64,000 bases of DNA from Paramacrobiotus metropolitanus. Lineage: Eukaryota; Tardigrada; Eutardigrada; Parachela; Macrobiotidae. The DNA is taken from assembly GCF_019649055.1 (NCBI RefSeq), contig NW_026570227.1, positions 2,728,001 to 2,792,000 on the forward strand, read 5' to 3'. Numbering within the stretch: the stretch's first letter is position 1; each line of letters begins with the position of its first letter. The position numbers were made by a program, and so were the translations under genes. Shown here piece after piece: positions 1 through 64,000 of this stretch. The notes beneath the pieces are model-generated. The model was given only the letters and a program-made list of their open reading frames with translations. It searched no databases and was not told the DNA's origin.

Positions 1-3000
1 CATTCGAAGCTTCAGGTTTCAGATGCTGCAGCAAATCATTATCAGGAGCTCTTCCAAAAATGTCGATGTACGCTTTCTTTAAAGGGTCAGGTTGGAATAA
101 CACTGCTGTCGTGCACGCTGTTGCATGAACGTTCTTGCGACGGAATTCACCACGCCCGACAATGCTTTCCGCCATTTGCCGTTCTTGATGGAAAAATAGT
201 TGTTTCAGTTCACGCACAGTTTCCAGATCAGTCAGCGTTCGCTTTGGCTTTAATTCCAGCTTTTTTCGCACCATTGAATTGGCTGTTTCGGTTGCGTTAA
301 TTTGACACAGCCTATCAATCCAGCTGGCTCGCGTGCTTCCAGAATGAGTTTATGGATGTACTTGCTCTGGACATCTGGGTCAAAGTATCGGTCGGTAAAT
401 CCTGGGTGCCGCGCTTCCCAGATTTCCTTCAGAGCGGCAAGTTGTTCGTTAAATTCACGGGTGGACGAAGCATCGATGAGACCTTTAATAAACGTATTCT
501 GGCTTGGCCGCACAACACCGAAGATATCATTAACGGTCTGTTGCAGATCGTCTTCTGCACAGTAAGAAAATTCGTTCGCGAGAAGCCGCTTCAAGTTTTC
601 CTTAACATGCAGCACGCACAGCAGGTGCTTTGCTTGGGGTATGATGTCCCTAAAGCGAAATCATGAATTATTGTTCAGCAATTCGTTATTGTTCAGTAAT
701 CGGTGTACACTGTTCTTTTAGTTTAAGCATTCACACCGCACACACCCTTCTACACCACTTTTGCTCTGTGCTGACCCTGCTCAACCTTTGCTCACTTATT
801 TTACTTCTGTTAATTGTGTTTAGTGGCATGGGGTATGGATATGATAACGAGAACCGAAATAAGCACGATGAACACCAACGCTATGCGCAAAGTGCGCTTT
901 TGTTTTTGCATGTGCACCATGATGACAGAATCGTTGTGAAATATGATTACAATCAGTTCAGTTGTCAATCGCATTCAAATCATGCATGGTATATTCACGG
1001 CACCCATGGGTGTTCGTGCACAAGGTAATCCGCGCAAAAAGCGACGCACAGAGTGAAACGGTGTAATAACCATGTAAAAAGGTTGTGAACACCTCTAACT
1101 GAATATTGCATCTTTCACCAAACCGCGTCCATGAAAGTGTGAGAAGTACCAGTACGTACGAATCTCTTTGTTAACAAGTAAGCATTTCGCCTATAAAGCA
1201 ACACGCTGGTATCAAAGTGCCAGTATGGCGTCGAATTTTTTTCCCATATTTCTCCGGTCAAGCTGTTGCGATGGCGGCGGACAAATGCTGACCATACGTT
1301 GCTGGTGCAAAGCATCGCCTGGGGCTGCTATTACTCCCAGAACGCAGCAGTGACTAGCTTTTTGTTTCCCAGCCACCTACCAAAGTACCGGGTCACCGGC
1401 GAATACTAAGATCTAAGGCGATGTCTTGATTCAGTCACGAACTGCAACTGAAAGCCGCTTCAGCGGTCATAGTCGTAGAAACAGAGCAAATTTTTACAAG
1501 GCCACGCACTGTTAAGAACCGGTGACAGATCAACTTTTGCGGACATCATAATCTTAACTACTTGCGTCCGCCGCAATGTGCGTTATAGGTTTGCATAACG
1601 CATAATGCAACGTATTGCCGGAGTGCTGCAAGCTGGGTCGTGAATATGGCGGCTAGATTTCCGTCAACCCGTAATTTTTCAATTTTCCAAATCTAAACTA
1701 GCCTTGTTCGTGAAACTTTCCTGGCCATTCAATCTTAATTTGTCGTGGGCTCGATGCTAATCACTCTCAGCCTGAAACATTGACCAGAAACCGTGTGTTG
1801 AATAAAAGATTGGTTTTATAACTTTCGGAATTTTCACCACTGAGAGACGCCACCAAACCAGTAACTGTGTCCCGCTTTGTCTAGCTCTAGCTCGTAAGCT
1901 CAGCTTTAGCTACGATAAAATGCCGGCCTGAAATCTGGCTCAGGTTCAGGGCAATTGAGATCTTTGAAAGCTCAGGGAAGAGCGTAACTTGACGCTGCAG
2001 AAATCCTGGGTTCTTTAAAGAAAATTAGGTTCACGGTACCGGAATTCCACACAGCTGCGAAAAAAACTTTAGCACTCATACGTTAACAATGCTTCCAAGA
2101 AGTGCCACGAAACCAAAGAACAACACGCCCTTGTGCAAAGGGATAAATACAATGCACCTGTTAGTGCGTTACTTTACAATAAGGGTGGCTCTCCAAGTCG
2201 AAGTGAATCTGGTTACGATACAGCAACTACACCTCTCGAGGTGGCTTCTGTAGGCGCGGGCATTATGTACAGCCACCTGTTGAGCAATCGCACCATAGCG
2301 AAATTCGCTTCATGTATGAGGTCCACTCTAAGAAATGTGTGCGTGCTGAAATTTTCAGACAAAGTAGAACGCGTGCCGTTGGTGACTGAAGCCGAACCCG
2401 GTGTCAAGTACAAGCCTTCCAATAACATCAGTCAGCACACTTCAGTATAATTATCACATGACAGACTTTAACGGTTTTTCATTAAGTAAAGGTATGGAAG
2501 AGGCAGCCGCCGTTCGGCGTTAAAAGATCAATACGCGATATTTTTGGCAGGCAACTTCGTCCGATGGCGTATTGTCTTTACCCTCATGACTAGCGGAGTT
2601 AATGCTTCGCTGCCCACAAAGCAAGCTTGTGTCATGTTAGCGCCAGCGCTGCTACCACGTAACCAGCTTGATTTTGAATGACAGGTGTGCATATGAAGAC
2701 AGTCTCTCTTTTATTGGCAAAACTGCCGCTGCCATTCTGGTAATAAAAAGTCATCCGGTGTCCAGGCTACCACTAACTGGTTGCAGTGTTCCCGGCAATT
2801 AAGTTGCTTGCCTTGCACATACGGTAGTAGTTGCGGGACAGCAGCGCTGGCGGTAAAATAACACTTGCTTTGTGGGCAGCGAAACATTAACTCCTCTACT
2901 CATGATGGTAAAACCAATACACAATCGGACGGCGATATTCGCCATCATTACCGCGTGCTGCTCTTATAACGCCGAACGGCAGCCCTTTCCACACCGTTAT

Positions 3001-4352
3001 TTAATGAAAAACCGCTAAATGCAACTGGAAAACGTCACCACCGATTTTATCGCATCTACGTGTACTATTCAAGTCCGTGGTTTTAGTGTGTGTACATTTG
3101 GGTTTAAGAGGTAGAACAAACTTCGAACTGAATGCTAAATCCGAACTATACGTGAATAAGCGTACAGGTTGATGCAAACCGACGGGATAGCTTAATGCAA
3201 CATACAGACTTCTTTTAGGATTTTCGGAAAGCTTTTACTTACAGTGCCGCCTCGTACAAGGCTGGTTGTTCATCGGAAACAAAGACAGGAGCCCAGACAG
3301 CGGGTGACTTCCATGAACTTTTGCAGCTACCTTGAAGGTTGTCAAAAATCAGCATCCAGGCCTTCGCAAACTCCTGTTTTGATTGACCGGTCATCAAAAC
3401 GCAAGGTCCTATCATTACTGCTCTGTCGCTGACTCCCAAAGACGCATCATCAATCAAATTGTCACTTCTGCTTGCGTAATTGGTACGCGTTAAACCAGGA
3501 TGCCGCAGACAGGTAACCAGCAGATACTTCCTTGCCACCGTGTAAAGCACGTCGAAAAACAAGGCGGATTCTGGTAAACCGGAAGCTGTTGGTTCAAAAC
3601 AAAATTTTGCAAACATGGCAGACTGAGTTGGGATTGCCACAAGAACCAAAGCATTCTTTTCGTCCTTTTCCTTTATGTCCGCATGCAAAATAGTTACGTG
3701 CTGCTCCAATAACAAGTCCATCAAAGTTGTTTCAGCAGCTAATTTCCTCTCTCTTGCCTTCACATTCGCAATCTGTCTTCTGTTATGCGGCACAGTAAAA
3801 ACATTGCAAGTCTTCTCCGCGGATTGTTCTTGAATCGTCGCCAACATTTCAATGTCATTCTGATTCGGATTTTCTTCAAAGTGCTCTTTGACGAGTGGCT
3901 TTGCTAAAACAGCGTATGGCTGAAAGGCTATCTCTTTTTCTCCTCGCTTGCTCGGTTTGACAATGAATTCGTACGGCTTAACCGACCTTTGTCCACGTGC
4001 CCAACGGTATTCTATTGCCGCGACTCCAAAGTTTGGCCCGTCTTTTGGAATATATATTCGTTTCTTGAAAACAGGACAGTCTTCGTTCTTGTATGACCAA
4101 ACTTCGGTGGAACGGGGCGTGATTTTGTGACCGTATTGCAACCACCGGCACCCAGTTTCCAAACGAAGTGTTGTGTGCGAATCTAATGGTTTCATTGCGA
4201 CCAGAAACACACCAATGCTCCGAAAGCCAAACGGTGCGCTACGGTTGATGAATGGCGTGGATTCAGCAAAATTTTCATGCAGCAAGCCGTCACAAAAATC
4301 CCAACGATCGTCGATGCGCGCGGGAACTTCATAGTACTTCCACTCTCGAAAT
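1..4352 (-). CDS. MULE-type DNA transposase, partial (runs off the window start)
   Basis: Two exons on the minus strand, 4352-3243 and 649-1, joined over a 2.6 kb intron with donor GTAAGT and acceptor TTTAG. Joining keeps the frame and produces FVSDEQPALYEAAL followed by DIIPQAKHLLCVLHVKENLK, the Asp-then-Cys/His pattern of Mutator-like transposase catalytic cores. An earlier block, FFDVLYTVARKYLL, fits the first catalytic Asp. Near position 325 the frame slips by one base; the new frame stays open to position 1 and carries the Asn/Glu-rich block INATETANSMVRKKLEL expected after the core. The first exon probably begins at the acceptor near 4353, and the N-terminus is not located. The slip may be real decay or a sequence error. 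No terminal repeats are visible, so the element's ends are unknown. The MULE assignment is inferred from motif pattern. Confidence 0.6.
2466..3020. repeat. Fold-back / long inverted repeat inside the transposase intron
   Basis: The arm at about 2466-2660 is an imperfect inverted copy of about 2830-3020. Matching pieces include gccgttcggcgtta against its complement near 2970, and ctgcccacaaagcaag near 2610 against its complement near 2870. The loop is about 170 bp. There is no coding capacity. It is probably a MITE-like insertion within the intron of the flanking transposase gene. Confidence 0.65.
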
Positions 4353-5264
4353 CTAACAGCACGTAAAATACATTAGAAACTGACAATTAACTACCATCAT
4401 ACAGGGAAACCCAGCCATTGACAGCAATTCTGTATGACCTAAGAGGGGAGATACTACAGTAAACACGTATTGGGAAATGCTACTCGCTCCAAGTCCACTG
4501 CACTGCGATTTATATTAGTCATATGTGCTGCCTGCCTAGTCATAGGAATCAGGTAAATTGTGAATTTGCTCGTACATCGTGCAAGTGTTTCAGCTGCAAA
4601 ATAAGTTTCCAAGTCCAAAAAGGGTTGCTGCAGTGTAATTTCCAGTTCACATAAACACGTCAAGACCGAGGCAGCGGGAGCAGTGTTACCCATTTCTAAC
4701 AAGGTATCGCTTCACGATAATTCATTATAAGTTCTCTGTTAAATCGGTAATCTGGTATTTGCTCTCGCATTCGTCCATGAGCCGGTCGCTGATTTGTTAG
4801 TCAACAAAACGTTGGTGACTATGTTTATCAGTGGCGTATGCTACTAACGTGTAAGCCATAGGAAAAGCTAATCCCATAGAGTAGCAGTTAACAACCTCCA
4901 CATCACAAACACCTAAAGCAAACTGCGAATGGAGCTGTGTGCTTTAAGTTTATTACCAGTCTCTCTGAGCTTGTTTTATTCGACCGGAACGAGGCGAAGT
5001 TCCTCTGCATTCAGGACAAATGCGAAATTGTATCTGGGTCCGTTACGTAGTTCGTTATCGAAGTAGCATGTAAGACGTCACCGATTACGAGGGCAACAGC
5101 AATGTCTCACTCATCACCATTGCCGACAAGCATAATGTCAGCCATCGATGCTATGACGTCCCGGGACTATACAGGCACACTACAGAAACTGATCTTTGCG
5201 CGTACGGAAAATTGTTACGGAAGAGGGCAAAGTTTTAAAAGATCAAGTAATAACTAAACTTCTG
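4353..5264. other. No gene recognised
   Basis: Only short open frames without domain signatures on either strand. A short Ser/Arg-rich plus-strand frame around 4950-5200 has in-frame stops and no recognisable family. Confidence 0.4.
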
Positions 5265-5350
5265 GTACACAGCAATGCATTTAAGCTTTTCGCCCATTTT
5301 AATTCGCCATATTTCGGCAACCGAATGCTGCGCGCGCCAACAGCTTTCAG
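5265..5350 (+). repeat. Dispersed repeat, copy 1
   Basis: Resembles 10675-10780, and more weakly 59855-59945. The shared core is a run like cgccatatt-cggcaaccg-atgctg. It is non-coding, probably an end fragment of a transposon family. Confidence 0.5.
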
Positions 5351-6796
5351 CTCAATTTGAAATGTGTATATTCTGTTTACCTAAGACCCATAACGAAACA
5401 GTTTCCTTGCCCAGCTGCGGTTTTCTTGCCCAATGACTACATGCAAGCTGTACACACCCAGATATTATTATTGTCTGGCTGTGTTGTTCCGGGTTGCACG
5501 TATGTTGGCAGACAAGTGAGACAACGTACAGTGTTCCGTCCGTGTTACGTATTGGCCGTATTGGTCTCCTTATTGGCCGGCTATCTGCAACTACCTGCGC
5601 TTCCGCTTTACTGCAGATAAACTCGTTGCATCGATCTGGTCGTGATATACAGACACAAGGACGACACATAAAATCTCAAGCTGCTTTTTAAAAATTATAT
5701 TAATGGCATTTGTTCTAACGCTAAACGGACGCTTATGATTCATCTAAAAAATTTATTGTCATAACTAAATACGTTATAGTGCTACTACTTCCGTATACCA
5801 TCTAATGCTTCATTAGACGTACATTTTCATCGTCAGCGGATAGACAAAACTGCAAGTTGGTAGTGCAGATTTGGCTTTACTGCAAGCTGATTACAAGTAT
5901 AACAGCAGAAAGGCTCTTCCCTTTTTGACCGGAGAATTGATGTTATCACATGCAAAACGATTTAACGTCAATGGGAAGCGGCTATTCCACGCCGACTCTT
6001 TCATTATCACCGGGGCTTATATCACGGGGTTCATTAGCGGCGACAATAGGAAACCGTTCGGTCTACTGCTTTCAGGCAGACGCTGATTCTGGTCCCTGTA
6101 CTGGCTGTACACATATTGTAAACACATACGTAGTTTTCTAAAGAGTTAAGACGCAGAAAATACTGGTGTCCGGTACGCGAATCACTATTGTAATAACCGG
6201 AATGCACACACGTTGAAATATTGTACTGTTTGTTTTACACAACCCACAGCAAACATTCAAAACTTTATTATCACCATTGCTTAGTACTACAAGTATCTGC
6301 ATTGAGTTTGCTTTTTATTGTGCTAAATTATTTGCTTTCAATACAGCGTAGCAATTTCCACTTTTGTAGACTGTTTTATGCAACCTTAAAAGGTGCATAA
6401 AACAGTCACCCTTCGCCTCTTTATACACCCCTATTGCACCCTGTTTTCGGCTGATGGTTTCGTTTGAGGAGACTGCACCCGCTGCATGAACCAAGCAATC
6501 GGCCGATTGGATTAAGTTTTGCTGGTTTTGATTTTGCTACAGACAAGCTTTGAACAGAGAAAACTTGGAAGAAAAAATTATTTTTTGGGAAGTTAAGGGA
6601 TTAGCTGCCCGAACTAACGCCGGTCAAACAACTTTTTTTTGAATAGTTTTTCTTTTCGACGATTGAAATCTGTTTCTTTGGATTGCTTGTAGCACAAGGT
6701 CCGAAACAAGAAATCCCTTTTAGCGTTTGCATAACACTAAAAATGGCACGCAGACAAAATAGGGAAAGAAACTTTTGGCACGCCCATTGTATTTCA
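5351..6796. other. No gene recognised; one short hairpin
   Basis: Small open frames overlap on both strands without family resemblance or splice support. At 6369-6409 there is a near-perfect hairpin, gactgttttatgca against tgcataaaacagtc, with a loop of about 10 nt. Confidence 0.4.
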
Positions 6797-6802
6797 TTTA
6801 TT
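6797..6802 (-). terminator. Polyadenylation signal AATAAA
   Basis: Minus-strand AATAAA about 35 nt after the stop codon of the five-exon acidic-protein gene. The spacing and strand support that gene model. Confidence 0.6.
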
Positions 6803-6837
6803 CACTACAGTTTTAGCCAAAACAACAAAGGTCTGCC

Positions 6838-9800
6838 TTACTTCCGTAATTTCGGTTGATCGTTGTCATCAATTAGCTCGTCATTGTTGTCCGCTTCGAC
6901 ACCCGGTTCACTTTCTTCAAGAACGCTTGGACATCTGTAAGAGAACACATTTCTTGCAAAGTTATCTAAAGTCGAAAATGAATCCATCAGACACAATAAA
7001 GGCACATGGTGTACAGTGCTGGGAAATAAAATAAACTTTGAGTTCTTACATACTTTAATGGCCTATTCTGAAAGATTTACATCAACAGCATTGCGTGCTC
7101 AAATTAGTACTCAAGATCATGAACCGTTGACAATGTGGGTATGCTTAGCCTCAAGTATCATTCTGCCGCCGCCGTATGATCGTGAAAATTTAATTTTTAG
7201 GCAACAACATTCAGGCTAGTTATGATTATCAGACAAATGGTACTTGCCCATTTATAGTTTCAAGGTTTATGATAGGAATTTTAAGAGAGCGCTAAAGGTA
7301 GGTGCCAGAAATTTATAAAACTAATTCCTTTTAATGTCGACATCTCCATCTGCTTCAGTTTTGTGAAATGTTTTATTTCATTGCAGAAACCAAATTTTCA
7401 CTTACAAATGCAGTCTAAACATAGTTTTATAAATCAAGACCCTTTAGGCTTTTCAGCTGCTGTGTAAGTCACAAAGTGGACGTCATGCACATTCTAAAAT
7501 TATGCAAAATGCGCAGCTGCTTTCGTTGATAGGTATTTTCCTTTGCATGTGGCACAACTGACACTTGCTGTAGGTACTACTATCTTTGCATGAACGTACT
7601 ATGGAATGAGCATATAATATCTGCTGGAAGTCATGTCGCTTACATGTTAAGGGAAGTGCATGGTCCAGTACATGGTACAAAATTCGTGTACATGCACGAA
7701 AACTTTCGCTTTCGCGTACAACCAAATATATTTTTGCTTCGGTGCATGACATTCTATAGCCAGAAGATTTGCATACACTGGCGTGAAAACCGTTTGTGCG
7801 CGCAACATACGCTTCGGGAGTAATGGCTGTTATGACTGTTCATGCATTCAGGTGTACCGAAAGTCTCATTATGAAGCGATTTTAACTCGAATTTTGCACG
7901 TAAATGCACACGGATACGAACACCGATCCAGACTTCCTTGATTTTTTTTTTCAAATTTTAAAATAACTTTTAAAGTTTTTGAAATTCATTACAAAATTGG
8001 AAAAACATGCAAGAACAGTGGATTGGTATAAAGCGTTATGTGCACTTTTGTACGTTATGTTCGTGGTCATTTGCATTTACGCGCAAAATTTTAGGAGATC
8101 GTCCATAATGAGACCTGTTGTACACCCGAATGCAATAAACTTTTTGGAATTTTTTTCCAGCCATAACTCCCGAACCGCAAACGATTTTCGCGCCAGCGTA
8201 TTCAAGTATTTTGGCTGCAGAATGTCATTAACCGAAACAAAAATGTGTTTCAGATTGGGCGAAAGTGAAAGTTTTCGTGCATGTACAAGAATTTGGTGCC
8301 ATGTACCGGGACATTTCCCTTAAATGGATGCGCTGCTTGTGAGCGATGTGCAGGTGATTGTAGCATTTGCTAGTGCGCTAATCGTAACGCCAATGCAGCA
8401 TGAGCTACCAAACAGTAGCTGCGGTATTAAGCCTGAAGCAAAGCTGGATGTTGCCAGTTTTTGCTAACAAAAGGGTTAACTGGAAACCATGATTTTTACT
8501 TGAAGCGTGCGCGCGCTAGTACTCGACCATTGTAGTACAAGGTATGTAAGTCAACAAAAGATGTAAAAAATAGAGGAACAAACTTTTACCTTTCGCGCGA
8601 TGACGTTAATTCGGTAATATCACTTTCTGAGATGGACATTGACCGCTGACGAACGCCGCTGTGGTTCCTGTAGAGTAGAGTCGCAATTTATTCGAAATTA
8701 TTTTACGGACACTGCCGTTATGTCAATTATTTGCTAATGAGATTGTGCCACTAAGCAGCTGATTAACACAGAGATTGCATTACACAAAAAAAGCAGTTCA
8801 GTAGTGCTACGACCCCTGTTTACCCTTTCTGTGGCGAACTTAAAATCTCAATGTCGGTTTTCGGAGGTCCTAACAAGCGGCTACGAGCGCGATGACCAAA
8901 CAAAGGACTTCTGCGGCTGTAAATGCACATGAAAAGGTCAGGGCTTTCTTGCCAGAGTACGTAAAAGCACAGTTTTAAATTTCCGAAACGTTACCTTTTT
9001 TTGGGCTCCGGCGATTCCAGATTCTCTTGATGCAACAGGTCTTCTTCATCGAACGGGTCTTCGACGAGGTGACGTTTTCCAAGCAAGCTGGCACGTCTGC
9101 GGGAAAACAGCCGGCATGCGGTTACATGGTTTAAATACAGTTACAGATGTTACAGACATAACTGAAAAGCATGAGCAAACACCTGTTAAATGACTCAGTA
9201 TTCTTATTGCGTGTGCGTAGTCGTTGACCAGCTTTGATTACAGGGCTAAAGGGAGAATTTTCAGGAATGGATCATGGCCGCGCGATTTTTAATTCCGACA
9301 CAAAAGGTAATTTTTGAACCACTCTCTATTGCGGGACGATCTTTAAGACAAGGAAACTCAAATTTACTACTGCCGTAACAATTCTGTCATCGCTCTTACA
9401 GCTGATTTATGGACCTTTTGCCTTTTATTGATATAAGAGCTGAGGGCTACTTCGCAGATATGTCTAAGCAAATGAGATTCTAAATTTGCCAAAGCGAAGA
9501 CTCCAATTTAGGCCCATAAAGTTAGATAAGGCACTTTCGAACATGTTATTTTTTTAAATCGACATTTTTGGCTTCTAGTCCCGTAGGCCACCGTAGTCAG
9601 ATGCTGCCTCCGTCACTACGGGTAGGTGATCTGTGCGGCAATGTATAGCAACCTGTAATCTCGCGGAGGTTTTTGTATTTTGGATAGCCGCGAGTAGTCG
9701 GTGCAGCCTCGCGTAGCCACCGCTAGTCTCGGTAGTTTGTATAGTTTTCTGTATTCTCAGGTAGTAAGCGTAGTTCCTTTAGTTTTCGGTAGTCACCGCT

Positions 9801-12651
9801 TGTCTCGGTAGTTTACGCAGTTTCCTGTACGTCCAAGTAGTCTGCGCAGTTTTCGCTAATTTCCGGTGATTTCGGTAATTACCGGTGTTCTCGGTAGGTT
9901 GTGTGGTTGTCCGCATCAACAGGTAGTCTGTGCAGTCCCTGTAGTTTTGGTTGTCACCGATAGTCTCGGTAGTTAGTGTAGTTTTCTGTATTCATATTAG
10001 ATCTTCGTAGTTTCTGTAGCTTTCGGGAAACGCTTTAATTAGCCTTGTAGCTTTTTTTACCTGCAAAAAGGTTTCTTCAAATTTGTTTTTGTTGCTACAG
10101 TATTCCAAGACTTGTTAAAAGTTTAAGCCTGCAAATTAAGCCTGTTTAAGCCATAAAGCCGGTTTAAGCCTTAAAGCCCGCAAAATTTAAGAAAATCGCG
10201 AAACCTAACAACTAAAATTTAAAAGATCTAAGAACTTCAGGATTGATACTGTGGGCCCAGAAATTAGTCGTTTAAGAAGTGTGTCATACGACTTCAGTGC
10301 GACGAAACAAAACTTCTTCAGTATCTAATTACATAGACTACACGGACTACCGGTAGCTAGCCAAACCAGTGGCTACACAAAACTCGAGCATCTGCGTTAA
10401 ACTAGGTACATGGACTACTGGTGGCTACACAAACTACAGGATACTAAACAAAACTTTAGGAGATGCGTGGAGCTACCTAGACTACCGGTGGCTAGAGACT
10501 ACAGAAAACTATCAGATCCATAGCACTTTTTCCGATTTTAAAACGAACTTCAAAAATTTCACAATTCATTTTAAAATTTTGGGAAAATGCTATGAACCTG
10601 AAATTGGTTCATTTTTGAGTCTATGACCATGTGCATTTTGCAGCAAAGTTTCAAGAAAATTGGGCAATCACCAGACTTTTGGTACACGACAGTGCAACTT
10701 TTAACCCATTTTAGTACGCCATATCTTGGCAACCGGATGCTGGGCGGGCAAACGGTTATCAGAACAATGCATACAAATCATTTGGCTTTGGAACGACGTA
10801 AATTAAAGTATTACAAAAACATGATTCAGAGTGCCCAAAAGCGAAAATTTTTAGTGTATGTAAGTAGTTTTAGTGTTTGTTTGACACAATGTACCGGACC
10901 ATTTCCCTCACAAGCAACGGCTCAGGCTGTGTAACCAATTGCATTGAGGTCTATACATCAGGACATCATCCTGTGCTTGCGGATATTTCATTACAGATAC
11001 ATGGATATTTGACCTATGCAGCAAGTAATCTCTGTTGATGCTTCCACACCAGAACATGCACGCGGCATTCCGTGGTAATAAAAAATACAAAAATATAAAT
11101 GTAAGCGTAAATTTAAAAAGTTAAGGTTGTAAATTGTAGTACACCGGAACAAACTGTGGTACAAATATCGATCGATCTTGATTCGTCATAATATGCTCCC
11201 AAGCCTTGCAACCGGAATGATATTAAATTCTCAGTTGCTCGACGGGATATAACTTGACTTCCGGTTTTCATTTATTCCATTCAAGGAAACTTAAATAATA
11301 TTTCAGTTGCCCATGGGCCATCCCGCATTTCTCTCGTTGAGTAAGGATGCAACTGTAAACTTAAATACTGACTAATCGACGTGACCAAGCAAAGATGCCA
11401 TTGACAACAAGAGGCTACGTAGTACGTACGTATGTATACGTATGTATTAGCAGAAGATGAAAACGTGGAACGTCAGTCTGAATAAATTTACGTCTAACGG
11501 ATCTACGGATCATTACTGCGAACACGATTTTGTGTCTTACAATTCATCAATAGAAAAACTTAATTAATAAATACAAAATATGTTTACTTGCCTACAACTT
11601 TCCGCAGCTGCTTCAACCGTATCCGACTCATGCCCCGTCAGACTGAAGCTATCTTCCAAACTTCCGCCTCCAGCCCTGCAGACCATAATGCTCATGTAGA
11701 TACACTAATAAATTGAAATTATTTCTATTCGGCAGTATCAAATTTCGTTACTGCTGCTCAATTTAACTCTGCTGAATAAAACTCACCCATAAATCAGAAC
11801 ATGATTATTTCAAATTGAAAATTATGATTTTTACGGTGATGAAAGCTTTGTCGCGTTTCAAGTAATTTGTCGCTGATTTGTTTGTTGTTTACTTTTTTTG
11901 AATTGAAACGTCTCTTGCTAGCCGTGGCGGCGGCTTGTTTCAAAAACCAGTAAAATAGAGTTCTTTTTAAAAAAAATTGCACAAAATAAAATTCAACAAT
12001 TTTTAAAGCATACAGAAAATTCCAAAATTTCGAGCACGTTAATTAGTCCGTAATATACACTATGTGAAAACACAAATCATTTTCAATAACAATAAACTTA
12101 GATGGTACTGCAAATCTATATTTACTAAATTTTTGATTATATCTAGAGTATTTTACGTTTGTGCGGTCGCTTTAGGACAAATGACCCATAATATTTAAAA
12201 ATTTTAATTTAAATTTACTCAATGAAACCTTGCCTGCCACTGCTGCTTGTTGCTGGCAGTAAATCGTCAAGTGCGTTTAGTTCGTCACTTCTACGGTTCT
12301 CTCCAAACATGTCCTCATCCTGCATCAGAAATCTTCAGTGGATGTTACACAAAAGCGATTGGGTGAAAATGCTTACGGAATCCGTATAAGAGAACATTTC
12401 TCCCGAATGGATGATTTTTCCCATATAACGACAACACAGAGTCGCAGACCACAATGCTACTGTTCCATCGAATACGTGATTATCAGATACAATAAGGAAA
12501 ATAAAACGATTACATTTTATCCCATTTACAGAAGACAGATCATTAAGCACAACGGAAAGGTAACGGGAAGAACTAACAATAATGCGTGCTTGATTTGTAG
12601 TAGTGTTTGATGGTCCTGACGTACAGCTGCCTTGTTGAGCGGTACGCTCAT
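6838..12651 (-). CDS. Five-exon gene for a small acidic protein of unknown function (131 aa)
   Basis: Exons 12651-12625, 12319-12234, 11675-11592, 9096-8995 and 6934-6838. All junctions agree in phase (0, 2, 2, 2). The protein starts MSVPLNKAADEDMFGENRR, continues through Ser/Asp/Glu-rich sequence, has a basic patch GKRHLVEDPFDEEDLL and SPEPKKR, and ends DDNDQPKLRK. It looks intrinsically disordered, and the Lys/Arg clusters could act as nuclear localisation signals. No known family is recognised. Introns 2 and 3 begin with GC rather than GT, in AG|GCAAGG and AG|GCAAGT context, which is the minor GC-AG class; the other two introns use GTACGT and GTAACG. A poly(A) signal follows the stop. Introns hold repeats. 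Exon 1 (nine codons) is the least certain part. Function is unknown. Confidence 0.62.
7647..8323. mobile_element. TTAA-flanked palindromic MITE (piggyBac-like)
   Basis: Both ends are TTAA followed inward by ggga(a) and a near-inverted sequence (ccatgtac-cgg-ac-atttccc at the right, its complement at the left). Arms of about 290 bp, 7650-7925 and 8020-8320, are imperfect inverted copies, so the element is one long hairpin with a loop of about 90 bp. There is no coding capacity. The TTAA target is typical of piggyBac elements; the family is inferred from that only. It lies in the fourth intron of the acidic-protein gene. Confidence 0.6.
9575..10510. repeat. Fold-back element with sub-repeated arms
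   Basis: From 9717 to about 10010 a unit of roughly 78 bp recurs at 9717, 9794, 9874 and 9955, with core caccgctagtctcggtagtt and divergent spacers. The right part, 10335-10510, holds the same motif on the other strand (ctaccggtggctagagacta). Sub-repeats within inverted arms are the hallmark of fold-back elements. Between the arms (10115-10190) the octamer tttaagcc recurs several times. No coding capacity. It sits in an intron of the acidic-protein gene. Confidence 0.5.
10540..10915 (+). repeat. Dispersed repeat, copy 2
   Basis: The core at 10675-10780 matches 5265-5350. The right edge near 10890-10910 resembles the right end of the TTAA-flanked MITE at 8300. It may therefore be a degraded relative of that MITE family. 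Non-coding. Confidence 0.4.
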
Positions 12652-13266
12652 GATGCGGCACCGGGTGCTTTGATCTGACACCGCGCTGCGCCTTTTTTGT
12701 TTCATTCAGTCTACCGGCGCTTTGATTTTGTTATTGTTCGTTCAAATTTGTTTTGCGCTTGTGCACGAAGAGGAGTATTCTCAAAATTACAATTTCGCGG
12801 TGCGGAATACCCTTCCGCTTACCTGGCTATTCATTTATGCAGCAGGGTATTTATTTACGACTGATTGTTTCACACTGACAATTGTGAGTGTAGTACGTAC
12901 AGAGTACATCAGCGGGCAAGACATCTACTGTAAACTGACTGTCAGGTTTTCTACGTTATGACAGTAATCGTTCTATACGTTGGCTTGTGATCCGTCAAGA
13001 TGCTGGATATTTCGAGCTAAACTTTACTTCAGAGTTCAGTAAGTAACACCCCCAAGTCTCCCCATATTCCTGATGTACGAACAGCTGCTTTTAGGAAACC
13101 TATTACTGCATGGTTGTAATTTCGGTCTACACTGTTTATTCACTTCGTCGCTGTATTTTCCGGGCATGTGCCGTAGCCAGAGTTGCAACTTTCAGCGCTC
13201 ACAAATAAAGTCACAATTAGACACTAAAAGCCAGAGTTTGTTTGTCGAAGCCGAATGTATGCTAGT
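12652..13266. other. Intergenic; no gene recognised
   Basis: Separates the 5' end of the minus-strand acidic-protein gene from the plus-strand astacin family. A plus-strand frame at 12722-12961 (79 codons) begins with a hydrophobic stretch but lacks other support and does not resemble the signal exons of units C or E. Confidence 0.35.
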
Positions 13267-13431
13267 CAGAGCCTCAGAGTCAGAGTTTCATTGGTCAGAG
13301 TCAGAGTTTGAGTGGTCAGAGTCAGACTTTGGGTGGTCAGAGTCAGAGTGGTCAGAGTCAGAGTGGTCAGAGTTTGAGTGGTCAGAGTCAGAGTTTGAGT
13401 GGTCAGAGTCAGAGTCAGAGTCAGAGCTTGA
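13267..13431 (+). repeat. gtcaga-type short tandem repeat next to astacin unit A
   Basis: An interrupted array of the hexamer gtcaga with variants gtttga and gtggtc. It is open in several plus-strand frames (reading Ser/Glu or Ser/Gly/Gln rich) and, on the minus strand, Thr/Leu. It occupies the place where the first half of exon 3 should be in unit A, directly abutting the surviving codons for YKFTKKQLATL. Confidence 0.7.
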
Positions 13432-15657
13432 GTGCGGGCCCGTACAAATTTACAAAGAAACAACTTGCAACACTAAGTATACCCTATTTTATAAGAAAAC
13501 TTACAAAATAGAAAGATCATCTGTCCTGTTAGGATTCCTTGATTAATTTTAAATTTAATTGCTTCTACTCATTGGTTAGCATCAAGAGAAATCCGAATTG
13601 TATTGGAGTCGATGGATATTATCAGTCACTTGACCGGAAGCTGTGTCCAGTTTGTGGAACGGACAGACGAAGAAGACTACATTAATATTCAGAAGGGACT
13701 GCAGTCAGTATTACATTGCTGATGAAGTGGAATTGTCCGGAGAAGAATTCATGTTTCGTGTTGATTGTAGATGCCTGTCAAACATTGGTCGCACCGGCGG
13801 AAAACAAACTGTAACGTATGCAACAGGATGTCTGAAGAATCACGGGGATGTGCAGCACGAACTGATGCACACCATGGGGTTCTTCCATGAGCATTCCCGA
13901 GCGGATCGCGACCAGCATGTTATTATCATCTGGGATAACATCGATGAAAGTTAGGTCATACATTTAATAATAAAAGAAAACTCCAAGCAGCAATTTATGA
14001 CAAGCTCTTCCATTGCCTGCAAATTGCATAATACTCGTATTTTCTATTACTTATATTCGCTTCTCGTTACATATTTCAATTACAACGCTACGGCGCTACC
14101 AGTTACTGCTGTTATTAATAGGTGTACACGTCTGACGAATAAAACAATTTTACATCATGCGTACTGCTGCGCAAATGGGGTACGCTGCGTTGTATTGACA
14201 TTAGAATTTCTTCGTTTTAGGCGACAAAGAGCAGTTCGCCATGCACGAATCTGGGAATACATACGGCCTTCCGTATGACTACGAATCGATCATGCACTAC
14301 AAGTATAACGCTTTTGCCAAGGACAGTAGTATTCCAACTATCGTGCCGAAAGTCAAGCGAGCTAAAATCGGTCAGAACGAAAATTTAAGCCCGCTGGATG
14401 TGGCGAGAATTTATCGACGTTTTCGGTGCCCGGTTCCGACAGCAAATTCGTTCATTGGTGAGCCTCTTTGTATAAAAGTTCTTGTTTTTAATGGTTGTTG
14501 AAGAAATTGTTTGCCGTGTGTAAGGAGGACCAAAGAAAACTGATTGCCCTCCAGTGTTGCTGGAAACTAGCGGTAAGAAAATGGTGATAAGAAAGCGGTA
14601 AGAAACTAACAATAAGTGACTAACGGTAAGAAATTAGTATTCTCATTGCAAAAAGCTGCCAACTTCAGTTGGCAGCCCACACAAAGTGCAGCACCATCGA
14701 ACGACCAAGATTGTGTTATTGTAGTGTAAATTCGTGTACAGTAATAGAAGGTGTCATGTAGGTATCATGTATTTTATTTTCTATACATCTAGAGAAAACT
14801 ACAAGAAGTCGAACATCTTCATTACCATCACGACCGCCGTCGGTTTTTGCGAATTCTGACGAGCCGTTTCCGACATTTTCTACTGCTCCGATGCGGGAGG
14901 AGGAATGCCAGGCCCAGATTACATCTAACTGTGAGCCCCCAATCGATTATCGGTCTTGTACAGCATTTAAAGGCTTAGTGATCAGGTGCACCTCCAATTC
15001 ACCCAGTACGGAGGAAATTGCTGCAATAACCACATCCATGTCCAAATCTCCGCTGCGCCCCATTTGGCTGCTCATGGCCGACGGACCCATACTCACGGCT
15101 AAAAATTTTCGAGCCATCCAAAAACAAATTATTGCTTTTGACTTGTCAAGCTGCGAAAATCCACGAGCACTAAGCCGTCTGCCGAATCTGCGGTTTAGTA
15201 ATCTTCTCGAACTGAATATAGTATCATGCGTAAATCTGGACATCAGGAAGGATGATTTGAGCTTCGCCCGTAAACTGAGCATATTCAGTTTTGGAAGTGT
15301 CTCATATCCTCGACGATTCGCACCCTGGAAAAGGACACCTTCACCGATCTGCCCGACTTACGCCTGATTTCATTGGAATACGGATCACAGCTGTATTCTT
15401 CGCAACGTGATTATATCGTCAATCTGCACTGTAACTGTGCATATGCGTGGTACCGGCGCTGGTGGCAGGATAACACCAAACTCCTCCGCGAAGCTAAGGC
15501 GGGTGATGTGTACACACTTACTGGGTCGTTTAGGAATGCCTTGTTTCGCCGAAGAGACTTGTTTTTGCCGGTTGACTGTGCATCGCCCCCATCCGAATTA
15601 TTCGCTATTCATTTCGAGCAGGAGGAATACTCGTTGAATGAGCCCGACTGTCCTTAA
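13432..15657 (+). pseudogene. Astacin-linker-LRR unit A, 5' truncated, with a frameshift
   Basis: Surviving exons: 13432-13476 (end of exon 3), 13580-13703, 13771-13949, 14221-14457, 14525-14572 and 14793-15657. They encode the astacin core, with zinc site [15 protein letters not shown], Met-turn SIMHYKYNAF, a short linker, then the LRR domain ending in the Cys/Trp cap LHCNCAYAWYRRWW and the stop at 15655-15657. Signal and propeptide exons are not found; a microsatellite lies in their place. The donor after exon 5 is GTTAGG instead of GTAAGA, leaving a stop if unspliced. A one-base loss near 15311 breaks the LRR frame, which resumes in another frame to the normal C-terminus. The last exon appears to start at the acceptor near 14792, because the acceptor used in unit C has lost its AG here. 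Probably a pseudogene, though much of the protease frame is intact. Confidence 0.75.
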
Positions 15658-16549
15658 ACAATTCTCATTTTGACAACAGTTTTCCAAAGGTTACGATTAC
15701 CTCTAAGGCTATAACCATACACGGCAAGGATTGTATTACGCAGCGTTACAAAGGGGCGTTTGTCGTTTGAGAGCAATTTAGTGTTTCGTATCTGTATTCC
15801 AATTCCTCATAGTGTAGCTGTAGCAGACTAATTACAAAAGCGAATTGTGAAGTTGACATCCGGGCTGGGAGCATTAAGCTATGTATTAAAATCATTTATT
15901 CTATTTCTGCTGATAAAATTGATATTAATTTTGATCTTAACGGCGAAATATGTAATAATTATGTATATCGCTGCTACGACACGTCGCAGACATTTAACCA
16001 GCGCAGTTCTGTACAATGCACAATACAGTGCTGTACATATACATCAGTATATGATGTATTACTGTTTCTGCGGAAAGACTACACATCGTTCATCGGTTCA
16101 TGTGAAACGGTCATTATTGCAATGTGCAATTCGATAATCACAGCCGGTTTTCCGAGTGACGGCTAAAATCCGTTTCATTTTGTGACCAAAATGGAGGTTC
16201 ATAATTTTGATTAGCCTGTCTGTGATCTGGTTGTCAAAGACCATACCAGTAAACGTATCATACGTTTACGTTATCATACGTTTATACATTACATACGTTA
16301 CGTATGTAATGTTAACGAAAAGCGGAATACACCCAATACAGATACCGTAATGTCAAATCTGTAATGTCGAAATCATTAATCACGAAATGTATGTAGTACC
16401 AAAATCCGAAGAGATCTAGAAGCTGAATAGTGGCTTACACCAACATAATGTGACCTTTAATTACTACACTCTGCTGTGTACTGTATGGTTTTTTCTTACA
16501 CTTTCCTGTCCACTTTATGGTTTTTACTTGCGCGACTCCATTTTTTAAG
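15658..16549. other. Between units A and B; no gene, one AT-rich palindrome
   Basis: Holds no recognisable copy of the first five astacin exons expected for unit B. At about 16255-16315 tandem and inverted copies of catacgttta lead into the near-perfect palindrome attacatacgt/tacgtatgtaat. Confidence 0.45.
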
Positions 16550-18069
16550 GCGACAAAGAACAGTTCGCCATACACGAATCGGGGAATAAATACGGTCTTC
16601 CGTACGACTTTGAATCAATCATGCATAATAAATATAACGAGTGTGCCAAGGACAGTAGAATTCCCACCATTGTACAAAAAGCCAATCAAGCCAGAGTCGG
16701 CCAGAGCGAAGATTTAAGTCCGTTAGATGTGGCCCGCATCCATCGACGCTTCCGGTGCCCGGTAGCAGCAGCTTATACGCTCTTAGGTTTCTTTTGTTTT
16801 TACTGCATATCACGGTATGCAAGCGCGTTCATAAATATTGCTGTATCATTGGTTTATCTTTTTAAGGTGGACTAAAAAAAGCTATTAACGCCCCACAATT
16901 TCCGGACAACGACGGTATTTGCAAATGAACGATAATGCGTGAGCTAAACGTTAAGAATTTTTGGGAGCGGGATAGTACTCTGTAGTTAGGAAACGTAACG
17001 TGCAGTATTTTTGTGCGATCCCTAACCTAAATGTCATAATCAAGCCGTACAATTCGCAATATCAAAATAAAATCTGAAGATGCTGTACTTTAGTCATCAG
17101 TGGCTCAGCGTAAATCTTCGAAATGAATTGAAATTTTATGAAGTACTACACTTTTTTTATACAGAGAAGGTTAATACTGGAAGACGAACCTCAAAATCGT
17201 CAGTATGACAGTATCAGCATCAACACCGTCGTCGGGTTATTGCGGATGCTGACGAGCCGTTCCAGATATTTTCCGATGCTCCGGTGCGGGAGGATAAGTG
17301 CAGAGCTCCGATTAGTGCTAACTGTCAACCTCCGGACGCTTAGAAATCCTGTACAGAATTTAAAGGGTAATTTGTAATATGCACCTCCAGCTGCAATAAC
17401 CACTTCCATGTCCAAAAACCGACTACGACCAATCGAGATGCACATGGCCGACGGACCCATACTCACGCCAAAGAATTTACACCCCATTCGAAAACAAGTC
17501 ATTGCTTTGAGCTTTCAAAATGCCTGAATTCCCGTTCGCTCGGCCGCCTGCCGGGTCTGCGTTTAGCTAACTTGCTGCAACTGAGCGTTGTTGACTGTAC
17601 CGATCTGGATATTAAGAAAAACGATATCAAATTCTTCGTAAATTGCGCATATTTACTTTTGGAAGTGGGATGTATACTCGGTCGATGCTTCGTGCAGTGG
17701 AAATGAACGCCTTCACCAATTTGCCTGATTTACGGATGCTTTCGTTAGAATGCGAGGCCTGGCTGTATCCTCCACCATATGACTACATTCTCAGCTTGCA
17801 CTGTAACTGTTCGTACGCGTGGTACCGCAGCTGGCAGCAGGATAACACGGACGGTGACGGACCTCCTTAGTCAAACTGCGGCGGGATATGTGTACGCTCT
17901 GAACAGGTAGTTTAGGAATACCATGTATCTCCGGAAGAATCTGTAGTTGCCAGTCGACTGCAAATCGCCACCGTCCGGACAGTCTGATATGAATTTTGAT
18001 CAGGTCATTCAGGTGGAATACTCGGTGAACGTCCATAACTGCCCTTCGTCAACTATCACAGAGTACTAA
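16550..18069 (+). pseudogene. Astacin-linker-LRR unit B, decayed
   Basis: Exon 6 of the astacin domain is present at 16550-16786, but the Met-turn reads MHNKYN instead of MHYKYN. The zinc-site exon is missing. An LRR exon follows from about 17222 to 18069, recognisable by ADGPILT, ARAV-type repeats, the cap LHCNCSYAWYRSW and a degenerate terminal EYSVNV. It has several stops and frame changes, including one just after the cap. A dead copy, more decayed than unit A. Confidence 0.8.
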
Positions 18070-18814
18070 GGCTTCTTTACTCTCTGTTTGATGTATGACG
18101 TATATTGATCAGAAATAAAGGAAGTACAGTACTACAGTTCCTCTCGCACATTATCGGTTCTTACGATTAAGTTAACCACCTGAAAAACTTCGAAATAAAT
18201 AGGATTTTGCCGCTTATTCTTATTCAAAAATTAACGATTACCCATGTACAGATAAAAGGAAGCATACGGCATATTATTGATTTTGTGTACATAGTAGTAA
18301 GTACATAAAATTTTACATATAACATTATAATTATTATGTTACTACAGTAGAGTGTAATATGTATGCTCTACCGACGTACGTAGAACATACATAATACGGT
18401 ATGTAGAACTGTATTACGTGCGCACGCACGCACAGATACTCGTATCAAGCAATCGGTTTTGAATGCGATCGATTTTTCTGTAGAGAAATCCACTCAAAAC
18501 TATAAGACCAGCGCAATCTTTCAGCAGATTTATTGACGACAGTTTGCTGGTTGTGGTGATTACGTATTCCATTAGCAATGTAAGCGCGATCTGTGGAACG
18601 ACAAGTACGTACGGTCTTGCACCAGTAAGCGCCCACTACGCGGATAATTCAGTTATACAGCTGACATGTCAAATTGTAAAAACAAATTTAGAGACAATTT
18701 TATATGGGTGCCTAAAAGAGTTATAATGGTGGTTCGCAGTATTAAAATAGATTGTTACGATAATTATAATTTATAAATATTGAAGCAGCTGTAGACGTTG
18801 CAGCTTATTCAACT
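18070..18814. other. No gene recognised
   Basis: AT-rich, with a run of acgt/atac-type short palindromes at 18355-18440. No coding signal. Confidence 0.4.
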
Positions 18815-19341
18815 ACTGTACTCTCGACTCACGATGTCTCAGTTTTGTATGGTCTTTCCATGCAACACTATACTGACGTCACGAAATTCACTGAGTTCGG
18901 CTTTTTAGGCTTAATGAACCGTCTGAACAGCTCGAACCCTTCATTGTGTACTCTAGTAATTGAAATCAGACGGTTCTTTGGAAAGCCAAACTTATTATTT
19001 TACTTAAAATACCTAATTGGCTTTTGTTTTAATTTAAATTTTAAATTATTTTTCGGAACTCCTTTCAAAATTGCAAAAATAAAATTCTTTGTTGTCGCCG
19101 TGGAAAGAAATTTAAGAAACTGAAAGTCTAGGCTGTGAAATCTGACGGAAAAACTGAACCGTTACTGTTCAACGCGCTTGAAAACCGACCGTTAGCCGTT
19201 ACTTTGACGGGTATTACAGCCAATCACGCTCATTGGTGGATTTATGTTCACCTGATTCAGCGAATGTTTTGAACCGCGTACAGTGCATGGCTGGCTATAC
19301 TTTACAAAATCGGGACATATTGAGCCGAGAGTACTGTAAAA
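18815..19341. mobile_element. MITE with 36-bp terminal inverted repeats, TA target
   Basis: The left end tactgtactctcgactcac and the right end (complement tacagtactctcggctcaa) form imperfect inverted repeats of about 36 bp, with TA at both outer edges as for Tc1/mariner-type insertion. It carries no transposase. An internal inverted repeat gaaccgtctga/tcagacggttc lies at 18917-18976. Confidence 0.65.
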
Positions 19342-19602
19342 TAAAAAATAAATTAATGATATTTATTTAAGCTTTATCATACTTACTAGTTAGTACTAAC
19401 AACAGTTAGAGAGAATATGACCGCTAGTAATGCCTAAATTATTTCACAATAGCCAAAATGCGTGTAAATGTACATATCGTTCGTCGAGCACAGTTAACTT
19501 CTTTAACACCGTCGTATCGGCATCGGCATGGATGCTTTCGTCCGCCGGAAAGGTGTCGCTGCATCAAAAAGATAAGTACCGTGTGGGCGATAATCCCTTT
19601 AT
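19342..19602. other. No gene recognised
   Basis: Short spacer between two transposons; AT-rich, no coding signal. Confidence 0.4.
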
Positions 19603-19638
19603 ATAAGGGGCGAAAGTAAACGCGTTCCACCGCTCCCC

Positions 19639-19822
19639 TGTAACGGGGGATTCCTGTCTTATGTATTAGTATGTATGAGTATGTGCTGGTTGTCCCGCCT
19701 CTTGTGTTTCCTGTTCCTGTACGAGCGGTTCAGTATATATAGCGTTGTATTTCCTGTGGTATCCTCAGTCGTTGGGTTAGCAATATTTCGAGCAGTATCA
19801 GCCGGTTCCGTTGCCCGTTATA
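19639..19822 (+). repeat. Left long terminal repeat
   Basis: 184 bp, seemingly identical to 24301-24484. Contains the likely promoter of the element (gtatatatagc). Confidence 0.85.
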
Positions 19823-19870
19823 CTTGGAGTCGCATACCGAGAACGAAATTTTTTTCAAGTCGACAGTTTC

Positions 19871-19975
19871 AGTGCCCTTTAACTTTTACCACCGCTACCC
19901 CTCCGCCTCCCTGTTGAACAGTGCCCTTTAGCCTTTACCACCGCTACCCCTCCGCCTCCCTGTTTCGACAGGTAA
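19871..19975 (+). repeat. Tandem duplication in the LTR element leader
   Basis: A unit of about 49 bp (gtgccctttaacttttacca onward, pyrimidine-rich, ending cctccctgtt) occurs twice in a row in the untranslated leader upstream of gag. A possible GT donor follows at about 19972. Confidence 0.75.
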
Positions 19976-20168
19976 GTCCTTATGTATCACGTCCAATTTT
20001 TTTTCCCAGAAAGAACAGTTTTAACTGTTACCGATGCTAATACTATTTTCGAATTCCGTAACGCACCATTTTTCAAGTAATTTAATTAACGATCGTATAG
20101 TCAACTTTCCGCAGTTAGCAGGCTGTTTGCAATAATTAATAAGTACTAATTACCAGCAAGTCAATATC

Positions 20169-21299
20169 ATGGCTTTAGACCCGCAAGCACTGCAGAATAT
20201 TCTTAACACCGTTAATGCCGCTTCCGCTCAGCAGAATGCAGCTTTACAGCAAAGCCTACAGAATAACGCTACTGCACATCAGAATTTATTGAATTTTTTG
20301 AATAACCAGAATGCCGCTGCAGTTACCCGTACAACATCTCTCGAAATGGGTGATTTGCCGAAGTTTGGTGGTTTTTCTTACGAAGACGCTCAGGACTTTT
20401 TAACACAGTTTGAGACGATGGCCGTTGCTAATAACTTCACACCAGCTGACAGAACCCGACATTTTGCGCTCTGTTTGCGGAATAACGCTCTTCGCTGGTA
20501 TACCGCAGAACCAGCAGGTATCACATGGCCAGACCTCCGATCTCAATTTTCAACAGCTTTCGGAAAAACTCGTTTTGAACTTGATCTTATGAATGAAGGT
20601 TGTCGTACATTAGCATTTACAGATCCTCGTACTTTTGTCCATCGTGTTCTTGATTACCTAGAAGCCAGTAATCCCGCAGCTACCGAAGCAGAAAAAACAG
20701 TTCGTCTCTTCGAAGCCTTGCCCCTTGAATTTAAACCGGCATTCGTGACTAACAGCCCCAGAACCGTAGCCGATTTTTTCAATCGTTTACGTGATGTGTC
20801 CGTTAAACAACAATACAAGTTCGCAATGCAGAATCAAAATTCGTCATATCAGGCGTTCAATAATGTTGCAGATCAGTCAAATCTTTTGTCGCTATACAGT
20901 CAACCGACAGCGCCCAGCTCTAATCAGATAGAGATTGTCGCTCATAACCTCATGAAAGGTTTGGATGAAAGACTGAAGCATCTTGCTGAACAAATAAAGT
21001 GTTTACAGGAAAATAACGAATTAGAGGGCAGTTACGATCTTTCTCAGAATTACTTGACGCGTAATGCGAACCGGTCAACCCTTCGACTCACAGATGCGCC
21101 AGGCCAGGTTAATGGATGTTCTAATTGCGGTAACTATGATCATCTATCGTACGCTTGCCCGTTTGGAGGTGGCCACTCTACGCAGGCACAGTATGCACAG
21201 GCAGAACAAGATTCTGAAGATCGTTATCCGATGTCATTCGGTGTAGCACAGCATCCGCCAACGACGCAGCAACTGGCTCTTAACACACCCGGTAAATGA
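20169..21299 (+). CDS. Gag-like protein of the LTR element (376 aa)
   Basis: Single open frame. A Gln/Asn-rich N-terminus is followed by the retrotransposon gag core (LPKFGGFSYEDAQDFLTQFE, then ALRWY and WPDLRSQFSTAFG) typical of Ty3-type capsids, and a C-terminal zinc knuckle CSNCGNYDHLSYACP (C-X2-C-X4-H-X4-C). It would form a particle and bind RNA. No downstream pol was seen; enzymes would have to come from another element. Family placement is from motif pattern. Confidence 0.8.
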   Translation: MALDPQALQNILNTVNAASAQQNAALQQSLQNNATAHQNLLNFLNNQNAAAVTRTTSLEMGDLPKFGGFSYEDAQDFLTQFETMAVANNFTPADRTRHFALCLRNNALRWYTAEPAGITWPDLRSQFSTAFGKTRFELDLMNEGCRTLAFTDPRTFVHRVLDYLEASNPAATEAEKTVRLFEALPLEFKPAFVTNSPRTVADFFNRLRDVSVKQQYKFAMQNQNSSYQAFNNVADQSNLLSLYSQPTAPSSNQIEIVAHNLMKGLDERLKHLAEQIKCLQENNELEGSYDLSQNYLTRNANRSTLRLTDAPGQVNGCSNCGNYDHLSYACPFGGGHSTQAQYAQAEQDSEDRYPMSFGVAQHPPTTQQLALNTPGK

Positions 21300-22359
21300 C
21301 CATCTCAGGCGCAACAGTTTAGGTCTGCAGAATCTCAGGACACCGGTAGTGCACAGTCGGCGTATTCGAGATGGCAGATTTAACTTTTCTTGTCTAATTG
21401 TCGTTCGTTCGTGTGAATTTGTTTTCGTTTCGTAGACTTACGTGCTCTTGAAACTTTTGTTCGTATTTCAATATTGCGTTTTATATTAGTGATGCCTGCC
21501 CGTTGATTTTGAAGGCTGCAGCAGTATTTATTGTTATTGAGGAGAGGGCAGATGAGTGAGGAAATTTTTGAGGTTGACAGCGCTGATTCGCTGAATATTT
21601 GTTTGATTTGTTTGATGATGGCCAGATGTGAAAAGCCTCGCGATGGTAACGGTAATCGTTAATGTCAATGTCATGTGCAGAAATGGATTTTGGGATATAT
21701 TTAAACTGTTATCGCATATGTGCAGTATCGCTTAAATCTTATTTATCATTAATTTCCGCCGCTGGTTCGGCTAATGACACAAAATGCCAGATGTTGTTGT
21801 CTCCTATTTGCGCAGTAAGAGATCGTTAATGTTAACATAATTTATGAAATTTTCGACAAAATTGTTAAATCCAGATGTACCATCGCTTAAAGCTAAAAAT
21901 AAAATCCGATTCTTGGATTTCAGCAAAAATACGATCACTACTTCTAATATCAGCGCGCACAACACACGACGGCATACTTATCACAAAAACATAAATATTA
22001 TTATTCAAAATTCCCATTTACTGGTACGGTTACGTTATAGTACGGCAATATGCGCATTGATGTTGGGTAAGAGACAATTATAATTGTTTGCATCGACTGC
22101 AAAGAAAATAATTGATAAGTTCGATTTTAAAGTTGTGCAAAGTGTATGGTAACAATATTTCGCGCATTAATTTAAATAATAATCCATCGAACAGAAGCCG
22201 CAGCTTGGTCACCCTTGTATACCACGGCAGCTCAAGTAAGTATTTGTGCTGAATTGATTAACGCTAATCACGTAAAATGAAATTGAAGATCGACAACAAT
22301 TTATGAAAAAGGGCTTTGCACGAGCATCAACCTATTTATATTCGCTCATATACGGGTGC

Positions 22360-22515
22360 GTGCTATAAACGCCCACCCTTGTTTTGTCGCGTGGTAATCT
22401 TATGCTAGATCATATAGACGGGCCACAGCTATAAACGCTTGCCCTTGTCCGTGCCCTCTGTCTCTATTGTAATCGTGTCGTCATCCAGGTGCGCCTATAA
22501 ACGGTCCCTGTTGGT
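22360..22515 (+). repeat. Triplicated ctataaacg motif inside the LTR element
   Basis: Three copies of a short block (gctataaacgcccacccttg; gctataaacgcttgcccttg; gcctataaacggtccctgtt) spaced about 65-75 bp. Each contains a TATA-like core. The role is unknown. Confidence 0.6.
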
Positions 22516-24300
22516 TCAATTCTCTCCAATTAAGCCCTAAACATCTGACGGTTTCAATGAGCAAATGCTAAAAAAGTCATCTAATTTTGGAAACATTTGC
22601 CTTATGCACAACAGCGAATAATTTCTGGCAACTTTGTGTTACCCCGGTCGAGCTCGCCTGCTGGTAGTCTACCATCATCGCTGCTGCACAGTGCTTCTAA
22701 AGGTAAGTATTTTGTTTATTTTGAAACGTAAAAGCTGTCTAACAAAAAATTTTATATTTCGTGCGCATATCGCGGTGCTGGAAAGATGGGCGCCCCTCCC
22801 ATAGTACGGGTATAATAGAGTTTTTGTTCTGAAGTCATGCGTTGCGTGAGGGTATTTCGCTGATATTGGTTTGAACTTAACTTTGACTCTGCGAATGATT
22901 TCTTTAAAGCCACAATTTAATCGTCGACGTGCTTTTTAACGTTTTCTGTACTTGTATCGTTAATGTATAAATCACAGTGTAAAAGCAAAAATCATTCTCA
23001 GTAACGGAAGTCAAACAATTCTAACAGAGTTTTGCCAGATCCGAAACAATCGCAGCATCCGTTTTAAAAATAAACTATTTATTCCTTATCAAATTTCTCC
23101 AAAATTCGAAAAACAAAATACTTATTTTCGAACATAAGTGCACCCACTGAGTACACTACTCTTTGTACAGATTCACATAATTATGGCGCCTATCCTTAGC
23201 TCACTGTTTAAGCCTCACAGAAAATTTCAAAGTCCTCTCATTCCCATCATTTTCTCCGCGTCACCGATATTAGGCGACTAAAATTCCCAGCTTTCTCCCT
23301 CCGACTCCCTCCTCTCTTTCGCTTTCTCCCCGCTCTATCTTTTATCTTGTCTCGCTCTCACCGCTTCTCACGTATCCAATCATACCCCTCGCATCACTTC
23401 ATACAAACAGACAGCACCTAGTTGAGTACAGATTTCTAACAAGCAGCTAGACCAACTGCGCTTCAACTCGGCTGACCAGTTTGTCTGATTCTCTCTTGCT
23501 CTCACCATCCTGTCTGCTTTGCTGATTCTCACAACTCATCACTCGGATTCATTCCCATTGTAATGCGCTCGCTTTACGCAGTATTGCTCTCGTGCGTTTG
23601 TCTTTCTCCCTTTCCCATCCGCATTGTCTCATCTTGTTCCAGTCATTGTACATTCATGAGTCATCGCCACATTATCTAGCCATACAATGTCATACACTTC
23701 ATTGAGTAACATTATAAGTACATAACTACATTTTGTAAAAGTTTGGCGAGGATTTTTTTAAAGTTTGCGTTTCTGGATTCGTGTTATTTGAATATTCAGT
23801 TTTGTATTTGCGGCAATTTTCAACAATAAATCCTTAAATTAAATTCGCGCGTTAATTCAAAATTACAAACAAAAAGGTGTAAACATAAGTAGGGTTGCGT
23901 CAATGTGTGTGCAAGTTTTTCAGAACCAGAAGTATGTAACGGTTTGCTACTGTTGTACCGCCGTCATGGACATCGATATTACACTTCCTTTCCCAAGACC
24001 AGCATGAACCCGGATGTCGCATATCTGTGTGGACTAAGTGGTCATTCTTCAGCGTTGGATGGATTGACTTTACCAGACGGATACAACAATTAACGTCCTA
24101 CGTGGAACGCTTCGGATGTTACCTGCCATATTTAATTCTAATTTTGCTAATAATGTTTTCGCACTAAATCTACGTTTGTACTCCCAAAAAACTCTGAGCG
24201 TGATTTCTCTAATGTTTTTGCACACATTGATTCTCTTTTGTATATGTTTTTGTTTGTTTTTTCCTGAAAACATTCTGTTTTCAGTCTGGTAAGAGGGGAG

Positions 24301-24484
24301 TGTAACGGGGGATTCCTGTCTTATGTATTAGTATGTATGAGTATGTGCTGGTTGTCCCGCCTCTTGTGTTTCCTGTTCCTGTACGAGCGGTTCAGTATAT
24401 ATAGCGTTGTATTTCCTGTGGTATCCTCAGTCGTTGGGTTAGCAATATTTCGAGCAGTATCAGCCGGTTCCGTTGCCCGTTATA
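24301..24484 (+). repeat. Right long terminal repeat
   Basis: 184 bp, seemingly identical to the left repeat, preceded directly by the polypurine tract. Confidence 0.85.
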
Positions 24485-24650
24485 CCCCTGTACTGCTGCC
24501 GTCACCCGCCTGGAGTGTGACGTTACGGCAATACATATGGTTAAATCTGGCGCGGTACGTAAGCGCCATGTTCAGCCACAACGTCAAACTCCAGTCGGGT
24601 GACGGCAGCAGTACAGGGGAACGGTGGAACACGTTTACTTTTGCCCCCTA

Positions 24651-25059
24651 TACAAATTAAATGTGTATAAAGTCTCTGCAGTCTGCACACCTGGAATCAC
24701 TGGAAAACATTAGTCGTCTAAGAGCGAAAAAGCCGTCAAAATCCTCTAGAGGATTTTTACTGCTTTCTCTGCCGCTTGCGATGACGGTGTACGTACAATC
24801 GCGCGTATTCTGAAATCTGAGAGTACCATTACATTCAACGTCACCGTTCTACCTTTCATGACGGTAATCTGGATTATTAAAATGTGTAGGCGACGCTGGG
24901 TAAGGCGAGCATCGCCAACGTTGTCTTACTGGCCGCAGTACCATTCTCTTCTCCCGAGATTGTGATGTAGCAGATAACCTTTAAAGTTCTTTACATTAAC
25001 ACAGTCAATGCAAGCAAGAACTTTTGAATATACTGTATATCAAATGTGGGTATTGTCAA
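24651..25059. other. No gene recognised
   Basis: Contains a short palindrome aaaatcctctagaggatttt at 24739-24758. No coding signal. Confidence 0.4.
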
Positions 25060-25830
25060 CCATATTTTGTGTTCAGTTTGCTAGCCGAAATCTCCGACTG
25101 TGTTTAGTTCGGGTAGGAAAGTGGCTTATGAATCTGAGGACAGCGTTGCGGGGAAACTGTTTCCGGAAGCCGTGCGGTCTTCGGATTAAGCAGTCGACTG
25201 ACAAAGGTCCGGATGGCTTACGCAAACAATCGTTAAAAGTTTTGATGATGCCGAACGAAAATTAGTCTCAGGCAAAGCCATGGAGGTCAACGGCGATCGT
25301 TCGCACTTTAACCCGTTGGACGACTTGCGTGTCAAACGCACTTATAATTTCGCGAAAGATGACTTCATTTCGTTCGTCACGGAGAACTCATTGCCCTAAT
25401 TATTACTGCTGACTGAACCTGGACTAAACTTAACCCACTTTATCTCTGGAGAACTCGAAAGCTATCTGATGATCTTCATGGGCAACGATGACGACACTAT
25501 TAAGCACCATTTATAGCGTCAAAGAATTTCCTGAAGACTACAAAAACCAGCTTCTGTCTGTCTTGATCAACACGGAGAGAAAAACTCCACAATAACAAAA
25601 TTCTTTGGCCTCCAGAATTCAAAAAATTCTGGATTTTGCATTTTCTTTTATTTTCCCTACCATCTGCTTTTTCTCGGCCGATCGGTCTGAAATACATGAT
25701 CAGGAGACGCTTAAGATGTTCCTGTAAGACTATCTGACTGGCAAGCTATCTTTTCTACCTTAACGATCCTCCCAACACCCAAGTATCGAAGGCGGTAGAT
25801 GTCGCACGCAGAAATGCCACAAAGACACCG
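25060..25830 (+). pseudogene. Protein-disulfide-isomerase-like remnant
   Basis: A plus-strand segment near 25320-25400 reads NFAKDDFISFVTENSLP. This resembles the start of the b' thioredoxin-like domain of protein disulfide isomerases, where a stretch ending FVTENSLP is characteristic. In another frame just after it reads FISGELESYLMIFMG, like the following GGEIK-HILLF block. Stops and frame changes interrupt the reading throughout, and no CGHC active site is present. Upstream (25090-25260) a degraded coding-like frame precedes it. Assignment is by recalled family pattern only. Confidence 0.5.
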
Positions 25831-26112
25831 CCTGATGGTGGCATTAATTTAACGAGCGTGGTCGCTCAGACCTCTCCCTCTGCGCTTGCCGATACCTATA
25901 CCAACAATAATTATTCCAAGTACGGAACTAGCGCCTGGAATCATCATTGTCTTCATGGTCAGTTGGTCATCATTACTGGGGAAGTACACCGCTCCAGACT
26001 AGCACCATAAGACCGGAGCGAAGGCAGAAAACGGTTATGGGCACCGGTTCGAGCTATGTACAGATACTAAGATCATCCAGAAAGTCAAATAAGAAACCAA
26101 ACAGCAAAAACA

Positions 26113-26837
26113 GCCCTGCTACGCCAAGTTGGGACACTTTAGAAAACAAATTATAAGATATTATTTTTTGCCGTCTTCTGTCGTTTTTTTGCACTTTTCT
26201 AGTATAACTTTTTGTTGTGCATCTGGCAATATTAAAATCGGAATCTTTTGGCACGTCGGTTGGGAGACAGGGGCAAATTAAGGGCATGGGGTAGGGTCAT
26301 CATCGGACCGCTTATATCGGCAATTCTCGTAAAATCCCCAGGCAATGTTTTTGCGTGAACTTTTTTGAAATACTTTCAGTGACCAACAAGGTGTCTGAGA
26401 CGGGTTAACAAAAGAGTCTTACGCGATTAATGCGCTAGATGAGCTCGAAGAAAGGTATATCACCCATAGACTTGTATCTTAAAAGGTACCTCCCGAAGAA
26501 TGTGGTTGCCTAGCGCGCTGATCACTTTAGGGGAGATGTTAGGAAAGGACCATTAGTAAATCGCAATATCACTTGGATCTTTTCAATTTTCCAGAATTTT
26601 TAAACTTCTGTTGATTAAACATGGTGATGTTTTAGTAAGCAATGCGCTTTTTTGGAAAAAAGTGAAAGTCAAACTTTTGCACCCGTTTCCGGCGTTGTAG
26701 CTTTTTGAATATAAACATAATTTAAAAAGTTGTTATTGATCAAAATCAATCATAAAAAAATTACAGAAGACTTTTATACAACAACGATCGTACAGGAGAA
26801 ATTTTTGTTACTGTCCCAACTTGGCGTAGCAGGGCTG
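26113..26837. mobile_element. MITE with 27-bp terminal inverted repeats
   Basis: Left end acagccctgctacgccaagt and right end, its exact complement (acttggcgtagcagggctgt), extend to about 27 bp. 725 bp, no coding capacity. Target duplication not clear, so the superfamily is undecided. Confidence 0.7.
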
Positions 26838-26910
26838 TAATTTTTGGATTTTAAAAAATGTTGCATCCCCTTTCGGGTTCAAAAAGCCGACACGTAGCTT
26901 AAAATGAATA

Positions 26911-26951
26911 AGAAACCTAAGAAACCTAAGAAACCTAAGAAACCTAAGAAA
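26911..26951 (+). repeat. Nonamer tandem repeat gaaacctaa, about five copies
   Basis: Perfect tandem copies of gaaacctaa. It resembles telomeric sequence only superficially and is internal. Confidence 0.8.
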
Positions 26952-27309
26952 CAACATAGCATCCTTTGTTAAATAATCCCTTTTTTACTTCTTCAATAAA
27001 TTAGTATTTTGCAATAACCATTATTACCATTAAATCTTTAAGCATTATTGATCCGTGACCGACGTTACAGAAAGCCCCTTTTCATTGAACATAGAGGATC
27101 TTCGCATTGCGTCGGTCGACAAAGGTACTTTGGCCATCAAAGGTTCAGTATCTGTAGAAGCCTTTTAAATGAAATGAAATTTTATGGATTACTGTCCTGT
27201 TTTCATTTATGAAAAGTTTTACTGGTAGACGAACGCCTACCCATCTAATGAAAGGCGTACGAACATCATCGCCATTATTAGTATCAACATTGTTGTTGGT
27301 TATTTTTAG

Positions 27310-28062
27310 ATGCTGACGAGCCGTTTCCGACACTTTCCGAGAAAGAAGAATGCAAAGCTCAGATCACAGCTAACTATCAACCTCCGGACGCTTATACTAG
27401 ATTTTGTACAGAGTTTAAAGGATTGTTTATAATATGTACCTCCACACCTCCAAGCACCCATGAAATTACTACAATGACCACTTCCATGCCCAAATCTCCG
27501 CTGCGACCAATCGAGATGCACATGGCTGACGGTCCCATCACAGCAAAGAATTTTCAACCCATTCAAAAACAAATTATTGCTTTTGAGCTTTTGAAATGCC
27601 TTAAATGCTTGCAATCAATCAGCCTTTTGCAGGTCTGCGATTTACGAACTTAATGATCTGGATAATAAGAAAAATGATTTTAGACTCTAACATAAAATGC
27701 GCATATTTACTTTTGGAAATGCGGTATATGCGTGATCGAAGCTTGGTACTATTACATTGGAAAAACCCGCTTTCACCGATTTGCCTGATTTTCTGGTGAT
27801 TTCATACGAGGCATGGCTGTATTCTGTACGTTATCGATTTGCATTTTTTAACTGCACGTACGCGTGGCACCGGCGCTGGCGGCAGCCGGCAGGATAACAC
27901 GGAGCTGCTCAGCGGTTATGTGACCGCACTGAACTGGTCCTTTAGGAATGCCGTTAATCTCCGGAAGAACTTGTTTTTCCCGGTTGACTTTAAATCGCCC
28001 CAATTCAGGCCGTCTGTTGTTGATTTTGAGCAGTCGGAATACTCATTCAATGAACCTAACTG
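27310..28062 (+). pseudogene. Orphan LRR exon (unit B2), decayed
   Basis: Starts at a good acceptor (tttttag) with codons for ADEPFPTLSE, then recognisable LRR blocks (SPLRPIEMHMADGPI) and the terminal NEPNC. The Cys/Trp cap is damaged: its first Cys pair is missing and the spacer is altered. Multiple frame breaks. No astacin exons lie upstream; that space is taken by the PDI remnant and MITEs. Confidence 0.75.
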
Positions 28063-28769
28063 TCTTCAATCGATTCTTCTGCTTTGCTTTAACAAAAGTC
28101 ACGGATATCTCTAACGGTTGCAATTACGTACATCCAGCATCAAAAAAGTACAGTGTGTCTGTAGATAATATCACATGGCATGCTTATACTATTCAGCGCC
28201 GGAAATTTACACGGCATTAATCTTGCAGAATGTTGAAATTTTACTACAAAACCGCGCAGTGCTGTGATTGAATGTCATGCTTGGAGGGTGTCACAATAAT
28301 TGCTAATACGGAATACAAGATTGGCGAGCATCATAAAATATACTAACCAGTGCTTAACTTCCATAAATACTGTACTTGTAGTGCGTAGTAAGTAAAGCTT
28401 CCAGTTTTCCCTGATTTTGAAAGACCTTGCCTGAAAATATAATCAGTGAAACCAGGCTGGGCCAAAATTTTGGCAAGATCCTCCGCGCACAAACCACTAG
28501 GCTAGTGGTATGTGCGCTAGTGGCACTAGCTGAGCTAACAGAGCACGAATGGGTATGCCCCTTTATCGGAATCCAAAATGTGTAAAGACGGAGCGCTTAC
28601 GGAGTAAGACAAGACGTTTTTTTTAAACCGGTTGTCATTAGACGCGGTATCCACATTTTGCCAGCGGATATGCAGGTTAGCACGGGTTACACATACTGCT
28701 CATAAAAAATTTTTATTTAATCGCTTTCTAAGGCGCAAAGCAGCTTGTTTCTGTTGGTACGTGGCACGC
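28063..28769. other. Spacer upstream of unit C; presumed promoter region
   Basis: No gene recognised. It lies directly 5' of the unit C signal exon. No clear TATA box identified. Confidence 0.35.
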
Positions 28770-30872
28770 ATGCAGTTTTTGCTACTTAGAAGTGTAGCTA
28801 TGTCTGCTTTCGCTGGTATTTTTTGCACGTTATGCGGACTCGTGTTTTGTTCACTTGCATCTACAATCAACCTACCGACAAGTAAGCTATAAAAAAATTT
28901 TCCGGCAATATCGTCAAAACCATCGTACTGGATACATCTTGATCTTGTTGCAGACTGGCGGGATTTTATCGATCCCGAAATACTGGCCAAAGGCAACGAC
29001 GACAGTCTTTACGACAGCGACCTGCTGGAAGGCGATATAACTGGGCTCGAAGCTCTGCAGGTACCAGCACAAAATTCACTTAATAACTACTTGAAGGCTT
29101 GTACAATAATTTCTAGAAAATTTTAAGTACCTACTTGGAATTATAATTACCGACATACCGTGATTTTCTGATTGGCAGGTGGCGCATGGAGCTGCCAATT
29201 CGATTGATAAGGCTGATTCGTTCTGGCCTAACAACACCATCCCGTACACATTTACAAAGAAACGATTTGCAACACTGAGTAAAACGTTTTACTTCATTTT
29301 GCCGAAAGTTACAGAAAAAGGAAAAACGCGTTCGTGCTGTTTCATTGCATAATTCTTTCCAACACATCTCGTTTTAGCAACAAGAGAAATTCGAATTGTG
29401 CTGGAGTCGATGGATGTTATCAGCCATTTAACCGGGAACTGTGTTCGGTTCGTAGAGCGAACAGACGAAGAAGACTACATTAATTTTCAGAAAGGATTGC
29501 AGTATGTATTGCTATTGTATTTCGATCAAGTGAGGCTCTCACGGAAGAATTCATGCTTCGGGTATTGATTGCAGATGCATGTCAAATATTGGTCGAACCG
29601 GCGGTAAACAAACAGTGACATATGCAACAGGATGCCTAAAGAATCACGGTGACGTACAGCACGAACTCATGCACACCATGGGATTCTTCCATGAGCATTC
29701 CCGAGCGGATCGCGACCAGTATGTCACTATCATTTGGGATAACATCGACGAAAGTAAGATTGTTGGTTTAGTAATAATTCGACGTTGCCAGCAAAGCAGA
29801 CACTCGGCTGCATTAACTCATGTTTTCTGTGTCTTCTTATACTGTAATATTTTCTTATGTTACTACTGATTACTGTATAATTGATGCACTGATACACCGA
29901 TTGGTATTAACTACAGTCATTCGTGGTTTTAAGGCGACAAAGAGCAGTTCGCCAAACACGAATCGGGGAATACATTCGGAATCCCGTACGACTATGAATC
30001 GATCATGCACTACAAGTATAATGCCTTCGCGAAAGACAGCAGCCTTCCGACGATCGTTCCGAAAATCAAACGCTCAAGATTGGTCAGAACGTAAACCTGA
30101 GTCCGTTTGATTTGGCCCGAATTCATCGGCGCTTCCGCTGTGCAATAGCGGCAGCTAGCACTTTCCTACGCGGCCATGGCAGTATTTTATTAGAAGGTCA
30201 GAAAAACGCCAAGAATGGCGTTAGTTTTGACTTAAGGCAAACAGCGCAAAATGACTGAAACGCCATACGTACTCGTATGCGTCGAGACTTTTATTGTCAC
30301 TGTCAATGCAGGTATCGTAAAGTATAGAATGATTTGCATTTATAAATGTTTCTCTTTTATCATTGATAACAACATAGCCTGTATATTATTATAAAAACAA
30401 AAAATTGCCAGCTGTCTGCTGTATTATATTTAAACACTTGTGTACGGTATTTTTAATGCAAACTGCATACGATCAAAAACGTTTCACAACTATTACTGAT
30501 TTCACATCGTTGTTTTTGCGTGCTACGTACAGAGAAAATCAAAATATTTTGGTGTCATGGTTAGCGGTATTTGATTTTATTTTTAAACTGCATAACACTG
30601 GATAAGCATACACAGCAGCAGCGTACATTAGATACGCTTAATTATGATGTCATAAACCTCTCCCTGATTATGTGAACTTTATGGAGTACACTACACAGTT
30701 TACAATTTTTTACATAAACTGATAGCTGATTTGTGCACATGAGTAGATTGTTTAGCTGATTTGTGCACGGCTTGCTTTTTATACAACTGTATCATTAGTA
30801 ATTAGTACTGTCTAGCTTACACAGTTACATGTACTTTGTTCTTTGCTGTTACCGAATGTTTATCTTTGTAAG

Positions 30873-31225
30873 GAGGACCAAAAAAAAGTACCGGTGCTAC
30901 AAAGTTACCGGAAACAACTAAAGAGCCAGAATCACAGGAAACTACAACAGAACTTTCGGAAACGACTAACGCGCCAGAGCAGTTCTCGGAAACGACACCA
31001 GAACTTTCGGAAACGACTAACGCGCCAGAGCAGTTCTCGGAAACGACACCAGAACTTCCGGAAACGACTAACGCGCCAGAAGAGTTACCGAAAACTACCG
31101 AGCTTTCGGAAATAACTAATGCGGCAGAGGTTTTACCGGAAACTACTAACATGCCAGAGTTGCAGCTGGAAACTACTAGCGTACCAGAAGTACCGAAAGC
31201 TGACGGTAGTTTCATTGAAAACTAA
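30873..31225 (+). CDS. Thr/Pro/Glu-rich linker exon of unit C
   Basis: Open from the acceptor (gtaag|GAGGACC) to a stop at 31223-31225, or to a donor GACG|GTAGTT at 31205 that would join in phase to the LRR exon. About 110 residues, mucin-like, with a 17-residue unit ELSETTNAPEQFSETTP encoded by two identical 51-bp copies (30950-31000, 31001-31051) and a partial third. It probably forms an O-glycosylated stalk between protease and LRR domain. The same exon in units A and E is much shorter (about 16 codons). Confidence 0.7.
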
Positions 31226-31448
31226 TGTTTTGGTTAAACATTGACAATTTTTTTTAACACGAGACGGTAGCTAGTGCGTCGTAAAAGCAAGTATTCGCTC
31301 TTTGAGGAAAATTCAAGACACGTTCTTTTCGAGCGATTAATATAAACAAAGCTTAAAAGTGAATATGAGTACTATAGAGTGGATCATTAGACTCTGGAAT
31401 CTAACTTACGATAACAAGTTAGCATTATGGCCGATTCGATAGGAATTT

Positions 31449-32463
31449 TACTTACCAGGTCACTATTTTCGCCTCCAAATTCAAAAAAATTTCTTTTTTT
31501 GTGAAAAGGTAGTAAACTAGCGTGGTATGATTAAAAACTATTTTCATCTGCAAAGGTCAAATGGGCGTGGCCAAACAGAAATTTAATTAACACAAAAGTT
31601 AGAAATTGTATTACCAGTGTATGTATTATAGACTCATAATGTGTCATGTACTTATGAACTATGACATTGTCGTACTAGCTGATCTATGAGTATACGGTGC
31701 GCCCAGGTCACCAATCCGCTTGTTTATCAGATGTTCAGTTGCAGTAACTTACTAACACTATGAATGTACCGTGCGCTATATAAGAACTTTGCCTGCATAA
31801 CGTTGAACAACACAACTGACACCAGTGTGTACGACGCTTCTTGTTTCTGTTCCCGTGACTATAGTAATCTCATAATATAAATTCTAACAACAAAGTACAT
31901 ATACTATTAGAATGTAGCATTAATTGCATTTATACCGCAATATCGTTTTTGCGGGCAATATACGTCCCGTAGATCCTTCCAAAGCCGATCGAGCATCAGT
32001 GTGTGTACTGTCAGCGCGCGTCCGGTGACCATCGCAGCAAAATTACGAATTTGAAATTTCAGAAATTCAACAACTTCCCTAATTTTAAGCTGCTTGTACG
32101 TCCATATGCCGAGGAGCTATTAAAAAGCATTTAGGTAAAAGATTTTTAAAAATGTATGATGCAGCAATTCCCAGGCAAGATGGGACTACCGGAAGCATTT
32201 TTTGGAGCTATGTGTTGCTTGACACCTGGAAGGGCCACCGGCTGGTCCAGTGGACACAAAATTAATATACTGATATTATGGTAAATGCCAGTACTGCATA
32301 ATAATGGTATGCAATATTATGTACTTATTTAATTTATGTTAGACCACGCCAAACTGAACTTTGCAGACAAAATATTTTTTAAGCGTACCACGGTAGTCTA
32401 CTACCTTTTTACAAAAAACGAAATTTTTTTGAATTTGGAGGCGGAAATAGTGCCCTGGTTAGG
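31449..32463. mobile_element. About 1 kb inverted-repeat element in the last intron of unit C
   Basis: Ends of about 125 bp (taccaggtcactattttcgc onward at the left) are inverted copies of 32336-32463. There is no transposase. The interior (31690-31880) has a core-promoter-like stretch, gcgctatataagaactttgc, and could include an old solo LTR, but no repeat ends confirm that. Confidence 0.65.
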
Positions 32464-32522
32464 AGAAACCTGGTTTTACTCTACCAGAGGACGAAGATCT
32501 TCACTAGCGTTAATTTTTTCAG

Positions 32523-33340
32523 ATGCTGATGAGCCGTTTCCGACATTTTCCAATATTCCATTGGGGAGCGATGAATGCCAGGCTCAGTCTACAACGAACT
32601 GTAAACCGGATTTTAGCTTTTTCAACATCGATTTGAAAACATGTAAATATAGAGGGTTAGTGATAAAATGCACCTCTATACCACCAAGCGCGTCTGAAAT
32701 AGCTGGAATTACCGCATCTATGTCTCAACCTCCGCTTCGACCAATTGAACTGTTTATTGCGGACGGCCCAGTTCTCACACCAAAAAATTTTGGGCTCATC
32801 CAAAAACAAGTTGTCATTTTTTATTTAACAAAATGCGAGAACTCCCGATCACTTGGCCGCCTACCGAAGCTGCGGTTTACCAACTTGCTGGAACTGAGCC
32901 TATCAGAGTGCAGCGATCTGGACATTAGAAAGGATGATTTGAGATTCTCTCGTAAGTTACGCATATTAACTTTGGGATCCGGATTCTATCCGTCAACGAT
33001 TCGTACGCTGGAAAAGGACACCTTCACCAATTTACCAGACTTACGCTTAATTTCTCTGGAATACCAGTCAGAGCTGTATCACGGGCAGCGCGACCACATA
33101 ATCAGATTGCACTGTGACTGTGCGTATGCATGGTATCGGCGCTGGTGGCAAGATAACACTGAACTCCTGCGCGAAGCGAATTCGGGTGATATATACTTAC
33201 TGAGTGGGTCGTTTATGAATAATCTGTACCGTCGGAAGGACGTGTATTTACCGGTTGACTGCAGCTCACCCCCATCCGGACTGTCGGGTATCCGTTTTGA
33301 GCAGGAGGAGTACTCGGTGAATGAACCGGACTGTCCTTGA
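32523..33340 (+). CDS. LRR domain exon of unit C, intact
   Basis: The only fully open LRR exon in the array, 272 codons. It begins ADEPFPTFS after the acceptor tttttcag. A Cys-containing N-terminal cap (DECQAQSTTNCKP) is followed by degenerate leucine-rich repeats (LLELSLSECSDLDI, FSRKLRILTLGSG, FTNLPDLRLISLEY). The C-terminal cap has LHCDCAYAWYRRWWQDN and LPVDCSSPPSG, a CxC-W pattern like LRRCT modules. It ends EPDCP then TGA. Predicted extracellular and disulfide bonded. Reads in frame from the linker exon of the same unit. Confidence 0.75.
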
Positions 33341-33381
33341 TTCTGACTTCATCAAAAATCACTATTATTTCTAATTATATA

Positions 33382-33539
33382 CACATGGTAATAACTCCAT
33401 GTGGGTAATGTTAAAAATGCGCATTATTTGTCCGGGCTGCCTTTAATTAAGTCTGACTCTATAAGTCACTAACATTTTATACTATATATACATGGTAGTG
33501 ACTCCATGTGGGTAATGTTACAGATGCGCATTATTTGTC
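33382..33539 (+). repeat. Tandem duplication just 3' of unit C
   Basis: A block of about 51 bp (catggtaataactccatgtg ... gcgcattatttgtc) at 33382-33432 recurs at 33489-33539 with few changes; period about 107 bp. Each copy contains a small hairpin catgg...ccatg. Confidence 0.7.
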
Positions 33540-34534
33540 AGTTACAAGTATTTTATGATATTTTCTAGGGTTCTGATGTCACCAAACTTATTACCGGAGC
33601 GAAAAATGCTGCTGCGAGGACCACTGCTGCCCAAGCAATTAAAAAACTATTATTTACGGTCTTTTAGCTAACCATTTTTACCACAACACACCAGAACATA
33701 TTATGCACATAACCGCAGTTATCTTACCGCGTTGATTCCATTTAGTACGCACTGGCCACATTTACGCACCTGATTTAGGAGTGCTTTAATGTAAGAAACC
33801 TTAAATCAAAATATATTTCCAGTAATTTTGGTTCCCACAGCGGAATATGCCACGGCTACAACATGTCAGAGGTCATTACCAAAATTAACGAAGTCATGTA
33901 AAAGTACAACAGCCCATACCGCACGACAATAAATTTGGTGTTCGATCATTCGATTGTGAGACGTTCATTATAAAAATGGCAAGTCAGTACTACAAATACA
34001 ACAACCACACCAAGTTCTGTTGCTGCCCCTAATATGGCTGCTGTACGGAAACAGTAAAGGTTTAAGTACTGTATTTAAGTAGTCTCCGACTACGATGTAC
34101 AAACTTTGAGTTATACGTGGCTTAGAAAAGCTTTACAGAGTCTGAGCAAATACCGTTTACCAGAAGAGCTGAATTATACTGTACCCAGGTATCGGCAGCA
34201 TCCTCTGCAAAAATTTCACTGAAACCGCTTATCGAGAACACGAGTGGTTTTGCGCCTTTACGTTAGTTCAGAACTAACAATAACAGTCACAAGAACGTTC
34301 AAATTGCAGGAAACGTTTTGTTTCCAAAGAGAAACCGGTTGTCATCACGCATCGAGTCCACAAATTGCCAGCTGATATTCAGTGAATACGAGTCGAGCAC
34401 GTATTCCGCTCACAAGATATTTTCTAAGTTAATCTTTTTTTAAGGAGCAGAGCTGCTATAATTGCTGCTGGTACGGGACGCGTATGAAACTGAGTGGTGT
34501 ACAGCTCTATGCTTGCTTTCCCTGTGTATGCTTT
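33540..34534. other. Between units C and D; no gene recognised
   Basis: Non-coding, presumed 5' flank of unit D. Confidence 0.4.
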
Positions 34535-36322
34535 CGCTGTTGCTTTTTTATGATATCGGAACTCTTGGTTTTCACATTAGCTTCTACAACAAATCTCCCA
34601 ACGAGTAAGTTAGTTACATTATAACCCAAAGTCTCGGTAATGTTTTCATTTTTCAAGACCTTGTTGAGCAGACTGGCGAGATTTCATCGATCCCGATATT
34701 CTGGCCAAAGGCAGCGACGCTAGTCTTTACGACAGCGACCTACTGGAAGGCGACAGCACCGGACTCGAGGCTGTGGAGGCATCACAGAAGAACCTAAAAG
34801 TAACCATCTCGACAGTGTTATCCAACGATTTAAACCCTTCTCATTTGTTGCATTATCATAACGCTTCCTATTTCTGATTGCAGTTGTCACATGGAGCGGC
34901 TAATGCGATCGACAAGGCTGACTCGTTTTGGCCAAACAACACCATCCCGTACCAATTTACAAAGAAACAACTTGCAACATTAAGTATACCTTTATTTTAT
35001 AAGAAAATTTGCAAAATAAAAAGATCATCTACCCTGTTAGAATTCCATATTCACCCGGTGATCTTAAATTAATTACTTCTGTTCATTGGTTAGCATCACA
35101 GGAAATTGGAATTCTATTGGAGTCGATTGATATTATCAGTCACTTGACCGGAAACTGTGTCCAGTTTGTGGAACGGACTGACGAAGAAGACATTAATATT
35201 CAGAAGGGACTGCAAATCAGCATTTCATTGATGCCGAAGTTGAATGGTTCGAAAAAGAATAATTTATGATTGTAGATGCATGTCAAACATTGGTCGAACC
35301 GGTGGAAAACAGACCGTGACGTAGCGACAGGATGTCTGAAGAATCAAAGAAATGTCCAGCACGAACTGATGCACACCATGGGATTCTTCCATGAGCATTC
35401 CCGAGCGGATCGCGACCAGCATGTCATCATCATCTGGGATAACGTCGATGAAAGTTAGGTCCTACATTTAATAATAAAAGAAAATTCGGGGGAACAATTT
35501 ATGGCCTGCTCTACCTTTGCCTGCATAATATTTTCGATTACGTACAGAGGGTGATTTTGCAATATGCTTCCACTTTCTTTATGATTTTATTGCCATCCTC
35601 TCCGTGCATATGTTATTCTTAGAGCCGTTAAATTTGAAAGCCCTTTCTCTTAGCGTTCATAACAAATTAATTTTAGAATACGGTGGGATTTTGCAAACCG
35701 ACAAGGGTCGCGCACTGTAACATTTCGCGCAACACTGTAACTGTATGCGCACTGTATGCGCAACACTGTAACATTTCGCAAAACGTTTTCCTATGCTTTC
35801 CATTAAAAATTTGCTAAAAAATCGTCATCAATTCATAATCTATGGATGCCAGGTTTAGTGAACTGTTACATTATGTGGCCCTTCAGAAAACACCTGGCTT
35901 TGTGAGATTCTAGGCACTGGCACGCTGTGTTAGCTTCGTAAACTGGAAGACAGCCATTTTGACTGTTCCCCTTGCGTTCCTCCCCGTGCTGCAAATCCAG
36001 ATTGCTTACCGGTTTGTCCGAACTACGCGTGATTTCATTGGAATACAAGGCTTGGCGGTATACTTCGCCACATGACTACGTTATCAGCCTGCATTGCAAT
36101 TGTACGTATGGGTGGTACCGGCGCTGGTACGCGGACAACACCAATCTTCTAAAGGAAGCGGCGGCTGCTGATGTGTACGCGTTGAACTGGTCCTTTAAGA
36201 GTGCCATGTATCAACAAAAAGACTTATATTTACCAGTCGATTGCAATTCGCCTCCATCCGAACAGTCTGATATCATTTAGAGCAGATGGAGTACTCGGTG
36301 AATGTCCCTGAATGTCCTTAAT
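34535..36322 (+). pseudogene. Astacin-linker-LRR unit D, decayed
   Basis: Traces: signal exon end about 34535-34605 (LLVFTLASTTNLPT), propeptide exon 34672-34778 (NWRDFIDPDILAKG), 34884-34983 (WPNNTIPYQF), 35094-35214, 35276-35454 (zinc site present). Exon 5 has a base loss (ACGTAGCGACAG in place of ACTTATGCAACC) that introduces TAG, two donors have lost GT, exon 6 and the linker are absent, and only the 3' half of the LRR exon remains (about 36003-36322, cap LHCNCTYGWYRRWY). A stop interrupts shortly before the usual C-terminus. A dead copy, with its exon 3 and 4 most like unit A. Confidence 0.8.
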
Positions 36323-37405
36323 CACGTTTCACAGACTTTGATTTACCATACCGCCGGTTAGACCGGAATTACCGTAACCGACATCTCATCACATAAGTTT
36401 ACTGAGAAGTGGGTGCAGTCATTAAATTTTGTCGAAACGGCTAGACTGGAAATTAAAAAAGGGTCATCTACCAATGTTTCCTTACGTTGACTGTTTACGA
36501 TTTGATCGCTAACATTAATGCAGACACATACTTCGGTTGCGCATTCAAGATAAAGGTTTTTGCAGCATTTTCATTAAATTTCTTCGTGCGTACGTGTTAT
36601 GCACGTTTGTTTTACTTAAGTTGTGTTTACGTATCGATCGGTTTCAAGTGTAGTGACTTGTTTTTCAAACAATTCATTGTTTTTGTAATAATTAATTTCC
36701 GTATTTCAATAAAAAAGTAAGTTTTATCTCGAAGGTTGGTCAGTGATTCAGTACCATACACGGTACAGATACACGATACACCACAAAAATTTTACCGGTG
36801 TTTTGGCCATACAAAATGTCTGCCGGCGTTTCAACATTGGCGATCCAGAATTCTGGACTGGTAATACCGGACTACTCGAGTATACGTTTTTTGAACTGTG
36901 CGCGTCCATACATCAGTATTAAATAATACCCTTTCTTCTAAATAGCAACATAAATGTAATGTGACTGCCAACTCGTACTTATAAACTGCAATGATGGGAG
37001 TTGATAACTTATCTTATTCGTCGATAATATTCCGGAACAGCAGCGTGCAAAGATGCAGTACACACAGCCGATAGATGCACAATTGCAGTACAATACAGTA
37101 ATAGAAATCATGACTGATTTACATATACGGTAGTCCAATACATTATAAGTACAACATTACAACAATCACAAACACTGGCAACTACGAAGTATGGGACATT
37201 GTTTTCAAAAGAACCGGTTGTCATTCAATGGATCCACATATTGCCAGCGGATATTCGGTAAACACGACTTATGTTTGTGACAGTGTGTCAAAACCGCATT
37301 CTGCCCACAAGGAATCTCTTAGTTTTATTGGTTTTCTTACAAATATCTTAAATGTTGTCGGTACGTGGCATGTATGCAGTTGGGTGGTGTACACTGTACA
37401 GTGCT
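36323..37405. other. Spacer upstream of unit E; no gene recognised
   Basis: AT-rich; presumed promoter of unit E at its right end. Open frames here lack support. Confidence 0.35.
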
Positions 37406-40220
37406 ATGCCTACATTGACTATGTTTATTTCCGTTGTTGGTCTTTTCATGTTGCCAAAATTGTTGGTTTTTTCATTAGCATCTTCTACAAACCTACCAAC
37501 GAGTAAGTAACATGAAAAGGCTGCGGCAGTGATTTCCAGATTTTAGATTATGATACAACTTACCGAGCAGATTGGCGAGATTTCATCGATCCCGAAATCC
37601 TGGCTAAAGGCAGCGACGCTAGCCTTTACGACACTGACCTGCTGGAAGGCGACATTACCGGACTCGAGGCTCTGCAAGTATTACTGTGACATTAAATAAT
37701 AGACAGTTAAACAGTGTCATACAAAGATGTGCTAAAATTTATTTCGGGCAACTTAGGCAGAAATTGGTTCAAACGAAATTGTTCATTCGATGTCTCATCA
37801 CAACGCTTCTTGTTCGGGTTCCAGTTGTCACATGGAGCGGCCAATGCGATTGACAAGGCTGACTCGTTTTGGCCAAACAACACCATCCCATATACATTTT
37901 CAAAGAAGCAATTTGCAACGCTGAGTAAAACTTTATCTTAGCAAAAATTACATAATAAAAAAATTATCGGTCGCGTTAGAATGATCTGATTAATTCTAAA
38001 CTTAATCGTGTCCGAAAATGGGTTAGCGCCACAAGAAATCCGAATTGTGCTGGAGTCTATGGATATTATCAGTCATTTGACCGGGAACTGTATCCAGTTC
38101 GTGGAGCGAACAGATGAAGAGGACTACATTAACTTTCAGAAAGGATTGCAGTCAGTACTGCATTGTTGATGAAGTACAATTGTGTTTTGCCCTATTGATG
38201 TGAAAGACTTCCTGTTTCGTATTGATTGTAGATGCATGTCAAATATTGGTCGAACGGGCGGTAAACAGACCGTGACTTATGCAACCGGATGTCTGAAGAA
38301 TCACGGAGATGTCCAGCACGAACTGATGCACACAATGGGATTTTTCCATGAGCACTCCCGAGCTGATCGAGATCAGCATGTTATTATTATCTGGGATAAC
38401 ATTGATGAGAGTAAGATTATAGCTTCGATAATGTTGGAGAAAGTATAGAAACGTCCTCTGCCGCTTTGTACTATCGATAAAAACGCAACCAACTGTTGTT
38501 ATAACTATGTACTTATTATAAATTGTGGCGTCCACTTGGGTCCTTCTGCGCAAGCCGGCGTGATAAGCGTAATACTGTGGTCAATATTTCCTTGTTTTAG
38601 GTGACAAAGAGCAGTTCGCCATACACGAATCCGGGAATACGTACGGACTTCCGTACGACTACGAATCGATTATGCATTATAAGTATAACGCCTTTGCCAA
38701 GGACAGTAGTATTCCGACTATTGTACCGAAAGCCAAACGAGCCAAAATCGGACAGAGCGAAAATTTAAGCCCGTTGGATATCACCAGAATTCATCGACGT
38801 TTTCGTTGCCCGGTTGCCGCAGCTAGCACGTTCATAGGTACTGTACAAGCTTGTCCGGTAATTTCTTACGAATCAATACAGCGAAATACACAAATTTACG
38901 ACGTAGTGTAGTGGCAATTGCCATAGGACAAACTCAGCGCTAAATATGTGCTGTTTGTACCTTACCTTTGTACCTTGAAATTACCGGACAAGCTTGTACT
39001 TAAATATGCGTACAAGCGGTACAGCAGTGACCAGTCATAATTATGTATTGCATATAATTTAATTGTTATTGATGTTTTTATACACAGTAATGTCTGAGGT
39101 GATTATTGTTTGAATGGTAATCAGTTTATCGTTTTAAGGAGGATCAAAGAAAACTTTTAGCACCCCACAGCCACTGGAAACTGACGGTAACTGCGCAAAA
39201 ATTAATAAGTTTGTCCGAAACTTGTCTTCAATAACTCTAAAACCTCACAGCTACGCAGATTGATACATTGATTACAATACCAAAGATTTCATAATAATCA
39301 TACTAGCGGACCCAAAGGAAATTGAATTTCGTTAAGTACTGTTTTGCTGTGACACATTTATAGATAGAACTACGACTGTTGTCACTACCAGAAAACGAAT
39401 ACTATTATCCTCCTCATCGGTTTTTGCGCACGCTGACGAGCCATTTCCGACATTTTCCCTTGCTCCGATGCGCGCGGATGAGTGCAAGGCCCAAAACACA
39501 CAACACTGTCAACCTCCGTGGGAATACCAAGAATGTGCCGCATTTAAAGGATTGTTGATTGTTTGCATGTATGGCTCACCAAGCATCGAAGAAATAACAG
39601 CAATGACCACATCCATGTCCAAACCTCCGCTGCGACCAATCGAGATGCACATGGCCGACGGACCAATACTCACGTCGCACAATTTTCGACTCATACAGAA
39701 ACAAGTCATTGCTTTTGAACTATCAAACTGCGAGAATTCCCGATCACTCGGACGTCTGCCGGCTCTGGGCTTCGCTAACCTGCTCGAACTGAACATAATA
39801 GAATGCGATGATTTAGACATTGGGAAGAATGATCTGATATCGTTTCGCAAATTGCGCATATTTACTGTTAAAAGTCGGCCATACTCCAGTTCTCCACCGA
39901 TTCGCACACTGGAAAAGGACTCCTTCAGCGATTTACCCGATTTGCGAGTGATTTCTTTGGAATATGACTCGAGTCTTCATAGTCAGTCTGCACTGTGATT
40001 GTACGTTTACGTGGTACCGACAATGGTGGCAAGATAACACCAGACTACTGCGTGAAGCTACGGTGGGCGCGGTTTACACGTTAAGCGGATCATTTACGAA
40101 TTCCGTGTATCGCAGGAAGAGCCTGTATTTGCCGATCGATTGCGAATCACCCCCATCCAGTTGTCGGATATTCATTTTGAACAGATGGAATATTCGGTGA
40201 ATGTGCCGGACTGTCCCTGA
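37406..40220 (+). CDS. Astacin-linker-LRR unit E: secreted zinc metalloprotease with intact protease half
   Basis: Exons 37406-37502, 37571-37677, 37825-37924, 38027-38150, 38232-38410, 38601-38837, 39139-39186 and 39364-40220, all phase-matched. Signal peptide MPTLTMFISVVGLFMLPKLL. Propeptide with LLEGDITG (the Asp that caps the zinc in pro-astacins). Mature domain from about WPNNTIPYTF; zinc site [15 protein letters not shown] at 38317-38361; Met-turn SIMHYKYNAF; ends RRFRCPVAAA. A short linker and an LRR domain follow. The LRR frame is broken twice: a net deletion near 39975 just before the cap (LHCDCTFTWYRQWW resumes in another frame) and another near 40160 before the terminal VPDCP. The product may therefore be a protease with a truncated LRR tail, or the gene may be newly inactivated. 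Expected to act outside the cell, cleaving proteins. Protease assignment is strong. Confidence 0.8.
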
Positions 40221-40779
40221 TCGATTCTCACAGGCTTTACTGTCCAAAAGGTCTTCCGACGGCAACATAGTACTTATAAAGTAAAGACAACATTTTTGTG
40301 TCAGAGTAGACCGATCATTCTTAACTGCTTACTTAGTAGTTTATAAATTTTTACGTTTAAAGCGTCTTGATTAATCAGTGTCAGGGCAGCTACAGTGGTG
40401 TGTCAATGAGCAGTGAGCACACTGTTGCCAAATTAAACGTCGCACTTTGGCTGTATATTTTTATGGCACCGTTATTACGGATTATTCACGGTCACAGTAT
40501 TGATTACGGACAACGATAGTCACAATATTACGGGTTATTCACGGTCAGAATATTGATTTACGTACTTAATAACACTATTAATTGTCAGATTTGGCATACT
40601 CACAGCCGTCAAATCAAAGATGCATAACAGGCCGCAGCAACTCGACTCTCTCGAAAATTTAAGACCGACAATCTGACCCGTTTGATTACAATCAGATAAA
40701 TGTCATGAATACCGAATACTTGGAATGTTATTGCAGATTTCTGGCAAATATTGTCCACGACCGTTCTTTTCAAGACTTT
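40221..40779. other. Intergenic; no gene recognised
   Basis: Lies between convergent genes (unit E plus, receptor minus). Contains a repeated tattac(g)ggttattcacggtca block at about 40470-40550, two copies. Confidence 0.5.
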
Positions 40780-41886
40780 TCATGTAACATTCGATTTCAT
40801 AGAAGTTGGTGCGCTAGCGATCTTCTCCCGTTTGCACACCCGTCGCCACACTTTCACAATATAATCATGCACATTGCGCAAACTTAAGCAGAAGAACACC
40901 GGATCCAGCAGCGCCTGCAGCGGGAACAACGTCCCCTGCACATTCCGCAGGGTCTCCAACTTCCGAGGCGGTATAAACTTAATCATCTCATAATAAACCG
41001 TACTGGGGATCCAGCAGACTACCGCGCACACCGTGAATAAGGTCAACACCATAAACGGCCGGGACTTCCCGCGTTTCTTTGCGCTCTCCATACCCGGTGC
41101 CGGTCGCCGCAGCGTCTTCTTGCGCTTGACCTCCTTCCACAGGAGAAACGGATAGCACACCGGGATGAACACCTTCGGGACTTGGAACACCCACACCGCT
41201 GCAAATGTCGACCACCCGAAATGCCCAGGTATGATTAAATAACAACCTCGGGCGTTGGACTGTCGAAACTGCGCTCCGCCGAACACCACCGGCAACAGAA
41301 GGATGTGGACGTAAATCGTCATTGCCAAACACAGCAAACCAGCCACCATCGCATTATGACGGTTTTTATAACCGATGGGCCAGAACAACGCCCAGGCCCG
41401 GTTGATACTGATGAGGAGGTGGATGTGTAAGGTCACGGCCGCCACGACGTAGATAGAATAAATGTGTACGGTGCAGGCGTCGCTGCCCAGCCACCAGTCT
41501 TCTAAGGAAAAAGTCAGGATTTTCAGTGGATTGTCAAGACCGATGAAAATGATGTTGCTGCACAGGAGCGCGATGATGTACTGGTTAAACGGGGTGCGCA
41601 AGGTTTTCTCTTTGAGAAGGAGGATCAAGACGCCGATGTTGACGATGAGGGTGGCGGTTGTCATTGTCAGCAGACCGGTCGGGGAAAAGTTGGAATGGGT
41701 GTTATTTGTAGAGAGGTTACCAAATGCACGTGAACCATTGTACGCTGCTGTAGAATTGAGAAAAATCGTATTGTACATTGCGGTACACGTTGAACAGCAA
41801 AAAGATAACTTATCTAAAGTTTCTGCAAAAGGAATACTTATTAATCGCCCCCAAATTACGTATAACAGCGGATTCTGTATGCGCAC
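40780..41886 (-). CDS. Rhodopsin-like (class A) G-protein-coupled receptor, orphan
   Basis: Intronless frame of up to 368 codons. The likely start is the first ATG or an internal one near MYNTIFLNSTAAYNGS, which opens an N-glycosylated extracellular tail (several N-X-S/T sites). Seven hydrophobic segments follow, including TM1 TATLIVNIGVLILLL, TM3 ending INRAWALFWP (in place of D/E-R-Y), TM6 FTVCAVVCWIPSTVYYEMI with the class A C-W-x-P motif, and TM7 LFPLQALLDPVFFCL with DPxxF in place of NPxxY. A basic third loop (KEVKRKKTLRRP) and a short basic tail precede the stop. GC content is higher than in its flanks. Ligand unknown. The departures from consensus suggest a lineage-specific receptor subfamily. 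Confidence 0.85.
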   Translation of the reverse strand: MRIQNPLLYVIWGRLISIPFAETLDKLSFCCSTCTAMYNTIFLNSTAAYNGSRAFGNLSTNNTHSNFSPTGLLTMTTATLIVNIGVLILLLKEKTLRTPFNQYIIALLCSNIIFIGLDNPLKILTFSLEDWWLGSDACTVHIYSIYVVAAVTLHIHLLISINRAWALFWPIGYKNRHNAMVAGLLCLAMTIYVHILLLPVVFGGAQFRQSNARGCYLIIPGHFGWSTFAAVWVFQVPKVFIPVCYPFLLWKEVKRKKTLRRPAPGMESAKKRGKSRPFMVLTLFTVCAVVCWIPSTVYYEMIKFIPPRKLETLRNVQGTLFPLQALLDPVFFCLSLRNVHDYIVKVWRRVCKREKIASAPTSMKSNVT

Positions 41887-42723
41887 TGAATTTTATAATC
41901 CGCTGACGTAGATGGAAAACAATACTTTACCCTCGCTTATATTATAGGCATGCTAAGCCCAGGTGCTGTTATGAATATGAAATCATCAGATCAAATTTCT
42001 ATTAAGGAAATCAGTTAGTCGATGACGGAAGTACACAATATCTGGCCGGAAGCCACGGTACATAATCCCATTGGAAATCCACGGCTTTTTATGATGGGCT
42101 GTGTAATCCACGCCGATTTACAAGGAAAACAATTCTTGGAAAAGGGATGGGTGTGATAATTAGTATACGGATGGGATGTGGGTATTCTTGGATGTACTTT
42201 GAAGACGGGATGGCGGAAATGTGCGAATGCTTGTGCGTAAGCGCACGAACGAAGCCACCTGGCTCGATAGTTGCCATTTACCAATGTCTTATGCCACCTT
42301 CTAATGCTGCCTAACGTCTGCACGCGGTTCGCTGTTCAGTGATTACTTCGGTAACAACGCTGTGGCGCGAGCGTATGTAGTCAAATATTTTTACCGGCGT
42401 TCAATAAATTGAGTAAATATTGTTTAAACAATACGTTGAAGCCGGGCAGGGTGAACTACTTCGCAAGTGCCCCCACTGAATTGGCTTCTCAGCAATGTTA
42501 GTGCGGTCAGTGAAGCTTGCAACCGCATTCAAAGAAATAATATTTACTAATCAATTACAAAATACGAAAGAAAATGCCACAATCAAATATAAATTACAAT
42601 ACATTACCGCAAAAAGTTAACCTTGCTCTCCATCTAACCGTAGGCGACAAAACCTTTTGATACACCACCGGTACCGTAAATGACTAACGAACTCTCCAAT
42701 ACTTTGTCATTCGCAAAGCACGG
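41887..42723. other. Intergenic; no gene recognised
   Basis: Overlapping small frames on the minus strand at 42015-42323 show no family resemblance. Confidence 0.4.
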
Positions 42724-43140
42724 TCACGTGATCATGGTGAGGTACGCCTCCTGCACAGCCCATTCGTAGAACAGATCGTCGAACTTGAACCAGCATTGGT
42801 AACGCCCGGCATGATTTGCCTGCACCCGTGAAATGGTCAAAGTGGAATAACAGTGGCATGTTCCATCATAGGCGGTATTAATACTCCCATCAAAACCAGT
42901 CTTTGCGAAAACACGGGCCTGAAATTCATCGATTCCCTCAGCGTATAAAAGATGGTCTTCGTTACTCAAAAGGAAACGATTTTCAAAACTACCCCTAATC
43001 GCTGAATACTTGACATTACATGGGAAACGGGCGGTGTCACCCACTTTGACCGTCACTTTGAGCATCGGTGGCTCATCAAGGATACAGAACAAAAAAAGCT
43101 GCTTTGATTTAATAAGCTCAGTTGAAAGAAGTACCGTCAA
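42724..43140 (-). CDS. Single immunoglobulin-like domain protein
   Basis: A minus-strand frame of about 138 codons. It has an Ig V/I-set signature: TARFPCNV for the B-strand Cys and STLTISRVQANHAGRYQCWF for the E-F strands and second Cys, plus a CHC pair in between. The frame ends shortly after the domain (EAYLTMIT, then stop), with no membrane anchor. No in-frame ATG precedes the domain; a hydrophobic run LFLFCIL lies just upstream and may be part of a signal peptide whose first exon was not found, or the start is non-canonical. Likely secreted or cell-surface recognition protein. Partial model. Confidence 0.65.
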   Translation of the reverse strand: MTVLLSTELIKSKQLFLFCILDEPPMLKVTVKVGDTARFPCNVKYSAIRGSFENRFLLSNEDHLLYAEGIDEFQARVFAKTGFDGSINTAYDGTCHCYSTLTISRVQANHAGRYQCWFKFDDLFYEWAVQEAYLTMIT

Positions 43141-43509
43141 GAAAGTTTCGCAGCTTTTTCGTATGTCGTATCATCAGACTCGTATGTCAAGCCAAATCAA
43201 GCTTAGTTAGAAGATTGTAACAGGCTGTGTATACTTCTAAAAAAAGCAAAGCTGCACACACAACAACGCAAAAGTCGCCCAGCATCTCAACCGCCGCAAC
43301 ACATCCTATAGTGCTAAAAAAACGTATCTAAAAAAGAACACCCCAGGCACAATGCTATTGTGCGCCTTGCCCACAGTGGCACCTGTTGCAGATAGTCGAA
43401 GTAAAAAAATAGATTTATAACGAATGCGGTCACTGTAGGTAAAACAATATCCAAGGAAAAACAATGAAAACAAGATTGGCGGAGCATCCATAGGGCCACG
43501 GGATTGACT
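43141..43509. other. 3' flank of F-box gene 1; start of duplicated segment
   Basis: 43360-43500 is alignable with 46970-47100 beyond the stop of the second copy, so the duplication includes the 3' flank. No gene. Confidence 0.45.
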
Positions 43510-46257
43510 TTAGTGGGTATTTTTATTGTTATTGTCATCATCGTCTGACTCTATCCGGTCTTTCTTGTCAGGCTTTTTCTTAGCATCTGGTCCTCTCTTG
43601 GCGCCACCACTGGCTGCACTTGCCCCTCCTTGACGGGCTGCTCCCGTGTCCTTATACGAACGTTTTCTCTTCTCGCCGGGGATTTCTGACATTTTTCCAG
43701 CGAGACCTTTTCGAACAAACCGGTGAGAATTCAATAGAAAAAAGAAAACCGTGTAAAAATTTAATTAACACAACAGCTCCAAACTTGCACTGCTTTCAGT
43801 CACGCTGAATGTTTAAATCGACGCTTGACAGCATGCTGAAGAATAAACAAGCTGCCTGTATACAGCAGTTCTGCTGTCAAATTATATGGCAGTCAAGCCG
43901 GGTTGCACAGTGGCTTTAAGTTCATAAAGGCTATGCAGAATACAGTATTTCTTACAGTATGGCTAAGATCACAAATAATGCAAACCTGGATTTCCAAAAG
44001 ATTCCTGCAGTTTCATCAGGAAATGCTGCGCAAGGGACGATAATTCTGCCACTCGCAAGTCCTTTATGCCGTCCCAGCACCACTTCTTCCCGCGATACTG
44101 CAACGACGACCGCGGATCCGCTGTCTGTGTCGCACAAAGAATCTAGCGCAGCACAAATAGTCTGTCTTCGAAACAGCATGACAATCGCTCACATATTGCG
44201 AAGAGTAAAATAATCGATAATACAAAGAAGCAAAGGAGTAAATTTTGGAAGAATTTTGATATTTACGATCAAAATGGAGTTTAAAATTCATTTCTGCGCG
44301 CTGAGTACGTTGTGCAACTTTGGATGCCTGAGTACCTCTACTAGGTAGCTCTCAAAATACATATGCAGATATTTGTAAAATTAATACAAGCCATTTTGAT
44401 TGGAGAAAGACAGTTTCAGCTAAAGACAAAAGTTCTAAACAACGATGATGACAATCGTTTGCAATAGTACGTCAGCAACGTTGGAGCAGTGTTTTTTTAT
44501 AACAACTCACCTTGCAAGCCGTACTGGTTAAGGGATCAGCCGTATTCCCTTTCAACCACTGCGCTAACGTTTGCTGTTTTCGACCACTCGTCACTGCTAA
44601 GCCGGCATTCATCCCTTCCCATAAAGCGCCATCGAAATCCGCATTAACCTTGATGCGCGGCGTCGTAATCTCCATGACCGGTGTCCAGTGAGAAACGTCG
44701 CCTTCGGTCCACTCGTTGGTGTAATCCAGATTTACCTCAAAGTTGATCAACTGCAGGGTGTCGCAGGGAAGACCTCGGCACGCTGCCGTGAAATCACCCC
44801 AGCGTACGCCAACTTTGTTTCTGTATTCACCGACAGCCGTTTCCGCATCTGCTCGGTGAAACAGACATTCTCGGCGGTCGTCCAGCAGATAGCTGTGGTC
44901 ACAATGCAGACAGCAACGAGCGCCAATGATCCGAATAACATCCAGTCGAATGTTGCCGATCTGCTGGGTAATATACTGCACCATGTCCAGTATTTCCAGG
45001 GTAACTGTGTCTCTCAGCAGCCACGATGGATCGGCCACCGTTAAAGTTTTTGTGGATGGGCGCAAACATTTAAAGATAGGAGCCAGTGTACAGTACAGAA
45101 GGCGATCCAGACGAACTGTCTCGTCTTCGCTCCAGGCAATAACAATATTAGCCGTCAGTATGGGCACCTGCAGAATGTTGTCCCACATGGAACACACAAT
45201 GCGGAGAGAGTTCTGCGTTAGTGTGTTGAGATGCGAGAAGACCTCCGTCCAAAGTTCCACCAATAGCATTGCACTGTCTGACTCGACTTCGGCGACCGAG
45301 ACGGAAGATGCGGGCGCGCGCAGAAGCCCGGTCAACCATTTCATAAAGCGTCTGGAAGGTTCGTGCTGATATTTCTGGAAAGCAAAGCTAAAACTGTGAT
45401 TTAATGCGTCCGAGTACAGAGACAGCCTGGTGCAGAGACAGACAGGTTCGCTTGCCGCGTAAACAATACGCCATCTGTTCTAGTTAATACCATAATTATC
45501 TCCGCATATTTGCCTTAATATGACTTGTACCAGTAATTAACGTATTCCGAAAGGTAGTAAGTGATTTGTTTTATTCTGTATGTTTGATAACTTACCACCG
45601 AATTCTCCTCCTGGATCCTTTCCATCTCTTCAGAGATATTTCGAAGATGAACGTACCAGAGCCGTCCATCCACGACATCCACCAGAGAAAACGCAAAGTA
45701 ATCAGCAGCGAAACCGGAATCTGGCGCATGAATGTGTAGTTGGTCTCTCAGTTCTTCTGCGGACACTGAGCCACACCAGGCGGGCAACTGGACACTGACT
45801 TTCTCGAATTCATCCCTCTCAGTAAGTCTAAAACAGTGCAGAGGCAATCAGTTCAAAGAAAATTTCAAACATAGTTTTCTGTTGCCTACCGACTGCTCAG
45901 GTCTCTCTCGCGAACTCGTTCGTCCGGGACGATATCCGTGTGCACCGCCTTGTCCTTGTCGACCCACTGGACAACTACCACGCCGTAATGCTTGCGTAAG
46001 TGCTCAGCCGTATACCAAATCCACGGATCGCCGGAATTCTGGCGCATCAGCACTTCGGTGGTAGTGGACTTTGCCGAAGGATAACGATCAGGTGAGAAGA
46101 TTTTACTGCCGAAGGGGAGGAGACGGCGACCTTCGGCGGAACTTAGAAAGTCAACAAGGAACCCATCATCAGTCACATCTACAACGCGTCCGTGGCGACG
46201 CAGACCGTCATCACCCACGACATCGACGCTGTTGGCTGTGTAGATTCCGCACAACAT
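43510..46257 (-). CDS. F-box-like protein, copy 1 (about 605 aa)
   Basis: Exons 46257-45890, 45827-45596, 45374-44511, 44142-43986 and 43706-43510; junction phases 2, 0, 0, 1 agree. The N-terminal module has MLCGIYTANSVDVVGDDG and RHGRVVDVTDDGFLVDF (chromo/Tudor-like SH3 barrel look, unassigned) and WIWYTAEHL. The second has HIHAPDSGFAADYFAFSLVD. The third exon begins an F-box-like helix set, LLVELWTEVFSHLNTLTQNS followed by RIVCSMWDNIL, and a long unassigned substrate-side region. The last exons encode DLRVAELSSLAQHF and a basic/acidic low-complexity tail (KKKPDKKDRIESDDDDNNN). F-box proteins usually recruit substrates to SCF ubiquitin ligases; that role is inferred. The exon 4 donor differs from copy 2: GTAAGC has become GAAATC and a GTTTGC nine bases on keeps the frame. 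Confidence 0.7.
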
Positions 46258-46499
46258 GGCGAAAGACTACCAATAGGTTTGCTAGAGCAAAAATATCACC
46301 ATATATTTTCTTATTCATAAAAAAATTGAAAAATACTAAAAAACTACTCGTAGACTCGGTACTTGCCGTTTTAAGAAAACACTGAAAATTCAGTCGATCA
46401 GCTCTTTGTGGGTCAGTGGAGGCCACTGGATGATCACGTTGTAAAAGCTCTGTGAAACGCCGCCTGTACGCTTGGGATTTGCATGTAGTGCCTTCATTT

Positions 46500-46540
46500 A
46501 ACCTCATTGGTGGATTTATGCCCACTGTCTAGTCTTGGAT
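46500..46540 (-). promoter_or_regulatory. Conserved 5'-flank block of F-box gene 1
   Basis: cattggtggatttatgccca followed by ctgtctagtctt is shared with the 5' flank of copy 2 at 50020-50050. Its inverted CCAAT-like core (ATTGG) and conservation amid diverged flanks suggest a regulatory element. Inference only. Confidence 0.35.
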
Positions 46541-47111
46541 TTTTTATTTCACGCAGTACGGAAACGTCCCGTTTTAAATGCGACCTATTTTCCATTTACC
46601 ATACAGGCCGGTTGGGTCAGGGCAGAATGCGGCGATTTAGAATTGCTTTTCGCCTGATGTTTGACCTTGTGTCACATTTTTCCTTTCCTATGACCGGCTC
46701 CTGCATCTGTGTGATATTAAAATGGTCTGATATCCAATGCAAAATATTTTGTACACTTTGTTCTTTTTCGTCGAGAATAGACAGAAAAGACAGTTTTGTT
46801 TGATAGACTAAATTCAGGAAAAGTGAGAACTTTACGGTGACACCAAAAGTCAAGCGGTGTTAAAGTTATAAACACGACTGTCTAAAAATACCGCAAATAT
46901 GAGAGTAATCAAAGCACAAAGTTAACGATGTCAGCCATCTTAAAATTCCGCCACGTTTCAATGCTGCTGGGCGCCTTGCCCCCTATGGCACCTCGTGCGA
47001 ACAGAGAAAAAATAAAGAAGAAAAAAGGGATTGATGACGACAGCGGCCGCTGTAGGAGAAAAAAGAACAGCAGGGAAAACGGGAGCCGTGGTGCATCCAT
47101 GGAGACTACAT

Positions 47112-49707
47112 CTAATCGGTAGTTTGATCGCTGTTGTCATCGCCGTCCGACTCCATCCGGGCCGGCGTTTTCATAGCACCTGGTTCGCCCTTGGCGCCAC
47201 CGCCGGCCGTGTCTGCTTCATCCTGAAGAGCGTCGTCCGTGTCCTTACTCCAGCGCGTTCCCTTGTCAATTTCGGATTCTTCAGGGACACCTTTTTCTAA
47301 AAACCAGGCGAGAATTCAAGAGCAAAAAACATGGAAATTAGCGCAACAGCTTTGCAGTAGGCCTTTGACTTGTTACATTGAAAATAGTTGCAGTTGCAAC
47401 GCATTGTGCAGGACACGGTGTTCCTTAGGACCTAGATCGCCGGGCTTACCGAAAAATTCCTGCAGTTGTATCAGGAGATGCTGCGCAAGGGACGATAATT
47501 CTGCAACTCGCAAGTCCTTCATGCCGTCCACGCACCTCTTTATCTGGCGATAATGCAACGACGGGCGCGGATCCGCTGTATGCGTTGCACAAAGTATCTA
47601 CCACAGAGAAAATATTATGAGGCCTAAACATCAAGAAAACAAGAAGAGAAATAACATAAAAGAAATTAAGATGAATTTTGAATAGTTAATAAAAAGCGGA
47701 GTTCCGAACTTTTTCCTAAGCGCTCACCACCGCCGGACATCGATACGCTAAGCAAACCGGGATGTCTGAGTATCGCTGGACAGCCTTTAAGGTAACTAGA
47801 TATTTACAAGACGTTTCATTTTAGAAAAAAATATGAACCGAAGAGGAAAGTTTAGAACCTTCTTGTATTGTTGCAATCGTTTACGGTACTGTTTTCGGAG
47901 AGTTCCCACCTTGCAAGCCGTACTGGCTACCACTGGGTTGCCACCACAACCGTCCCGTTGGAACCACAGCGCCATCTTCTGCTGCTGTTGACTACTCGGC
48001 ACGGTTAAACCGGCATTCATTGCTTCCCACAATGCGCCATCGAAACCCGCATTAACCTTGATGCGAGGCGTAGTAAGCTTCAGGACCGGTATCCACTCAG
48101 AAAGGTCGTCCACGGTCCACTCGTTCATGTAATTCAGGTGTACATCAAAGTTGACCAACTGCAGCGCGTCACAGGGAAGACCTCGGCACGTCGCCACGAA
48201 ATCATTCCAGTATTTACCGACAGCGGCTCCTGCCTCTGCTCGGTGGAACAAGCATTCACGGCGGTCGTCCAACAGGTAGCTGTGATCCCAGTGCAGACAA
48301 CGAGAAGCTCCAATGATCCGGATGACATCCAGTCGAATGTTGCCGCTCTGCTGGGCAACATACTGCACCATGTCCAGTATTTCCTGAATAACATTGCCTG
48401 CCAGCAGCGATGTGTCGGCCGCCATTAAGGACTTTGTGGATGGGCGCAGACACTTGAAGATAGGAGCCAGTGTACAGTACTGCAGGCGATCCAGACGGAC
48501 GATCTCGTCTTCGCTCCATGTAATGACAATATTGGCCGTCAGTATAGGTACCTGCAGAATGCTGTCCCACGTGGAGCACACAACGCGGAGAGAATTCTGC
48601 GTTAATGTGCTGAGATACGAGAAGACCTCCGTCCACAATTCCAACGATAGCTTAAGAGTGTCTGATTCGCGGCCCGCGACGGAAGATGCTGACGCTCGCA
48701 AAAGCCTCGTCAACCATTTGAGAAAGCGTCCGGAAGGTCTATTATAATAGTGCTTAAAAATAAAGCTTAGACTGCGATTAAATGCCTTTATTAATGGGAT
48801 TGTGTGTTACCAAGTATCAATACAGACTTAGTTCGCATGACACGTACTTAGTAGAAGTCATTAATGATTATTTCCGTAAATGTTTATAACGTATAACTTT
48901 CTCCGCACATTTACCTTTAATATGACTTCTAATTATCGTTCTGAGGAAGGTGAGAACCTAGCGAGTAAAAACAATCCGAGAACCTGCTTCTCTTTGATTA
49001 TGTTTGTTCGCTAACTTACCACTGATTTCCCAATCAGTTCTTCCATTTCGACGGAATTCGGACGGTGGATGTACCAAAGGTGTCCATCCGCGACATCCAC
49101 AAGAGAAAACGCAAAGTAATCATCAAAGAAACCGGAATCCGGTGCGTGAATGTGAAGTAGGTTTCTCAACTCCTCTGCCGACATGGAGCCGCATTCCGCC
49201 GGTAATCGGACACTGTACTTCCTAAATTCTTGTCTCTCAGTACTTCTACAAAAGTGCAGGTGGCAGTCAAGTGCAAAATAAACATACACCAAAGCTTTCT
49301 GGTGCCTACCGGTCGCTCAGCGTTCTCTCGCGTACTCGATCATCTGGAACGATATCCGTATGCGCCACTTTGTCCTTGTCGACCCCCTGGACAACTGCCA
49401 CGCCGTCCTGACTGCGTACGTACACAGCCGGATGCCAGATCCACGGATCGCCGGAATTCTTACGCATAAGCACTTCGGTGACCGTGGGCCTTGGTTGGCC
49501 AACAACGGTAAAGTCTTGTTCTTCCGGATGACGGCGTTTAGGTGTGAAGACTTTACTGCCGAAGGGGAGGAGACGACGACGTTCGGTGGAACCCAGAAAG
49601 TCCACGAGGAACCCGTCATCCATTACGTCCACAACGCGTCCGTGGCGAAGCAGACCGTCATCACCCATGACGTCGACGCTGTTGGCTGTGTTGATTCCGC
49701 ACAACAT
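47112..49707 (-). CDS. F-box-like protein, copy 2 (599 aa)
   Basis: Exons 49707-49310, 49245-49020, 48752-47910, 47597-47450 and 47296-47112, with the same intron phases as copy 1 (2, 0, 0, 1), no internal stops, and total length divisible by three. Modules match copy 1: MLCGINTANSVDVMGDDG, HIHAPDSGFFDDYFAFSLVD, F-box-like LSLELWTEVFSYLSTLTQNS then RVVCSTWDSIL, then DLRVAELSSLAQHLLIQLQE and an acidic tail ending MESDGDDNSDQTTD. Exon 1 has about 15 extra residues after FTPKRRHPEEQ relative to copy 1. Predicted substrate adaptor of an SCF-type ligase; the first two modules are not assigned to a family. Neighbouring copy 1 is a tandem paralog. Confidence 0.75.
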
Positions 49708-50014
49708 GACTAGGAATTGCCTGCAGCTTTTGAAAGACCAAAATTAGTACCAAATCATTTGTATTGCACAAAGAATTTTGAAATAATAAATAAACCAAGT
49801 AGCGCATGAGTGAGAAATGTCCGCACTGACCGTTTTGAAACAAAACATTGAAAATACGGTCGATTACGAGGGAACAACGCTGAAAGTAATGCTCGATGAG
49901 AGGCAGAATCATTTTACAATTTTCCAATACAGTTACAGTGGCGACTGGTCAGTGCTATGAGTGTGCAACTTCTGTGTGAGCCACGTCTTCTTTGGATGTT
50001 CATGCCACGCCACG

Positions 50015-50055
50015 CCTGATTGGTGGAAGTGTGCCCACTGTCTAGTCTTCGTTTT
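50015..50055 (-). promoter_or_regulatory. Conserved 5'-flank block of F-box gene 2
   Basis: gattggtggaagtgtgccca followed by ctgtctagtctt, the counterpart of the block at 46500-46540. Confidence 0.35.
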
Positions 50056-50150
50056 TGATCCCATACTTTCCTTGCGCAAGGAAATATCCCTTTCTAAATA
50101 TACTATCCGCTTACCGCATGGGTATGTTGGGTCAAGTCAGCAACCACGGT

Positions 50151-52309
50151 AAGCACTGATTTTCTTTTGTCACACTTTCGCTCGCCGGCGTTTTACTTTG
50201 AAAGTTTGAACCGTACTCGTATTAATATTTGATTTTTTGCGCCTGTATTGTGTCCAGTAGACCGGGGACCATCAAGCTGACCAAATTACATCGATACTCA
50301 ACAAAATCAAAATGGGATAGCGTTTGCTGAACACAATGAAGTTATTTATATGGCCTTGCCGATATTCAGGCGGTTGAGAGCAGTTTATATTTACTTTTGA
50401 ATTCAGATGGATGGGTTTCCAGCAACATTAAGCAAGATCGGTTATCATGCAGAATTACGGTGCGGAAAAGCTGGCATCCAATGCTGGCGTCACTACTCGC
50501 AATGTGTTGCTTTCGCAATATGTTGACCAAAATCACGATCGTCGATAAAATTGATACAACACCACTCTGTAGATGCTAACGTGTACAGGGTGGAGAACAG
50601 AGATAATGCACACTTGCAAATTTATATGTACGGTTCGAAGTGTCTGTGACCTCTAATGAAGAAAGCAAAGAAAGAATCCGTGACCTTTGGAAAAGTAAAG
50701 TAATCACATTATTATTGTGAAATGTCTAATTTTGACTTCAGTTATGAATAACAAACAATAATAGCAGCCTGCAGAGATGCAACAAATTCGCAACAGTTTG
50801 AATACTCTCAAATGTGTGAAATTTGTTCTAATCGCCCTAGACCTATTCATTCAGTGGTTGCAACGCTCGTTATTCGAAAGTCGTCACTGAAACACAGGGA
50901 ATATTGTTCCCAGAATGATCCGCTTCTCGCTCTTCGAGGAGCACTCAACTCGATCGCTGGAGTTATAAATACTTCCATCAAAGCCTTGCTGCAAGGAATG
51001 ACTCGTAATTTAATAAATAGCCATGCTCGTCAACGCCTGAGACGCATGGATAGTGCTGTAGAAAAACCTTGTTGGATTACCTCCAAACCGAATATGCTTT
51101 CGATTCATGTATGTGTTGGTTTATTATTGTTTCTGGCTTTTTTGAACGATAATGAAAGAAGCCAACAGGCATTCAACGACCAGAATCTATGAAACAGTTT
51201 TTAACCTGCCAAACCTAATGACTTGCATTTAAATTCCCATAAAGAAAAACCGCAGCTCGGACTACAAACTGAATCTTTTTCCGTTGCTTTGAGAAGCAGC
51301 TGTATCCAAATCAAAGTTATTACAACGTCAAATTTAAAATTGACTCTTGTCAGGGCGGTTTCAAAAGTTCAGCAGTAGTCAACGAAGTAATTCTCCCACC
51401 GAAAACGTTGATATTGCACTGGGAGAAAAATTAACAGGTGAAACAAATCTGAGCAATCTCAAACTTGATAACTCTTAATACATTCTGAGTAAGTATTTTA
51501 CGTTATTTTCAAGCCAAGTAATCGATGCAGTTGCTTGACGTATTGTTTTCAAACTGTTCTTTAAATGAAACTTCAAATTTGGGGTAACGAAGACTATATA
51601 AGGGAAAGATGCAAATATTGAGTGAGGTAAGTGAGAACAAGTACTGTAAGTGCGGCACACTTCAAAATCAGTACAGTATTGTTACGCTCACAATCCTCCA
51701 GGTCCGCAACAGGCCCGCATCTGAACACATGTGGAACTGGAAGAGTATCTGCTAGTTTTTTGTACAGAAGAGCGGATTCAGAATTGGGATTGAGTCCGCG
51801 TAGAGGCAGGCACGCGCTCACAAAGTGCACAACATGAATTGTAGTTTTACTCCGTCAGCGGAGTACAGCGGATATGTAGTGTAAATGTGTCGCTACTACC
51901 TGAAGTTTTAAAGTCAGCTGCAGCTTAGACATGAGCGTGTTGCTACTCAGAACATGGTAATTAAGCGATCTGGAATCCAACGAGAGAAGTCTACATTCAA
52001 AGTACTATATGCGTATGCGATTTTTTTTATGGGGTGTCTAACAGAAAGAGTGCTTTGGCCTCTACTAGCACAGAAGACAGACAATAGTACTCGTAGAGTC
52101 GTAGTAGAGGTACATTTGTGACGGAGTATCGATGGCAGACTTGGCAGTAGCGTTTTTACACTTTTACTACAACATTAGCATGCACGGCAACTCTTCGAGC
52201 AGGCTGTAGTAAGGAACACAAATCAAGCCAAGCCGTTTCTCCTAAGTAGCCAAATCCGGTAACGGAATTTGGGTTGGATTTGATCACCCAAATTCGAGCA
52301 AACGATACA
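50151..52309. other. Gene-poor stretch with one doubtful open frame
   Basis: A plus-strand frame at 50812-51192 (126 codons, MCEICSNRPRPIHSVVATLV at the start, hydrophobic VCVGLLLFLAFL near the end) is open but unrecognised. A TATA-like ctatataaggg lies at 51593-51603 on the plus strand without an obvious gene downstream. No other coding signal. Confidence 0.35.
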
Positions 52310-52500
52310 TTACGCACTAAATGTTTTGACCTTCAGGTCGATGGGCTTGCGACAAATGGGGCACAGGCTCAGTTCTTGCGCGCAATCCATACAGGCTACC
52401 ATATGGCCGCACGGGACGAATGTCACATTTTTCGGCCGATCCTCACATATCCGACAACAATCGACATCGTGCGATCCGCTTGAACCACCTTCGTTTGCCA
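52310..52500 (-). CDS. MIB/IAP-type RING finger exon
   Basis: A 63-codon exon behind the acceptor ccacttag (phase 1), ending in a stop. It encodes a C3HC4 RING: CRICEDRPKNVTFVPCGH, then CMDC and CPICRKPI, the spacing seen in the C-terminal RINGs of Mind-bomb, IAP and neuralized-type ubiquitin ligases. It has no start codon of its own, so it must be joined to an upstream exon. The nearest upstream exons on this strand belong to the clathrin-like gene, whose last exon offers a phase-1 donor AACC|GTACCA at 52620. It could be an alternative C-terminus of that gene or the last exon of an unrecognised gene. Confidence 0.7.
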
Positions 52501-52587
52501 CTAAGTGGTGTAAAATTAGGTTTTAGAAAGATATTGAAACTACAAAATTAGGTTATTGACAGAAATCAGTGCGGGCAGATTCTGTAC

Positions 52588-55500
52588 TTATGTCCCGAAT
52601 TCGAGCTTCGCTATGGTACGGTTGCTCTTCATGCAGTCGTGCGTCCGCGATTGGTTTATCCAACGAGATTCGCTAGATTGGTTTCCCGCTAGAGCCCGGA
52701 TCACACAAACCGATGGATCTTTGGTGGTGGATAGCGCGCCCTCCAGGAAGCGAATAAGCAACTCCCATTCAGCTAAATAAAATTTGGTATTATTCACACG
52801 GATGATCCTATCTCATCTCAAAAACCAGGAAATAAGAAACTCAAGTCGACTAACCGAACTTCCTGTCCAACGGCACCAACGAGCAGACGAGTTTATATTT
52901 CGTAAATCGGCCCGCTTCTACGAGATATCGCAGTGCCAGAACCAGGTCGCCGGATGCCAGGTAATCTTCGCCAACTGTCGCCAGTAATTCCGGATCGCGG
53001 CTTAAGAAAGCCAGTTGTTTGATATCGCCGAGGCCTTCGTTTTTGTTAGCCACAACCAACTGGATGATCATGGTGACAAAAAGGACTTCAGAAATTTTTT
53101 AATTACAAAGATTGTTTCAAAATGTAAAAATGTTGCTAAAATAACTACAAAAAAGCTGATTTTTTTGTGCAACAGACCTGTGCGGCTTCTTTCCAACACT
53201 TTCCCCTGACCGGAATGTCCTTAGCAAATCGCAGCATTCCTCCTTGAACGAGCACGTCGGCAACTACGCACGGATCATACGTATATAACCGCTCGCCGAA
53301 TAACTGTTGAAATTTCTCTGTAGGATATCCACTTCTTAATAAAGATCGAACGGCATGCTTCTGCAGAAATCTAAGGAGAAGAAATCTTCAGGTTTGTCAT
53401 GCAGGTTGGTTTATATTTTTGTTACACAAATGAAACTGACCATACCGGAGTTGGTCTTTATTAACGGTTTTTGTAAGTAGTCGGCGGATGAAGGTCTGGG
53501 TTTCGGATATTAGATCCGTTTCGGCCATAGTTTCAATGAGCACAGCCAATTGTTCGAAATCGTTGGAGGCGGCTTCATAGCCGGCTTCCGGTTGGCCAAC
53601 CATAATGTTAACTAGGTAGGAACGCTTTCCGTTCGCCGGACTCAAAACGGTTTCCCACATGTGTCGACTGCGTAATTTTAACAGGTAATTGAACTGACGC
53701 TTGAATACGCCAAGTTTGCCGCTCAGCTGCAAAACAGAAGTCAGCATTATCAAAAGGTTGAAAATAGTTTCAAAAATAATATAAATTACACTAATAGTAG
53801 CATTTGAAGGAGTAACTGAAGATAAAATTTCTGGATTAAGACAAAAATGTTGAGTACCCGGATGAAATCTTCACTAAGGCGCCGTTCTTCGTACACAGTC
53901 AGAGCTTTAGTCAGCCAGTTATTCTCTTCGCACCATTGACCAACCGCAACAGCATCAAACAATTGATCGTTTCTAAAAAGCAAAGTGGCGCATCGCCCAA
54001 ATACAGGAATTTCTCCATAAACAAAAGATTATTTCAGGGCATAATGTTGTGTGCGAAGTAATACTAAGCAATCTTCCGCACATGATGACCTACGTGCGGT
54101 ATCTTACTATATACTCGTGTGATTCGTTGTGGCAGTTACTTAAGCATATGCTCCAGCTTTTCGCCTTCCATAGTTTCGATGTACATCTTCACCAGTTGAG
54201 AATGCACCCCTTCATCTGGAACGCTCTTTCCCACAAGGTATTCCAAAAAGCTGACCTTTGTTTCCCTGTTGAAAAGTGAGGGAAGTGCAAATACCAGATC
54301 ATTTTAAAGCCGGATCTGTTGGCACCGAGTGGCCGAAAACTTCTTCTCTTGGCTTCGCGTACCGATTCCCTTTCTCCTCTACCGATTGCAGGACGTCAGG
54401 GTAGACGCCTTGTAACATGTTGACCGTCAATCCAAGGTCCAAATCCATCTCCAGTGCAGCCAGATCGGCGTTATCGTCTAGAAGAGTTTCGATAATCAGG
54501 CGCAGCTGCTTCCTCGCTTCCTGTGAAGGATTATACCGGACGGTTTAGTGAACGATGCTTAGCAAGTAGCGGGCTTGCATATGAGAACGATAAAATTTAT
54601 TCAAACCATTCAAACCAGTACCTCATCCGGCAGTTTTTCCAATAAAAGGTTCAGCCGCACCGGCCATCCGTTGGCAGGGTGTAAAACCTGGCAGTGGCAG
54701 CTGCCAATGGCACTGCCAGTGGCATGGCATGCGATAAAAAACTGGCAGATGCCGCATAAAATGTGGCACCACGTACAAGGTGGTTTGGAGAGTTTGGTGT
54801 AGTGCTTATCCTTGAAACTCTTGCTTGAATTCAGTTAGGCTGGATAGTGCTAACAGCATGTGCCGTGCACAAAGTGCGTAAGTTCGCGACGGTATGTAAT
54901 GAAATTTTAAAAGGTCAACTTTACATCTTGCTGTTAGCCCGAAGTACCGTAACAAAACAATTAAGAGCGCTGCTATAAGACGTTCGTATCACGTCCTGAA
55001 TGCACAAGGCTGAATGAAATAGAAGCATGCCGGCTTTAATATAGAGTACATAAGTCATAACTAGAATGGCCGCAATTTAACGTGGAGCTTCAATCCGTTA
55101 ATTAAATATGGCAGAATTTTAGGCACGGTACTGGAACGATAGGTGATTCCGCATACAAGCCGCTTAGGCAGGCTGTAACCTGGGTTTTACCCTGTGTAGA
55201 AATAATTTAAGAAACCATGCCTACAGGGCGTTTACAAGCGTAACTGCATGATGTTTATCGGCGCCGCTGTGATTGCAGTAGCAACTACGTTGTAACAAAA
55301 ATCAAGTTGTCACCGTAATTAGATCTCGACACTGTTATCGCACTACACAAATAAGGTACACGTCATCAAAGTTGTCTGATGGCTCCGAAATACGCAATAC
55401 GGTAATTATAATGTAACCTGCCATGGCGAACTTTGTGATGTTGCTTGGTATTCGGTAACAATACCCTCAGACTATGAGTGTTCGTAGGACCAAAGTATCC

Positions 55501-57153
55501 AACAATCGCTCCTGATGTCCGAACGCTTTAACGTTTTTGTTTTTATGGTGCGCAAGTTATATTCTTCGTAGATCTGACGTTTTTATGTGTTTCTGTTTTT
55601 TTCCACGTTAAAATGTAAAGGCATTTAGAAATTAATACTGTGCGCCAGCTACATAACAGCATGAATGCTTGTGAGTAGTGCAAAACTATTAACGTGTTGT
55701 TAATTACATCATCTCAGTTAGTGTTAGAGCCTTTATTTCGCAATATATCGTACAATCCAGCTTTGCTTACAACTACAACCAAATGAAGAATATATTCCAA
55801 CTAGCATGATCGAGTTAAGATCGTGCATAGCACACCCATGGTACATGTAAATACCGAGCATTATTAGTGTTATGCAGCCCTGCGACTAAAATCGTTGCCA
55901 CTCTAACTAACTCAAATTATCCATACAGTACATAATGACGCCGATAACTTGTTAGTGCAGTATTTGCAATAAACTTGACGCGTGCCGGTGTAGTGTATAA
56001 GTAATATCACGCTCCCTGTCTAAATTTTCAAGCAAATCTGTACAAAATCTATTGATTGTAGGACCTTTTAAATAATCCGTGAACCACCAAATTTTTTTAT
56101 TGAGGCTGTAAGACGCATATTAAAAATACACGGTGTAGTGTGTTCAGACTTATTAGAAGGTTTAACGTAAAAAACTGCCATATGTCAATAATAAGTACAA
56201 GTAAGGCAAAAATAGGTTGAACAACAATTTAAGTTGCTTAATGTAAGTACTACTTACTTAAACTGGCATCGTAGTCGAATAAGTACTCGAATACAGTACC
56301 GGGAACGCAGATACGGACTGATACGAATTTATTTTTACGTAGCGCGTCACTGTGATTCTACGATTCCTAATTATCCAGTTTAAAAGAGTCCACATTTCAT
56401 GAACGTGACAGTGACAGCAAGTGCTGGCATTGTTCGCCGTTCGGTACTAAAAAAATTAGCGCCAGAAGGAAGAATTAGAGTCAGATGTAGCTCTTCAACG
56501 CAACTCGGCAGCAAGGTTTAACGTACGCACACCGCACAGTTGGATATATATATTTATACCGGCGCCCCGGTTCAGCTGCTTGTGTCGCATGGTTTATATT
56601 CGCCGTTATAATATTATACAACGGCAAAATAATCAGTTAGCAAACTAGAAGATAAGGCTAGCTGTTTGTGGAGCTACCGTGCGTATGTAAAAGTGCGCGT
56701 ATAAATGGCGCCGGTTTTTTTTGGAATAACAGCAAAGTTCATGTGCAAGTATACGGCGCACATCTGATACGAACCAGTGACCGATACTGTGAAACACTCC
56801 ACCATGTACCATCTTGCTTACTCTGGCCTGTAATTGGTAGTCAACAAAATCGCGGCTTCACTGAATAAACTGAAAATCTTTTTCTTTGCAGACCGTAATG
56901 TTTGCAAGCAGTTGTTGCACTAGAGTTTCCTTTCCGGTCGAAACTGTTTGTAGTCCTTAATACTACTGATGGCTTGCAGTTGTAGTGCTATTGGAAATGT
57001 TTAATTAGCATTACACTGCTTTGCAATATGAATATTTCAATCACGTACATGGCTGTAGAGGTAGGAGCACTAGTATTATTACCAATAATCATTTTGTTAT
57101 TAGTGTTTCTATTGGTAAATATGCCGTTTTGTGGTCGCTATATGTAAATTATT

Positions 57154-57206
<53 letters not shown>

Positions 57207-60200
57207 TGTTTTCAAACAGTATAAACCATTGGCCTAATCAGAGGGCCACGGTTGTTTTAACATTTGATCTAAATTAGCCGAAACAGGTAACGTTATGTAC
57301 CTAAACACTGCGAAATATGTGAAATTAATGCACAAATTAATACCCAATTGTATAACTTGTGTATATAATATGTGACATTAATGTATAAATTATTAATTAT
57401 AATTGTATCACTTGTGCATACACTACAAAAAAATACTAATTCAATTTGGGTATAATCATTGCCACTCTTCAGTGGTGCAACGCCATACAGCATGATCTGT
57501 TTATTCGTTTCTGAATTATTAGTCTACAGGAGAGTGGCAATCGTACAAATTTTAGTTTAAAATTACTGTTTATAAATCTGCATACTGCAATACACTATTG
57601 TGTAACTTTCATATTAACAATGTTTAGAAACAAGAACGTCAGTTTTGCTTCTGGTTTGACAGATGCCTAAGTACGTGGTGGCTGACCTTAACTTATTGAA
57701 ACAATAATTGTCATAAACTAAGCCACCAAATGAGCGTGCGGAGAAACTTATTGTTAGCTTAATAAATGCTAATGTTGACAGCGGCATTTGTCGTTGAGCT
57801 GGACTTAATTAAACGAAAAAAGCCCTATTCTCAGCCGCAAGACATATTCCAGCGGTGTGCGTCTTAAATCGGGAAGAACCGCGAATGTCTTTTAAATGAG
57901 CGTTTTTATCCTTTTGTATTGTATCTGTGGTACTTTGCGCAAAAGGCAATTGCTAGTGACCTTTTGAAATTTTTTATCCCGGAACGTACCTGCGAACTTT
58001 GTGCATGGCCAATACCGTTAAAACAATAAAGGAAAACTGCATGTATATTGGCAACAGTTTCTACGATATACAGTAGAAGTATACGTAGTGCCACATTTTA
58101 TGGGGCATCTACCAGATTCTATCGCTTGCCAGTTGCCAGAGTCTCCAGTTTTTATCGCATGCCATGCCACTGGCAGTGCCATTGGCAGCTGCCACTGCCA
58201 GGTTTTACACCCTGCCCCATCCGTTGCGTATTCTGTGCGTAACGAGTTTGACGATGAGACCGTATCTAATGTACAGCCTTTCCACCAGTTCTTCCACGGC
58301 ACGTTGCACGCCAGGTGCCACTGTTTCGGACAACAAACAATCTATTACGCTCTCCGGGTGTAATATCTTGCTCTGGTTTGTAATAAAGTGAAACTCGAGG
58401 ATTTGTATGAGTCCATGTTGCAGAGCCATCTGCACAAATCATGCACGCGATAGAATTACGTACAAAGTAACTTAATATACAATGAGCCTGCAAGACTCAC
58501 TTTGACGAGTTTCAACAAAGCGCTTTCCGACATCTTTTTCGGCGACAAGGACTTCAGAAACATAGGCAGACCTAAGCACAATAACCCGATTATTAAGGTA
58601 TTGCTCTGAGCTTTAACGCTAATATCATACTTCTCGGACGCAGAAGACTGCCCACATTACAAATTCCGACAAAAAGATGCTTTGGTCTTGTTCCATATTT
58701 TGTCCCATAATGGGAAATTGAAATTGTATTGAAACCCGGTTTTAAATGCAGCTCAGCAAAAGGTACGCATGAAGCGAAGTACACATTCACTGCACGTCTG
58801 AATCTTCGCGTTGAAAATCCGTACTTTCAGATCTGGTTTAAAATTTAATTTTAATAATAATTTGGGTTTTAGCAATTCCGAATTTTCGCGCACTGTTCCC
58901 GTATTACAATTGCGCCAGTCGCCCACAGACTGTAATCAACCAATGTACATAGTGCAACGGCAGTGAATACAGAATCAAATAAGTTGTGCTTACCATCTTT
59001 GATCGTGTTGCGCGTTTTGCGCTCAAACATGGTGATCAATACATCCAATCCAATTTTGTCGCTTAACTTCATGGCGAGATGACCGGTAAGCATAAGGTCA
59101 TGTGGTGTGGATGAAACGGTATCAACAGCCAACTCGAACACATCGACCGCCTGTTCCGCCGATAAATGCACTACATTCAGCCTGAGAAAGGTGCAAAAGG
59201 TCGCAAAGTCGACCGACTTCATGCCCCGTACAACATGGATCACTCGCATAAACGTGCCGTTCTCCATTGGAGCACTTAACCGCAGGGCGTATTTTCCGGC
59301 TTCCGTTGGAAGATTCTTGTCTAGCAAAGTCGCTATCACATGGTCAAACGACAGACTGACCCCGAATACCTTAAAAGAAAAGCCGTTTTTGTTCATGAAC
59401 GTTGCTGTTTGTTATTCGTTTTTTGGATAATTTCAGCTTAACGTCTTAAATGAAAGGACACCGTATATGGTTACCAACCGAAACTTTGCTTTCGCGTGTT
59501 CTTAATGACTTTTAAATGGTTCTACCTCATTCTAAAGCCGTATCTGTACGATTTGCTGAGTAGCGGGCAAATTAAATTAGAAAAAAATTTTAAAAGTGCT
59601 TCGTGCATCAAAAGTGCATTAAATTTCGATCTTCTTGAACTTAGCTGTAAAAGGCGGCGGCCGCAAAACTACATGAAATTAAAAATTCTGAACCAGAAAT
59701 CTCACCGTAACACTAGCACTAGCCTGTAATTTTTGACTTTGAAAAAATGACTTTGGAAAAAAATTTTGGAGATTCAGTTAAAAGCTTGAAAAAAGCAACA
59801 GGCGGTAGTTATGCGATCTTAACAGCGCGGGTGACAGCCTGATTTGTGGTGACCGAAAATGCATTCGAGTTTATCGTCCATTTTATTGCATTGCATGTCA
59901 GCAACTGATGCTGCGCGCGCGCCGGGCACACTCAAGCAGTTTTTTTAAATCATGGGGCACGAATTAGTCAATTTTAAAACGAAATAAATCGTAAGTGGAA
60001 CAAAGTGGAAGTTCGAAGTGCGGGAAGGAAGTTTCGATGGATGCATACAAACCTGGTGCTGTGTACCGGGAAGTGGCATATCGTGTCGCTGTCGTATACA
60101 TCACCTGAAACTGGTGTTCACAGAAATTCTCTTACAGGCTTGTAAGTGAATAACTTACTATTCCGTCACTGCTAATGACAGTTAGGCCTCCGGAAGACGA

Positions 60201-61916
60201 CGCGCTATGCACAACACAAATGGTGCTTTCGTCATCGGCTAACGTCTTGGACGCTAAGTGGCACATGTTCCGATAGTCAACCAAGTGGACACATCCCATT
60301 TTGGTGGTAATAAATGCCAAGAAATGATCATCCTTTGGATGTACCTATAAAAAACTCTTTTTGAATGCCGCTTATAAATAGCTCGTACATAATGTAATTT
60401 TATTCAGGCAATAACCCATTAACATAATAACAACCCCGCGCTGATAGACACTAATCATTGTTATCATTTCCAACTTTCGGGAGTGCATTCAGTGTGTCCA
60501 AGAGAACAAGTCGCACTGCATATGACAACAGCCAGACTAAAACGTTATCTAAAGAACCAAAACAGTACTTAATTCAGCGCCGCTAGTATTAGTACTGTAC
60601 TGACACGATATTAAGGGTCAGTAAAATCCCCTGGACCGCCGGCACTAGGCGTCGGCTTCATTGATGTCAAAGGAACCGACAACTAGCGCGGGCGGTCCAG
60701 GGGATTTTGCTGACCCTTAATATCGTGTCAGTACAGTACCGTTACGGCAATTGGAAAATCCTTCGCTGTTTCCTTGGCGTCCACTGGGTATAGAATTTCA
60801 AGAGTAGAGTTTCTGGTATCCGAAAGGTCGTACGTGTACGCTGACTGACGAAGGTAACGATATTTAAGAAGTATGCGGGGGTTGTTGTTGCTGGTGGCAG
60901 TGTCGGCGATTAAAATAGCAACAGGTTGGCCGCCGTACGTCGGTATGGACGGTACAAAAGCCGCTGCGAATCCTGAAAAGGTTGTAGAGGCTATGTCACC
61001 CATATGAAATACTTCCACGAGGCCTTTTGCTTGGTCCACCTATATCGTACTAAAGTTAATTAATATTATCAGAAAGTAGGTTTAATTGACTGTGGTGACT
61101 TTTATTCAGTGTTTATGTTTTCCCGTTTAAAATGTGTTTTACGGCACTCATCAGTCAAATGCACATGGGAAAAACGTGCATACATCAAGCTTAACCGCTG
61201 TCAGAAACGAGCAGTTCTTCGAGCGGTGTAGCGGGTAATCAGTGACGCTGTAAGTTCCAGCAACATCCTCCTTGCGTAGACAACTCCAGTTAATGTTCCA
61301 ACTTTCGACATCCATGTGGGTAATTTCCTTATCCGTAAGAAATGCAACGCAGCTCGAATCTATCCATCTAGCAAAATCCACCAATGACGCAATGACTGTC
61401 TCTTTTTCCAGGATGAGCACCCGCAGTACGTTCGCAGCATCTGCAGCATAATTTAGATCACACAACAGCCGCATAATCATGGTAAAGGTTACCTCTCCAC
61501 TATAACACTAACCATATGTGCAATAAACGCAGTTTGGCTATTTACTTATGCAATATTTTCGGAGATAATTTTATTAAAATTGCTGTAAGCAGTAGCGCAT
61601 TTGTTGCGGTACTCACTGTTTGCTCACCGTGAATAAGACAAAACTCGCCATTTGGACTGCGAGTGGCGCTGACAATACGGTCTCGCCTGCGGTATCGTTT
61701 GAAGTCCTTGCGGGTCACTTGAGGGGGTGAAGCGGCCAGATCGAGAAAGAACAGGCTAGGGTTAGACCAGAGATCTCCCTGGCTGACAACCGTAATGCAG
61801 TGCTCTGATGCCATCGTAATGCTCTTCCCACTGTTCCATTTCGAATGAATCAGTTCTGGAATCTGTTGCGGCAAGCACTCATAATCATGGGTGACAGTTT
61901 GTAATACATGCGCTTT
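52588..61916 (-). CDS. Divergent, shortened clathrin-heavy-chain-like protein
   Basis: Fourteen phase-matched exons: 61916-61628, 61440-61196, 61039-60740, 60344-60159, 59369-58994, 58571-58501, 58429-54622 (split by a transposon), 54520-54363, 54265-54140, 53972-53858, 53726-53446, 53370-53178, 53059-52855, 52772-52588. About 1,000 residues; animal clathrin heavy chains have about 1,675. The first four exons follow the clathrin terminal beta-propeller (SITMASEHCITVV; VLRVLILEKE; GLVEVFHMGD; DFPIAVT; DDHFLAFITTK). Later exons follow the leg helical repeats; VEEKGNR, FLEYLVGKSVPDEG and WCEENN line up with clathrin VEKRNR, LPWLEARIHEGCEE and KYCEKR. From recalled sequence, roughly residues 500-860 and the C-terminal trimerisation region have no counterpart. 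The start exon is unresolved; 62040-61969 (MRKYLKAQKR...) is in phase. It may be a non-triskelion coat-like protein. Confidence 0.7.
54673..58216. mobile_element. Non-autonomous MULE inserted in a coding exon of the clathrin-like gene
   Basis: 3,544 bp flanked by a perfect 9-bp target duplication, CCATCCGTT, at 54664-54672 and 58217-58225. Inverted terminal repeats of about 100 bp start ggcagggtgtaaaacctggc. Nine-base target duplications and long inverted repeats are typical of Mutator-like elements. No transposase is present; the interior is AT-rich and holds an AAT microsatellite. The two exon halves on either side (LIVKLVTHRIRNG and WPVRLNLLLEKLPDE) join perfectly once the element and one target copy are removed. 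Confidence 0.85.
57151..57206 (+). repeat. (aat)n microsatellite
   Basis: About 18 uninterrupted trinucleotides within the MULE interior. Confidence 0.9.
59855..59945 (+). repeat. Dispersed repeat, copy 3 (weak)
   Basis: Resembles 5265-5350 around gcaac-gatgctgcgcgcgc. Intronic in the clathrin-like gene. Confidence 0.35.
60593..60738. mobile_element. MITE abutting a splice donor of the clathrin-like gene
   Basis: 146 bp with inverted repeats of about 48 bp (tactgtactgacacgatatt onward), almost identical on both sides, and TA at each outer edge. The exon ends at 60740, so on the minus strand the donor GT at 60739-60738 uses the TA base of the insertion. The next bases of the intron (ACTG) are transposon sequence. 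Confidence 0.85.
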
Positions 61917-63290
61917 CTGCGATATTATTCTTATAAATCATTCAGTACTATCTATCGTTCAATAGTACCGTGGAGAAGTGATTATGTTTACAAAGTAGTA
62001 GAGTGCTGCCGCGTTTCTGCGCTTTAAGGTATTTGCGCATTCGGTATTAGCACAATAGCTAAATCGTAGCGCTTAAAATCCTGTTATTTCCGTAGAGTTC
62101 GGAATTTTGGTGCTCTGTACAAAGCAACGGTAATTCACTCTGTTTAAGCAATTGCTCGTACCTTTGCAAGTGTCGTCACAGACAGCACAGGACAAGAATT
62201 TGCCATCACATACTGTAATTATACCTATCCGTATGATACGGATCGACTGCATCTAACAGACAACTGTGGAAAATTTCCCCGCTAGCGGTTGATCATTATT
62301 TCGTTGATAGGTGTAGTACAGTCATGTAAATCACGCTATCAGGAGCATAAGGTATTTCAGCGTATTCTAGCCGTTTTTGATAGCGCACAACAACAATATC
62401 TCCACATTATTGCCGATACCGTGATAAGTAGTTACAAAAATGCTCACGCTGCATTTGGTATGTACAGTATCCACCGGTCCTAAGCTATCATGATATCATA
62501 ATCTCAACAGCTAATAAATATTAGAATTATAAAATGAAGTAGAAATTCAGAGCACGCGGAGCACGCGATGCAGCCGTTTAGATACTCAAGTATCAGTTTT
62601 TACTACAGTTGTAAGTTGCAAGTGCTGTACTAGTATTTCAACAGAAACGCAATGCTCGCTCGGAGGACCGGTACTTCTGTTGTAAAATTATCGCTCAGTG
62701 AACAAACAAGTATTAACAAGGCACGCTTCATACACTGTAATATTTTTATCTCACTGCAATTATTATATGGCCCAGCGTGTTTTGAAGTTTTGAAGCTTGC
62801 TCACATCGTACTTGTCTTCGGCAATAAATCAACCGGCAACATGAATTAGCCACAGCACGTTACATACGACAACTTTGCACCGGTATTATGCCACCCATTG
62901 TACATTCGCCATCCAATTAAGGAGGACAATGTATGCTTATACGCATTCCCATGCTAACGCAATTAATTTAATAACGTCAGCAAATAGCGCATAAACATTA
63001 TAATGTGTAATCAGTTTTCTATTAAATTCTATCTGGACTCTCTAGATGTAAACTGAAAATTCTTACCACAGACGAAAAAATTGATGACACCATGCCGTTA
63101 TCTCGAACATATACTGTACGTAACAAAACTCATGTCATAATCCATTCAAGCAACCTATTGGATTACAAAAATATCTACTGTTGCTACGACGAATACTTCA
63201 AATGGCACTCAGCATTCTGGCAGTGAAAAGACCTGCTAAGTGAGAAAGCGACCAGCTAACCACTGGAACTGTTCTTACTTCTTATTGTAA
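61917..63290. other. 5' flank of the clathrin-like gene; no further gene recognised
   Basis: A possible first exon on the minus strand at 62040-61969 has an ATG and a donor ACG|GTACTA in the right phase. Otherwise only short unsupported frames. Confidence 0.35.
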
Positions 63291-63429
63291 TTTGTCTGAA
63301 TGCTCATTTGCTACATTTTTGTTTGATAATATTTATCAAAGAGGTTTGGTTCGTTTGTCTGAATTTAGTTTGTTTGTCTGAATGCTCATTTGCTACATTT
63401 TTGTTTGATAATATTTATCAAAGAGGTTT
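63291..63429 (+). repeat. Tandem duplication, 57-bp block, period 82 bp
   Basis: tttgtctgaatgctcatttg through caaagaggttt at 63291-63347 recurs identically at 63373-63429, with a shorter related piece (gtttgtctgaat) between. Confidence 0.85.
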
Positions 63430-64000
63430 ACATCACTATCAACGTGAATTAGACCTAAATAGCATTTTGCAACATCATTTCTGGCCCATACTACAATTAC
63501 TACGATTGGCGTTCTGAATAAATATCACCAAATAGAACAAATGCATTAAGTTATACTATTTCATGTTTGCTCTGTTCATATGAATATATGCTTAGAAAAT
63601 GTGCTTACAGATACATTTGCTTGTATGTCACATGCGTTTACCAACGAAAATGTGCTGTAAAATGTATTAATAATATGCAAAGACTCTGGGTGTTCTTATC
63701 GTTAGTAACGCAACAGACGGGTAATTTAAATCTACACAGCAGTAACATTTCCATTGTAATATGCTGTCGCGTCTCCTCCACGATGTGTATGGCTCATTCG
63801 ACATTATGAGCATGTACTGTAATCAGTTTACAAATTCATTCGACTCCTACATTTACTTCTGATTTACAAGTTGTAAGCATACGTATTTCGACAACAACTC
63901 ATGCACCTACCTTGGAGGAAAGCGGATGTTATAAAATTGCAAATATCGCCCGATAAAAACAAATACCACACGCCGCCTCTTACATGGTCGGCTTGCCTTA
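63430..64000. other. No gene recognised
   Basis: AT-rich; short open frames only. Confidence 0.4.

Follow-up and report, generated by a model that had tools for sequence, protein, structure and literature searches.

The C. elegans transposon Tc1 and the maize transposon Ds are removed by splicing near the element ends. The element described here resembles them as an exonic transposon that might be partly removed from pre-mRNA through sites near its ends, but removal of Tc1 and Ds was shown with RNA, whereas ours is a prediction from sequence. A second precedent is SOS splicing, which in worm and human cells is reported to key on DNA transposons whose inverted repeats are paired. A review describes the metazoan process as the work of an unknown endonuclease, which cuts transposable elements out of mRNAs, and of RTCB as the ligase (PMC13247085). 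Our locus may offer a similar substrate, an animal gene with an exonic DNA transposon that has inverted repeats, although here the pairing is predicted from the sequence. That the host is an animal is read from a 7tm_1 receptor.

Introners are the third comparison. One Aureococcus family carries both splice sites, and of the 12 bp that it adds, 8 bp are duplication; introner families in the same study have median lengths of 30–654 nt and copy numbers per genome that range from 5 to over 2,000 (PMC9860276). Introners may carry weak splice sites (PMC13326754). Only two groups among animals and land plants have introners, and both are animals. Like introners, our element has terminal inverted repeats (TIRs), a target duplication and a candidate donor and acceptor near its ends, and, as in the Aureococcus example, it would add a multiple of a codon. 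However, it is one 3.5-kb copy in the 64-kb window (the whole stretch of DNA analysed), and its splicing is a prediction only. A paper on a Helicoverpa transposon (PMC7764229) has no bearing on mechanism, and our literature search found no report naming this locus, which is not a claim that it is unpublished.

Young exonic TIR insertions in non-model animals are natural tests of how a gene survives, whether by exon skipping, by splicing via the terminal repeats (an introner seed) or by repeat-guided excision from mRNA, and at this locus the three routes predict distinct, easily read junctions. Should the allele prove null, the insertion is an ordinary one. Our preferred reading, to which we give a probability of roughly one half, is that a probably recent, non-autonomous TIR transposon (MULE- or Merlin-like) has split one of the internal coding exons of a divergent clathrin heavy chain-like gene, producing mostly a loss- or reduced-function allele, and that in-frame spliceosomal rescue would be likelier by skipping of the 255-nt exon than by use of the repeat sites.

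The element and its host exon

The element, its flanks and the exon that it splits (exon C) have the following coordinates.

54673–58216, no strand assigned: TIR DNA transposon of 3,544 bp, apparently non-coding (repeat, ORF and Pfam analysis)
54673–54740, plus strand: left TIR arm, 68 nt, perfect
58149–58216, minus strand: right TIR arm, 68 nt, perfect
54739–54775, plus strand: left subterminal continuation of the inverted repeat, 37 nt, 89% with 58082–58118
58082–58118, minus strand: right subterminal continuation, pairing with 54739–54775
54664–54672, no strand assigned: left copy of the target site duplication CCATCCGTT (flank comparison)
58217–58225, no strand assigned: right copy of the target site duplication CCATCCGTT (flank comparison)
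52588–61862, minus strand: divergent clathrin heavy chain-like gene as modelled (gene finder plus hand edits), with 60158–58648 outside the settled model
58217–58429, minus strand: 5' part of exon C, boundaries placed manually
54622–54672, minus strand: 3' part of exon C, duplication included, with donor GAG/GTACTG at 54621

These features support the insertion of a TIR transposon in a coding exon. The original prediction of a perfect 9-bp target duplication holds, with the two copies of CCATCCGTT identical at 9/9 positions; the adjoining base is G in both cases, and the duplication may therefore be one of 10 bp. The long inverted repeats are likewise as described, 100% complementary over 68 nt and then continuing in 37-nt arms at 89%, and the right arm carries about 30 extra bases relative to the left. 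The perfect duplication and the 68/68 repeats suggest that the insertion is young and give no date for it.

The exon halves had been said to match across the element, and they do. Joined over the empty site, exon C is open for 85 codons (255 nt) in one frame only, and codon use in the 42 bases that follow the duplication is coding-like in that frame, with a score reached by only 4 of 2,405 stop-free 42-mers from the element interior. The gene finder had missed this exon, entering the element in another frame and taking the acceptor at 54687, and exon C was then placed by hand. Insertion into a native intron was considered instead, and is weakened by the short 3' part, with its open frame and its codon use, and by phases that fit exon D.

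The identity of the gene comes from the exons joined from exon C to 52855, which match Pfam Clathrin (PF00637, E 5.4e-19); when the same exons were searched against the PDB, four of five matches were clathrin heavy chains (best E 1.5e-11, query residues 121–357). Pfam at E up to 1 returned no match for the 326-aa upstream model, whose likeness to the N-terminal propeller is by eye only. PDB matches of the exon A reading frame (six, all at E 0.29 or worse) and of the exon C–E model (one, E 0.2) are at chance level, and exon C on its own has no detectable homologue. The claim that the rest of the gene is open stands for exon C, for the exons modelled downstream of it and for 61862–60159, and is not borne out by the model over 60158–58648, where a direct join of exon A to exon B has stops in all three frames. 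As a separate observation, the want of a detectable homologue for exon C and a cryptic phase-0 donor at 58285 leave room for insertion into a native intron.

Coding content and superfamily of the element

No ORF longer than 76 aa lies wholly within 54673–58216, and a Pfam search of the interior (54776–58081, six stop-masked frames) at E up to 1 gave nothing. This search thus detected neither a MULE transposase nor the Merlin transposase DDE_Tnp_IS1595 in the copy. Ten of the 19 internal ORFs of at least 50 aa were checked and gave only two matches, both sub-threshold (E 0.024 and 0.13), and Rfam returned nothing at gathering scores. Within the window, the 16-nt end motif at up to 3 mismatches occurs only at the element's own two ends. 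Exact searches for further copies, with one pattern in genome_contigs and two in viral_contigs, gave no match, a result of little information because these collections are prokaryotic or viral.

Mutator/MULE elements make target duplications of 8–11 bp, typically 9. Our element shares the 9-bp duplication (9/9) and the long repeats, but this copy has no detected MULE transposase and its repeats are shorter than those of maize Mu, which are about 215 bp with 9-bp duplications (PMC2774946). Merlin elements have a terminal 5'-GG, repeats of 24–462 bp and 8- or 9-bp duplications (PMC8101967). The likeness to Merlin (IS1016-like) lies in the 5'-GG, the GGCAGGG ends, repeats of at least 68 bp and the 9-bp duplication, although again the corresponding transposase was not detected in this copy. 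The name MULE in the original prediction is unproven: structure alone does not separate MULE from Merlin, and Merlin fits equally well. In hAT elements, an 8-bp duplication stands directly outside CAG...CTG ends. The CAGGG ends of our element are reminiscent of hAT, but membership was rejected because the 8-base sequences that adjoin CAGGG and CCCTG on the outside are not the same.

Candidate splice sites in the terminal repeats

The original prediction went on to propose that the transposon may serve as a ready-made intron through one site in each repeat.

58205–58213, minus strand: proposed donor AGG/GTGTAA, with the exon ending at 58211 and the intron starting at 58210; weak
54687–54702, minus strand: proposed acceptor CTGCCAG/G (TGCCAG/GTTTT), first exon base 54687

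Both positions and the count of 30 extra stop-free bases were confirmed: splicing here would retain 6 + 15 + 9 = 30 bases, in frame and reading NGWGRVLHPANGWP. That the same end provides donor and acceptor in its two directions is also true, and follows from any inverted repeats. Spliced out as an ordinary GT-AG intron, the stretch 58210–54688 would take the element with it and leave the protein 10 amino acids longer, an outcome that we consider quite improbable. The proposed pair is the best of 3 in-frame TIR–TIR pairs, the gene finder began an exon at its acceptor, the Aureococcus introners cited above show that a similar geometry exists, and introners in general may carry weak sites. The intron would span 3,523 bp, and the modelled introns span 71–395 bp, a range that also holds for the 10 firmer introns defined below.

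Site strength was scored with a generic splice matrix and with a second matrix built from the gene's own introns. The finder's model has 20 introns, of which 10 were kept and 10 dropped (those flanking tiny, upstream or element-internal exons), and two added by hand (58993–58648 and 58500–58430) bring the set to 12. The first of these was made by leaving out a model exon of 8 nt and is incorrect in this form, its join having stops in all three frames; a repeat with 10 introns, without 58993–58648 and 53177–53060, left the direction of the result unchanged. On the generic matrix the donor at 58210 scores below 12/12 introns and the acceptor at 54687 above 3/12 (above 0/10 and 1/10, respectively, in the firmer set), and on the gene's own matrix both score below 12/12 and 10/10, although this comparison leans against the proposed sites because the finder picked most introns with the same generic matrix. 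More favorably, among all minus-strand GTs (4,039) and AGs (3,434) scored on the generic matrix, the donor outranks 77.5% of the former and the acceptor 88.7% of the latter.

Chance controls point in both directions. Within 30 bp of the ends, 1,017 of 2,000 shuffled repeats and 743 of 2,000 random 68-mers contain some in-frame, stop-free GT-AG pair. A pair equal or better on both sides is found in only 32/2,000 random 68-mers, which favors the proposed intron, but in 243/2,000 shuffled repeats, and shuffled repeats equal or beat the pair in 823/2,000 cases when the full 68 bp are allowed. Also against the intron, the acceptor is preceded by other AGs at distances of 13 and 25 nt, and both sites would lie in a predicted RNA duplex of 68 bp, each with an unpaired probability of 0.0 when the joined ends are folded. 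The proposal of a ready-made intron is therefore poorly supported: its sites are weak and often met by chance, and routes that use native sites score higher and also stay in frame.

Predicted fates of the interrupted transcript

We infer the outcome of the insertion in mRNA from the reading frame at the exon–element boundary and from the scores of the competing routes.

58205–58207, minus strand: in-frame TAA after three element-derived codons, GGC AGG GTG, when the exon is read into the element

In our preferred reading of a disrupted allele, a transcript reading from exon C into the element would meet this stop after 3 element-derived codons, and the insertion allele would be mostly loss-of-function or reduced in function. 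The element also carries, on the gene strand, four AATAAA and two ATTAAA motifs that could end transcripts early. Against this reading, no decay of the gene is visible, its modelled exons being open over the parts named above; however, the modelling itself aimed at open exons, and decay would not be expected after a young insertion. The perfect duplication and repeats also fit a young and possibly polymorphic insertion, in which case the sequence might represent one haplotype or a rare allele, with an insertion-free allele being the one expressed; we judge this highly improbable.

Should a disrupted allele be rescued in frame by the spliceosome, skipping of the 255-nt exon would be likelier than use of the two repeat sites. 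Because the length of exon C is a multiple of three, joining the native exon B donor (58500) to the native exon D acceptor (54520) would preserve the preceding frame, and a shortened protein would survive with the loss of 85 codons. Both sites are native, and their summed score of 6.07 is the highest among the 6 routes compared, versus −0.71 for the proposed pair; the cryptic phase-0 donor at 58285 joined to the same exon D acceptor reaches 2.26 and also keeps frame. However, frame is retained by all 6/6 routes and by itself has no discriminating power, the upstream boundary of exon B is not settled in the model, and the protein may be inactive once its helical leg is 85 residues shorter. Survival by exon skipping seems to us rather unlikely.

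We hold it doubtful that a full-length 3.5-kb animal DNA transposon in a coding exon is silently removed from the mRNA, whether by repeat-guided excision or by splice sites in the repeats, which would make this locus a nearly neutral example of a transposon becoming an intron. Excision would take the form of SOS splicing, in which the inverted repeats pair in the transcript, a non-spliceosomal nuclease cuts the element out and RTCB joins the exon halves. This is unlikely in our estimation: in its favor, the two repeat arms, 135 and 103 nt long, form a predicted duplex of −200.1 kcal/mol, and against it, they lie 3.4 kb apart.

The element and the exon it interrupts

The element, a DNA transposon with terminal inverted repeats, spans 54673-58216 (3,544 bp) and is a real insertion, correctly described in the original prediction. 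Its 68 outermost bases are perfectly complementary, and a 9-bp direct repeat, CCATCCGTT, stands on both sides. Because the base next to the duplication is G on either side, its length could be 10 bp. A further 37 nt of the arms pair at 89%, with the right arm offset by some 30 additional bases, and G+C content is 37.6% in the interior and 55.9% in the repeats.

We modelled the host gene with a small home-made gene finder as multi-exon on the minus strand, at about 61862-52588; exon C, the exon split by the element (58217-58429 plus 54622-54672), was placed by hand, and the model does not settle 60158-58648. Read across the empty site, without the element and the second copy of the duplication, exon C has 85 open codons, in a single frame only. 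Codon scoring in this frame gives +5.1 over the 213 nt preceding the insertion and +4.0 over the 42 nt following it; of 2405 stop-free 42-mers taken from inside the element, just 4 score as high as the latter. Over the final 40 codons ahead of the insertion, however, a second frame scores equally well (4.3 vs 4.2). The donor downstream in exon C leaves phase 0, matching exon D. The open frame, codon scores and phase, rather than homology, are fair evidence for insertion in a coding exon.

Joined across the empty site, exons C to 52855 give a 444-aa product that hits Pfam Clathrin (5.4e-19) and clathrin heavy chains in the PDB (1.5e-11, query residues 121-357); the insertion falls near residue 71, beyond the limits of the clathrin-matched stretch. 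The exon A frame, or exons C-E alone, gave chance-level matches at most, and the upstream 326-aa part of the gene gave no Pfam match. The host gene probably encodes a clathrin heavy chain-like protein that has diverged strongly but has recognisable leg repeats. Directly downstream on the same strand, a RING finger exon (52313-52522; PF13920, 5.6e-16) could be its C-terminal exon or a separate gene. A 7tm_1 receptor match in the window (1.1e-22), together with the astacin-like gene models recognised by eye, suggests that the host is an animal.

ORFs that lie entirely inside the element do not exceed 76 aa. Pfam scans gave only two sub-threshold matches (E 0.024 and 0.13) for 10 of its 19 ORFs of at least 50 aa, and no match at E <=1 for six stop-masked frames of 54776-58081. 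Apart from the element's two ends, no site in the window carries the 16-nt end motif. The label MULE given in the original prediction fits the 9-bp duplication and long repeats, as described for this superfamily in PMC2774946, but the Merlin features given in PMC8101967 (5'-GG, repeats of 24-462 bp, 8- or 9-bp duplication) fit equally, all three being present in the element's structure. With no transposase recognised in these scans and no second copy in the window, the element may belong to either superfamily.

Proposed splice sites in the repeats

The element had been proposed to act as a ready-made intron, using a donor (AGG/GTGTAA, intron from 58210) and an acceptor (54687) in its repeats. 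This intron would measure 3,523 bp, and the 30 extra bases (6 + 15 + 9; NGWGRVLHPANGWP) are indeed in frame and stop-free. One end sequence does yield both sites, although this is not special, because the ends are inverted repeats.

On a generic matrix, the donor scores -1.34, lower than every one of the 12 introns modelled for the host gene, and comes 44th among the element's 214 GTs. The acceptor, at 0.63, outscores 3 of the 12 and comes 21st among 172 AGs. Their window percentiles on this matrix are 77.5th (of 4,039 minus-strand GTs) and 88.7th (of 3,434 AGs). On a matrix built from the gene's own introns, each left out in turn, both sites fall under all 12 introns, and the donor is above only 25.1% of the 4,039 GTs. 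Among the 10 firmer introns, the donor tops none on either matrix, and the acceptor tops one (generic) or none (own). Two more AGs precede the acceptor by 13 and 25 nt; this alone does not disqualify it, since 3 of the 10 native acceptors in the model likewise have one within the preceding 30 nt.

Three in-frame, stop-free GT-AG pairs lie within 68 bp of the ends, and the proposed pair, chosen post hoc, scores best. When the repeat was swapped for dinucleotide shuffles or random window 68-mers (2000 trials each), at least one such pair arose within 30 bp in 1017 and 743 trials, respectively, and within 68 bp in 1749 and 1088. Both sites were equal or better in 243 and 32 trials within 30 bp, and in 823 and 92 within 68 bp. 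Set against random sequence the pair is therefore unusual, yet repeats of such CAG-rich composition commonly yield one like it.

In the predicted fold of the joined ends, the donor and acceptor bases are unpaired with probability 0.0, the donor G pairs with 54679 (probability 0.99998), and the arm duplex (135 + 103 nt) reaches -200.1 kcal/mol. Such a duplex would speak against ordinary splicing at these sites and would favour repeat-guided excision of the element, provided that the host has such machinery; a 2026 review describes SOS splicing as RTCB-dependent transposon excision from animal mRNAs (PMC13247085). We regard repeat-guided excision as rather improbable, if somewhat better than the ready-made intron. 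Folded separately, the ends leave the donor GT 0.14 unpaired, with open bases just after, so that U1 might bind before transcription reaches the far arm, 3.4 kb on; for the acceptor AG the unpaired values are 0.09 and 0.03. The stability of the left end alone (178 nt) is not unusual (z -1.09).

Competing routes and the fate of the allele

Six donor-acceptor routes were scored as sums; all six keep the frame and are stop-free.

Routes around or through the element, with summed scores
Exon B (donor 58500) to exon D (acceptor 54520), exon C skipped, -255 nt: 6.07
Exon B donor to 54687: 3.63
Cryptic donor 58285 to exon D: 2.26
Proposed donor to exon D: 1.72
58285 to 54687: -0.17
Proposed donor to proposed acceptor: -0.71

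Because its sum is the highest, skipping of exon C would be the most likely spliceosomal rescue; it preserves the frame, but so does every other route, and as an outcome we consider it plausible though unlikely. The proposed pair has the lowest sum. With its weak donor and both sites buried in the predicted duplex, the ready-made intron finds little support, and we think it quite improbable though conceivable. Internal donors and acceptors also outscore the proposed sites (e.g. CAG/GTACGT at 57989, 4.13 on the generic matrix), so cryptic exons are possible. On the gene strand, four AATAAA and two ATTAAA motifs lie within the element, and read-through would meet a stop at 58207-58205. Our preferred reading, with a probability of about one half, is that the allele is mostly broken; that it is a rare allele that goes unexpressed seems very improbable.

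Known systems and other features of the window

Introns supplied by transposons are an established idea. The survey figures in PMC9860276 place introners in 175 of 3,325 genomes and, among animals and land plants, in only two groups, with family median lengths of 30-654 nt. One Aureococcus family described there adds 12 bp, and its geometry resembles that of the proposed pair.

The same clathrin-like gene contains a near-perfect, MITE-like foldback of about 148 bp (60592-60739; ends GTAC...GTAC), whose end motif has no further copy in the window. It begins exactly at the predicted donor ACG/GTACTG of intron 60739-60345. This donor may have been kept through a duplicated GTAC or TA, which recalls introner splice sites recruited from duplications.

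Other features of the window
13000-40200, plus strand: repeated astacin-like stretches, recognised by eye in gene models
14762, 32333 and 39336, plus strand: ORF family DEPFPTFS..., similar to each other by eye; a Pfam scan of one member (32333-33340) gave nothing at E 0.01
20136-21299: gag-like retroelement ORF (387 aa), judged by eye, in which CSNC...YAC resembles a zinc knuckle; its Pfam scan was negative at E 0.01
44472-45479 and 47796-48806, minus strand: pair of similar long ORFs; the first, the only one scanned, has a sub-threshold F-box match (E 0.0069)
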